Origin: Halorussus amylolyticus
GTDB taxonomy: Archaea; Halobacteriota; Halobacteria; Halobacteriales; Haladaptataceae
Reading direction: 5' to 3'
Length of the DNA stretch: 42,630 nucleotides
Assembly: GCF_004143485.2 (NCBI RefSeq)
Contig: NZ_ML974136.1
Coordinates: 101,373-144,002 of the forward strand
Each line of letters begins with the position of its first letter. Position 1 is the stretch's first letter. Below, one piece after another: positions 1-42,630 of the stretch. The notes beneath the pieces are model-generated. The model saw only the letters and a list, made by a program, of their open reading frames with translations. It did not search any database and was not told where the DNA came from. The position numbers and the translations under genes are program-made.

Positions 1-28
1 GTGGGCTCTGGTTTTTTTCTGTTTTGTC

Positions 29-84
29 GGGGGGGGGGTGCGGGGGGGGGGGGGCGCCCCCCCGGGGGGGGGGGCCCCCCCCGC
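29..84. repeat. G/C homopolymer tract
   Basis: Runs of 10-14 G alternate with runs of 6-8 C and form a self-complementary block. Nothing coding is supported here. The position at the very start of the window and the homopolymer nature suggest a contig-edge or consensus artefact, although a real poly-G tract cannot be excluded. Confidence 0.7.
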
Positions 85-131
85 CACTGATTCGACACTG
101 CTGGCTGACTCGCCAGCTATCTGCTCGCAAC

Positions 132-157
132 CGCGGGAGGACAGTTCGTCCTCCGCG
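132..157. other. Hairpin downstream of the Tfx-like gene
   Basis: An inverted repeat of about ten base pairs with one bulged G (arms around CGCGGGAGGAC and GTCCTCCGCG) lies about 70 bases beyond the stop codon of the leftward Tfx-like gene. It could fold in the 3' end of that transcript. No T-run follows it, so a terminator role is only possible. Confidence 0.35.
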
Positions 158-226
158 CGAAACGTCCAGTTCGGGTTGGTCCCGGCTTCGTATGTAAAAT
201 TTCGTGTACGGTACGAAACGGGAAAC

Positions 227-715
227 TCACCGCTCGCGACTCGCGTCCATAGATTTCCGAACCGTCATCTCGCCGTCGGTCGTGACGCCGAGGAGGAGGT
301 CCTCGCGGACCGCCCGGTTCTCGACCGCGCTTCCGGCCTCGTCGCTGACGCGTTTCATCAGTTCCGGCGCGGCGTGGTTGACCTTCACGCCCGCCTCGTC
401 GCAGGCGTCGTACACCCGAGAGGGAACGTCGTAGAGGTCGGTTCCCGCCTCGACCACGATTCGGACCGGTGCGTGGAGCGCCTCCGAGAACGCCACCGTC
501 TCGCGCGCCTTCCGGACGTTTTCGCGCGCGCTCGCCTCGATACTGGAGACGTTCGCGCGCGAGGTGCCGAGGCGGTCGGCGATGGCGGCCTGCGCGGCCC
601 CGCGCTCGCGGAGCGCCAGCACCTCGGCCTGTCGGCGGGTCAGGACGTTCGTCTCGGCGTCGAAGCCCGCACGGTCGAGGAGTTCGTCGGGGTCGAGGTC
701 GGAATCGTGGCTCAC
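227..715 (-). CDS. Tfx family HTH transcriptional regulator
   Basis: The predicted protein is 162 aa and is a DNA-binding regulator of the archaeal Tfx type. An N-terminal helix-turn-helix (about residues 20-65, with TRRQAEVLALRERGAAQAAI followed by RLGTSRANVSSIE) precedes an alpha/beta domain containing HAPVRIVVEAGTDLYDVPSR, typical of Tfx-like C-terminal domains. I chose the GTG at 715, giving a protein beginning SHDSDLDPDELL. A longer in-frame reading back to 856 adds a basic stretch that does not look native. Tfx of Methanothermobacter acts at the formylmethanofuran dehydrogenase operon, but haloarchaeal members have no established target. The gene sits alone between hairpins. Confidence 0.8.
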   Translation of the reverse strand: MSHDSDLDPDELLDRAGFDAETNVLTRRQAEVLALRERGAAQAAIADRLGTSRANVSSIEASARENVRKARETVAFSEALHAPVRIVVEAGTDLYDVPSRVYDACDEAGVKVNHAAPELMKRVSDEAGSAVENRAVREDLLLGVTTDGEMTVRKSMDASRER

Positions 716-771
716 GGTCGGCCCTCCGAGCTTCGAAGTCGATTCATGCTCTCTCCTACGCGCTCGGACTG

Positions 772-796
772 AAAAAACCCGCGGCGTGAAACGCCG
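772..796 (-). terminator. Hairpin plus T-run after the TRAM gene
   Basis: Read on the minus strand, CGGCGT and ACGCCG form a stem with a three-base loop, followed by CGGG and then six T. It lies about 80 bases after the TRAM gene stop, and its layout resembles an intrinsic terminator that separates this gene from the Tfx-like gene. Confidence 0.55.
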
Positions 797-878
797 TCGG
801 TTCGGGTGCATGACCCCGTTCGAGTGCAGGCGCGAAACGCAGTTCGGACTGTCCACCCGTCCCGCACTCGAACGGAAG

Positions 879-1346
879 CTAGCTTCCCCAGAAGTTGTCG
901 CGGCTTCCGAGTTGAGGCCGCGACGGCCCGTCGTCGCGCTCGGTCTCGTCCGTCTCGGCGTCGGTCGAGTCGTCGGCGTCCTCGGTCGTGTCGGTCTCGG
1001 CGTCCTCCTCGTCCATCGGGAGACGCTCGATGGGGTCGGCGCGGGCGTGATTGCTGTGGACGTTCGTTATCTCCACCTTCGCGCGGGCATCGGGCAGGAT
1101 GCCATCGACCATGACGATGAAGCCGTCCTCGGTTCGACCGACGCCCGCACCGCTCTCGTGGATGTCGTCGATGTCCACGACGACCTCCTCACCCAACTTG
1201 ACAGGCGCGGTCTTGAGTTCCTTGATTGGCTGGCTGTAATGGCTGCACCACTCGGCCCCGCCGCGGTCGCCGTAGTGTTGGCACCCCATCCCCTCGATTC
1301 GCTCCTGAAAGCTCGGGCATTCGTCGGCGAGTGGACAGTCCGGCAT
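879..1346 (-). CDS. TRAM domain protein with Cys-rich N-terminus
   Basis: This 155-aa protein begins with a Cys/His-rich segment (CPLADECPSF, CQHYG, WCSHY; residues 4-37) that could bind a metal. A TRAM domain follows at about 45-105 (VKLGEEVVVDIDDIHESGAG, then GFIVMVDGILPDARAKVEIT). The tail is highly acidic. TRAM domains are small OB-like RNA-binding folds found in tRNA-modifying enzymes and in archaeal stand-alone proteins proposed as RNA chaperones. Stand-alone archaeal TRAM proteins are usually shorter, so the Cys-rich head and acidic tail are the distinctive parts. The ATG at 1346 is the natural start. The RNA target is unknown. Confidence 0.8.
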   Translation of the reverse strand: MPDCPLADECPSFQERIEGMGCQHYGDRGGAEWCSHYSQPIKELKTAPVKLGEEVVVDIDDIHESGAGVGRTEDGFIVMVDGILPDARAKVEITNVHSNHARADPIERLPMDEEDAETDTTEDADDSTDAETDETERDDGPSRPQLGSRDNFWGS

Positions 1347-1404
1347 GGCTGTGGCTACTTGCCCGGTGGCCTAAACTGTTACGTACCGCCTTTTACTGCG
1401 GTTC

Positions 1405-1507
1405 GGGCTGCGCTTTGCGCGGCCCGCCGCCGGGAAAAGCTGTCTTGCCGAGCGTAGCGAGGCAAGGCTCGTCAGAACTTTGCTCTGACGGTGGACCAAA
1501 AACCACC
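1405..1507. repeat. Four successive hairpins in an intergenic spacer
   Basis: Four stem-loops follow one another: 1405-1425 (nine pairs, TTT loop), 1444-1466 (CTTGCC/GGCAAG), 1471-1489 (GTCAGA/TCTGAC) and 1490-1507 (GGTGG/CCACC). They lie upstream of the TRAM gene and downstream of the leftward 60-aa gene. The block may be a structured 3' region, a small RNA or a REP-like element. No convincing coding frame covers it. Confidence 0.5.
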
Positions 1508-1563
1508 GGCAGAGCTTCGCTCGCGGTATGACCCCCTGAATGTGCGACCGCACCGCCAGCGGC

Positions 1564-1746
1564 CTACTCTCCTGCGACGAGGAACGTCTTGCCGCCCTTG
1601 TGTTCGAGGTGGACGTCGGGAACGTCGGCGAACCACTCGACGGCGTACTTCTCGACGCGCTCGGTTTCGACGCCGGACACGTCGAGTACCGCAGGGCCGC
1701 CGTCGTCGGCTTGGGTCCGTTCTCCGTGAGCGAACTCAGCTATCAT
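1564..1746 (-). CDS. Small conserved-type haloarchaeal protein, 60 aa
   Basis: I do not recognise this 60-aa acidic protein (MIAEFAHGERTQADD to KTFLVAGE). Codon usage is normal for the host. A TATA-like TTTCATTA at about 1770-1777 lies 27 bases before the ATG at 1746, which supports a leaderless mRNA from that start. Upstream is a 17-base motif also found before the rpa3 transcription unit, at almost the same distance from the start codon. The two genes may therefore share regulation, perhaps with DNA maintenance. No enzymatic motif, membrane segment or zinc site is visible. Confidence 0.65.
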   Translation of the reverse strand: MIAEFAHGERTQADDGGPAVLDVSGVETERVEKYAVEWFADVPDVHLEHKGGKTFLVAGE

Positions 1747-1785
1747 ACCTACGACTTATCGGGTACACTAATGAAACTCATCCAT

Positions 1786-1802
1786 CCGGAGTGAAAGTGA
1801 AA
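1786..1802 (-). promoter_or_regulatory. Promoter motif shared with the rpa3 promoter
   Basis: On the minus strand this reads TTTCACTTTCACTCCGG. The same 17 bases occur on the plus strand at 9133-9149 before rpa3. It lies 39 bases before the ATG at 1746 and about ten bases before the TATA-like box, the position expected for an activator or repressor site next to the BRE. The repeated TTTCAC half-sites suggest a protein that binds a tandem repeat. Confidence 0.55.
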
Positions 1803-1856
1803 CTGTACGACAGAGGCCCTGTGCAAACAGCTATCACGGGAGAGACGGGATTGGAT

Positions 1857-2066
1857 TCAGATGTAGTGGGCCGCGACGTAGGTCAGGAGCGCGAGAAGTA
1901 CGAACGGAATTACGTGAAGCATGAGGCTGATGACCACCACGAACGGGTCCGGCGGCCACGCCGACCCGACGAGAAGCATCACCACGAAGAACGCGATGAT
2001 GAAGAGCGGGATGATGTTGACCGAGATGTCGAGCAGCGTCTCGCGGTCGAACACGGAGTCTGCCAT
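1857..2066 (-). CDS. Two-TM small membrane protein, possibly oxidase-associated
   Basis: This 69-aa protein (from ATG 2066, MADSVFDRETLLDISVNIIP) has two hydrophobic helices, roughly residues 13-34 and 40-65, with a short polar loop containing PPDPF. The N-terminal FDRETLLDISVNIIPLFI pattern resembles a haloarchaeal small-protein family that I associate with cytochrome oxidase gene neighbourhoods (DUF6684-like, from memory). No oxidase genes flank it here. In-frame ATGs at 2087 and 2102 would add only basic and aromatic residues that do not fit such a protein. It likely sits in the cytoplasmic membrane. Its function is not established. Confidence 0.65.
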   Translation of the reverse strand: MADSVFDRETLLDISVNIIPLFIIAFFVVMLLVGSAWPPDPFVVVISLMLHVIPFVLLALLTYVAAHYI

Positions 2067-2328
2067 GCTCCATCGAAACCACGGCATCCGGGATAACGAC
2101 ATCGGCCGCTTCGGCCCGAAGACGTCCGTTTCGGCACCGAGGAGAGCGACGAGTTCGGACGTGTTTTTCTATCTGAAACACCAGTATGAAAATACAAATA
2201 GGATAATCCGGCATCCTGGCCCCTCCTCTCTTATATCACCTAATTTTAAAATACCGATTCTATATTCTCACAAATACTAATTTTTGCACAGATTTCGCCA
2301 CTATCTCTCTGCAGAAAACTTTTACGGC

Positions 2329-2337
2329 TATAAATTA
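2329..2337 (+). promoter_or_regulatory. TATA box of the PIT-repeat gene
   Basis: TATAAATTA lies in an AT-rich stretch with its centre 27 bases before the ATG at 2360. It predicts a leaderless transcript starting at that codon. Confidence 0.7.
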
Positions 2338-2359
2338 TAATTGAAGCCGGTACTACACC

Positions 2360-2668
2360 ATGACCAATACGAATACACGCATACTCGGAGTCCTCCTCGG
2401 TTTCGTCGTACTCGGACTCGCGTTCACCGGAGGGGCGACCGCCGCCCCGATTACCGCCGAGGCTCCCGGTGCGGAGGCGACTCCGATTACTCACGACCGA
2501 CCGATTACGCAGTCGCCGATTACGGGTCCCATCACGGCTGACGGACCGATTACGGCCGACGCTCCGATTACCCACGACGTGCCCATTACCCAGGATGGGC
2601 CAATCACGCAAGACGGACCAATCACCCACGACGCCCCCATCACTCAGGGCGCGCCGATTACCCGGTAA
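2360..2668 (+). CDS. Secreted Pro-Ile-Thr (PIT) hexapeptide-repeat protein
   Basis: The 102-aa product starts with a Sec-type signal peptide (residues 1-29, basic start, hydrophobic core LGVLLGFVVLGLAF, cleavage near TAA|P). Almost all of the mature part is a low-complexity array with twelve copies of PIT. After an irregular start it settles into hexapeptides such as PITADG, PITHDV, PITQDG and PITHDA. The mature chain lacks Lys and Cys and has few aromatic residues. A strong TATA box supports the start. I do not know a characterised family with this repeat. Regular hexapeptides could build a small beta-solenoid or an extended cell-surface chain, and the many Thr could be glycosylated. It stands alone in its transcription unit. 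Confidence 0.85.
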   Translation: MTNTNTRILGVLLGFVVLGLAFTGGATAAPITAEAPGAEATPITHDRPITQSPITGPITADGPITADAPITHDVPITQDGPITQDGPITHDAPITQGAPITR

Positions 2669-2728
2669 TTTCGAACCGCCGCCACTGTCCCCTTTTTTCC
2701 GACGCTCGCCGAGTCCGGTCTCGGTTCC

Positions 2729-3076
2729 TCAGAGGAAATCCCGCACGTCCGAGTACCACATGTCGTGGCTGTCCACGGCATCGACTCGCCGGGCGATGGC
2801 GACCGCGATGACGTGCCAGCAGAGGTCGGTGGGGTCGTCGGGGTCGAGGTTGTACTCGCTGTCCCGACACCCACAGCCTTGCCCCTCTACGACGTACTCG
2901 TCATCGTGGCCCACGACGACCGTGAAGTCGCGGTACTCCTTGACCCGTCCCTCGGAAACCGCCTCGATAGCCTGTGCGCCGCGGTCGTCGTGGACCGACA
3001 GAATCCGGTCGGTGACGTCCGGCGTCAACTGTCCGGCCGCCGCGAGGTCCGTCTGCCACTCTTCGACCTCGCTCAC
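2729..3076 (-). CDS. SWIM zinc finger protein
   Basis: This protein of about 115 aa has an N-terminal helical part (WQTDLAAAGQLTPDVTDRIL) and a central segment with IEAVSEGRVKEYRDFTVVVG. A SWIM zinc-binding motif CxCx(n)CxH follows: CGC at about residues 68-70 and the CWH of DLCWHVIAVAIARR. SWIM domains bind nucleic acid or protein partners, and stand-alone haloarchaeal versions are uncharacterised. I chose the GTG at 3076; a GTG at 3082 is equally possible, and an ATG at 3286 would add a long basic, atypical stretch. It lies opposite the SDR gene with a spacer of about 220 bases. Confidence 0.75.
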   Translation of the reverse strand: MSEVEEWQTDLAAAGQLTPDVTDRILSVHDDRGAQAIEAVSEGRVKEYRDFTVVVGHDDEYVVEGQGCGCRDSEYNLDPDDPTDLCWHVIAVAIARRVDAVDSHDMWYSDVRDFL

Positions 3077-3295
3077 GGACACCGCCTCCCGCGAGAGTGC
3101 GAACGGTCGCGTTCGGTGGCGTGGGCCGGGAACACGGACGGGTGATTTGCAGGGTGCGCGTAAACACGTTCCGGTGTCCCGCGTTCGTCCGTCTCGCCCT
3201 CGCTCGATATCTTCGCCCTCGTTCGGCCGTCTGCGTTCCGAGCAAGCGCGTCCGGGTCCCCGAGAGCTTTGAGGGTGGCCCGCCAACGACCCGAC

Positions 3296-4081
3296 ATGGA
3301 CCTCGGATTAGCGGGCGATTCGGCACTGGTGACGGCGAGTTCGAGCGGTCTCGGCCGGGCCTCGGCGAAGGCCCTCGCGGCCGAAGGCGCGAACGTCGCA
3401 CTCTGTTCGCGCGGCGGCGAGAAACTCACCGACGCCGAGAAGGAAATCGACGCCGCGGGCGACGGCGACGTGCTCGCGGTCGAGTGCGACATCACCGACC
3501 CCGACGAAATCGAGGCGCTGGTCGAGGCGACCGTCTCGGAGTTCGGCGGCTTGGACCACGTCGTGACCTCGGCGGGCGGCCCGCCGAGCGGGTCGTTCCT
3601 CGACACCACCGAGCGCGACTGGTACGAGGCCTACGACCTGCTCGTGATGAGCGTGGTCTGGCTGAGCAAGGCCGCCCATCCCCACCTCGTCGAGAGCGAT
3701 TCGGGCACCATCGTCAACGTCACGTCCACGAGCGTCCGGGAGGCCATCGACGGTCTCGTCCTCTCGAACGCGGTCCGCCGGGGCGTCATCGGCCTGATGA
3801 AGACCCAGGCCCGCGAGTGGGCTCCCGACGTGCGGGTCAACGCGGTCCTCCCCGGCGCACACGAGACGCCCCGAATCACCGACCTCGTGGACGCCGCGGT
3901 CGAGCGCGGCGAGTACGACACCTACGACGAGGGGCTCGCAGCGTGGTCCGAGGACATCCCGATGGACCGCGTCGGCGACCCCCGAGAACTCGGAGACACC
4001 GTGGCGTTCCTCTCCAGCGACCGCGCGAGTTTCGTCAACGGCACCGCGCTCCCCATCGACGGCGGCCGACTCCGAAGCTGA
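3296..4081 (+). CDS. SDR family oxidoreductase without the Tyr-x3-Lys pair
   Basis: This 261-aa Rossmann-fold protein belongs to the short-chain dehydrogenase/reductase superfamily. The nucleotide-binding motif is TASSSGLG instead of TGxxxGxG, AGGPP replaces NNAG, and the C-terminal GTALPIDGGRLRS is typical. The usual catalytic YxxxK is replaced by LSNAVR. This matches the subgroup annotated as beta-ketoacyl-ACP-reductase-like SDRs with an imperfect catalytic tetrad. Activity with a different mechanism, or a non-reductase role, is likely. The ATG at 3296 fits; an in-frame GTG-type start at 3269 adds nine residues. The gene abuts the diphthamide ligase gene with no spacer. Confidence 0.85.
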   Translation: MDLGLAGDSALVTASSSGLGRASAKALAAEGANVALCSRGGEKLTDAEKEIDAAGDGDVLAVECDITDPDEIEALVEATVSEFGGLDHVVTSAGGPPSGSFLDTTERDWYEAYDLLVMSVVWLSKAAHPHLVESDSGTIVNVTSTSVREAIDGLVLSNAVRRGVIGLMKTQAREWAPDVRVNAVLPGAHETPRITDLVDAAVERGEYDTYDEGLAAWSEDIPMDRVGDPRELGDTVAFLSSDRASFVNGTALPIDGGRLRS

Positions 4082-4753
4082 ATGGCGACGGTCCTCTCGT
4101 GGAGCGGCGGCAAGGACGCCGCGTTCGCGCTCCGGGAGATGCGCCGGTCCGACGCCGACGTGGTCGAACTCCTCACGACCGTTTCGGCCGCAAACGACCG
4201 TTCCAGCATGCACGGCGTCCGCCGGAATCTCTACGAGCGCCAAGCCCGTGAACTCGGGCTTCCGATTCGGTTCGTGGAGATTCCCGAAGACGCATCGAAC
4301 GAAGCGTACGCCGAGGCGATGGCCGACGTTACCAGAGAGTACGAGCGCCGGGGAATCGACCGACTCGCGTTCGCCGACCTCTACCTCGAAGACGTGCGCG
4401 CCTACCGCGAGGAACGCCTCGCGGATTCCGCAGTCGAGGGCTACTGGCCCGTTTGGGGTCGCGACACCGAGAGTTTCGCCCGCGACTTCCTCCACGCCGG
4501 TTTCGAGGCGACTGTCGTCGCGGTCGATGGCTCTGCGCTCGACGCCTCCTTCGCGGGCCGACGACTCGACGCTGATTTCCTCGCGGACCTCCCCGAGGAA
4601 ATCGACCCCTGCGGCGAGAACGGGGAGTTTCATACCTTCGTCCACGGCGGGCCGATTTTCGACGGCTCGGTTTCGATTCGAACCGGCGAGACGGTCACGA
4701 AGGAAGTCGGCGGTGGACAGTTCCACTACTGCGACCTGCTCGCGGGTGACTGA
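4082..4753 (+). CDS. dph6: Diphthine--ammonia ligase (Dph6-like PP-loop ATPase)
   Basis: The 223-aa protein has the N-type ATP pyrophosphatase PP-loop near its N-terminus (LSWSGGKDAAFAL). It also has conserved later blocks, GYWPVWGRDTESF, EIDPCGENGEFHTFV and GGPIFD, that are diagnostic for the ATP-binding family acting in the last step of diphthamide synthesis. That step amidates diphthine on aEF2 using ATP and ammonia. Its length is close to the archaeal family norm. The ATG follows the SDR stop codon directly, so the two are co-translated. Diphthamide is universal in archaea, whereas the SDR link is not explained by that pathway. Confidence 0.88.
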   Translation: MATVLSWSGGKDAAFALREMRRSDADVVELLTTVSAANDRSSMHGVRRNLYERQARELGLPIRFVEIPEDASNEAYAEAMADVTREYERRGIDRLAFADLYLEDVRAYREERLADSAVEGYWPVWGRDTESFARDFLHAGFEATVVAVDGSALDASFAGRRLDADFLADLPEEIDPCGENGEFHTFVHGGPIFDGSVSIRTGETVTKEVGGGQFHYCDLLAGD

Positions 4754-4776
4754 CGACGCGGGTCCTGCCCGGCCGA

Positions 4777-5046
4777 CTACGACTCGATTTTCTCCACGAT
4801 TCGCTCGGCCTGCTCCTCGGCTTTGTCCTCGCCCACGTTCTTCTTTATCAGGACGCTCTGGACTTCCCAGTCGTCGCTGTCCTTTCGCTTGCCGGTCCGA
4901 ACTTCGGAGCCTTCGGACACGTCGCGGGCGGCGTTCGCGGCCCAGTCCGGAGTCCGAATCGCCTCGAAATCGTCCGGGTCGCGGAACCGAACGTGAATAA
5001 ATTCGTCTTCGGTCTCGACGGTCTGAACGCTTGGTGTGTCGGCCAT
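4777..5046 (-). CDS. Small acidic haloarchaeal protein, 89 aa
   Basis: This is an unrecognised 89-aa soluble protein. Its first half could form beta strands (VQTVETEDEFIHVRFRDPDD, then TPDWAANAA). The SEVRTGKRKDSDDWEVQSVL part is charged, and the C-terminal helix is amphipathic (EDKAEEQAERIVEKIES). There are no Cys or membrane segments. It is convergent with the diphthamide ligase gene (23-base gap) and upstream of the guanylyltransferase gene in the same direction (60-base gap), though that gene ends rather than begins there. Start ATG 5046. Confidence 0.65.
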   Translation of the reverse strand: MADTPSVQTVETEDEFIHVRFRDPDDFEAIRTPDWAANAARDVSEGSEVRTGKRKDSDDWEVQSVLIKKNVGEDKAEEQAERIVEKIES

Positions 5047-5106
5047 GCCACGCGCGATACGCCGCCGAGCGTCAAAATTCGAGTGGCCGTCGGAATCGGC
5101 GTCTCA

Positions 5107-6114
5107 TTAGAACCGCCCCTGCTTGCGCAGTTCTGCCACGACCTCGCGCACGCGCTGGGCGTTGTCTTTCGGTACGACCACCACTCGGTCGTCGTACGCC
5201 GCGACGACCAAGCCCTCGACGCCGACCGCGCTGACGTGCGTGTCGCCGTCGGTGGCGACGACGTTGTCCTCGGCGTCGATTGTCAGCGCGTCCCCCAAAA
5301 CTGCGTTGCCGTCGCCGTCGCGCTCGACCACGCGCTCGATTGCGTCCCACGCGCCCACGTCGTCCCACTCGAAACTCGCGGGCACGACGTAGGCGCTCTC
5401 TGTCCGCTCCAGCACCGCGTAGTCGATGCTGACCGACTCGACCGCTTCGAATCCGCGCTCGGGGTCGCCCTCCTCTAGGGCCGCGACGAGCGGCGCGAGC
5501 CGCGAGTCGCGGGCCTCCCCGAGCAGGGCGTCGGGCGTCCACGCGAACAGGCCCGCGTTCCAGTAGAAACCCCGCTCCACGAACTCCCGCGCGGTCTCGG
5601 CGTCGGGCTTCTCGCGGAACTCCGCGATTTCGGCGTACTCGTCCCTCGTCTCGCCCGGTTGGATGTAGCCGTATCCCGTGGCGGGTCGCGTCGGCTCGAC
5701 GCCGAACGCGACCAACCCCTCGGTTTCGACTGCGGCCCGGACCGCGGTCCGGGCCGCAGTCTCGAATTCGCCGGAAATCAGGTGGTCGCTCGGCACGCAG
5801 AGGACGACGCAGTCGCCGACCTGCTCGCGGATTCGGTGGGTCGCGTACGTCAGCGCGGGACCGGTGTCCTTGGCCTCGGGTTCCACGAGGACGCCGGCCT
5901 CCGGAACTTCTTCGCGAACTTTCCCGGCGTGGTCCTCGCCGGTCGAGACGTAGATTTCGTCGGCGAATCCGACGCGCTCGACGGTCTCGGCGAGGAGGGA
6001 GTCGTCGCCCCCGCCGAGCGAGAGGAACTGCTTGGGTCGGTCGGCCCTGCTGGCGGGGTAGAGTCGAGTGCCGGTGCCCCCGGCCATCACGAGCGCGACG
6101 AGTGGTTTGCTCAT
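5107..6114 (-). CDS. manC: Mannose-1-phosphate guanylyltransferase
   Basis: This 335-aa nucleotidyltransferase makes GDP-mannose from GTP and mannose-1-phosphate for glycan or S-layer sugar synthesis. The GT-A nucleotide-binding signature MAGGTGTRLYPASR with PKQF lies at the N-terminus. VPSDH (metal and sugar-phosphate region), GYGYI, and FREKPD with YWNAG follow at family-typical spacing, and SFEWDDVGAWDA is the conserved late motif. The C-terminal isomerase domain of bifunctional bacterial enzymes is absent, as usual for archaeal forms. The upstream 92-aa gene ends 7 bases before this start, so the two form an operon. A perfect 34-base palindrome lies inside the frame at 5728-5761. Confidence 0.88.
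   Translation of the reverse strand: MSKPLVALVMAGGTGTRLYPASRADRPKQFLSLGGGDDSLLAETVERVGFADEIYVSTGEDHAGKVREEVPEAGVLVEPEAKDTGPALTYATHRIREQVGDCVVLCVPSDHLISGEFETAARTAVRAAVETEGLVAFGVEPTRPATGYGYIQPGETRDEYAEIAEFREKPDAETAREFVERGFYWNAGLFAWTPDALLGEARDSRLAPLVAALEEGDPERGFEAVESVSIDYAVLERTESAYVVPASFEWDDVGAWDAIERVVERDGDGNAVLGDALTIDAEDNVVATDGDTHVSAVGVEGLVVAAYDDRVVVVPKDNAQRVREVVAELRKQGRF
5728..5761. repeat. Perfect 34-base palindrome inside manC
   Basis: The 17-base left arm GACTGCGGCCCGGACCG is followed immediately by its exact reverse complement. On the coding strand it encodes part of ETAARTAVRAAVET. It could extrude as a cruciform or fold strongly in mRNA. Confidence 0.85.
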
Positions 6115-6120
6115 CTTCGC

Positions 6121-6399
6121 TCACCACGTCTCGACGCGGCCGTCGCGCACGTCCTCGACACAGCCCCGGCAGTCGGGATGGTCGGGGTCGAAACAGGCGG
6201 GCCGGACCTTCGCGTCGAGCGAGACGGCCCGGCGCTCGACGTACCGGCGACAGACGATTCGGGCGCGGCCCTCGTCGTCTTGGGGGAGGTCCGCGAGCGT
6301 GGCCTGCCGGGCGTCCCGATACGCCCGCTTGGCGTCGGCGTACTGTCGCCCCGCGGAGCGAAACGTCGAGCGGAGGAACTGTTCGAGGCGGTCGTCCAT
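6121..6399 (-). CDS. Haloarchaeal protein with C-terminal Cys cluster, 92 aa
   Basis: A 92-aa protein of unknown function. The N-terminus is helical (MDDRLEQFLRSTFRSAGRQY, then a Lys/Arg/Ala-rich helix), and the C-terminus carries a cluster CFDPDHPDCRGC with an additional upstream Cys (IVCRRYVERR). It could bind zinc. I chose the ATG at 6399 because upstream in-frame codons look noncoding. It is the first gene of a two-gene unit with manC. It is divergent from the CGTase-like gene, with 128 bases between the starts. Confidence 0.72.
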   Translation of the reverse strand: MDDRLEQFLRSTFRSAGRQYADAKRAYRDARQATLADLPQDDEGRARIVCRRYVERRAVSLDAKVRPACFDPDHPDCRGCVEDVRDGRVETW

Positions 6400-6499
6400 T
6401 TGGGAGTACGTTGTGCGCGGGGAAAGATAGGTTTGTTCGTCAGCCGAGACGAACTGGCAGTTCACGGCGCACTATTATTTTACACTTCCCGGGGTAAGA

Positions 6500-6506
6500 T
6501 TTAAAA
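6500..6506 (+). promoter_or_regulatory. TATA box of the CGTase-like gene
   Basis: TTTAAAA is centred about 25 bases before the ATG at 6528, which supports a leaderless start there. Another AT-rich stretch (ACTATTATTTTA) at 6471-6482 could be an alternative box. Confidence 0.5.
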
Positions 6507-6527
6507 TGTTTGTTGAACACATTCTAC

Positions 6528-8684
6528 ATGGATTTCACAATGGATTTGGAACGACGAACGCTGCTCAAGGGACTCGGCCTGACGACGGTCGGTTGGGCCG
6601 GAAGCAACGCCGTCCAAGCACAGGAATCGAGCGACTTGGCGTACTCCACCCAAGAAGCGGGAACTGTTGGGAGTACGGTCAACTACACCGACGACGTAAT
6701 CTACCAAATCGTCACGGACCGCTTCCAAGACGGCGACTCGGGCAACAACCCGGACGGGGACCTCTACAGTAGCGACTGTTCGAATCTCCGGAAGTACTGC
6801 GGCGGCGACTGGCAGGGAATCATCGATAAGATACGGGACGGCTACCTGACCGAGATGGGAATCACGGCGCTGTGGATTTCGCCGCCGTTCGAGAACGTCA
6901 CGTCCGTCGACGCGGACATCGGCACCTCATATCACGGCTACTGGGCGCGAGACTTCAAAGACACGAACGAGTTCTTCGGCGACATGAACGTGTTCGAAGA
7001 GTTGGTGAGCGTGGCCCACGACAACGGCATCAAGGTGGTCATGGACTTCGTTCCGAACCACACCTCGCCCTCGACTGCTGACAACAGCATGGAGGACGGG
7101 GTTCTGTACGACGACGGCGACTACGTCACGTCCTACAGCGACGACCCCGACGACTACTTCCACCACAACGGCGGCACCGACTACTCCAACTACGAGGACC
7201 AGATATATCGGAATCTGTACAATCTCGCGGACTTCGACCAGCAGGAAGCGTACATCGACCAGTATCTCAAAGACGCCATCCGAAGCTGGCTCGACAAGGG
7301 CATCGACGGCATCCGAGTCGACGCGGTGGCCCACATGGCTCCGAAGTGGCAAAAGACCCTGATGGACACGATTTACGACCACAAACCGGTCTTCACCTTC
7401 GGCGAGTGGTTCCTCGGTACCGGCGAGTCGAATCAGCGGTACTACGACTTCTCCAACGACAGCGGGATGAGCCTGCTTGACTTCCGATTCGGGCAGGAAA
7501 TCCGGGAAGTCCTCCGCGAATTCAACGACGACTGGGAGGACTTCTGGGACGTAATCGAGGAGACCGCGAGCCAACACGACCAGGTCATCGACCAGGTCTC
7601 GTTCATCGACAACCACGACATGGAGCGATTCACCGTCGCGGGCGAGGAGGCCAACACCGACCTGGCGCTGGCGGTACTGCTGACTTCGCGCGGAACGCCG
7701 ACGGTCTACTACGGAACCGAGCAGTATCTGACCGGCGGTAACGACCCGGAGAACCGGAAACCGATGCCGTCGTTCGACCAGTCTACGACGGCCTACCAGA
7801 TAATCCAGAAGCTCGCGCCGCTGCGTCAGTCGAACGCCGCGCTCGCGTACGGCGACACCCAACAGCGGTGGATAAACAGCGACGTGTTCTTTTACGAGCG
7901 CGAATTCGGCGACAACGTCGTGCTAGTCGGCATCAATCGGAGTCAAGAGTCGTACGACATCAGCGGCCTGCTTACCGCGCTTCCGGAGGGGAGCTACGAC
8001 GACCAACTCGACGGATTGCTCGGCGGATTTGGCACGTCCGTCAACGGTGACGGCTCTATCGACTCCTTCTCGCTCGACCCCCGAACTGTCTGCGTGTGGG
8101 AATACACCGGAAACACCACCGAGCCGGCGCTCGGCCACGTTGGACCGACGATGGGCCAAACCGGCCACACCGTGACTGTCAGCGGCGAAGGGTTCGGGAG
8201 TTCGGCCGGGTCGGTTCAGTTCGGTTCGACCGACGCCCCCGTCGTCTCGTGGAGCGATTCGAAAATCGAGGCGGAGGTTCCGGCGCTTGCCGGAGGTTTC
8301 TACGACGTCACCGTCACGGACACCGACGGCGTTCAGAGCGATGCGTTCGCCGACTTCGAGGTGCTGACCGACGACCAAGTATCGGTTCGGTTCGTCGTCA
8401 ATAACGCCGAAACCGACCCCGGCGAGAGCGTCTACGTCGTCGGCAACGTCCACGAACTAGGCGAGTGGAACACCGACCGGTCGGTCGGCCCGTTCTTCAA
8501 TCAGGTCGTCTACGAGTACCCGAACTGGTACTTCGACGTCAACGTTCCCGCCGAAACGAGCATCGAGTTCAAATTCGTCAAAATCGACGGAGACGGCAAC
8601 GTGACGTGGGAGTCGGGGTCGAATCGCACGTACACGACGCCGAGCGATTCGACCGGGGAGTACGTCGGCGACTGGCAGGCGTAG
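6528..8684 (+). CDS. Tat-exported cyclodextrin glucanotransferase-like GH13 enzyme
   Basis: This 718-aa secreted enzyme acts on starch-like alpha-1,4-glucans. A twin-arginine signal (LERRTLLKGLGL) opens it. The A/B domains closely follow bacterial CGTases (IYQIVTDRFQDGD, GDWQGIIDKI, DFVPNHTSP, GIDGIRVDAVAHM with the nucleophile Asp, FTFGEWFLG with the acid/base Glu, FIDNHDM). A C domain, an IPT/TIG domain (about 540-615) and a CBM20 starch-binding domain (about 620-718) follow: the full ABCDE layout. The Lys that precedes the catalytic-region His in classical CGTases is Ala here, and the LADFDQQ loop differs, so product specificity could be maltogenic rather than cyclising. ATG 6540 is an alternative start. 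Confidence 0.88.
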   Translation: MDFTMDLERRTLLKGLGLTTVGWAGSNAVQAQESSDLAYSTQEAGTVGSTVNYTDDVIYQIVTDRFQDGDSGNNPDGDLYSSDCSNLRKYCGGDWQGIIDKIRDGYLTEMGITALWISPPFENVTSVDADIGTSYHGYWARDFKDTNEFFGDMNVFEELVSVAHDNGIKVVMDFVPNHTSPSTADNSMEDGVLYDDGDYVTSYSDDPDDYFHHNGGTDYSNYEDQIYRNLYNLADFDQQEAYIDQYLKDAIRSWLDKGIDGIRVDAVAHMAPKWQKTLMDTIYDHKPVFTFGEWFLGTGESNQRYYDFSNDSGMSLLDFRFGQEIREVLREFNDDWEDFWDVIEETASQHDQVIDQVSFIDNHDMERFTVAGEEANTDLALAVLLTSRGTPTVYYGTEQYLTGGNDPENRKPMPSFDQSTTAYQIIQKLAPLRQSNAALAYGDTQQRWINSDVFFYEREFGDNVVLVGINRSQESYDISGLLTALPEGSYDDQLDGLLGGFGTSVNGDGSIDSFSLDPRTVCVWEYTGNTTEPALGHVGPTMGQTGHTVTVSGEGFGSSAGSVQFGSTDAPVVSWSDSKIEAEVPALAGGFYDVTVTDTDGVQSDAFADFEVLTDDQVSVRFVVNNAETDPGESVYVVGNVHELGEWNTDRSVGPFFNQVVYEYPNWYFDVNVPAETSIEFKFVKIDGDGNVTWESGSNRTYTTPSDSTGEYVGDWQA

Positions 8685-8750
8685 TCAGTCGGAGATGCGC
8701 CACAGGGACCGGCAGACAGAATCGCTCCGGAGCACACCAGTCTCTCGGAC

Positions 8751-9002
8751 TCACCGCCGCCGATAGACTGCGAGCGCCACCCCGAGCGACACCGTTCCGC
8801 CGACCACCAGCGCGCCGCCCACCGTCCGCTGGCCGCGAAACGCGACCAACATGGCTCCGAGACTCCCCGCGAACAGCCCCGCCTGGACCAACACCGCCAC
8901 GACGATGAATCGGCGAAGGGTGTCCTGGGAAATCTCTTGGACCTTCCCCTGAAGGTCGGCCACGTCGTCTTCGCCCTCCGGCGGGAACGGGTCGAGGAAC
9001 AC
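8751..9002 (-). CDS. Small membrane protein, two TM helices
   Basis: An 83-aa haloarchaeal-type membrane protein without a recognised function. A short acidic, amphipathic N-terminal region (GEDDVADLQGKVQEISQDTL) precedes two hydrophobic helices at about 32-53 and 60-80, and the protein ends in YRRR. The GTG at 9002 is the most reasonable start. It is convergent with the CGTase-like gene, with a 66-base gap, and divergent from the rpa3 unit. Confidence 0.65.
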   Translation of the reverse strand: MFLDPFPPEGEDDVADLQGKVQEISQDTLRRFIVVAVLVQAGLFAGSLGAMLVAFRGQRTVGGALVVGGTVSLGVALAVYRRR

Positions 9003-9132
9003 ACTCGGAGCGTGGCGTCGGAACCGGATAACTGTGTGGTCGGAGTCGCGGTTCGCGACCGGTCGCGAATCGCGACCGTCACGTCTCTCCGAAACCCGAC
9101 AAAACCGGGGATAGAGGCGCTCTCGGCTTCAC

Positions 9133-9149
9133 TTTCACTTTCACTCCGG
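9133..9149 (+). promoter_or_regulatory. Promoter motif shared with the 60-aa gene
   Basis: TTTCACTTTCACTCCGG lies within a longer series of three TTCACT units (9129-9146). It is 41 bases before the upstream-ORF ATG (9191) and 11 bases before the TATA box. The exact 17-mer also lies on the minus strand at 1786-1802. Confidence 0.6.
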
Positions 9150-9160
9150 CCTCACCGAGA

Positions 9161-9169
9161 TTTTTATAC
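9161..9169 (+). promoter_or_regulatory. TATA box of the rpa3 transcription unit
   Basis: TTTTTATAC is centred 26 bases before the ATG at 9191. Initiation is therefore predicted at the upstream ORF rather than at the rpa3 start. Confidence 0.65.
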
Positions 9170-9190
9170 CATAGCGCGCAAACCCTTCAC

Positions 9191-9232
9191 ATGTCTCCCG
9201 AAGAAAACGACGCGGAGACGGATACCATATGA
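9191..9232 (+). CDS. 13-aa leaderless upstream ORF before rpa3
   Basis: ATG at 9191 opens a short frame encoding MSPEENDAETDTI. Its TGA stop overlaps the rpa3 ATG in the arrangement ATGA (9229-9232). A GGAG at 9214-9217 inside it could act as a ribosome site for rpa3. The TATA box position predicts that the mRNA starts at this ATG, so ribosomes would enter here first and rpa3 would be translated by termination-reinitiation. Whether the peptide itself has a function is unknown. Confidence 0.55.
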   Translation: MSPEENDAETDTI

Positions 9233-10164
9233 GCGATGTGCGACAGCACGCCGAAGAGATACGCGAACAGTTCTCCGACCATCTGGAAGTCACAGTCGAG
9301 GAGGTCGAACAACGCCTCGACAACCTCGTCAACGAATACCGGGTGCCTCTCGAAGAGGCGCGCCGGAGCGTGGTGAGCCACTACCTCGACGAAGCGGGTC
9401 TCGACCGCGACGAGATTCGAACCGGCGGCGGCGGAACCGAGCAGGTCAACGTCGAGGACGTCGACCAGGACGAGATGTGGCTCGGCCTCACCGCCAAAAT
9501 CGTGGACCTCTGGGACCCGCGAAGCGACGCCGTCGGGCAGGTCGGTCTGCTCGGCGACGAGACGGGGCGAATCAAGTTCACCAAGTGGGCCGACTCCGAC
9601 CTCCCGGAACTCGAAGAAGGGAAGGTCTACCGCTTCGGGAATCTCGTCTCCGACGAGTACCAGGGCGACTACTCGGTGAAACTCAACCGCACGACCACCG
9701 TCGAGGAACTCGACGAGGATATCGAGGTCGGCGACGACACCGCCGAGGTCGAAGGCGCGCTCGTGGACATCCAGAGCGGGAGCGGCCTCATCAAGCGATG
9801 TCCCGAGGAGAACTGCACTCGCGTCCTCCAGAACGGTCGGTGTTCCGAACACGGTGAAGTCGAAGGCGAGTTCGACCTCCGAATCAAGGGCGTCTTGGAC
9901 GACGGCCGGGAGGTCCACGAGACCATCTTCAACAAAGAGGCCACCGAGGAGTTCACCGGCATCGGCCTCGAAGAAGCACAGGACATGGCGATGGACGCGC
10001 TCGACACGACCGTCGTCGCCGAAGAGATGCGCGAGAAGACTCTCGGCAAGTACTACCGAGTCGCCGGTCCCACGATGGGCCGGTACCTCCTCGCCAACGA
10101 CGTGGAGGAACTCGGTGCGCCGACGGATGCCGAGGACGTTCTCATCAAAGCGAGGTCGATGTAA
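9229..10164 (+). CDS. rpa3: RPA-like single-stranded DNA-binding protein Rpa3
   Basis: The 311-aa protein coats ssDNA in replication and repair. A helical N-terminus is followed by an OB fold (about 80-165, WLGLTAKIVDLWDPRS, GQVGLLGDETGRIKFTKWA) and a zinc-finger OB region, with CPEENCTRVLQNGRCSEHG providing a CxxxxCx(7)CxxH-type site. Its size and its pairing with a COG3390 gene match Haloferax Rpa3, which forms a functional unit with its associated protein; the three-OB Rpa1 is longer. Its stop abuts the next gene. The upstream ORF and shared promoter motif suggest regulated expression, possibly by DNA damage. Confidence 0.88.
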   Translation: MSDVRQHAEEIREQFSDHLEVTVEEVEQRLDNLVNEYRVPLEEARRSVVSHYLDEAGLDRDEIRTGGGGTEQVNVEDVDQDEMWLGLTAKIVDLWDPRSDAVGQVGLLGDETGRIKFTKWADSDLPELEEGKVYRFGNLVSDEYQGDYSVKLNRTTTVEELDEDIEVGDDTAEVEGALVDIQSGSGLIKRCPEENCTRVLQNGRCSEHGEVEGEFDLRIKGVLDDGREVHETIFNKEATEEFTGIGLEEAQDMAMDALDTTVVAEEMREKTLGKYYRVAGPTMGRYLLANDVEELGAPTDAEDVLIKARSM

Positions 10165-10797
10165 ATGAGCGGAACACCAATGCGAGAGGTCGCCCGCCGC
10201 GTCTTCGCGGGGGAGTTCAACGACGCGACCCACACGTTCAAGGAATCGGACGAGGAGCGCGCCCCGGTGTACGTCCTGCTGCCGACCGGAGAGCGAGCCA
10301 ATCGCATCTTCATCGTCGGCACGCTGACCGAGACCGAGGACGTGGGCGAGGACAGCGAGTACTGGCAGGGCCGGGTCGTGGACCCGAACGGCGACCCGTT
10401 CTTCGTCTACGCGGGCCAGTACCAGCCCGAGGCCGCGAGCATGCTCCGGGACCTCGAACCCCCGGCGTACGTCGCCATCACCGGTAAGCCGCGAACCTAC
10501 GAGACCGACGACGGCAACACCAACGTCTCCGTGCGACCCGAGTCGATTACGCTGGTCGATGCGGCCACCCGCGACCGGTGGGTGGTCGAGACGGCCGAGC
10601 AGACCCTCGACCGGATTCAGGCGTTCGAAGACGACACCAACGAGTACGCCCGGATGGCCGAGGAGCAGTACGACCTGCCGCTCGACAGCTATCGGCAGAC
10701 CGCCATCTCGGCGCTCGAAAGTCTCGAAGACGAGCAGGCCGAAGCCGACGAGAACGACGACCGAACAGACGAAGCCGAGACCGAACCGCAGGCGTAG
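10165..10797 (+). CDS. rpap3: RPA-associated protein (COG3390)
   Basis: The 210-aa product contains one OB-like domain (about 10-130, REVARRVFAGEFNDATHTF, FVYAGQYQPEAASMLRDLEP, PAYVAITGKPRTYETDDG). A helical segment (RDRWVVETAEQTLDRIQAFE) and a long acidic tail follow. This family binds its cognate RPA and is encoded directly after it in haloarchaea, where the pair works as one complex on ssDNA. The ATG directly follows the rpa3 TAA. The stop codon is embedded in a perfect 34-base palindrome. Confidence 0.88.
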   Translation: MSGTPMREVARRVFAGEFNDATHTFKESDEERAPVYVLLPTGERANRIFIVGTLTETEDVGEDSEYWQGRVVDPNGDPFFVYAGQYQPEAASMLRDLEPPAYVAITGKPRTYETDDGNTNVSVRPESITLVDAATRDRWVVETAEQTLDRIQAFEDDTNEYARMAEEQYDLPLDSYRQTAISALESLEDEQAEADENDDRTDEAETEPQA

Positions 10798-10818
10798 CCG
10801 CGCGGCTACGCCTGCGGT
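10785..10818. terminator. 34-base palindrome spanning the rpap3 stop codon
   Basis: The 17-base arm ACCGCAGGCGTAGCCGC is followed by its exact reverse complement, with the TAG stop in the left arm. It would form a very stable hairpin at the transcript 3' end. No T-run follows, so it may protect or process the end rather than terminate. Confidence 0.6.
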
Positions 10819-11015
10819 CCGGCGAACGGCGTCGAGGATAGCACCGACGCGAAACCGACTTCGGCGAGAGCCGACGTTCCGGGGGGAACGGGAGAGAGAC
10901 GACGACACATCGGCGAGAGAATCGGCGACCGACTAGCCCAGCGGCCGCGTTACGAAACGCGTCCGGGTGGTACCAGCACCCGCACGCTGGGCGTGACTCT
11001 GAGACGAGCAGCCCA

Positions 11016-11348
11016 ATGGCTACGAATACATCACGGTTACAAGAAAGTACCGGGACCGTCACCGGCCCGCATCTCGGTTTCGACCGGGACGGCGGACTCG
11101 ACCACCGCTACTGGCGGTGCGAGCGGTGCGGTCTCGAAAGCACAGACTCGCGACTCCGCGAGGGGTGTTTCCGGTGTCGGGCGTCCGCGGCGCGTCGCGC
11201 CGCGGACGCCGAACGCGAGGAGACGTCCCGCGACTCGAACGAGACTCGTCGCGACCGAAATGCGACCCATTGCGACCAGAACGAGACGCACGACCGACAC
11301 AAAATCCATGACCAAAACAGCGAGGAGACCGATGCCCGACGAGCGTGA
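11016..11348 (+). CDS. Zinc-ribbon protein with degenerate heptad repeat tail
   Basis: The 110-aa product has a zinc ribbon near its N-terminus (YWRCERCGLES, then EGCFRCRASAARR). Its tail consists of imperfect units of about seven residues (NETRRDR, NATHCDQ, NETHDRH, KIHDQNS). I recognise no function; small zinc-ribbon proteins of this kind are abundant and mostly uncharacterised in haloarchaea. The tail repeats have a 21-base period in DNA (about 11236-11320), pointing to repeat expansion. The end overlaps the next gene by 17 bases. Confidence 0.6.
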   Translation: MATNTSRLQESTGTVTGPHLGFDRDGGLDHRYWRCERCGLESTDSRLREGCFRCRASAARRAADAEREETSRDSNETRRDRNATHCDQNETHDRHKIHDQNSEETDARRA

Positions 11349-11562
11349 GTCGCCGAGCGCGGGGTGGCGCGAGACGTACCGCGAGATGGGCGCGGACACG
11401 AGCGCGGAGGAGGCCACCGCCCGGTGTCCCGACTGCGGACGGGCCTGTCGAAACGTCACTCGGGACGTGTACGACTGCGGGGAACACGGTCTCTTTCGAC
11501 CCACCGAGCGGTCGGACGACGCCGACCGATTTCGAAATTGGACACGGGGGACGGCGGACTGA
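11332..11562 (+). CDS. Small zinc-ribbon protein, 76 aa
   Basis: A 76-aa protein (MPDERESPSAGWRETYREMG) with a two-knuckle zinc ribbon: CPDCGRAC, then DCGEHGLFRP. Such two-Cys-pair ribbons often serve in RNA-polymerase-like or adapter contexts, but no target is evident. ATG 11332 overlaps the preceding gene; an in-frame ATG at 11308 would add eight residues. It is probably co-transcribed with the preceding zinc-ribbon gene and is convergent with the UspA gene. Confidence 0.6.
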   Translation: MPDERESPSAGWRETYREMGADTSAEEATARCPDCGRACRNVTRDVYDCGEHGLFRPTERSDDADRFRNWTRGTAD

Positions 11563-11598
11563 CGTGGGCCGCGGACTGACGTGGGTGACGGCGACTGA

Positions 11599-12021
11599 TT
11601 ACTCGCCCGCGTCGTTTTCGCCGTCCGGACCACCTGCACCGCAAACCAGCACCGGTCGATTCGTGTCGAGGAGCACCTGCTGGGTCACGCTCCCGAACAG
11701 CGCCTTGCCGGTCGGGGTTCGCTTGCGGGGCGCGAGACAGAGCAGGTCGGCGTCGATTTCGGCGGCGGTTTCGAGGATAGTCTCGGCGGCGGGGCCGCTC
11801 GATTCGGCGTAGTGGACTTCGATACCGTCGGCTTCGAGTCGCTCGGCGGCCCGTCGAACTGCAGCGACTTGGTGGACCGACGCGCCCGCGGGGTTGTCGG
11901 TGAAGTCGTGGAACAGCGTGACCGATACCTCGGAGTCCGAATCGGGCAGGTCGGCGATTGCGTCTGCCTGTTCGAGCGCGCGGTCCTCGTCGTCGCCGAT
12001 AGCGGCCAGTATCCGGTACAT
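11599..12021 (-). CDS. Universal stress protein (UspA family)
   Basis: This 140-aa single-domain UspA-fold protein begins MYRILAAIGDDEDRALEQAD. It ends with the family's nucleotide-binding block, here GKALFGSVTQQVLLDTNRPV. LLCLAPRKRTPTGK sits where the phosphate-binding loop lies in ATP-binding members. Haloarchaea encode many UspA copies with roles in stress survival, but the ligand cannot be predicted. It has its own transcription unit, ends 36 bases from the zinc-ribbon gene, and is divergent from the DoxX gene. Confidence 0.85.
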   Translation of the reverse strand: MYRILAAIGDDEDRALEQADAIADLPDSDSEVSVTLFHDFTDNPAGASVHQVAAVRRAAERLEADGIEVHYAESSGPAAETILETAAEIDADLLCLAPRKRTPTGKALFGSVTQQVLLDTNRPVLVCGAGGPDGENDAGE

Positions 12022-12175
12022 GTGCGAGGGTACGTCTGCCCGACTGATAAGTAATCGTTCCGACTCCCACTCACCGGAAACGACCGCAACGCATTTTACT
12101 CGAATTCGATCCGATTCCCGGGAACTGGGATTCAGATTCGCGTTTGAAGGGCGCCGCTCGACAAGGTTCGCCTGT

Positions 12176-12182
12176 GAGGTGA
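12176..12182 (+). promoter_or_regulatory. Shine-Dalgarno site of the DoxX gene
   Basis: GAGGTGA ends six bases before the ATG at 12189. This gene therefore has a leadered mRNA, unlike many neighbours. Confidence 0.6.
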
Positions 12183-12188
12183 ACGAGG

Positions 12189-12719
12189 ATGACTACTCGC
12201 ACACTCGAAGCCGAACTGTTCGGTCGCCGCACGACGTTCGAATACTCCGAGACGTGGGTCGGCTACGCCCTGCTCGCACTCCGGGTCGTGATGGGGTGGA
12301 CGATGTTCTACGCCGGAATCACGAAAGTCCTCGACCCCGAGTGGAGCGCGGCGGGATTCCTGCTCAACGCGATTCCGGAGGGCAACCCCTTCGGCGGGAT
12401 GTGGGCCACGCTGGCGAACGACTGGCTCTGGCTCATCGACCCGCTGAACGCGTGGGGCCTCACGCTCGTCGGTCTCGCCCTGCTCGTCGGCGCGTTCGTC
12501 CGGTGGAGCGCGTTCTGGGGCGCGGTGATGATGCTGTTCTACTGGGCGGCCAGCCTCCCGCTCGAAAACGGCATCGTCATCGACGACCACGTGGTGTACG
12601 CGCTGTTGCTGTTCGGTCTCGGCGCGTTTGGCGCGGGCCGAATCTTCGGTCTCGACGAGTACCTCGAAGATATCGGCGTCGTGAACCGCTATCCGGCACT
12701 CCGGTACTTCCTCGGGTGA
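12189..12719 (+). CDS. DoxX family membrane protein
   Basis: This 176-aa integral membrane protein has four predicted helices. The first follows ETWVGYALLALRVVMGWTMF, the second covers ALTLVGLALLVGAFV-like sequence, then GAVMMLFYWAASL and VVYALLLFGLGAFGAGR. LRxxxGWxxFYAGxxKxxDPEW is the DoxX/DoxD signature. Such proteins are related to thiosulfate:quinone oxidoreductase subunits and to redox-homeostasis membrane proteins, but haloarchaeal members are not assigned. A clear SD and ATG define the start. The next membrane-protein gene follows after 10 bases. Confidence 0.82.
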   Translation: MTTRTLEAELFGRRTTFEYSETWVGYALLALRVVMGWTMFYAGITKVLDPEWSAAGFLLNAIPEGNPFGGMWATLANDWLWLIDPLNAWGLTLVGLALLVGAFVRWSAFWGAVMMLFYWAASLPLENGIVIDDHVVYALLLFGLGAFGAGRIFGLDEYLEDIGVVNRYPALRYFLG

Positions 12720-12729
12720 TGTGAGGAGG

Positions 12730-13023
12730 ATGTCGAACCTCGCCACACTCCTCCTCGCGCTCGACGCCGTGACGCTGGCGATCGGCGGGGTCGTGACCTC
12801 GTTCACGTACCGGGCGTTCCGCCGGACCGACTCGCCGGGGCTTCGACTCGTCTCGATTGCGGTCGGTATCGTCACCCTCGGGACCGTGCTCCCCGGCGCG
12901 GCCCATCTGCTCGCGGGGAGCGACCCGACGCTCGGACTGGTCGCCGGAACGGCGCTCGTGACGCTCGGATTCGTAGTCGTCACTTACGCGCTCTACGCCG
13001 AGTATCCGAGCGAAGCCGCGTGA
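12730..13023 (+). CDS. Three-TM haloarchaeal membrane protein
   Basis: A 97-aa protein with three hydrophobic helices (about 4-25, 38-63, 70-90). TYRAFRRTDSPGLRLVSIAV joins the first two, a pattern seen in a family of small haloarchaeal membrane proteins of unknown function. An SD-like GAGGAGG directly precedes ATG 12730. The closeness to the DoxX gene suggests co-transcription. It is convergent with hutH with almost no spacer (1 base). Confidence 0.75.
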   Translation: MSNLATLLLALDAVTLAIGGVVTSFTYRAFRRTDSPGLRLVSIAVGIVTLGTVLPGAAHLLAGSDPTLGLVAGTALVTLGFVVVTYALYAEYPSEAA

Positions 13024-13024
13024 A

Positions 13025-14599
13025 TCACTCTAGCGACTCGCCCAACGCTTCTTCGACGCGCTCTTCTAACAGCGCCGACGCGACCAGCGCGTCGGCGCGT
13101 TCGATGTCGTCGTGGATGGGTCGGTCCTCGACTAGCGGGGCCACCACGTCGCGGACCGCCTCGTAGGTCGCCGCGGTGCCGACGCCGTGGTCGAGTTCGT
13201 CGGGCAGAAACTCCGCGGCCTGCGCGCCACAGAGGAGTTCGATGCCGAGAACCGTGGTCGCGTTTTCGACCGCCGAACGTGCGTCGAACGCGCTCTGGGC
13301 GCTCATGCTCACGTGGTCCTCCTGATTGCCGCTTACGGGCGTGTTGTCCATCGAGGGCCGCCCGGTCGCTCGGTTCTCGTTTACGAGCGCCGCCGCCGTG
13401 TACTGGGCAATCATGTAGCCCGAGCGCAGACCGCTCCCCTCGGTGAGGAAGGGCGGCAGGTGTGGCTCCTGCACGTTCGGATTCAGCATTCGGTCCACCC
13501 GGCGCTCGGAGATGGCCGCGAGTTCGGTAATCGCGTTCGTCAGATAGTCGAGCGGCATGGCGAGCGGGTCGCCGTGGAAGTTCCCGCCCGAGAGGACCGC
13601 GGCGTTCTCGGTGCCCGACGCCCGGTCGTCGGCGTCGGCGGCGTCGAAGATGAGCGGATTGTCGGTCGCGCTGTTGAGTTCGACTTCGACCGCCTTGCGG
13701 AGGTGGGCGACCGCGTCCCGAACCGCGCCGTGGACCTGCGGCGCGCACCGAATCGAGTAGGCGTCCTGCACCCGGTCGCAGTTCCGGTGGGACTCCACGA
13801 CTTCGGAGTCGGCCGTGAGTCGCTTGAGGTTGCGCGCGCTCTCGGCGTGGCCCTGATGGGGTCGGACCGCGGCGATGGACTCGTCGGCCGACGCGGTCGT
13901 GCCCATCGTTACCTCGGTCGTGAGCGCGCCCGCAACGTCGGCGGCCCGAATCGCTCGCTCGGCGTCCACAACCGCGAGCGCGGCGAGACCGGCCGTGAGT
14001 TGCGTGCCGTTGATGAGCGCGAGACCCTCCTTCGCTCGGAGCGTCAGGGGTTCGAGGTCGGCGGTCGCGAGCGCGTCCGCGCCGTCCATCCGCGCTCCGT
14101 CCACGTCGGCTTCGCCCTCCCCGACGAGAACGAGCGCGAGATGCGCAAGCGGCGCGAGGTCGCCGCTCGCGCCGAGGCTTCCTCGCGATTTGACGACCGG
14201 GTGGATGCCCTCGTTGAGCATCGCGACGAGGTGGTCCACGACGACCTCACGAACGCCCGAATGCCCCTTCACGAGCGCGTTGACCCGGCCGAGAAGCATC
14301 GCCCGGACCTCCTCGCGTCGGAGTTCTCGACCTGCTCCCGCGGCGTGGCTCCGAACCAGATTCAGCTGTAACTGCGCTACGTCCTCGCGGGGGATGCGCT
14401 GGTCTACAAGTTCGCCGAAGCCGGTGTTGAGTCCGTAGACGACCTCCCCGCTCTCGACCACCTCCTCGACGCGCTCGCGGGCCGTTCGGACCTTCTCGCG
14501 GGCCTCGTCGGAGACGGCCACGCGGGCGTCCTCGCGGGCGACCGCGGCCACGTCCTCGGGCGCGAGGGTTTCGCCGTCCGGTCGAATCGGCTCAGGCAC
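13025..14599 (-). CDS. hutH: Histidine ammonia-lyase
   Basis: The 524-aa enzyme converts L-histidine to urocanate and ammonia, the first step of histidine degradation. The Ala-Ser-Gly triad that forms the MIO cofactor is in SLGASGDLAPLAH (about residue 146 onward), and GLNTGFGELVDQRI, LINGTQL, QDAYSIRCAPQVHG and NSATDNPLIF are family motifs. Length is standard. Its start overlaps the end of hutI by eight bases, so it is translated with the hut operon (order U-G-I-H). It is the last gene of the unit. Confidence 0.95.
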   Translation of the reverse strand: MPEPIRPDGETLAPEDVAAVAREDARVAVSDEAREKVRTARERVEEVVESGEVVYGLNTGFGELVDQRIPREDVAQLQLNLVRSHAAGAGRELRREEVRAMLLGRVNALVKGHSGVREVVVDHLVAMLNEGIHPVVKSRGSLGASGDLAPLAHLALVLVGEGEADVDGARMDGADALATADLEPLTLRAKEGLALINGTQLTAGLAALAVVDAERAIRAADVAGALTTEVTMGTTASADESIAAVRPHQGHAESARNLKRLTADSEVVESHRNCDRVQDAYSIRCAPQVHGAVRDAVAHLRKAVEVELNSATDNPLIFDAADADDRASGTENAAVLSGGNFHGDPLAMPLDYLTNAITELAAISERRVDRMLNPNVQEPHLPPFLTEGSGLRSGYMIAQYTAAALVNENRATGRPSMDNTPVSGNQEDHVSMSAQSAFDARSAVENATTVLGIELLCGAQAAEFLPDELDHGVGTAATYEAVRDVVAPLVEDRPIHDDIERADALVASALLEERVEEALGESLE

Positions 14600-15812
14600 G
14601 GTGGACCACCTCCCCGGCCTTCAGCACCGTCTCGACCGTGTTCACGCCGAAGTTGTACGGGACGTGGACGTAACTCGGCGCGTCGATGACGGCCACGTCG
14701 CCCGGCGCGCCCTGTTGGAGCGTTCCCACGTCGTCGGCGAGGTCGAGCGCGCTCGCGGCGTTGGCGGTCGAAGCCACCAGCGCCTCGGCGGGGGTCATCC
14801 CCATCTCGACGCAGGCGAGCGAGGTCGCGAATCCCATGCTCTGAGAGTGGCAGTTCGGATTGAAGTCGGTCGCAATCGCCACGTCCGCGCCCGCGTCGAG
14901 GAACGCTCGGGCGTCGGCGTAGGCGGCACCGAGACCGAACGCGGTGCCGGGGAGCAGGACCGGAACCACGTCGCTCTCGACGAGCGCCGCGATGTCCTCC
15001 GCCGTGGCGTGGAGCAGGTGGTCGGCGCTCGCGGCCCCGATTTCGGCCGCGAGCTTCGTGCCGCCGATGTGCGAGAGCTCCTCGGCGTGGACCTTCGGGG
15101 TGAGTCCGGCGTCCCTTCCGGCCTCCAAGACGCGCCGGGACTGAGCCACGTCGAAGACGCCCTCCTCGCAGAACACGTCGCAAAATCGGGCGACGCCCTG
15201 CGATTCGACCGCGGGAATCTGCTCGGCGACGACTTCCTCGACGTAGTCGTCCGTCTCTCGGTCCTGCGGGACGGCGTGGGCACCCATGAACGTCGGAACC
15301 AGGTCCACCGGATGTTGGTCGTCGGCCCGGTCGATGATTTCCAACATTCGGAGTTCGGTCTCGGTGTCGAGACCGTAGCCCGATTTCACCTCGACCGTGG
15401 TGGTGCCGTGGGCCAGCATGGTGTCGAGGTGGCCGACCAGATTGTCGAGGAGTCGCTCGTCGCTGGCTTCGCGGGTGTCCCGGACGGTTCGGAGGATGCC
15501 GCCGCCATCTTCGAGAATCTCCTGATACGTCTTGCCTCGGAGTTTCGCTTCGAACTCGTCGGAGCGGTCGCCAGCGAACAGCGCGTGGGTGTGGGGGTCC
15601 ACGAACCCCGGAACCGCGGCCTTTCCGGTCGCATCGACGGCGTGAGTCGCGTTCTCGGGCGGGAACTCGCGGGTCACGGGACCGGTCGGTCCGACTCGGA
15701 CCACTTCGCCGTCCTCGACCGCGATTGCGGCCTCCTCGTAGACGCCGAGTTCGCCGTCCTCCGCTATCGTGACGACCTCGGCGGCGTCGTGAACGACTGC
15801 GGTCAGGCTCAT
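14592..15812 (-). CDS. hutI: Imidazolonepropionase
   Basis: This 406-aa amidohydrolase-superfamily enzyme hydrolyses imidazolonepropionate to formimidoylglutamate, step three of the pathway. The metal-binding [47 protein letters not shown] and [10 protein letters not shown] motifs are all intact. The ATG at 15812 overlaps the hutG stop by four bases (ATGA type), so the upstream in-frame extension to 15914 is not used. It acts in the cytoplasm between HutU and HutG. Confidence 0.94.
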
Positions 15813-16753
15813 CGCTCCCCCCTCGTTTGGCGGGCGCTTAGGAGGTGGGCGATCGTCCTCGCCCCGGCGGTCGCGGTCAGATTCGCGGTCCCCGATTCGA
15901 GCGGCGGCGCGCACTCCACGACCTCGAACCCGGCGAGTCGGTTTTCGGCTCCCAGCAGGCGGACCATTCGGAACAGTTCTCGGGTCGAAATCCCGCCCGG
16001 CGTCGGCGCGCTCACGCCCGGTGCGGCCGTGGCGTCGAGCACGTCCAAGTCCACGCTGACGTAGATTCGGTCCACGTCGTCCATCGCATCGAGTGCTCGG
16101 TCCACCGCGCCGATTGCGTCGTCACCGACCTCCTCGCTCGTGACGACTTCGCCGTCTCGCTCGCGGACGAACTCGGCGTAGGACGTCGAGGTTTCGAAGT
16201 GTCGAGCGCCGACGCAGGCGTAGGCGTCGAGCCCCGCGTCGTAGAGCTGGCGGTACGGCGTCCCGCTCGTTGGGTCGCCCCTCACTTCGCGCACGTCGAG
16301 GTGGGCGTCGAAGTTCACGACGCCGAGCGTGCCCGAGTCGAGCAGGGGCGCGGCGTTCGGGAACGTCAGGGAGTTGTCGCCGCCGAGGAACACCGGGAAG
16401 GCGTCGGCGTCGTGGACCTGCGAAGCGACCGCTCGGACCCGGTCTTGGAGGTCCAGCACCGACTCGGGGTCGGCGTCGCCGAACGTCACGTCGCCGAGGT
16501 CGGCGACCGATTCGACCGGCCCGGCGTCGAAGTGGTGGGTCTTGGTCCCGGCGAGTCGCTGGCGGAGCGCCTTGGGACCCTCGGCCGCGCCCTTCCGGCC
16601 GATGACCGCCCTGTCGAACGGTTCGCCCACCAGCACGGCGTCGAAGCGGTCGGCGTCGTCGATGCTCGCGAGTTCGACCACGTGGCCGAACTGTTCGTCG
16701 TTGGAGTCGTTTGAGGTGCCCATCCAATCGAAAGGTGGTTCGAACGCGGTCAT
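15809..16753 (-). CDS. hutG: Formimidoylglutamase
   Basis: The 314-aa arginase-superfamily enzyme cleaves formimidoylglutamate to glutamate and formamide, completing the pathway. Metal-site motifs are visible: [29 protein letters not shown] and the C-terminal EVVECAPP. The first motif reads GGDNS, with Asn in place of the His of arginase GGDHS; as far as I recall, Bacillus subtilis HutG has the same GGDNS, so it is a lineage feature and not a defect. Start and stop overlap hutU and hutI by four bases each. Confidence 0.92.
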
Positions 16754-18522
16754 TTTGCCTCACGGTCCCGCATCGGCACGGCCACGCCTGACGATTCGGC
16801 CTCGCCGATTGCGTCGTCGTAGCCCGCGTCGGCGTGGCGAATCACTCCCATCCCGGGGTCGGTGGTGAACACGCGCTCGGCCTTCCTCGCGGCGAGGTCC
16901 GACCCGTCGAGGACGACGTGGTTGTTGGCGTGGAGCGCGTTTCCGATGCCGACGCCGCCGCCGTCGTGGACGCTCACGATGTCTGCGCCCGCCGCACAGT
17001 TCAGGAGTGCGTTCAGGATTGGCCAGTCGGCAATCGCGTCCGACCCGTCCTTCATGGCCTCCGTCTCGCGGTTGGGGCTGGCGACGCTCCCCGCGTCGAG
17101 GTGGTCGCGCGTGACGACCACCGGAGCCGAAATCTCCCCGTCGGCGACGAGGTCGTTGATTCGGAGCGCGAACTTCGCGCGCTCGGTGAGTCCGTCCTCC
17201 GAATCGGTTTGGTAGCCGAGCCAGCAAACGCGCGACGGAAGCCCCTGAAATTCGACCTGCTCGCGCGCGAGGTCTATCCACCTGTGGAGGCTTTCCTTCT
17301 CGGGGAACAACTCCGTGACGGCCTCGTCGGTCCGGTGAATGTCGGCCTCGTCGCCCGACAGCGCGACCCACCGGAACGGTCCCTTCCCGCGACAGAACAG
17401 CGGCCGGATGTACGCCGGAACGAACCCCGGATAGTCGAAGGCATCTTCGAGGTCGCGGTGGTCCTCGACCTGCCCGCGGATGTTATTGCCGTACTCGAAC
17501 GCCACGCTTCCTTCGTCTTGGAGGTCGAGAAGCGCTTGGACGTGGCGCTCCATCGTGTCCAGACTCTCGGCGACGTACGTCTCGGGGTCCTCCTCGCGGA
17601 GTTCGTCGGCTTCTGCGACGGTGTAGCCCGACGGGTAGTACCCCTCCAGTTCGTCGTGGGCGCTGGTCTGGTCAGTCACGACATCCGGGACGAACCCGCG
17701 TTCGAGCATCCCTTCGAGCATGTCGGCCGCGTTCACGTGGACGCCAATCGAGTAGGCTTTGCCAGCCTCGGCCGCGGATTTCGCCTTCTCGATGGCCTCG
17801 TCCAAGTCGTCGGTCTTCTCCTGACAGTACCCCGTCTTGATGCGGCGGTCGATTCGGTCCTCGTCCACCTCGGCGGCGATGCAGACGCCGTGGTTCATCG
17901 TGACCGCGAGGGGTTGTGCGCCGCCCATTCCGCCGAGTCCGCCCGTGACGACGATTTCCCCTTGCAAGCCCTCGCTGTCCGGGTAGTGCTGGCGCGCCAG
18001 TTCGGCCAGCGTCTCGTAGGTGCCCTGAATGATGCCCTGCGTGCCGATGTACGCCCACGACCCCGCGGTCATCTGGCCGTACATGATGAGACCCTCGGCT
18101 TCGAGTTCGTGGAAGTGCTCCCAGTCGTCCCACTTCCCGACGAGATTCGAGTTGGCGATGAGGACCCGCGGAGCCATCTCGTGGGTCCTGAATCGCCCGA
18201 CGGGCTTGCCGGACTGGACGAGCAGGGTTTCGTCGTCGTCGAGGTCTCGCAATTCTGCGAGGATGGCGTCGTAGGCGTCCCAACTCCGGGCCGCTCGGCC
18301 GGTCCCGCCGTAGACCACCAGTTCCTCGGGCTTCTCGGCGACTTCGGGGTCGAGGTTGTTGTTCAGCATTCGGAGGGCGGCCTCCTGACGCCACCCTTCG
18401 CACTCGATGTCGCTGCCGGTGGGTGCGCCCCGGTACTCGCGCCACTGTTCGCTCGGTTCGCCGACGCCCGCGCCGGCGCGGGCGTCGGCGGAATCGGTCT
18501 CGGCTTGCGGGGTATCGCTCAT
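16750..18522 (-). CDS. hutU: Urocanate hydratase
   Basis: This 590-aa NAD-dependent enzyme converts urocanate to imidazolonepropionate. Characteristic blocks are [59 protein letters not shown] and IKTGYCQ, with GNNIRGQ and [10 protein letters not shown] further on. It is first in the operon. ATG 18522 was chosen over an upstream ATG at 18555, which lies within the promoter region. The divergent regulator gene starts 93 bases away. Confidence 0.94.
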
Positions 18523-18584
18523 GATGTATACGTACTCTTCGTGCGCGAGACGCAAATAGCTGAATCCCGCCTCAAGGAGGGTAC

Positions 18585-18592
18585 TTTAAATA
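18585..18592 (+). promoter_or_regulatory. TATA box of the Bat-type regulator
   Basis: TTTAAATA is centred 27 bases before the ATG at 18616, predicting a leaderless mRNA. The hutU promoter must lie in the same 93-base divergent spacer, possibly at the AT-rich sequence around 18553-18560 on the minus strand. Confidence 0.65.
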
Positions 18593-18615
18593 CAACGCGG
18601 GGAAATCCCTGACCG

Positions 18616-19260
18616 ATGCACGAGGCGCTCCTCGGAATCGAACAGCCGGGCGCGTACGCCGACGCGACCGCGGGCACCGACACGACCGTCGAACTCTGGT
18701 GTAACGACCACTGTGACCTCCTCCACGTGAGCGGGGCGGGCGGCGAGCGAGTCGTCGCGCACGTCGAGGGCGCGGTCGGCGTCGGCGAGCGACTCGCCGA
18801 GGGCGACGAGCAGGTGGTCATCACCGACGACTGCCTCCGGGCGCACGACGACGACAACATCGAGACGATGCTCGCGGCCCACGACTGCCTGCTCGTTCCG
18901 CCGCTCCGGTACTCCCGGGGCGCGAAGTGGTGTCGCGTGCTGGCGCTCGACCCTGCGAACCTGAGCGCCTTCTACCGGGACGTGGCCGCCGAATACCCCG
19001 TCACGGTCGAATCGAAGCGCGAGGTCGAGTCGGTCGCCGCGGACCGGCCGCTCCTCACGCTCGATTCGGCGCTGCCGGACTTCTCGCCCCGCCAGCGCGA
19101 AGCCCTGTTGACCGCGCGCGAGATGGGCTATTATCGGATTCCGCGCGACGCGACCACCGCCGAAATCGCGGCCGAAGTCGGCGTCGAGCGACGGACGCTC
19201 GAAGAACACCTCCGACGCGCCGAGAACAAACTGCTCGGGGCGCTCGGTGAGTACCTCTGA
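18616..19260 (+). CDS. Bat-type HTH regulator, likely of the hut operon
   Basis: The 214-aa protein ends in a bacterioopsin-activator HTH (HTH_10; about residues 155-212, FSPRQREALLTAREMGYYRI, then TTAEIAAEVGVERRTLEEHL and RRAENKLLGAL). The N-terminal domain (CNDHCDLLHVSG, the Cys-containing ITDDCLRAHDDDN, LVPPLRYSRGAKW) may sense a ligand. Divergent orientation and a shared 93-base spacer with hutU make it the obvious candidate regulator of histidine catabolism. This is inferred from position only. The ligand could be urocanate or histidine. Confidence 0.85.
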   Translation: MHEALLGIEQPGAYADATAGTDTTVELWCNDHCDLLHVSGAGGERVVAHVEGAVGVGERLAEGDEQVVITDDCLRAHDDDNIETMLAAHDCLLVPPLRYSRGAKWCRVLALDPANLSAFYRDVAAEYPVTVESKREVESVAADRPLLTLDSALPDFSPRQREALLTAREMGYYRIPRDATTAEIAAEVGVERRTLEEHLRRAENKLLGALGEYL

Positions 19261-19287
19261 CCGGCGGATTTGCAGACGATTCTCCGA

Positions 19288-20118
19288 CTACCAATCTTGC
19301 GGGAGTTCGATACCCTCATCCGCAAATCGCTCGCTGACTCGCTGGAGGTACTCGGACCGGATGGCGACGAACGCCTCGCGCGAGGGCCGGTCTATCCAGA
19401 ACCGAGCTTGCACGCCCGCCAGACTGTTGTCGAGTTCGACCACTCGGACCGTGGGCGTCGGTCGGTCGAGAACCTCGTCGTGGCGCTCGGCCTCGGCGAC
19501 AAGAATATCGGCGACTCGGCCGAGGTCGGCGTCGTTGCTCACGTGGAAGGTGTGGGACACGCGCCGGGGGGACTTCGCGACTGCGTTCACGACCGCCGTG
19601 GTCGCGAGCTGGGAGTTCGGCACCGTCAGGAGTTCGTTGTCGAACGTTCGGACGCGAGTCACGCGGAAGCTGATGTCCTCGATGACGCCCTCGTTGTCGC
19701 CCCACCGAATCCAGTCGCCGATGTTGAACTCCGGGTCGGTCACGATGAACACGCCGCTCACGAGGTTCGAAGCGATGTCTCGACTCGCGAAGCCGACCGC
19801 GACCGTGAGCGCGGCGATGACGGTCGGCGGAAGCGACAGCAGGTAGCCGTAATCGGCCACGTCGAGTCCGATGCGGACGGCCGCGACCAGGACCGCGACG
19901 TGGACGAGCTTTAGGAATGCGTTCGCCGCGGTTCGCTGGACGTGCTGGATGCTGAGTACGCGCTCGAACGCGGGTTCGACGACCCAGCGACCCACCGCGT
20001 ACGTCGCCGCGAACGCGACGGCGAACTCCACGATGCTCCACGCGACATCGAGATACCGACCGACGACCGCTTCGGGCACACCTATCTGAAGGGCGACACC
20101 AGTCACCTCCGAACCCAC
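19288..20118 (-). CDS. MscS family mechanosensitive channel
   Basis: This 276-aa channel releases solutes on hypo-osmotic shock. Three N-terminal helices are followed by the pore helix (TVAVGFASRDIASNLVSG) and the beta domain (FIVTDPEFNIGDWIRWGDNE, GVIEDISFRVTRVRTFDNEL, VPNSQLATTAVVN). The C-terminal part matches the MscS cytoplasmic vestibule. It lies 30 bases after cydB in the same direction and may be transcribed with cydAB. It is convergent with the hut regulator. Confidence 0.9.
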   Translation of the reverse strand: MGSEVTGVALQIGVPEAVVGRYLDVAWSIVEFAVAFAATYAVGRWVVEPAFERVLSIQHVQRTAANAFLKLVHVAVLVAAVRIGLDVADYGYLLSLPPTVIAALTVAVGFASRDIASNLVSGVFIVTDPEFNIGDWIRWGDNEGVIEDISFRVTRVRTFDNELLTVPNSQLATTAVVNAVAKSPRRVSHTFHVSNDADLGRVADILVAEAERHDEVLDRPTPTVRVVELDNSLAGVQARFWIDRPSREAFVAIRSEYLQRVSERFADEGIELPQDW

Positions 20119-20148
20119 GACCGGGAGCGACCTGAAAATTCCGGCCAG

Positions 20149-21102
20149 TCAGTACGTCTCGCCCGGTTCTATTGGTCCGCGGAACACCGAGTAGAGCATC
20201 ACGAAGTACGTCGCCACGAGCGGGAGCAACAGCACGCTCGCGCCGGTGAGGAGTTCGATGGACGGCGACCCGACCGCGGCGTCGGCGACGGTCAGCCCCG
20301 TCGCGGGGTCGGCGAGCGGGTAGAGCCACGCGCCGACGAGTGCGACGAGTCCGGCGGTCAGTCCGCCCGCAGTCGCGAGCGCGAGGTGGTAGCGTCCGCG
20401 TCGGAGCGCGAGGACGTACCCGCCTGCGAGCGCGACCGAGAGCGCGACGAGGAAGAGGGTCGTCGGGCCGAACGCGAGTCTCGGCGCGGCGAGCGCGAGC
20501 GCGACGACCACCAGCGCGAGGTAGGCGACCGCCGCGCGCGGCCCGTAAGCGGTCGTCTCCTCGCGGAACGACCCTCGTGTTTTCACCCCGAGAAACGCCG
20601 CCCCAGAGACGACCGTGAGCGCGACGACCGCGAGACCGACGACCACGGACGCCGGAGCGATTCCGGAGACGCCGAGCACCCAGTTCGCGGTGAACACGCC
20701 GAGCAGGAACGGCGCGCCCACGCTTCCCGCGACGAACGCGCGACCCCACCACCGGTGCCACCGCTCGTCCTCGCGTTGCTCGTAGAACTCCGGGGCGAGT
20801 CCGCGCAGGATGAGCGCGCCGAGCACGCCGAACAGCAGGAGGTAGTGTCGGCTGAACAGTCCAGCGTACACCGGCGGGAACGCCGCGAACAGGCCGCCGC
20901 CGAACACCACCAGCCACACCTCGTTACCGTCCCAGAACGGCCCGATAGCCGCCAGCAGTTGCTCGCGCTCGGTGGCGTCGGTCCGGAGCGCGAAGATGGC
21001 CCCCACGCCGAAGTCGAACCCATCGAGGAACAGGAACGCCGCGAGGAACGCTAGCACGATGCCGAACCAGAGGTCGGCGAGCGCAATTGGAAGCTCAATC
21101 AT
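20149..21102 (-). CDS. cydB: Cytochrome bd oxidase subunit II
   Basis: This 317-aa membrane subunit of a bd-type quinol oxidase has about eight helices. Typical motifs are DLWFGIVLAFLAAFLFLDGF with DFGVGAI, PFWDGNEVWLVVFGGGLFAA, FPPVYAGLFSRHYLL and LRGLAPEF. With CydA it reduces oxygen to water at high affinity without proton pumping. The start overlaps the cydA stop by eight bases, indicating coupled translation. Confidence 0.92.
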   Translation of the reverse strand: MIELPIALADLWFGIVLAFLAAFLFLDGFDFGVGAIFALRTDATEREQLLAAIGPFWDGNEVWLVVFGGGLFAAFPPVYAGLFSRHYLLLFGVLGALILRGLAPEFYEQREDERWHRWWGRAFVAGSVGAPFLLGVFTANWVLGVSGIAPASVVVGLAVVALTVVSGAAFLGVKTRGSFREETTAYGPRAAVAYLALVVVALALAAPRLAFGPTTLFLVALSVALAGGYVLALRRGRYHLALATAGGLTAGLVALVGAWLYPLADPATGLTVADAAVGSPSIELLTGASVLLLPLVATYFVMLYSVFRGPIEPGETY

Positions 21103-22531
21103 CGGTGACCTCCGGGGCGGGGTCGATGGTCGACGTCTCGCGGCCGGATTCGGCGTCGGACTCCGGGGGCTTCGGCCCGCGGCGAACGATGCGCGCGATG
21201 ACGTACGTGTAGACCGTGAGCAGGCCGAGGTACACCGCCGCGAACCCGCCGAGCGTCAGTGCGGCGTCAGTTCCGGTGAGACCGGGCGACACTCCCGCGG
21301 TGGTTTTCATCACGCCCTGAATCACCCACGGTTGGCGTCCGACCTCGGTGACTATCCACCCGAGCTCGACGGTGAACACGCCAGCGAGCGCCGACACCAT
21401 CAGCGCCTTGTGGAGCAGGCGGTCGTCGTAGAGCTCTCCGGAGTACCACCGGTAGGCGCTCCAGAACGCGAGCACCACGAACCAGAACCCCAGCGCGACC
21501 ATCGCCCGGAACGACCAGAACACGACGGCGACCGGCGGCGATTCCTCGAACTCGTTCAGCCCGGTTATCTCGGCCGAAGCGTCGCCGCCGCTGGCGAGCC
21601 ACGACGCCCCGCCCGGAATCCCGATGCCGAACAACTCCTTCGCGCGCGGGTCGGTCAGGTCCTCGACGCTGGTGGGGAACGCGATTAGGTACTCCGGGAC
21701 GTAGCTGTCGGTCTCCCAGACCGCCTCCATCGCGGCGAACTTTTGCGGTTGGGTCTCGGCGACGTGACGGCCGTAGGCGTCGCCGTGAATCACCTGAAAC
21801 GGCGCGGTGACGATGAGCACGACCAGCGCGACTTTGAGGGTCGCGCGCCAGAACTCGGCGTCGTAGTTGCCCGAATCGACCACGCCGAGGTGGCGGCGAC
21901 GGTAGATGTGATACGCCGCCACGCCCGCCATGAACAGCGCGACCGACAGCACCGCGGCGTTCTGCATGTGGACGAACATCCACGGGAAGCGGGGGTTGGC
22001 GTAGGCCGCGATGGGGTCGGTCAGCGCCACCACAGGGTGGCCGTTCTCGGTCACCATCTCGAAACCCCGAGGCGTCTGCATCCACGAGTTCGCTATCAGA
22101 ATCCACACCGCCGACAGCCACGTTCCGAGACCCACGAACACGCTGGAGACGAAGTAAAACCGGTCGGAGACGCGCTCGCGGCCGAACACGAACACGCCGA
22201 GGAACGTCGCCTCCAGCATGAACGCCATCATCCCCTCGACCGCGAGCGGGCCGCCCATCAGTGCGCCTACCGTCTCGGAGAACGCCGCGAAGTTGGTCCC
22301 GAACTCGAATTCGAGGACGAGACCCGTCACGGTTCCGACCGCGAAGCTGATGGCGAATATCTTGGTCCAAAACCGCCTGAGTCGGACGTAGAGCGCCTCC
22401 CCGGTTCGAACCTCCTTCCACGTGAAGTAGACGAGGAAGGGCGCGAGTCCCATGCTCATCACCGGGAAGATGATGTGGACGATGGTCGTCAGCGCGAACT
22501 GAAGCCGACTTGCGAGCGCGGGGTCTATCAC
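21095..22531 (-). CDS. cydA: Cytochrome bd oxidase subunit I
   Basis: The 478-aa haem-bearing subunit has the proximal His in ALTTIVHIIFPVMSMGLAPF, the FVHMQNAA block with the b558 His, and the quinol-proximal GWIVTEVGRQPW. The Q-loop is of the short type. I chose GTG 22531 (product IDPALASRLQFAL) because an SD-like GGAGGT precedes it. An in-frame ATG at 22633 would add 34 polar residues with no family counterpart. Divergent from the ribbon-helix-helix gene. Confidence 0.92.
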   Translation of the reverse strand: MIDPALASRLQFALTTIVHIIFPVMSMGLAPFLVYFTWKEVRTGEALYVRLRRFWTKIFAISFAVGTVTGLVLEFEFGTNFAAFSETVGALMGGPLAVEGMMAFMLEATFLGVFVFGRERVSDRFYFVSSVFVGLGTWLSAVWILIANSWMQTPRGFEMVTENGHPVVALTDPIAAYANPRFPWMFVHMQNAAVLSVALFMAGVAAYHIYRRRHLGVVDSGNYDAEFWRATLKVALVVLIVTAPFQVIHGDAYGRHVAETQPQKFAAMEAVWETDSYVPEYLIAFPTSVEDLTDPRAKELFGIGIPGGASWLASGGDASAEITGLNEFEESPPVAVVFWSFRAMVALGFWFVVLAFWSAYRWYSGELYDDRLLHKALMVSALAGVFTVELGWIVTEVGRQPWVIQGVMKTTAGVSPGLTGTDAALTLGGFAAVYLGLLTVYTYVIARIVRRGPKPPESDAESGRETSTIDPAPEVTDD

Positions 22532-22537
22532 GTCGCC

Positions 22538-22543
22538 ACCTCC
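22538..22543 (-). promoter_or_regulatory. Shine-Dalgarno site of cydA
   Basis: GGAGGT on the minus strand lies six bases before the GTG at 22531 and decides that start. It implies a leader in the cyd mRNA. Confidence 0.6.
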
Positions 22544-22748
22544 CGGAGCCGGTTCGTCGTCGGTGCCACGCCGCGGGGGTCGGCGGGGGTCGCTGTTCGG
22601 CCCATCGTGAATATGTTCGGGTCGAATAGGCATGACTCGCGGGCCGATTCTCAGCTCGTGGGAATTGCCCTCGGCTTTCGATTCCGGCCGAGATACGGTC
22701 GTTTCCGTGCCGCAGGTCAGTCCGAGTCGCTCCCCCGAGTGTCTGACG

Positions 22749-22757
22749 AAAATTTAA
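22749..22757 (+). promoter_or_regulatory. TATA box of the ribbon-helix-helix gene
   Basis: AAAATTTAA is centred about 33 bases before the ATG at 22786, giving a predicted leader of a few bases. Confidence 0.6.
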
Positions 22758-22785
22758 GTGTCACGCCCCGCCAACTACGCCCGAG

Positions 22786-23196
22786 ATGGGCAACAAGAAC
22801 AAGACGATTTCCTTCCGGGTCAACGAGGACTCCTTCGAGACCCTCCGGGAAATCGCCGAGGAGCGCGACCTCTCGCTGTCGGCGGTGTTCCGCGACTACG
22901 TGGACATGCTGGTCGCCCACGACGGCCGAGTCACAGTCGTGCCCGAGAACGAACTCGGCGAGGAGACCGACGGCGAGGAGTTCCCGCCGAAGGTCGAGGT
23001 GCCCAAGAGCTTCGTCCGCGAACACGAGCGACTGGAGTTGGAGGCAGAACACCTCCGCGAACAGTTACAGGAACACAAACAGTACGTCACCAGACTCCAG
23101 CAACAGGTCGAGAGCGTCGAGGGCGTCGAAGAAGTCGTCCAGTTGGAGGAACTCGACGACGAACTCGACACCGACGAGACGTATCGACTCGGGTGA
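22786..23196 (+). CDS. Ribbon-helix-helix coiled-coil protein
   Basis: The 136-aa protein starts with a CopG-like ribbon-helix-helix (KTISFRVNEDSFETLREIAE, then RDLSLSAVFRDYVDML, residues 5-45). A short linker leads to a long Glu/Gln/Leu-rich helix with coiled-coil character (HERLELEAEHLREQLQEHKQ to about 125). It could dimerise on DNA and use the coiled coil for higher-order assembly. Its target is unknown. The stop lies inside a hairpin that probably ends both this and the convergent transcript. Confidence 0.8.
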   Translation: MGNKNKTISFRVNEDSFETLREIAEERDLSLSAVFRDYVDMLVAHDGRVTVVPENELGEETDGEEFPPKVEVPKSFVREHERLELEAEHLREQLQEHKQYVTRLQQQVESVEGVEEVVQLEELDDELDTDETYRLG

Positions 23197-23211
23197 GCCG
23201 ATACGTCTCGT
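23174..23211. terminator. Bidirectional hairpin between convergent genes
   Basis: Arms ACGAGACGTATCG (23174-23186) and CGATACGTCTCGT (23199-23211) form a 13-bp stem with the TGA stop of the coiled-coil gene in the loop. A short T-run follows on the plus strand. Only 24 bases separate the two convergent genes. Confidence 0.6.
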
Positions 23212-23220
23212 TTGACTAAA

Positions 23221-23676
23221 TCACCCCGAGAGGTGCTTTTTCTTCCGGCGCGCCTCGTCGGCCATCTCGCGGTCGCCCTCCACGTCCGCGAGTTCCTCGA
23301 CCGCTTCGAGCGTCCGAACCGAGTTGTCGAGGAACGACAGCACGTCGCCCGAGTAGGCGTACACCATGTAGTCGTCGCTCATCACGTCCACGATGGCGTC
23401 CGGGCCGAGACCCTGCTCGCGGAGTTCGAGCAGGTAGCGCATGAACTTCCGCTCGGGACACCCGCAGTACGGATTGCTCTGACAGTCGCAGTCCAGGAAG
23501 TCCTCCGCGAAATCGAGGACGCGCTCTTGGGTCGTGTCGTTCAACTTCGCGAGGTTCTCGCCCTGAAACAGCATGTCGAGCGTCGCGCCCTTGAACGCCC
23601 CCTTCGGGATGTTGGTCTCCAACTGGGAGCCGATTTGGCGGTGGTTCTTGACGTAGATTTTGTCCGTGATAGCCAC
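23221..23676 (-). CDS. DUF5814-like Cys-rich domain protein (helicase partner)
   Basis: This 151-aa protein contains KIYVKNHRQIGSQLETNIPK, GAFKGATLDMLFQGENLAKL and a Cys cluster FLDCDCQSNPYCGCPERKF, then helices with LLELREQGLGPDAIVDVM. I recall this domain as DUF5814, found in methanogens as the C-terminal part of a Ski2-like helicase and in haloarchaea as a separate small protein. The matching helicase may be the gene at 32846-34900. The Cys cluster probably binds zinc. GTG start at 23676. Recognition rests on memory of the family. Confidence 0.65.
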   Translation of the reverse strand: MAITDKIYVKNHRQIGSQLETNIPKGAFKGATLDMLFQGENLAKLNDTTQERVLDFAEDFLDCDCQSNPYCGCPERKFMRYLLELREQGLGPDAIVDVMSDDYMVYAYSGDVLSFLDNSVRTLEAVEELADVEGDREMADEARRKKKHLSG

Positions 23677-23780
23677 GGTTACGCCGAAATTGGTGCGTGA
23701 GGCTCAAAAGCGTGTCGTCGCGCTCTCTTCGATTTCGGGTGGGATGCGTGGCATCGACACGCTACGAGCCGAGTCGTAAC

Positions 23781-23790
23781 GTATTTTAAT
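23781..23790 (+). promoter_or_regulatory. TATA box of tRNA-His
   Basis: GTATTTTAAT is centred about 30 bases before the tRNA 5' end, a typical archaeal tRNA promoter distance. Confidence 0.6.
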
Positions 23791-23815
23791 CCCAGACGGC
23801 TAGGTGAGGATGCGT

Positions 23816-23889
23816 GTCCGGGTTGGGGTAGTGGACCATCCTTCAGCCTTGTGGAGGCTGAGACGCGGGTTCGATTCTCGCACCTGGAC
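23816..23889 (+). tRNA. tRNA-His (GTG)
   Basis: A full cloverleaf is seen. The anticodon stem CAGCC/GGCTG encloses loop TTGTGGA with anticodon GTG (23851-23853). The T arm GCGGG-TTCGATT-CTCGC and the acceptor TCCGGGT/ACCTGGA complete it. The G at 23816 pairs with C73 at 23889, so the G-1 identity element of tRNA-His is encoded. No intron or encoded CCA. It marks the left edge of the low-GC island. Confidence 0.93.
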
Positions 23890-23902
23890 CTACGCTGAAT
23901 TT

Positions 23903-24017
23903 CCTTCGCGGCTTTTTTGGCCTCTACGACCTCTGACAGCCATTTAACGGTCGTCCGAACGGTCCACGGTTTCAATGCCTTGGCGGCTTTTCTGGCCTCT
24001 GGCTCTTCTCTCAGCCA
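23903..24017. repeat. Imperfect 40-base direct repeat beside tRNA-His
   Basis: Copies at 23903-23942 and 23978-24017 share CCTT, GCGGCTTTT, TGGCCTCT and CAGCCA, with about three quarters of positions identical. The first includes a T6 run just after the tRNA and may be its terminator. The second copy ends where orc1-like similarity begins. A duplication from element integration is possible. Confidence 0.6.
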
Positions 24018-24020
24018 CCC

Positions 24021-24437
24021 AGCAACGAGCTCGACGACAACATAATTTCCGAGCGTCAGTTGGAGCGAATCGCGGACGCCGCAACGGGGAACGCTCGCGA
24101 TGCAATTGGGGTGCTCGGGAAGGTCGCCCGTGCGGCCCGCGAGAACAGTGCAGACATAATTTCAGACGAGTTCGTGAAGTACGGTATCAAGCAAATCCAA
24201 TCTGAGGTTCGGAAGCCCATTGACAAGTTCTCGCCTCACTATCAGATGCTCTACGCTATTGCTGAGGAGGAAGGTGAAGTGATGTGAGGCGAACTTTTCG
24301 AGCAATACCGTGAGCGGATGGCCGCCCCGAAGACCAAGAGAATCGTGAGAAAGTATCGGATGAAGCTGGCATATTATAAACATCTGGACGAAGTAGAGGA
24401 GGGACGACAGACCGTTGTTCGAATCCAATGCACCTGA
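24021..24437 (+). pseudogene. orc1/cdc6 remnant (C-terminal part, internal stop)
   Basis: One frame reads NELDDNIISERQLERIADAA, ARDAIGVLGKVARAA, then KFSPHYQMLYAIAEEEGEV, a TGA at 24285, and on in the same frame GELFEQYRERMAAPKTKRIV and RKYRMKLAYYKHLDEV, ending at 24437. This matches the lid and winged-helix region of haloarchaeal Orc1/Cdc6 initiators; the N-terminal AAA+ part with Walker motifs is missing. The truncation at a tRNA gene plus the in-frame stop mark a dead remnant of a plasmid, virus or integrated replicon. A short translated fragment cannot be excluded. Confidence 0.75.
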
Positions 24438-24444
24438 GGTGCGA

Positions 24445-25065
24445 CTACGGCATTTGATTGTGTGATTCCTCTACTATGCCGAAATCTCCGTGTTGTCCGA
24501 ACCCAAGATTGTAGGTGTACTCAAGGAACCACTGTGCTCGTTGACCCACAGTAGCAACCTCCGCGAATTTCTCCATGTAGGTAGACCGAGTGAAATCCTC
24601 TTCTTCCGGGAAGAAATACTGCTTAACCTCAAAACCTTTCACACGATTCTGCCGGGTATAGTAGGTTTCTTGCCATACTGGATAACTGCTCATAATATCC
24701 CGAAGCCGGAAGTCGATATCGTTCGAATCCTCCTTGCTAACATCGTCGAGGATATTGATTGCAGCCCACTCTTGGATAGACATGTCATCTACGCCTTCAA
24801 CGGGATCTGCGTATCTCCGTGCACTTTCTTCGTCAAGAAGAGCCTCTATTTCTCGAGCCATATCATATGAGTACCTGATTTGGAAAGGCGTGCTTTCCCA
24901 TTTAATAGCGTATATGAATGGCTGCCTGTCCATTTGTATCCCGAACCCAGAAGCCTTCTCGTCCGCGTCCTTGAAATCAGATTCGTCAATATCTCCGCCC
25001 ATTGGCAAACCGATTGAATGGTGATATTCCTTTACAGTATCTCGGGCGTGTTCAAGTTCGGACAT
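24445..25065 (-). CDS. Unrecognised island protein, 206 aa
   Basis: I do not recognise this 206-aa acidic, soluble protein. It begins with a helix (MSELEHARDTVKEYHHSIGL) and has strand-like WESTPFQIRYSYDMAREIEA in the middle and aromatic stretches later (YPVWQETYYTRQNR, FEVKQYFFPEEEDF, FLEYTYNLGFG). No catalytic motif or membrane segment is clear. Its codons use far more A/T at third positions than the flanking chromosome. It starts three bases after the wHTH gene stop, so the two are an operon and its product may be controlled by, or work with, that regulator. Confidence 0.75.
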   Translation of the reverse strand: MSELEHARDTVKEYHHSIGLPMGGDIDESDFKDADEKASGFGIQMDRQPFIYAIKWESTPFQIRYSYDMAREIEALLDEESARRYADPVEGVDDMSIQEWAAINILDDVSKEDSNDIDFRLRDIMSSYPVWQETYYTRQNRVKGFEVKQYFFPEEEDFTRSTYMEKFAEVATVGQRAQWFLEYTYNLGFGQHGDFGIVEESHNQMP

Positions 25066-25068
25066 ATG

Positions 25069-25515
25069 TCATTCCGGGATGGGGTCTATAGGGTCTATTT
25101 TTTCACGGAGGACTCGGGGGCTGCTACTATGATCCTTTAGGTGCACTTCCTCTGGATCAAACGGGATCTCGCCAGTAGAACCCTGATCCGGGATCTCCTG
25201 GCTGTGACTAAGCAGACTCGCTTGAGCCTTTCCCAATGCCTTCGAAACCTCGCTCTCCTTATTCAACTGGTACTGAGGAGCGTTTCCTACTTTCCCTGAT
25301 TGTTCAACGAGATCTGCATCTTGGAGGACACGAATATTCCTCGTCACGGAGCTTCGGTCAATACCTGCTAAGTCTGCGATCTCTTGGGTAGTCAGCTCCT
25401 CGTAGTGCTTGCCAAGGAGGACGTCGATAATCTTGACCCTACTTGGAGTCTTCAGTAGGCGGACGAACGGCGACGCCTGTGTATACGTACCGTCTCCGGG
25501 ACGGTCACCGCTCAT
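25069..25515 (-). CDS. Winged-helix regulator of the island
   Basis: This 148-aa protein has a winged helix at about residues 15-75 (FVRLLKTPSRVKIIDVLLGK, TTQEIADLAGIDRSSVTRNI, RVLQDADLVEQSGKVGNAPQ). A polar tail of unknown role rich in Pro, Ser and charged residues follows. It resembles ArsR/TrmB-like haloarchaeal regulators found with mobile elements. I chose the ATG at 25515 because the TATA-like element at 25533-25543 sits about 26 bases upstream; ATG 25524 is the alternative. A palindromic operator lies in the spacer it shares with the divergent gene, so autoregulation is likely. Confidence 0.82.
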   Translation of the reverse strand: MSGDRPGDGTYTQASPFVRLLKTPSRVKIIDVLLGKHYEELTTQEIADLAGIDRSSVTRNIRVLQDADLVEQSGKVGNAPQYQLNKESEVSKALGKAQASLLSHSQEIPDQGSTGEIPFDPEEVHLKDHSSSPRVLREKIDPIDPIPE

Positions 25516-25532
25516 TTGGGTCATACCGGGAC

Positions 25533-25543
25533 TATAATGTATA
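25533..25543 (-). promoter_or_regulatory. TATA-like element of the wHTH operon
   Basis: On the minus strand TATACATTATA, centred about 23-26 bases before the ATG at 25515. Confidence 0.55.
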
Positions 25544-25557
25544 GCCGCATAAGTCTA

Positions 25558-25571
25558 TTGCATCAATGCAA
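25558..25571. promoter_or_regulatory. Palindromic operator TTGCAT-CA-ATGCAA
   Basis: A perfect inverted repeat with a two-base centre lies in the 107-base spacer between the divergent wHTH and 97-aa genes, about 15 bases upstream of the wHTH TATA element. Its size fits a dimeric winged-helix protein. Confidence 0.6.
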
Positions 25572-25622
25572 CAGTCGAGACAACACAGTTTTGATTGCTG
25601 AAGAGTACTAAAGCTAGTAGGA

Positions 25623-25916
25623 ATGGACCATCGCAATCCCCGGGAGGAAAGGAATCTAAAGGTGGACCTCCTGGAAAGATTGCTAGGTGGAAATTATATT
25701 ATCCCTGATGATATCGAAGTGATGGAGATCTCGGAGGACTGGTTCAGTTACAAGGAAACGGACACGGCTAAGGAATTAGTAGACGAACTCGTATCCAATC
25801 CGGACTGTCCACTCGAGTACTCCCCCGGTCCTGTTACTGAAGTATGGCTGTTAGACCAGGAAGATACTGAAGACTTTATCAAAGAACTACGTGACATCCC
25901 TTGGTACGAACTGTAG
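25623..25916 (+). CDS. Island protein, 97 aa, sharing a domain with its neighbour
   Basis: A 97-aa acidic soluble protein of unknown function. Its sequence aligns over most of its length with the N-terminal half of the protein at 25962-26453. Common features, in order, are an N-terminal helix (LKVDLLERLLGGNYI against IKQRLIRKMIQQGVV), a WF pair, ELVSNPDCPLE against ELLKQPNSPLE, and a terminal WYEL against WEL. The fold may be a small winged helix or a dimerisation module. The gene is divergent from the wHTH operon and convergent with the membrane-anchored relative. Codon use is low-GC. Confidence 0.72.
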   Translation: MDHRNPREERNLKVDLLERLLGGNYIIPDDIEVMEISEDWFSYKETDTAKELVDELVSNPDCPLEYSPGPVTEVWLLDQEDTEDFIKELRDIPWYEL

Positions 25917-25961
25917 GAGCTGTGATTCGTCGAGAAACACAGTCTGGCATAGAGTGATAAA

Positions 25962-26453
25962 TTACAGGAAATATCCGACTACGCCCGACGCAACTGCTCC
26001 AAGGATAAAACTACAAACCCCGACTAAAATGCTTGTCCGCTGGCGTCTCCGGGCTTCAGAACGCCAATCCTTCGCCGCCTCATCCATCTTACCCAGCTCA
26101 TCTTCGAGAACCCTTATCTGCTCCTGAAGATCAGAACTTGAATCCGCTGTCGAAGAGTCTGATTGTTCCCTATCTGTATCATGAACAAGCTCCCAAGAAA
26201 TACTGCCTTCGACTGACTGAAGATACCCCCTAGCTGCCTCCATACTTGTTAACTGAATACTATCTCTTCCACCAACACTTTCCAAAGGAGAATTAGGCTG
26301 TTTGAGTAGCTCTTCGATGGATTTTTCAACAATCTTTCGCTGGCGGCTTGGAAACCAGGAGGTTACTGTTCGTTTCTGTTTCTTGTGTGCACCGACTACC
26401 CCCTGCTGTATCATCTTCCGGATTAGCCGCTGTTTTATCTCTTCGCTGTCCAT
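25962..26453 (-). CDS. Membrane-anchored coiled-coil relative of the 97-aa protein
   Basis: This 163-aa protein has three parts. Residues 1-85 are the domain shared with the 97-aa neighbour (SWFPSRQ, ELLKQPNSPLES, SISWEL). Residues 95-135 are polar and then helical with coiled-coil character (DLQEQIRVLEDELGKMDEAA). A single C-terminal transmembrane helix (SILVGVCSFILGAVASGVVG) follows a basic REARRRQR stop, so the N-terminal domain faces the cytoplasm. A TATA-like TTTTACA at about 26480-26486 supports ATG 26453. Function unknown; the layout of sensor or adapter domain, stalk and anchor is seen in some defence and membrane-effector proteins. Confidence 0.72.
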   Translation of the reverse strand: MDSEEIKQRLIRKMIQQGVVGAHKKQKRTVTSWFPSRQRKIVEKSIEELLKQPNSPLESVGGRDSIQLTSMEAARGYLQSVEGSISWELVHDTDREQSDSSTADSSSDLQEQIRVLEDELGKMDEAAKDWRSEARRRQRTSILVGVCSFILGAVASGVVGYFL

Positions 26454-26855
26454 TCAGCTTCTCTTAATTCTGAAATGCTGTAAAAGTTGAGTTATGGTTC
26501 GGATGTCCTGTAGTACCCACAGTGGCAATTATATCGATAAGAACCGCATTGGACACCGTCCATCACCTGTCATTCTAAATACTAGAAAATACCTGAAATT
26601 GCCTCTCTCCTAGTTCTCTGACGGCGAGCGTGCGTGACGCCGGAGAATGTCGCAGATTCCAGAAAAGCCACGAAGGCATTGAAACGGATAAGATAAGGGG
26701 GGCCTCGCTTCGCTCGACCCCATCGCAGAAGTCGAAAAGACAAGACGGCAGTGCGCTCGCTCGAAAGTCCGCCGAAAATTCACGAAACTCCCGAGTTTGT
26801 CAAACGTTACCACGTCTCTCCAATCATTTATCCGTGCGTCGTTCCTATACTGATT
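26454..26855. other. Island right edge, no gene
   Basis: About 400 bases without a convincing gene. The left part is AT-rich and contains the promoter of the leftward gene (26480-26486). Around 26610-26640 composition returns to high GC. A CGCTTCGCTCG-type short palindrome (about 26705-26717), common in haloarchaeal spacers, follows. A TATA-like CATTTAT at 26825-26831 serves the aIF1A gene. I found no copy of the tRNA-His 3' end here. Confidence 0.5.
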
Positions 26856-27140
26856 GTGAGCGAAGAATCCGGGCGTCGGAACCTCCGAATGCCCAACAAA
26901 GACGAGATGTTCGCGGTCGTCACCGAACACAACGGTGGCAACCACGTTCGCGTCCGCTGTGAGGACGGCAAGAACCGAATGGGTCGCATTCCCGGCCGGA
27001 TGAAGTACCGGACGTGGATTAACGAGGGCGACGTGGTCCTCGTGGAACCGTGGGACTGGCAAGACGAGAAGGCCAACATCGAGTGGCGTTACAAGGGCCA
27101 GGACGCCGACCAGCTTCGGCGCGAAGGCCACATCGACTGA
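26856..27140 (+). CDS. eif1A: Translation initiation factor aIF1A
   Basis: This 94-aa OB-fold protein is the archaeal homologue of eIF1A/IF1, which binds the small subunit A site during initiation. [40 protein letters not shown] and [20 protein letters not shown] are near-invariant. The GTG at 26856 gives the full-length haloarchaeal form; the first ATG, at 26892, would remove 12 conserved residues. A TATA-like element about 27 bases upstream supports a leaderless GTG. Confidence 0.93.
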
Positions 27141-27462
27141 AAATCGAATTTTCCGGCTGTCTCGACCCGCCGAGCCGAAGCTCTCGCCAAAATTCCATCT
27201 CACAGCCCGCCGTTCAGGTTCGGTCTGACACCGCACAGCCGACGCCTACGCCGCCGAACACGGCGCATAACAAAGTCCGAACCCGCCAAAGAAGTGTACG
27301 CGCCCGGCGGTCGGGCGCAGAGCGTGCAACTGCGCGGCGGAATCCGGCGGTGCCGGAGGCGCTGGTGGCGGGCTGGCCTCCCGTCAACGTGTCACCAATC
27401 CTCCCACGAAAGTTCTCGTCCCGGGTCGCCGTAGCGTTTCACTACCTTTCCTTTCGACGCCG

Positions 27463-28161
27463 TCACCCGAAGTCGCCGAGTCCCGTCTGGACGTCCTCTT
27501 CGGCCGGGACTTCCTCGATGACCGCGGGCGAGTCGTTACCGGGGTCGTTGACCGCCGACGAGACCGGGTAGGCGCGCATCTCAGCGGCGGGGTAGGGGTC
27601 GAGCAGGTCGGAGTCGCCGCCTTCGAGCCACCGCTGTTCCTCGCCGGGCGACAGCATCACGGGCATCCGGTGGTGGACTCGCTCGACCACCGCGTTGGGT
27701 TCGGTGGTGACGACGGTGAACGTCGCGCCGTTTCGGTTTCCGGTGTTCGGGTCCTCCGCGCCCTCCGTGCCGGGTTCCCAGAGGCCCGCGAACGCGAACG
27801 GCTCGCGGTCTTCGCGCTCGATTCGGTAGGGCTGTTTTCCGGTCGGCGTCTGCTTCCAGTCGTAGAAGCCGTCGGCGAGGACGAGACACCGGCGCTCGGC
27901 GAACGCCTCCCGAAAGCTCGGCTTCTCGGCGAGCGTCTCGGCGCGGGCGTTGATGTGGCCCGACCCGCCCGACCCGTCGCTCCATCGGGGCACGAGGCCC
28001 CACGTCGGGAACCGAATCTCGTCTGGCGCGTCGTTTCGGACGACGGGGTGTTCCTGCCCTGGAGAGACGTTGTACCGGGGTTCGAGCGGTCGAACGGGGT
28101 CGGCGTCGAAGCGTTCGCGGACGACTTCGGCCGACGCGAAGAGCGAGGTTCTGCCGCACAT
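27463..28161 (-). CDS. SOS response-associated peptidase family (HMCES/YedK)
   Basis: This 232-aa protein begins with MCGRTS, where Cys2 becomes the N-terminal catalytic residue that crosslinks to abasic sites in ssDNA to shield them. The supporting residues are present: Asn and Arg in the HINARAETL block, Glu in the same block, and His in VHHRMPVML. FADGFYDWK-like CLVLADGFYDWKQTPTGKQP is typical. The open frame continues upstream by chance, but the MCGR start is fixed by chemistry. It follows the site-2 protease gene by 17 bases. Confidence 0.92.
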   Translation of the reverse strand: MCGRTSLFASAEVVRERFDADPVRPLEPRYNVSPGQEHPVVRNDAPDEIRFPTWGLVPRWSDGSGGSGHINARAETLAEKPSFREAFAERRCLVLADGFYDWKQTPTGKQPYRIEREDREPFAFAGLWEPGTEGAEDPNTGNRNGATFTVVTTEPNAVVERVHHRMPVMLSPGEEQRWLEGGDSDLLDPYPAAEMRAYPVSSAVNDPGNDSPAVIEEVPAEEDVQTGLGDFG

Positions 28162-28178
28162 AGTTGTGAGAACGGTGT

Positions 28179-29366
28179 CTATCGTGAGAACTGTTCGGTT
28201 TCGTGTGACCGCCCTTCTGTCGGCGCGACGTCGCTCACGCGCCCGCTCTGCTGGATGATGTCGAAGGCGGTCATCAGGTCGGTCCGGGAGATGAGACCCG
28301 CGAGTTCGCCGTCGGCGTCGATGACGAGCAGGCGACCGATGCCGTGTTGCTGAATCTGCTCGAACGCGGTCATCGCGTCGTCGGAGGCCGGAATCGTCTT
28401 CAACTCCTTCGACATCACGTCCTCGACCCGGTAGGCGTCGCGTTCGACTTCGGGAACGTCGCGGGCGTCTTCGAGCGTGACCATCCCGACGAGTTCGCCG
28501 TTTTTCACCACCGGAAAGCCGGTGTGGCGCTCGCGGAACATGGCTTCGAGCAGGTCGGCGACCGAGGTTTCGGGCGTCACCACGTCGAGTTCGTCGCCCC
28601 CGGTCATGATGTCGCGGACTCGGACGTTCCGAAACGCGGTGTTCATCACGGTCTGTTGGGCCTCGCTGGTCGCGCCGATGTAGATGAAGAAAGCGATGCC
28701 GATGAGGATGATGTTGAACTGGAAGATGCCCAGCAGGCCGAGCAGGACCGCGAACATCTTCCCCACTTCGGCCGCGATTCGGGTCGCGTCGGCGAACGGC
28801 CGATTCCGGGCAAGGAGCGCGCGAAGCACGCGCCCGCCGTCCATCGGGAACCCCGGTAGGAGATTGAACGCCGCGAGGATGAGGTTCATGAGCGCGAGGT
28901 AGCTCACCACGAACCGAACCGTCGGGAGACTCGCCGGAATCACGAACAGCGCGGCGTACGACAGCACCCCGAGCGCGATACTGACGGCGGGACCCGCGAT
29001 GGCGATGGTGAACTCCTCGCGCCAGTCCTCGGGCTGGTCGGAGAGTTGGGCGATGCCGCCGAAAATCCAGAGCGTGATGGAGTCGATGGGGAAGCCGTAG
29101 CGCATCGCCACGAGCGAGTGACCGAGTTCGTGGAGGACGACGCCCGCGAACAGACCGACCGCGGCGATAGTGCCGAGTATCCAAGGCGTCGTGCCGACGG
29201 TCAGCACGTCAGCGTCGAGATTCACGCCCCAGAGCAGATTCAGATTATCGACCCAGAGACCCACCTGCGAGCCGATAACCCACGCGAACACCGGTAGGAT
29301 AAGCAGGAACGTGAGGTCGAGTTTGATGGGGATGCCGAACATCCGCCCGACGGTGAAACTCCTCAT
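28179..29366 (-). CDS. Site-2 protease family metalloprotease with CBS pair
   Basis: This 395-aa M50-type intramembrane protease has about six helices. Zinc ligands are in VVLHELGHSLVAMRYG and NLLPGFPMDGGRVLRALLAR. Two CBS domains occupy the C-terminal 130 residues (VRDIMTGGDELDVVTPETSV; VEDVMSKELKTIPASDDAMT, then GIGRLLVIDADGELAGLISR) and likely bind adenine nucleotides to control activity. Substrates in haloarchaea are poorly known. It is co-directional with the HMCES gene and likely co-transcribed with it. Confidence 0.9.
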   Translation of the reverse strand: MRSFTVGRMFGIPIKLDLTFLLILPVFAWVIGSQVGLWVDNLNLLWGVNLDADVLTVGTTPWILGTIAAVGLFAGVVLHELGHSLVAMRYGFPIDSITLWIFGGIAQLSDQPEDWREEFTIAIAGPAVSIALGVLSYAALFVIPASLPTVRFVVSYLALMNLILAAFNLLPGFPMDGGRVLRALLARNRPFADATRIAAEVGKMFAVLLGLLGIFQFNIILIGIAFFIYIGATSEAQQTVMNTAFRNVRVRDIMTGGDELDVVTPETSVADLLEAMFRERHTGFPVVKNGELVGMVTLEDARDVPEVERDAYRVEDVMSKELKTIPASDDAMTAFEQIQQHGIGRLLVIDADGELAGLISRTDLMTAFDIIQQSGRVSDVAPTEGRSHETEQFSR

Positions 29367-29531
29367 ATCTGTGTGTTACCGTGCCATACCCTTAACACTG
29401 ATTGGTGGTCCCTCTCGTCTCTCGAATCTGACACGGGAATCACAATTTTTCGCACAGTTCCGGGCTACGGTTTCACTGTTCGACCGCCAACCCAAGTATT
29501 CAAGAGGCCCCCGGAGACACAGACGTACAAC

Positions 29532-30740
29532 GTGGCAGACACCGAGTACAGCAGACGGACGGCGGTCACCGGTCTCTCCGTGTCGCCGACGGACGCCACA
29601 CGACTCCGCGAGTTGGTCGAAGAGTGGAAACGCGGCTGTCAGCTCGCGGTCAACGAGGCGTGGGGTGTCTGTCACACGCGGAGTGAGGTCCAACAGCTCA
29701 CCTACGACTTACTCCGTGAACGCACCGACCTCGGGAGCCAGCACGCCGTGCTGGCGACCCATCGCGCGGCCGAGGCCATCAAGCGCGCTGGCGAGTCGGG
29801 AACCAAGCCCGAGTTCACCAGCCCCACGGTCGCGTTCGACACCCGGACGATGACGGTGTTCGACGACCGGACGGTCAGCCTCACGACGACCGACGAGCGG
29901 GTCCGATGCGACCTCGAACTCCCGCCCGACGGCGGCTATCAGTCCAGATTCCTCGACGACGAGACGTGGGAACCGGCCAAGAGCGCGCTCCACTACCGCG
30001 ACGGCGAGTTCGTCTTTCATCTCGGCTTTCGGACGCCGACGCCGGGCGTCGAACCCCCGACGGAGGGCGCGACCGTCCTCGGCGTGGACTTGGGCGTCGA
30101 GAACCTCGCGGTCACCAGCACGGCGCGCTTCTTCCCCGCGGGCGAACTCACCCACCGCCGCGAGGAGTTCGAAGCGGTGCGCGCGTCACTTGACGCCACC
30201 GGCACCCGAAGCGCGGACCGAACCCTCCGACAGGCGGGCTACCGCCTCGACCAGTTCGTGAATCATCGCCTCCACGAGGTCGCCACCGGCATCGTCTCGG
30301 AGGCCGACCGCTACGACTGCGCGCTCGTCGCGTTCGGCGAACTGAGCGAGGTCCGCGACCTGCTCCCCGACGCGAGTTCGTACCACGAGTGGCTCTTCTC
30401 GCGCCTGCTCTCGCTCGTGGAGTACCGCGCCGCCGAACGGGACATCGCGGTCGTGGAGGTCAACCCCGAGTACACCAGCCAGCGGTGCATGGAGTGCGGG
30501 TTCACTCACCCGCAGAACCGGGACCTCGATGCGGGTCAGTTCGAGTGCCTGAAGTGCGGGGCGTCGGCCAACGACGACTACAACGCAGCGAAGAACATCG
30601 CGTTCCGGTGCGTGCGGCGCGGCCCGCTGTCGTCTCGTGGCCTGGGCGCGGCGGCCTGCGCGCTCCAGTCGGGCGTGGTCACGCCCGACGACGGATTCAC
30701 GCCGTACGCCGAACTCTCGGAAGCGCCGCGGTCGGACTGA
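29532..30740 (+). CDS. tnpB: TnpB of IS200/IS605 (IS1341-type), orphan
   Basis: This 402-aa RNA-guided nuclease relative has a helical N-terminus with RELVEEWKRGCQLAVNEAWG. The RuvC pieces are GVDLGVENLAV (first Asp), ALVAFGELSEVRDL (Glu) and NDDYNAAKNIAFR (last Asp), around a zinc ribbon CMECGFTHPQ...FECLKCGA. All key residues are intact, so it may be active. There is no tnpA, and I could not delimit element ends. The GTG at 29532 gives ADTEYSRRTAVTGLSVSP. A guide RNA, if present, would overlap the 3' end and the 78-base spacer that follows. Confidence 0.88.
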   Translation: MADTEYSRRTAVTGLSVSPTDATRLRELVEEWKRGCQLAVNEAWGVCHTRSEVQQLTYDLLRERTDLGSQHAVLATHRAAEAIKRAGESGTKPEFTSPTVAFDTRTMTVFDDRTVSLTTTDERVRCDLELPPDGGYQSRFLDDETWEPAKSALHYRDGEFVFHLGFRTPTPGVEPPTEGATVLGVDLGVENLAVTSTARFFPAGELTHRREEFEAVRASLDATGTRSADRTLRQAGYRLDQFVNHRLHEVATGIVSEADRYDCALVAFGELSEVRDLLPDASSYHEWLFSRLLSLVEYRAAERDIAVVEVNPEYTSQRCMECGFTHPQNRDLDAGQFECLKCGASANDDYNAAKNIAFRCVRRGPLSSRGLGAAACALQSGVVTPDDGFTPYAELSEAPRSD

Positions 30741-30783
30741 CTGGAGTGTCACGAAAGGACGGAGAGATCTTCCGTCTCGCGGA

Positions 30784-30792
30784 TTAAATTTT
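30784..30792 (+). promoter_or_regulatory. TATA box of the ATP-grasp gene
   Basis: TTAAATTTT is centred about 30 bases before the GTG at 30819. It shows that the ATP-grasp gene has its own promoter, independent of tnpB. Confidence 0.65.
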
Positions 30793-30818
30793 TGGTATCT
30801 CGGTCGGAAGTAGCCTCC

Positions 30819-31757
30819 GTGACTGTCGTTCTAATCGGTGACGCCGAGTTGCGCGAGTTCGACCTGATAGCTGACGCTGTCGAGAGCCGAGGCGGTGAGG
30901 CGGTCTCTCTAGACGTCCGGGAGTGGCCCGGCGAGACGCCGCTGACCGTGCGGGCAGGGGCCGACGGGACCGTCCTCGGGACAGACCTGTGCTACGAGGC
31001 CGTCACCGGCGTCTACGTCGACTCGTACAACCTATTTCGGCCGTACGAACCGCGATTCCGGGAGCGACTCGACGACAACTTGTTGCCCGCTCTGAGTCAG
31101 CTCCGGGAACATCGCGGTGCGATAGAGGCTGTCGCGCGCATCTTCGACCATCATGGCGCGGTCGTGATTCCACGGCTCGTGAACCAGCGTTGGCAGGACC
31201 GCAAGCCGTGGCAACTTCACTTGTTCGACCGGGCGGACCTCCCGGTCCCCGACACCGTGTTCACCAACTCCCCCGACGAGGTTCGTGCGTTCCTCGACGC
31301 TCACGACCGCGTGGTCTACAAGCCCGTCACTCGCGGGGGCACGCCGCGAGTGACGACCGACGATGATCTGGCCGACGAGGCGCTCGACCGACTCTCTACG
31401 GCCCCCGTCCAGTTCCAAGAGTACGTCGAAGGCGTCGATTTGCGGGTGTACGTCCTCGACGGTACCGTTGTCGGTGCCGCCCGCTACGAGAGCGACCACT
31501 TCTCGTTCAAGCTCGACGTTCGGGATGGCGATCCGGTCGATGCCTATCCGGCCGACATCGATTCGGCCATCGAGGAGACAGTGACGACGGCGGCCGACCT
31601 CGCCGACCTTCGGTTCACGGCAGCCGACGTTCGCCGCCGCTCCGACGGATCTCATTCGCTTATCGAACTCAACGAGGCTCCGCGATTCGCGGTCCCTGAC
31701 GTAAAGGCCGACCAAGACGTAGCAGGTGCGATAGCGGCCCACCTCCTCGGGGCGTAG
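30819..31757 (+). CDS. ATP-grasp ligase, graspetide-synthetase-like
   Basis: A 312-aa ATP-grasp enzyme. Residues 1-105 form a Rossmann-like pre-ATP-grasp domain (TVVLIGDAELREFDLIADAV, YVDSYNLFRPYEPRFR). Then VIPRLVNQRWQDRKPWQLHL introduces the ATP-grasp fold with the ATP lysine in VVYKPVTRGG (about 168), the hinge QFQEYVEGVDLRVYVL and the metal ligands in LIELNEAPRF (about 283-285). This architecture and length match MvdD/MdnC-type peptide ligases that make ester or amide crosslinks in microviridin-like peptides, and less well RimK. GTG 30819 is fixed by the TATA distance. The convergent small gene downstream is a possible substrate. Confidence 0.8.
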   Translation: MTVVLIGDAELREFDLIADAVESRGGEAVSLDVREWPGETPLTVRAGADGTVLGTDLCYEAVTGVYVDSYNLFRPYEPRFRERLDDNLLPALSQLREHRGAIEAVARIFDHHGAVVIPRLVNQRWQDRKPWQLHLFDRADLPVPDTVFTNSPDEVRAFLDAHDRVVYKPVTRGGTPRVTTDDDLADEALDRLSTAPVQFQEYVEGVDLRVYVLDGTVVGAARYESDHFSFKLDVRDGDPVDAYPADIDSAIEETVTTAADLADLRFTAADVRRRSDGSHSLIELNEAPRFAVPDVKADQDVAGAIAAHLLGA

Positions 31758-31773
31758 GTTTGGGACCGCGACC

Positions 31774-31789
31774 CGGACCGGACGGTCCG
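31774..31789 (+). terminator. Hairpin after the ATP-grasp gene
   Basis: CGGACC and GGTCCG form a six-bp stem with a GGAC loop 17 bases past the stop codon. No T-run follows, so termination is only suggested. Confidence 0.35.
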
Positions 31790-31860
31790 CGTGTAACCGC
31801 ATTCCCTTCGTTATCTCCGAGCGATACCTGATGGGTCGAGTAAAAATTCTGCTGTTCGAA

Positions 31861-31962
31861 TTACCCGCCGAACCACGTAATCGGCGTCGGCGGCGCTTCG
31901 TCGGCTTTTCTGTCGGTCTGCTCTACGTCGCTCTCGTTGAGGTCTTCGACAAAGTGTTCCAT
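31861..31962 (-). CDS. 33-aa candidate RiPP precursor ending TPITWFGG
   Basis: A short frame from ATG 31962 encodes an acidic N-terminal part (MEHFVEDLNESDVEQTDRKA) and then DEAPPTPITWFGG. Its codons prefer G/C at third positions like real host genes, and AT-rich promoter-like sequence precedes it. A hydrophilic acidic leader, a short Thr/Pro/Trp-containing tail and a Gly-Gly end next to an ATP-grasp ligase are what a graspetide-type precursor would look like: Thr and Asp/Glu side chains would be the ester partners. It is convergent with the ligase gene, 103 bases apart. No family is known to me, and it could instead be an unrelated small protein. Confidence 0.6.
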   Translation of the reverse strand: MEHFVEDLNESDVEQTDRKADEAPPTPITWFGG

Positions 31963-32000
31963 GCTATCTGACCACAAATAAATTCATATCGTGATTACCT

Positions 32001-32010
32001 AAATATTTTT
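32001..32010 (-). promoter_or_regulatory. TATA-like element of the 33-aa gene
   Basis: On the minus strand AAAAATATTT, about 43 bases before the ATG at 31962, predicting a leader of roughly 16 bases. A second AT-rich element (31976-31984) lies closer. Confidence 0.45.
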
Positions 32011-32091
32011 CTAAAGAAATTGAACTACTCGCCTGTTCGCTCAGTCGGATCGCGGCACATCTTTTTGTTACGGCTCTCCGTACCCTCGCAC

Positions 32092-32466
32092 ATGAGCCAG
32101 CAGGCCAAGCCGCTGATTCGCCGGAGCGACGATATCGAGTACGACGACGTGGGTGCCGCCGAGGGCATGCGAAAGGGCGTCCTCGTCAGCGAAGACCACG
32201 GCGCGCCCAACTTCGCCATCCGTCGGTTCGAACTCGACGCCGGGGCGTCGGTGCCCGAACACACCAACGAGGTCGAACACGAGCAGTACGTCCTCGCGGG
32301 CGAGTACGTCGTGGGAATCGACGACGAGGAGTACACCGTCTCGGAGGGCGATTCCCTCCTCATCCCCGCGGGCGTCGTCCACTGGTACCGAAACGAGGGC
32401 GACGAACCGGGAGCCTTCCTCTGTGCGGTGCCGAACGGCGACGACGAAATCGAACTGGTGGAGTAG
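32092..32466 (+). CDS. Cupin domain protein
   Basis: This 124-aa single-cupin protein has cupin motif 1 (GASVPEHTNEVEHEQYVLAG, with the His, Glu and His-type metal ligands) and motif 2 (GDSLLIPAGVVHWYRN), so it probably binds one divalent metal. Small cupins act as isomerases, dioxygenases or sensors, and the substrate is not evident. ATG 32092 has a TATA-like TTTTGTTA 26 bases upstream; the longer in-frame start at 32020 is within the promoter region. It is divergent from the 33-aa gene, sharing 129 bases of spacer. Confidence 0.85.
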   Translation: MSQQAKPLIRRSDDIEYDDVGAAEGMRKGVLVSEDHGAPNFAIRRFELDAGASVPEHTNEVEHEQYVLAGEYVVGIDDEEYTVSEGDSLLIPAGVVHWYRNEGDEPGAFLCAVPNGDDEIELVE

Positions 32467-32640
32467 TTACTCGTACTCCGGGAGGGAGACGAGCGCCGCG
32501 ATGTCGGCCGAAATCCACGCGTCGGGCGCGGTTCGGTCCTGCATTCGAACCGTCGGCCGTCCCTCGTCGGTTTCCTCGATTTCAAGCATCACTTGCTCGT
32601 CGAACCGTCCGGGTAACTGCTCGTTCTGTCTCCCCCTCAT
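32467..32640 (-). CDS. Small haloarchaeal protein, 57 aa
   Basis: A 57-aa protein (MRGRQNEQLPGRFDEQVMLE, ending DIAALVSLPEYE) of unknown function, with a beta-strand-rich middle (IEETDEGRPTVRMQDRTAPD) and the motif WISAD. It stops immediately next to the convergent cupin gene stop. ATG 32640 was preferred over 32661, which would add seven residues. Codon use is normal for the host. Confidence 0.65.
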   Translation of the reverse strand: MRGRQNEQLPGRFDEQVMLEIEETDEGRPTVRMQDRTAPDAWISADIAALVSLPEYE

Positions 32641-32845
32641 AATTGTTCGGTGTCCACGCACTCGCCGGTAGCCACGACACCGGCTTTGTTATTTGCCGAT
32701 TGCCGAACGGTATTCCAGCAATACCGATGCAGGCCGTCGGTTATTCCGAACTTACCTCCGGGTATCGGCGCGTTTCCGGGTTCGGCGGACGACTCGCATC
32801 GAGCGTTCCGAACCGCTCAAATACCGCGAGCCACTATCGGCGGAC

Positions 32846-34900
32846 GTGTCGAAGCAGGTCCCACAGGTGGACACGCTGTTCCTCCACGAGCAGTCCGGCG
32901 ACCACCACGCGGTCGTCAACCGGGAGGGGTCGCGCGTGTTCCGCGCGAAACTCGAACTCAAGGAGACGAACGCCGGTCCCCGCCCCGCGCGGTTCCGGGT
33001 GAAGCGCGGGTCGAGCGAGGAGCCGCGAAGCCCCGAGCAGTTCGTGGAAATCGCCCGGCGAGCCGACCGCATCCGCATCTCTCAGCAGACCTCCGAGGCC
33101 GGACGCACCGAGCTACGCGAGATGCTGGACGGCTATCAGCTCGGTGCAAAGGTCGTCCGGACGTGCCGACTCTGTGCGTCGGCGGGCCACTACTCGCCCA
33201 TCACGTCCGAGACCGCCATCGACTCGGGCGAGGAGTTCATCTGCCCCGACTGCGCGAAAGAGGAACTCGAACGTGAACTCTCGTTCCGGGGCGACTTGAC
33301 CGGGCAAGCCCAAGACCGCTTGGAGGACCTCCTGCTCAAAGTGCAGGATTTAGAACGCATCAAGAATCTGTTGAAGGGGCAACTCGACCCCGACCTCACG
33401 AAGTTCGACGAGATTAGCGCGAACGTCGAGGACGTGGACACGGTCCCCGTCGATTCGCTCGGACTCCACCCCGGCATCCAGAACCTCCTCGAAAATCGGT
33501 TCGAGGAACTCCTCCCAGTCCAGAGCCTCGCGGTCCAGAACGGGCTTCTCGACGGCGACGACCAACTGGTCGTGAGCGCCACCGCGACCGGGAAGACGCT
33601 CGTCGGCGAGATGACCGGCATCGACCGCGTGCTGAACGGCAAGGGGAAGATGCTGTTTCTGGTGCCGCTGGTCGCGCTCGCGAACCAGAAGCACGAGGAC
33701 TTCGAAGACGAGTACGGCGATTTGGTGGACGTGACAATCCGGGTCGGCGCGAGCAGGGTTCGGGACGACGGCCACGCCTTCGACCCGAGCGCAGACGTGA
33801 TAGTCGGGACGTACGAGGGAATCGACCACTCGCTCAGAACGGGCCGGGACTTGGGCGACATCGGAACGGTCGTCATCGACGAGGTTCACACCCTCAAAGA
33901 GCAAGAGCGGGGCCACCGCCTCGACGGTCTCATCGCCCGCCTCAAGCACTACTGCGAGACGCGAGCGAACGAGCGCGAGAGCTACGGCGGGGCGCAGTAC
34001 GTCTACCTCTCGGCGACCGTGGGCAATCCCTCCAGTCTCGCGAAATCCTTGGAAGCCAACCTCGTGGAGTTCGAGGAGCGCCCCGTCCCCCTAGAGCGCC
34101 ACGTCACGTTCGCCGACGGACAGGAGAAGCCGGACATCGAGAACAAACTCGTTCGGCGCGAGTTCGACACCAAATCCTCGGCTGGCTACCGGGGCCAGAC
34201 CATCATCTTCACCAACTCCCGGCGGCGGTGTCACGAGATTTCGCGCCAACTGGAGTACAACTCCGCGCCGTACCACGCCGGACTCGACTACGGCCGCCGG
34301 AAGAAGGTCGAGCGGATGTTCGCGAATCAGGACCTCGCGGCGGTCGTCACGACCGCCGCGCTCGCGGCCGGGGTGGACTTTCCTGCATCGCAAGTCATCT
34401 TCGACACGCTCGCGATGGGCATCGAGTGGCTCTCGGTTCAGGAGTTCCACCAGATGCTCGGGCGGGCGGGGCGTCCGGACTACCACGACCGCGGGAAGGT
34501 GTACGTCCTCGTCGAACCCGACTGCTCGTACCACAACAGCATGGAGATGACCGAGGACGAGGTCGCGTTCAAACTCCTCAAGGGCGAGATGGAGAACGTC
34601 GAAACGCTGTACGACGAGAGCGCCGCGGTCGAGGAGACGCTCGCAAACATCACGGTCGCGGGCACGGCGACCAAGCGACTCAACGACCGAATGATTGGCG
34701 AAGTCCCCACCAAACACGCGCTCGGCAAACTGCTGGAGTTCGGCTTCATCGAGGGCCTCTCGCCGACCGACCTCGGTCGGGTCGTCACGACCCACTTCCT
34801 CGCGCCCGACCAGGCGTTCAAGATACTCGACGGAGTCCGAAAAGACCGCGACCCGTTCGACATCGTCGCGGAACTCGAACTCCACGGCGAGGACGACTGA
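32846..34900 (+). CDS. Ski2-like superfamily 2 helicase with zinc ribbon
   Basis: This 684-aa DEAD/DEAH-type helicase has an N-terminal domain carrying a zinc ribbon (CRLCASAGHYSP...FICPDCAKEE, about 105-145). The helicase core has VVSATATGKTLVGEM (Walker A), VVIDEVHTLKEQ (DEVH), YVYLSATVGN (SAT), QTIIFTNSRRRCHEIS, VVTTAALAAGVDFP and MLGRAGRPDYHDRGKVYVL. Two C-terminal helical segments follow. I believe archaeal relatives in methanogens carry a DUF5814 domain that is here encoded at 23221-23676. The substrate (RNA or DNA) is unknown. GTG 32846 has a weak TATA-like CAAATACC about 25 bases upstream. Confidence 0.88.
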   Translation: MSKQVPQVDTLFLHEQSGDHHAVVNREGSRVFRAKLELKETNAGPRPARFRVKRGSSEEPRSPEQFVEIARRADRIRISQQTSEAGRTELREMLDGYQLGAKVVRTCRLCASAGHYSPITSETAIDSGEEFICPDCAKEELERELSFRGDLTGQAQDRLEDLLLKVQDLERIKNLLKGQLDPDLTKFDEISANVEDVDTVPVDSLGLHPGIQNLLENRFEELLPVQSLAVQNGLLDGDDQLVVSATATGKTLVGEMTGIDRVLNGKGKMLFLVPLVALANQKHEDFEDEYGDLVDVTIRVGASRVRDDGHAFDPSADVIVGTYEGIDHSLRTGRDLGDIGTVVIDEVHTLKEQERGHRLDGLIARLKHYCETRANERESYGGAQYVYLSATVGNPSSLAKSLEANLVEFEERPVPLERHVTFADGQEKPDIENKLVRREFDTKSSAGYRGQTIIFTNSRRRCHEISRQLEYNSAPYHAGLDYGRRKKVERMFANQDLAAVVTTAALAAGVDFPASQVIFDTLAMGIEWLSVQEFHQMLGRAGRPDYHDRGKVYVLVEPDCSYHNSMEMTEDEVAFKLLKGEMENVETLYDESAAVEETLANITVAGTATKRLNDRMIGEVPTKHALGKLLEFGFIEGLSPTDLGRVVTTHFLAPDQAFKILDGVRKDRDPFDIVAELELHGEDD

Positions 34901-34949
34901 GAGGAGGACGGGACCGGAACGCGAAAACGAGGTCGTCGGCGCTCGTCGC

Positions 34950-35171
34950 TCAATCCACCAGTGCGAGCAGGCCGATACCGGCAACGACAATACAAAAGCC
35001 GAAAAAGATTGTTCCGATGCTTTTCAGCAGTCCCGACTCCACAACGTGAGAAATCGCGGACTCGCTGAGGATGAATGCTGCCGTCGAGACGAACGGAAGC
35101 AAAACTTTCGCTCGGAGCGGGTGATTCCACGCCTCGAAGTCGGTGGCGAACACCTTGTTCCGTCTGCTCAC
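34950..35171 (-). CDS. Small two-TM membrane protein, 73 aa
   Basis: A 73-aa protein with a basic N-terminus (MSRRNKVFATDFEAWNHPLR) and two helices, about 24-44 and 49-71 (KVLLPFVSTAAFILSESAIS, IGTIFFGFCIVVAGIGLLAL). No known function. It is convergent with the helicase gene and divergent from the HalOD1 gene. Codon use is slightly less GC-rich than in neighbours. Confidence 0.7.
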   Translation of the reverse strand: MSRRNKVFATDFEAWNHPLRAKVLLPFVSTAAFILSESAISHVVESGLLKSIGTIFFGFCIVVAGIGLLALVD

Positions 35172-35245
35172 CCGAAGCGGTAGCGTCTGTGACAGTTAAA
35201 TAGATGTCGCTCTGAAAATTAGAACTATATGACTTATCTACAGAG

Positions 35246-35253
35246 TTTTAATA
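35246..35253 (+). promoter_or_regulatory. TATA box of the HalOD1 gene
   Basis: TTTTAATA is centred about 29 bases before the ATG at 35279, predicting a leaderless transcript. Confidence 0.65.
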
Positions 35254-35278
35254 CGGCCCAGTATCAAACTCCGGATTG

Positions 35279-35578
35279 ATGGCGACAGCAGACGGCAACG
35301 ATTCGCGTTGCGGTTCGTCCCTCGCGTGCGAACTGCACCACGACCTCGACGGCGACCGTCCGATTAGCGCCACGATAATCGACGCCGTCGCCGCCGCGGA
35401 GGGCGTCGACCCGACCGATTGCACCGTCGAACTGTACGAGGTCATCGACCTCGAAGCGTTCGACGTTCTCTTCGAGCGCCGGTCGCTCGACGACCACTGG
35501 CGGTTCGAGTTCACTGTGAGCGAGTATCGCGTCGTAATCGACGGCCGTGGTCGAGTTGCGGTGCACGACCGCGAGTAG
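35279..35578 (+). CDS. HalOD1 output domain protein
   Basis: This 99-aa stand-alone HalOD1 domain protein matches the haloarchaeal output domain in ISATIIDAVAAAEGVDPTDC, the hydrophobic VELYEVIDLEAFDVLFERRS and the final DHWRFEFTVSEYRVVIDGRG plus VAVHD. Such domains occur after receiver domains in haloarchaeal signalling proteins or alone, with unproven output function. It is monocistronic, with its own TATA box, and is followed by the SLC13 gene after about 110 bases. Confidence 0.85.
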   Translation: MATADGNDSRCGSSLACELHHDLDGDRPISATIIDAVAAAEGVDPTDCTVELYEVIDLEAFDVLFERRSLDDHWRFEFTVSEYRVVIDGRGRVAVHDRE

Positions 35579-35691
35579 CCCGCTTCTCTCCGTTTTTCGC
35601 GCTCGTCGAACCGTCGCAAGCCGCGTCTCGGACGCGGTTGCCCTCCCGGCGGTCCACACCATTTTTGACCTCCCATCGAGTTGTAATCCGT

Positions 35692-37524
35692 GTGGTACTC
35701 TCGGAACTGTCGATGGGAATCGTCGTGGTCTTCCTCGTCGTCTTGGTCGCGCTCGCGCTGTTCGCGACCGAACCCGTCCCCATCGACATCACGGCTATCG
35801 GCATCATGGTCGCGCTGATGGTGTTGGAGCCGTGGACGCGAGTGTCGCCCGCCGAGGGGGTCTCGGGATTCGCCAGCACCGCGACCATAACGGTGCTGGC
35901 GATGTTCGTCCTGAGCTACGGCGTCCAGCGCACCGGCGCGGTCCAGATTCTCGGCCGGAAAATCGGGGCGTTCACCCGCGACAGCGAGACCCGCCAACTC
36001 GGCGCGACCATCGGCGTCGTCGGGTCGATTTCGGGCTTCATCAACAACACCGCCGCGGTCGCCATCCTGATGCCGATGGTGACCGACCTCGCGCACAAGG
36101 GGAACACCTCGCCGTCGAAACTCCTGCTCCCGCTGTCGTACGCCTCGATGTTCGGCGGCACGCTCACCCTCATCGGCACCTCGACCAACATCCTCGCGAG
36201 CGACCTGTCGGCCCGTCTCGCCGGAGAGTACCCCGAACTCCACGCGTTCTCGATGTTCGAGTTCACCGCGCTCGGCCTCCTCGTCTCGGTCGTGGGAACG
36301 GTGTACCTCATGACTGTCGGGCGGTGGCTCACCCCCGAACGAATCCCGGTCAAAGCAGACCTGACCGAGGAGTTCGAACTCGAAGAGTACCTGACCGAGG
36401 TGGTCGTCCAGGACGACTCGCCGCTGGTCGGTCGAACCGTCGCCGAGGCCATCTCCGCGACAGACTTCGACGTGGACCTCGTCCAACTCATCCGCGGCGG
36501 CCAGACGTTCGTGGGGCCGCTCGGGTCGAAGCAGATTCGAGCGGGCGACATCTTCGCGCTTCGGACCGACCGCGACACGCTCGTGGAACTCATCGACGCC
36601 GAAGGTCTCGACCTCCTGCCCGAAGTCGCCGTGACCGACGACGAACTCGAAGGCGGTGGCGAGGACGCCGAACGAAGCCTCGTGGAAGTCGTCATCGCGC
36701 CGCGGTCGTCGCTGGTAAACAAGACGCTCGCCTCGGCGAACTTCCGCGACCGATACGACGCCACGGTGTTGGCGCTTCGGCGCGGCCCGGAGTACATCCG
36801 CAAGCGCATGGACCACACCAAACTCCAGGTCGGCGACACGCTACTCGTGCAGGCGACCCCCGAAAGTATCTCCCGACTCAACGTCAATCGGGACTTCATC
36901 GTGGCTCAGGAGATAGAGCGCCCCGACTACCGCGAGTCGAAGATTCCGCTCGCGGTCGGCATCGTCGCGGCGGTCGTCACGGTGGCCGCGCTCGGCGTGC
37001 TTCCCATCATGGTGTCGGCGCTCGCGGGAGCCGTCGTGATGGTCGTGACTGGCGTCCTGGAACCGCCGGAGGTGTACGACGCGGTCGAGTGGGACGTCAT
37101 CTTCCTGCTCGCGGGCGTCATCCCGCTCGGCATCGCACTCGAAAAGACCGGCGGTGCCGACCTCCTCGCGGACCTCGTGGTCGCGTCGGCGGACCTCATG
37201 CCCCCGATTGCGGTGCTGGGACTGTTCTACGTCGTGACCGCGGCTCTCACGAACATCATCAGCAACAACGCCAGCGTGGTGCTGATGATTCCGGTCGCCG
37301 CGGAGACCGCGGCCCAACTCGGCGCGAACGCCTTCGCGTTCGTCCTTGCGGTCACGTTCGCGGCCTCGACCGCGTTCATGACGCCCGTGGGCTACCAGAC
37401 GAATCTGTTCGTCTACGGTCCCGGCGGCTATCGGTTCACCGACTACATGCGCGTCGGCGGGCCGCTCCAGTTGGTGTTCGCGGTCGTGACGACCGCCGGG
37501 ATTGCGGCGATTTGGAGCGTGTGA
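35692..37524 (+). CDS. SLC13 family permease with two RCK_C domains
   Basis: The 610-aa transporter is a divalent anion:sodium symporter type protein. Two membrane halves (residues 8-220 and 415-610) flank two RCK_C/TrkA_C regulatory domains (about 225-400: VVQDDSPLVGRTVAEAISAT; VIAPRSSLVNKTLASANFRD). Signature parts include NNTAAVAILMPMV, ISNNASVVLMIPVAAETAAQ and FMTPVGYQTNLFVYGPGGYR. Substrate may be sulfate or a dicarboxylate. GTG 35692 is chosen because ATTTTTG at about 35664-35670 is 25-28 bases upstream; ATG 35713 is an alternative. Confidence 0.88.
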   Translation: MVLSELSMGIVVVFLVVLVALALFATEPVPIDITAIGIMVALMVLEPWTRVSPAEGVSGFASTATITVLAMFVLSYGVQRTGAVQILGRKIGAFTRDSETRQLGATIGVVGSISGFINNTAAVAILMPMVTDLAHKGNTSPSKLLLPLSYASMFGGTLTLIGTSTNILASDLSARLAGEYPELHAFSMFEFTALGLLVSVVGTVYLMTVGRWLTPERIPVKADLTEEFELEEYLTEVVVQDDSPLVGRTVAEAISATDFDVDLVQLIRGGQTFVGPLGSKQIRAGDIFALRTDRDTLVELIDAEGLDLLPEVAVTDDELEGGGEDAERSLVEVVIAPRSSLVNKTLASANFRDRYDATVLALRRGPEYIRKRMDHTKLQVGDTLLVQATPESISRLNVNRDFIVAQEIERPDYRESKIPLAVGIVAAVVTVAALGVLPIMVSALAGAVVMVVTGVLEPPEVYDAVEWDVIFLLAGVIPLGIALEKTGGADLLADLVVASADLMPPIAVLGLFYVVTAALTNIISNNASVVLMIPVAAETAAQLGANAFAFVLAVTFAASTAFMTPVGYQTNLFVYGPGGYRFTDYMRVGGPLQLVFAVVTTAGIAAIWSV

Positions 37525-37618
37525 GTGCTTTTGGGCGCGTGAGCGCTCTCGCGGCCGTGGTCGGGCGTCCGCGACAAACGAAACTCTTTACAGGCTCTCG
37601 CGCGCTATTGAGAGATGC

Positions 37619-37691
37619 GGGACCGTGGGGTAGCTTGGTATCCTTTCGGCCTTGGGTGCCGATAACCCCGGTTCGAATCCGGGCGGTCCCA
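37619..37691 (+). tRNA. tRNA-Pro (TGG)
   Basis: Acceptor GGGACCG/CGGTCCC with discriminator A at 37691. Anticodon stem TCGGC/GCCGA encloses loop CTTGGGT with anticodon TGG. The T arm CCCGG-TTCGAAT-CCGGG completes the cloverleaf. No intron or encoded CCA. A TATA-like CTCTTTACA at about 37584-37592 lies upstream. Confidence 0.92.
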
Positions 37692-37815
37692 TCCGACGTT
37701 TCTACACTTGGAAACCGACTTCGGGAGATTCGTCCCCCGAAACACGGCTACGCCACGTTCACTTCCGGTTCGCTTTACGAACCTTCTTACCGGATGAAGG
37801 ACTAACACTGGCTGA

Positions 37816-39912
37816 ATGGCTCGCGCGGAGAACACGGAGCTAGTCGACAATTTCGAGCAGTTCTACCGGCGGTACTACAGCGACGAAATCGGGGACCTCG
37901 CCTCGAAGTACCCCGGCGAGAAGCGGTCGCTCTACGTCGATTGGTCCGACCTCTACCGGTACGACGCCGACCTCGCTGACGACTACCTCTCTCAGCCCGA
38001 ACAGCTACAGGAGTACGCCGAGGAGGCGCTGCGACTCTACGACCTTCCGGTGGACGTGAGCCTCGGACAGGCACACGTCAGAGTCCAGAACCTCCCCGAG
38101 ACGACCGACATCCGGGCCATCCGCGCCCGGCACGTCAACAAGCTGGTCAGCGCGCAGGGCATCGTCCGGAAGGCGACCGACGTTCGACCCAAGATTCGGG
38201 AGGCCGCCTTCGAATGCCAGCGGTGTGGCACCCTCACCTACATCCCGCAGTCCAGCGGCGACTTTCAGGAGCCTCACGAGTGTCAGGGCTGTGAACGGCA
38301 GGGACCGTTCCGGATAAACTTCGACCAGTCGGAGTTCATCGACTCCCAGAAGCTCCGAGTGCAGGAGAGTCCCGAGGGGCTTCGCGGCGGCGAGACGCCC
38401 CAGAGCCTCGACGTTCACATCGAGGACGACATCACGGGCGACGTGACCCCCGGCGACCACGTGATGGTCACGGGCGTCCTCCACCTCGAACAGCAGGGAA
38501 GCGGACAGGAGAAATCCGCGGTCTTCGACGTGTACATGGAGGGCGTCTCGGTGACCATCGAGGACGAGGAGTTCGAGGAGATGGACATCACCGACGAGGA
38601 CAAGAAGCAAATCGTGGAACTCTCGAACGAGGGCGACCTCTACGAGAAGATGGTCGATTCGATGGCTCCCGCTATCTACGGCTACCGCGAGGAGAAACTC
38701 GCGATGATTCTCCAACTGTTCTCTGGCGTGACGAAACACCTCCCCGACAAGTCCCGGATTCGGGGCGACCTCCACATGCTGTTGATAGGGGACCCCGGAA
38801 CTGGGAAGTCCCAGATGATTTCGTACGTCCAGAACATCGCGCCGCGCTCTGTGTACACCTCCGGGAAGGGCTCATCGAGTGCCGGCCTTACTGCGGCTGC
38901 TGTTAGAGACGACTTCGGCGACGGCCAGCAGTGGACGCTCGAAGCGGGCGCGCTCGTCCTCGCGGACCGCGGAATCGCGGCGGTGGACGAACTCGACAAG
39001 ATGGCTCCGGAGGACCGGAGCGCGATGCACGAGGGCCTCGAACAGCAGAAAATCTCGATTTCGAAGGCGGGCATCAACGCCACGCTCAAGGCTCGGTGTT
39101 CGCTGCTCGGAGCCGCGAACCCCAAGTACGGCCGATTCGACCAGTACGAACCTATCGGCGAGCAAATCGACCTCGAACCCGCGCTCATCTCGCGGTTCGA
39201 CCTCATCTTCACGGTCACCGACCAGCCAGACGAGGAACACGACGCGAAATTGGCCGAACACATCCTCCAGACCAACTACGCGGGCGAACTCAACACTCAG
39301 CGCACGGAGATGAGCGCGCCCAACATCTCTCAGGAGGAGGTCGAGAGTCAGACCGAGGAGGTCGCGCCCGCCATCGACGCGGACCTGCTTCGGAAGTACA
39401 TCGCGTACGCGAAACGCAACTGCTTCCCGATGATGACCGACGAGGCGATGGCCACCATTCGGGACTTCTACGTCGACCTCCGGTCGAAAGGTCTCGACGA
39501 GGACGCGCCCGTCCCGGTCACCGCCCGACAGCTCGAAGCGCTCGTCCGACTCGCGGAAGCGAGCGCTCGCGTTCGACTTTCAGATAGCGTCGAGGTCACG
39601 GACGCCGAGCGCGCGGTCGATATCACGCGGTCGTGTCTGCAGGACATCGGAATCGACCCCGAGACGGGGCAGTTCGACGCTGACGTGGTGGAGACGGGAA
39701 CCTCCAAAACCCAGCGCGACCGCATCAAGAACATCAAACAGCTCATCGCGGACATCGAAGAGGAGTACGACGAGGGCGCGCCCATGGACGTGGTGCTTGA
39801 ACGCGCTGAAGAGATTGGGATGGACCACGCGAAGGCCGAACACGAGATAGACAAACTGAAACAGAAGGGCGAGGTGTACGAACCCTCGACCGACCACTTG
39901 CGAACGACGTAG
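37816..39912 (+). CDS. mcm: Replicative helicase MCM
   Basis: This 698-aa MCM forms the hexameric replicative helicase. The N-terminal domain includes a zinc site (CQRCGTL...CQGCERQG, about 134-162) and beta hairpins. The AAA+ core has GDPGTGKSQ (Walker A), AVDELDKM (Walker B), the sensor 1 region LLGAANPKYGRF and the Arg finger ALISRFDLIF; a winged helix follows at the C-terminus. No intein is present, although haloarchaeal mcm is a frequent intein host. Codons at 38872-38907, around SSSAGLTAAAVR, are abnormal (TCA, AGT, CTT, ACT, GCT, GTT, AGA). The next gene starts directly after the stop. Confidence 0.95.
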   Translation: MARAENTELVDNFEQFYRRYYSDEIGDLASKYPGEKRSLYVDWSDLYRYDADLADDYLSQPEQLQEYAEEALRLYDLPVDVSLGQAHVRVQNLPETTDIRAIRARHVNKLVSAQGIVRKATDVRPKIREAAFECQRCGTLTYIPQSSGDFQEPHECQGCERQGPFRINFDQSEFIDSQKLRVQESPEGLRGGETPQSLDVHIEDDITGDVTPGDHVMVTGVLHLEQQGSGQEKSAVFDVYMEGVSVTIEDEEFEEMDITDEDKKQIVELSNEGDLYEKMVDSMAPAIYGYREEKLAMILQLFSGVTKHLPDKSRIRGDLHMLLIGDPGTGKSQMISYVQNIAPRSVYTSGKGSSSAGLTAAAVRDDFGDGQQWTLEAGALVLADRGIAAVDELDKMAPEDRSAMHEGLEQQKISISKAGINATLKARCSLLGAANPKYGRFDQYEPIGEQIDLEPALISRFDLIFTVTDQPDEEHDAKLAEHILQTNYAGELNTQRTEMSAPNISQEEVESQTEEVAPAIDADLLRKYIAYAKRNCFPMMTDEAMATIRDFYVDLRSKGLDEDAPVPVTARQLEALVRLAEASARVRLSDSVEVTDAERAVDITRSCLQDIGIDPETGQFDADVVETGTSKTQRDRIKNIKQLIADIEEEYDEGAPMDVVLERAEEIGMDHAKAEHEIDKLKQKGEVYEPSTDHLRTT

Positions 39913-40242
39913 ATGGACCGAATCTCCGCCCTCCGGAACATCGAGGACGCGCTCGCGGACTTCGAATCGGGCGATACCGACCTCGAAGCCACCGAGAAGC
40001 GCGTCGTGACCGTCTTGCGAACCTTCGCCACCGAGTTCGAAGACGGCGACCTCGCGGCCTACCGAGCGTCCGGTGGGGCGCGAGCGGACGGACTCGTGGT
40101 CGTCGCGGAGTCGGCGGCACAAGCGCGCCAGCGGATCAGCGACCTCCTCGACGAGAACGCGGGCAATTCCCCGGACGCCCGTGGCTCGGACGAATCAGAG
40201 ACCGCTGACGAAACCACGTTCGATATCGAGAAGATCACCTAA
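39913..40242 (+). CDS. Conserved-type haloarchaeal protein after mcm, 109 aa
   Basis: A 109-aa acidic protein with helical N-terminus (MDRISALRNIEDALADFESG, then TEKRVVTVLRTFATEFED) and a middle with YRASGGARADGLVVVAESAA. The tail is Ser/Asp/Glu-rich. No known function. ATG directly follows the mcm TAG, so it is co-transcribed and translationally linked with mcm, which may point to a replication-related job. Confidence 0.7.
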   Translation: MDRISALRNIEDALADFESGDTDLEATEKRVVTVLRTFATEFEDGDLAAYRASGGARADGLVVVAESAAQARQRISDLLDENAGNSPDARGSDESETADETTFDIEKIT

Positions 40243-40275
40243 ATTGTCACCGAACACGGGGGTCTATAGGGGAAA

Positions 40276-40284
40276 ATAAATAAA
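40276..40284 (+). promoter_or_regulatory. TATA box before the RecA-fold-like gene
   Basis: AATAAATAA is centred about 34 bases before the GTG at 40314 and starts a new transcription unit after the mcm pair. Confidence 0.55.
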
Positions 40285-40313
40285 CTAGGTGTTCGAATAA
40301 GCAAGCAACGTTC

Positions 40314-40994
40314 GTGTCTGCCGCGGTCGGAGGCGACACGGGTCATTACCACGAACCACCGATGCAAACGAAGGGACACAACGGAAACGGGTCGCCACTG
40401 GACGCGGTCGAACGCGGAGCCAGCGTCCTAGTTCTCGCCCCGTCGTTGCACGAGCCGACGGACGAAGCGTGTCTCGACCTTCTCACACTCGACCGTCCGT
40501 CCGAGGAGAACGTCCTCTGGGTCACGTACACGCGGTCGCCCGATTCCTGCATTCAGGACTGGCTCGCACACGCGGGCGAACAACCCCGTAACATGCGGTT
40601 CGTGAGCGTCGGTGAAACCACGCGGTCTGCGTCCGCGATGTCGGGCGTGACGGGGAACGGTCGCGGCGAAGTCGTGGACACTCTCTCGAACCCCGGTGAC
40701 CTGACGGGTCTCGGGATCAAACTCAGCGAGGTCCTCAAGGAGTGGAGCCGAAACGACGCCCCGACGGTCGCCTGTTTCAATTCGCTGACCGCGCTCCTCC
40801 AGTACGCCGACCTCCAGACCGTCTACAAGTTCCTCCACGTCCTGACCGGCCGCTTCGCGGCCGCGGACGTGACCGCCCACTTCCACCTCGACCCGGACGC
40901 CTGCGACACGCAAACGGTCAGCACCCTGACCTCGCTGTTCGACACGGTGTTCGAACTCGACGAGGACGACGAGTGGGTCGTTCGGACGCGATAA
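40314..40994 (+). CDS. RecA-fold-like haloarchaeal protein without Walker motifs
   Basis: A 226-aa protein resembling a haloarchaeal family (DUF7504-like, from memory) with a RecA/KaiC-like fold. Its core carries ASVLVLAPSLHEPTDEACLD, VLWVTYTRSPDSC, VACFNSLTALLQYADLQTVY, KFLHVLTGRFAAADVTAHFH and TVFELDEDDEW. No P-loop lysine is visible, so it is probably not an ATPase. Family members are often linked to signalling proteins. GTG 40314 fits the TATA box; ATG 40362 is possible. Confidence 0.65.
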   Translation: MSAAVGGDTGHYHEPPMQTKGHNGNGSPLDAVERGASVLVLAPSLHEPTDEACLDLLTLDRPSEENVLWVTYTRSPDSCIQDWLAHAGEQPRNMRFVSVGETTRSASAMSGVTGNGRGEVVDTLSNPGDLTGLGIKLSEVLKEWSRNDAPTVACFNSLTALLQYADLQTVYKFLHVLTGRFAAADVTAHFHLDPDACDTQTVSTLTSLFDTVFELDEDDEWVVRTR

Positions 40995-41030
40995 ATTACT
41001 TTTAAATCCTCACGAAACGAACGTCGGGGC

Positions 41031-41369
41031 GTGTTGCTGGTCGTGACGTATTCGAAGGCCGCGCGCCAGACGCTCCGAAACGTCTGCAACGCCCACGACG
41101 ACGCAGTCGTCCAGCGGTTCGGTCGCGCTGCTCTGTTCGACTCGACCCACCTCGGCGCGTTTCTCGCGCTCCGACTTCGCGCGAAACACGACGCCGACGT
41201 GCAGGTCGAGCGAACCGCGCCGTTCAACGAGTTCGCGGACGCCCCCGACGCGATTCGGGAGGCCGCGACCGCGTACGAGCGCCGCGAGCATTCGAGTACG
41301 CCCTACTCGAAGTTCGCCGCCGGGACCGACCACCCCGACCCCGGTGAGATGGCCGACCGCGAGCTATGA
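41031..41369 (+). CDS. Conserved-type haloarchaeal protein, 112 aa
   Basis: A 112-aa protein with a strand-helix start (LLVVTYSKAARQTLRNVCNA, HDDAVVQRFGRAALFDST), a helical middle (LGAFLALRLRAKHDADVQVE) and a polar end. Function unknown. GTG 41031 lies 27 bases after a TATA-like ACTTTTAAA (40998-41006). Its stop overlaps the next ATG by four bases, so it begins an operon with the following unknown genes. Confidence 0.7.
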   Translation: MLLVVTYSKAARQTLRNVCNAHDDAVVQRFGRAALFDSTHLGAFLALRLRAKHDADVQVERTAPFNEFADAPDAIREAATAYERREHSSTPYSKFAAGTDHPDPGEMADREL

Positions 41370-42205
41370 GGCTCCGAATCGGCGGTGAGGTGCGGACCGG
41401 TCGAGCGGTGGACCTCCGAGGCGTCGGCGTCGAACCGAGCGCGGTCGCGGCCGCGATTCGCGGCGACGGCTCCGACGCTTCCGTCTCGATTTCTTGTCCC
41501 TCGCCCGGACCGGTCCACGAGTACGTCGGCGTGATTCGCCCCGAAATGACGCTGTCGGTTCGGTCGGCGCTCGCGGCGGCCGCCCGGTCGCGGGGCCACG
41601 ACGCGCCCCAAGACGACGAACTCGCATCGGTCCGCGAGCGTCTCGATGCATTCGACGCGCACGACTCGTCCGACCTCGCCCTCGCGGACGCGCGCCGTCG
41701 AGTCGCCGACGCCAGCGGCGCGGAGACCGAGGCTCGCGAGCGGGTCGCGACGCTTCAGGGTCGCGTGCAGGCGCTTCGCGAAACGAACCGCGATTCCGAG
41801 CGTCTCCGTGACGCCGAGGCGGAACTGGCCGACGCGACCCGCCGCCTCTCCGACCGCGAAACCGAGCGCATCGCGGCCGAGCAGACGCTCGTCCGCGCCC
41901 GCGAACAGGCCCGAGCAGTTCGCGAGGACCGCCGCGAACGCCTCCGACTTCGCGACCGGGCCGACAATCTCCGGCGAACCGCGCGCGAACATCTCGCCGG
42001 ACTCGTGCGCGAGGAGTTCGAAGCGGCGCGCGAGCGCGCTCCGGGAGACGCCGATTCGGACGGAGAGGCCACCGATTCGGTCGCGTCGGCGCTCGCGGTC
42101 GCTCGAATCGCTGCCCTCGGTGCCCCGGTCGTCGTCGCGTGCGACCGCTTCGAGAGCGCGGAGGCGGCCGCCCGGTGGCTCGACGCGCCGGTCGTCCGCG
42201 CGTAG
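41366..42205 (+). CDS. Coiled-coil haloarchaeal protein, 279 aa
   Basis: A 279-aa protein. The N-terminal part (MRLRIGGEVRTGRAVDLRGV, SISCPSPGPVHEYVGVIRPE) is beta-rich. Residues about 90-215 form a long Arg/Glu/Ala coiled coil, and the C-terminus (ALAVARIAALGAPVVVACDR, EAAARWLDAPVVR) looks like a small alpha/beta segment. The arrangement suggests a dimerising structural or regulatory protein. Function unknown. It is coupled to the preceding gene by ATGA overlap, and the next gene starts 32 bases downstream. Confidence 0.72.
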   Translation: MRLRIGGEVRTGRAVDLRGVGVEPSAVAAAIRGDGSDASVSISCPSPGPVHEYVGVIRPEMTLSVRSALAAAARSRGHDAPQDDELASVRERLDAFDAHDSSDLALADARRRVADASGAETEARERVATLQGRVQALRETNRDSERLRDAEAELADATRRLSDRETERIAAEQTLVRAREQARAVREDRRERLRLRDRADNLRRTAREHLAGLVREEFEAARERAPGDADSDGEATDSVASALAVARIAALGAPVVVACDRFESAEAAARWLDAPVVRA

Positions 42206-42237
42206 ATTTATCACCGAAGCCGGGCCGAACCCCTGCC

Positions 42238-42630
42238 ATGGTGTCGCTCGATTGGCGCGTCGAAGCCCGCGCCGGAGTCTCGCTCGTGGAACTGACCGTG
42301 ACGAATCCGGCCGAAATCGCACGTCGAGTTCGAATCGCAAACCGTCTCGACGGGACGGTGTGGCCGCCGAGACGCGAGGGCGTGCCCGAGGCCGGGTGGG
42401 ACGACGGCGGCTTCGAGGGCGTGCTCGCGCCCGGCGAGCGCCGGGCGCTCGGCTACGCGAGTCCCGCGCCCGCCCGCGAACCGCCCGCCGAAGTCGTCTG
42501 GACCGAGCGCGCCGGAGCGTCCGAGCGCCGCGATTCGACGGACGGGTCGGGCGTCGAAGCGACTCCCGATGGCGTGGTCCGCGCGCTCGGTGACGCCCGG
42601 CCGCCAGCGGACGCCGTGCCTCGGCCGCGG
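42238..42630 (+). CDS. Haloarchaeal protein, partial at window end
   Basis: The frame opens at ATG 42238 (MVSLDWRVEARAGVSLVELT) and is still open after 131 codons at the window end. VTNPAEIARRVRIANRLDGT, VWPPRREGVPEAGWDDGGFE and LAPGERRALGYASPAP are visible, suggesting a beta-sandwich-like domain with a Pro/Glu-rich extension. Function unknown. It continues the run of conserved genes downstream of mcm and probably belongs to their operon. The C-terminus is missing. Confidence 0.65.
   Translation, partial: MVSLDWRVEARAGVSLVELTVTNPAEIARRVRIANRLDGTVWPPRREGVPEAGWDDGGFEGVLAPGERRALGYASPAPAREPPAEVVWTERAGASERRDSTDGSGVEATPDGVVRALGDARPPADAVPRPR

Follow-up and report, generated by a model that had tools for sequence, protein, structure and literature searches.

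An ATP-grasp ligase and a small precursor gene form a likely graspetide-type locus in the haloarchaeon Halorussus amylolyticus

Within a 42,630-nucleotide stretch of Halorussus amylolyticus DNA (assembly GCF_004143485.2, contig NZ_ML974136.1, positions 101,373 to 144,002; hereafter the window), an ATP-grasp ligase gene and a convergent 33-codon gene make up what is probably, judging from sequence comparison and structural modelling, a haloarchaeal RiPP locus of the graspetide type, in which the ligase would cross-link the precursor peptide and a protease acting in trans, or some other protease, would cleave it. By analogy with characterized systems, the most likely product of the gene pair is a chemically cross-linked small peptide. 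The genes themselves, their family and their linkage give the graspetide interpretation good support, and homology together with the predicted fold makes the locus a likely member of the graspetide class.

Results

The precursor gene

The precursor gene lies on the minus strand at 31861-31962 (33 codons plus stop; ATG at 31962, stop codon at 31861-31863) and encodes MEHFVEDLNESDVEQTDRKADEAPPTPITWFGG. The unmodified peptide, with its Met kept, has a calculated monoisotopic mass of 3759.700 Da, which one, two or three cross-links (18.011 Da each) would lower to 3741.689, 3723.679 or 3705.668 Da. The gene converges with that of the ligase, and their stop codons lie 103 bp apart (31758-31860); at the matching place, the syntenic locus of the closest relative, G019 (locus L004), whose ligase is 75% identical to that of the window, carries an M50 protease gene. 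Residues 1-14 of the peptide (MEHFVEDLNESDVE; 31921-31962, minus strand) are kept across haloarchaeal precursors and probably form the helix recognized by the ligase. Residues 15-25 (QTDRKADEAPP; 31888-31920, minus strand) span the region of an [ED]xRx[NSQ] motif, which is lost in the window locus and kept in M50-bearing loci. The C-terminal tail, residues 26-33 (TPITWFGG; 31864-31887, minus strand), is the same in G019 and is probably part of the core.

Relative to G019, residues 1-14 and 26-33 taken together show 6 synonymous changes and 1 nonsynonymous change (Sd 6, Nd 1; Fisher p 6.5e-5), those in the tail being synonymous only, and dN/dS over these codons is about 0.02. The residues between them differ at 11 of 11 positions, with 18 nonsynonymous and 4 synonymous changes. 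A profile built without the window peptide and without its nearest relative still ranks this peptide first among the 826 ORF segments of the window (E 1e-7; next 1.5), as does a profile made from other genera only (E 0.023; next 0.66). The 33-codon minus-strand ORF is a real gene. A 46-aa plus-strand ORF at 31831-31971 was considered in its place and rejected, because conservation follows the minus frame. When the precursor was compared with PDB chains and NCBIfam precursor families, no match rose above noise, triculamin (E 0.05) being at chance level.

Immediately in front of the precursor ATG there is an AT-rich stretch that reads as promoter-like (31963-32022, minus strand), and AT-rich sequence precedes the ATG start in 22 of 22 listed precursors. 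By eye, a TTTA-type box also recurs about 33-45 nt ahead of the ATG in several precursor genes, suggesting that these genes share a promoter arrangement in which the 5′ leader is short.

The preliminary description of this stretch had proposed a convergent 33-codon gene 103 bp from the ligase, with AT-rich sequence before its ATG, and had pointed to dN/dS as a gauge of small-ORF conservation; the leave-out rankings, the upstream sequence and the constraint on leader and tail codons bear it out on each of these points. It had also recognized no leader motif in the peptide and had suggested looking for short frames with a WFGG-like tail beside ligase homologues. On the leader it needs correcting, as is evident from the family described next; on the short frames it is borne out in part, since precursors do co-occur with the ligase but the WFGG-like tail is kept in G019 only.

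The precursor family and its leader

Near nearly every relative of the ligase there is a short ORF whose N-terminus conforms to HF[IV]E[DE]L...[ED]xRx[NSQ] and is followed by a variable core. Among these precursors are MKHFVEDLNESDVEDVENRTNTVVSTPITWFGG (G019), MDHYINDLNDEDEHRENIQHTCDGACPT (G011), MEHFIENINEEDFAEVEERENTYYTGGCIAYC (contig C1 of the source genome), MSDHYIESLDESPDFELEERENASCHGDFWRTTYFCLELA (G321), MTEDVHFIEELEERENATPIGVTTMAMGEEVGDLSLPLI (G380) and MSSDEQVHFVEDLEERTNASIATPTTLAVGEEGGGGPITMACFETGC (HArc-gm2). A peptide profile made from Halorussus alone retrieves the precursors of other genera as its top matches (E at most 0.037, against 1.7 for the next ORF). As judged by these alignments, the feature shared by the family is the leader and not the WFGG tail, which was discarded as a family signature. 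The Phhx(1,2)h leader motif, which according to PMC8939145 occurs in about half of known graspetide precursors and is not strictly defining, is absent from the precursors: no proline stands ahead of a hydrophobic pair, and HF[IV]E[DE]L takes its place.

Across the family, the C-termini vary greatly. In other genera the cores read TTxAxGEE (TTLAVGEE/TTMAMGEE in the outgroup), a graspetide-like pattern that would fit a model of leader binding and side-chain cross-linking, and a bacterial ligase homologue adjoins MTTYAVGEEGG repeats. Rings are most clearly predicted for such TTxAxGEE precursors, that of Halocatena salina being an example. At L049 (uncultured bacterium; 1861-2280, minus strand), we observed MTTYA(V/L)GEEGG repeats, partly masked with N, beside a ligase homologue.

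Two of the loci are plasmid-borne, in Halorussus salilacus and Halocatena salina, and in the public records of these plasmids the ligase and protease genes are annotated while the precursor is not (the PLSDB gene table is incomplete). Given that precursors are missed by annotation tables, this chemistry is easily overlooked. A search of viral contigs returned no relative, and a viral origin was set aside. In the metagenome-assembled genome QS_1_68_20 (L039), a ligase and a partial M50 gene were found with no recognizable precursor. A Halapricum locus (L043) lacks M50 and has a ligase homologue (2090-2878, plus strand) next to a methyltransferase-like gene, together with a candidate precursor that is divergent (4033-4137, minus strand; MAKSHFNPDLEQINEDDEPKKNEAMRMTHNGHVAT). 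At L033 and L034 (G011 and G014), M50-less ligase-precursor pairs appear by eye to lie between two A-type ATPase subunit genes, possibly a shared insertion site.

The ligase

The ligase gene is the plus-strand ORF at 30819-31757, with a GTG start at 30819. Homology, phylogeny and a structural model all point to a graspetide-synthetase-like ATP-grasp ligase. Pfam and NCBIfam matches confirm what had been described before, a 312-aa product with an ATP-grasp domain (R2K_3/RimK-like in Pfam) and an N-terminal pre-ATP-grasp region. Residues D207-x-R209, D270, E283 and N285 are invariant and each aligns with the same residue of PsnB, while the ATP-site lysines K129 and K168 are both present. A D-x-R is expected in RimK-type enzymes too, and so this motif does not discriminate graspetide ligases; the DFR-type motif and metal-binding D/E/N residues found in the window ligase are not specific to them. 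Tandem second ligase paralogues at L028 (1501-2442, minus strand) and L029 (1501-2439, plus strand) carry Gln for the ATP-site Lys168 and Arg for Lys129, substitutions by which they are possibly partner proteins instead of active ligases.

Among NCBIfam models, the ligase scores best with TIGR04187, ribosomal peptide maturase (GRASP_SAV_5884; 89 bits), followed by MvdD (54), MvdC (52) and rimK_fam (49.9). TIGR04187 is likewise the best NCBIfam match of all relatives tested; however, the window ligase and its relatives reach 69-127 bits against a curated cut-off of 350, and the window ligase thus stands outside the curated subfamily. Its scores are also under the cut-offs for MvdC/MvdD (425/475 bits) and rimK_fam (143.4 bits), and it is a member of none of these curated families. 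No PIMT was noticed beside the window ligase.

The Pfam RimK model, by contrast, matches the ligase with 31.1, over its gathering score of 21, and the fold is a shared one. Both would suit a RimK-, LysX- or glutathione-synthetase-like amino-acid ligase with another substrate, next to a small ORF that is there by chance. Several lines of evidence make this reading very improbable indeed. Against PDB chains, a profile built from 15 Halorussus homologues of the ligase gives 209.6 bits for PsnB (7drm; E 6e-61), 68-80 bits for CdnC, PruB, MdnB, MdnC and AMdnB, and 50 or less for RimK-like chains. In the tree, the window ligase falls inside a haloarchaeal clade (support 100/99), and RimK-type proteins form a separate one (100/100). 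The NCBIfam scores, the profile scores and the tree, which group the window ligase with graspetide ligases, led us to reject a RimK/LysX or glutathione-synthetase function, and the conservation of the leader beside the ligase at many independent loci, together with the co-occurrence data given below, contradicts a chance neighbour. Two other genes of the source genome score above the rimK_fam cut-off.

Structural comparison gives the same order. With the AlphaFold model of the ligase (pLDDT 84.8), PsnB-precursor complexes take the first 15 places among the Foldseek matches (E 3e-27 to 3e-21), followed by MdnC, CdnC, PruB and AMdnB, with RimK later at about 1e-16. The ligase is nearest, in sequence and in predicted fold, to PsnB, the graspetide synthetase of plesiocin, and outside the RimK clade. 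It had been compared with MvdD/MdnC-type ligases, a comparison that has to be changed, as the nearest characterized enzyme is PsnB, on the TIGR04187 side. Microviridin ligases (MvdD/MvdC, MdnB/MdnC) do share its fold and enzyme class, but its MvdD and MvdC scores are far below the curated cut-offs and the precursor lacks a PFFARFL leader. The proposal that ligase and peptide form a graspetide-type locus gains support from the homology to PsnB, the tree and the co-occurrence of precursors, and a RimK-clade placement, which had been named as counting against it, was not found, as the tree separates the RimK/LysX-type clade.

The M50 protease of related loci

In most relatives, a membrane protein of approximately 300 aa adjoins the ligase or the precursor. 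It has HExGH and NPxxxGDG motifs and a weak Peptidase_M50 match; its best NCBIfam models are the daptide intramembrane metalloprotease (NF041824) and the YydH/LiaK epipeptide protease, both below curated cut-offs. Its predicted structure (pLDDT 87) matches the site-2 proteases RseP, SpoIVFB and M. jannaschii S2P (Z 8.6-11.9). Over residues 9-76, near the N-terminus, it resembles RREs that bind leaders (lasso B1 proteins, Z 5.5-6.3; CteB, Z 4.7). These RRE scores are moderate and a common winged-helix arrangement may explain them, although that region has no better match. The third gene of the relatives is hence predicted, on the basis of these models, to encode an M50 site-2-type protease with an N-terminal RRE domain. 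One RRE-M50 match (L148; G131:C1:740902-741774) contains a single in-frame TGA; the gene may be a pseudogene, or the TGA may stem from a sequencing error or a frame artefact.

Ligase, RRE-M50 protein and leader each have strong matches in the same 13 of 391 haloarchaeal genomes. There is some circularity in the positive matches of the class-wide leader and M50 profiles, since part of the matched sequences went into building them; the absences elsewhere and the leave-out tests are unaffected. In G299 and G399 the ligase matches are weaker and partial, with neither M50 nor precursor, and these are taken as other ATP-grasp enzymes. The [ED]xRx[NSQ] motif is kept at all 17 loci with an adjacent M50 gene and at one of the four that lack it (Fisher p 0.003; the comparison was made post hoc, independent losses are few, and among the four M50-less precursors that of Halapricum is weak). 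That the motif is linked to the protease is an idea only, drawn from these alignments.

Loss of the protease gene at the window locus

The window DNA aligns with G019 at 29486-31738 (TnpB and ligase, 78.7%) and again at 31857-32394 (precursor onward, 75%). About 950 bp of G019, including the M50 gene, are missing from the window locus, and no remnant of that gene was detected in the gap at 31758-31860. The protease gene has been deleted at the window locus. The source genome, which comprises 20 contigs, has a complete paralogous locus on contig C1, with a ligase (21534-22469), an M50 gene (20626-21504) and a divergent precursor.

Directly upstream of the window ligase, at 29373-30740 (plus strand), is an IS200/IS605-type TnpB (guided_TnpB, 126 bits) that is syntenic in G019/L004; no TnpA was noticed beside it. 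Some 1.5 kb from the ligase, at 28179-29366 (minus strand), a 395-aa protein has HELGHS and NLLPGFPMDGGR motifs and has the appearance of a standard site-2 protease that carries CBS domains, not one of the RRE-M50 type.

The deletion of the M50 gene relative to G019, along with the wholly changed middle of the precursor and the loss of its [ED]xRx[NSQ] motif, could mean that the window locus is decaying or inactive, its ligase and precursor being relics while the C1 paralogue is the working system. We think this quite unlikely, given that purifying selection acts on the ligase (dN/dS 0.16 relative to G019), which keeps its catalytic residues, and that the leader and tail codons are tightly constrained. 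Protease-less loci persist elsewhere as well: the local M50 is absent at G011 and at one G014 locus, and G011 has no M50 anywhere.

Composition of the window core

The window core contains Thr16, Thr26, Thr29 and Lys19, with acids only at or before Glu22. Neither the window peptide nor several Halorussus relatives have Asp or Glu after the C-terminal Thr/Ser, all acids being upstream, an order with which the usual Thr...Glu hairpin does not agree. With no acid following T26 and T29, any ring would use D17, D21, E22 or earlier acids, K19, or the C-terminal carboxylate. The Thr/Ser-to-Asp/Glu cross-linking that we infer by analogy has no simple fit with this core.

An alternative is that the ligase acts on the peptide with other chemistry, either closing a tail lactone through the C-terminal or an upstream carboxylate, or ligating an amino acid or amine with the peptide as scaffold, as in RimK-, pheganomycin- or pearlin-like systems. 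The window and G019 cores, which have Thr residues but end in a stretch of 11 or more residues free of acids, would agree with this, as would a fold common to RimK and LysX; in addition, M50 proteases release C-terminal amino acids in pearlin pathways (PMC10885120). Nevertheless, the sequence and structure of the ligase are nearest to the side-chain cross-linker PsnB, the C-termini of the family vary far more than a scaffold would, and the cores of other genera read TTxAxGEE, all of which makes such chemistry unlikely, if somewhat worth keeping in view. No pearlin PEARL (LanB-like) enzyme was recognized on reading the ORFs that neighbour the loci.

Discussion

The graspetide-type reading is best appreciated beside the plesiocin system (PsnB, PsnA2). 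The window ligase is homologous to PsnB over its full length, with 26-27% identity in structural alignment and the same D-x-R and D/E/N metal-site residues, and in both systems a separate small precursor has a leader and a core. Unlike plesiocin, the window locus is archaeal, its leader belongs to a distinct family and its core has no Thr...Glu repeat; in the window, as in several relatives, precursor and ligase are encoded on opposite strands, and many relatives add the RRE-M50 protease. This protease shares a site-2 core with the RiPP M50 proteases of epipeptides (YydH/LiaK/EpeP) and daptides, but differs from them in its pairing with an ATP-grasp ligase and its predicted N-terminal RRE, and it is absent from the window locus.

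In the mechanism we envisage, the minus-strand gene would supply the precursor, whose N-terminal leader (HFVEDL...) the ATP-grasp ligase would bind. The ligase would then phosphorylate a peptide carboxylate and link it to the hydroxyl or amine of a side chain, as an ester or amide, with one water lost per ring; we infer this joining from its homology to PsnB and MdnC. Leader removal, and perhaps product export, may fall to the membrane-embedded M50 site-2-type protease, which would read the precursor through its RRE-like domain. At the window locus, the C1 paralogue (C1:20626-21504) could act in trans, or another protease could cleave. The product might be a protease inhibitor, by analogy with plesiocin and microviridin, or an anti-archaeal peptide. 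A more elaborate picture, possible though doubtful, is a separate haloarchaeal ATP-grasp RiPP branch whose leader has two parts, HF[IV]EEL serving the ligase and [ED]xRx[NSQ] the protease-fused RRE, and in which the acid-less Halorussus cores would be closed by an upstream acid or a C-terminal tail lactone and orphan pairs would borrow a paralogous protease.

Graspetides go unmentioned in a survey of archaeal RiPPs that covers YcaO, radical-SAM, lanthipeptide and lasso clusters (PMC12144867); the same paper describes RiPPs expressed heterologously in Haloferax volcanii H1424 with pTA1228. No archaeal graspetide family is named in the main text of PMC8939145, where the leader-removing enzyme of graspetides is called unknown. 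In a 2026 study (PMC13097080), the DFR motif is called critical and one of 43 graspetide groups is placed in 'Thermoprotea' only, which we read as the archaeal class Thermoprotei. That group (group 36) is likewise archaeal and predicted from genomes, but by its description it belongs to another class and has a chromosome-segregation-like partner protein instead of an RRE-M50 protease. An M50 protease, EpeP, is thought to cleave and export an epipeptide (PMC10885120). Our search of the accessible literature found no haloarchaeal graspetide.

If the graspetide-type reading is true, ATP-grasp peptide cyclisation would extend to genetically tractable archaea, with a leader of its own and a linked RRE-M50 protease. 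The family offers about 20 precursor-ligase pairs, and it proposes a leader-removing protease for graspetides.
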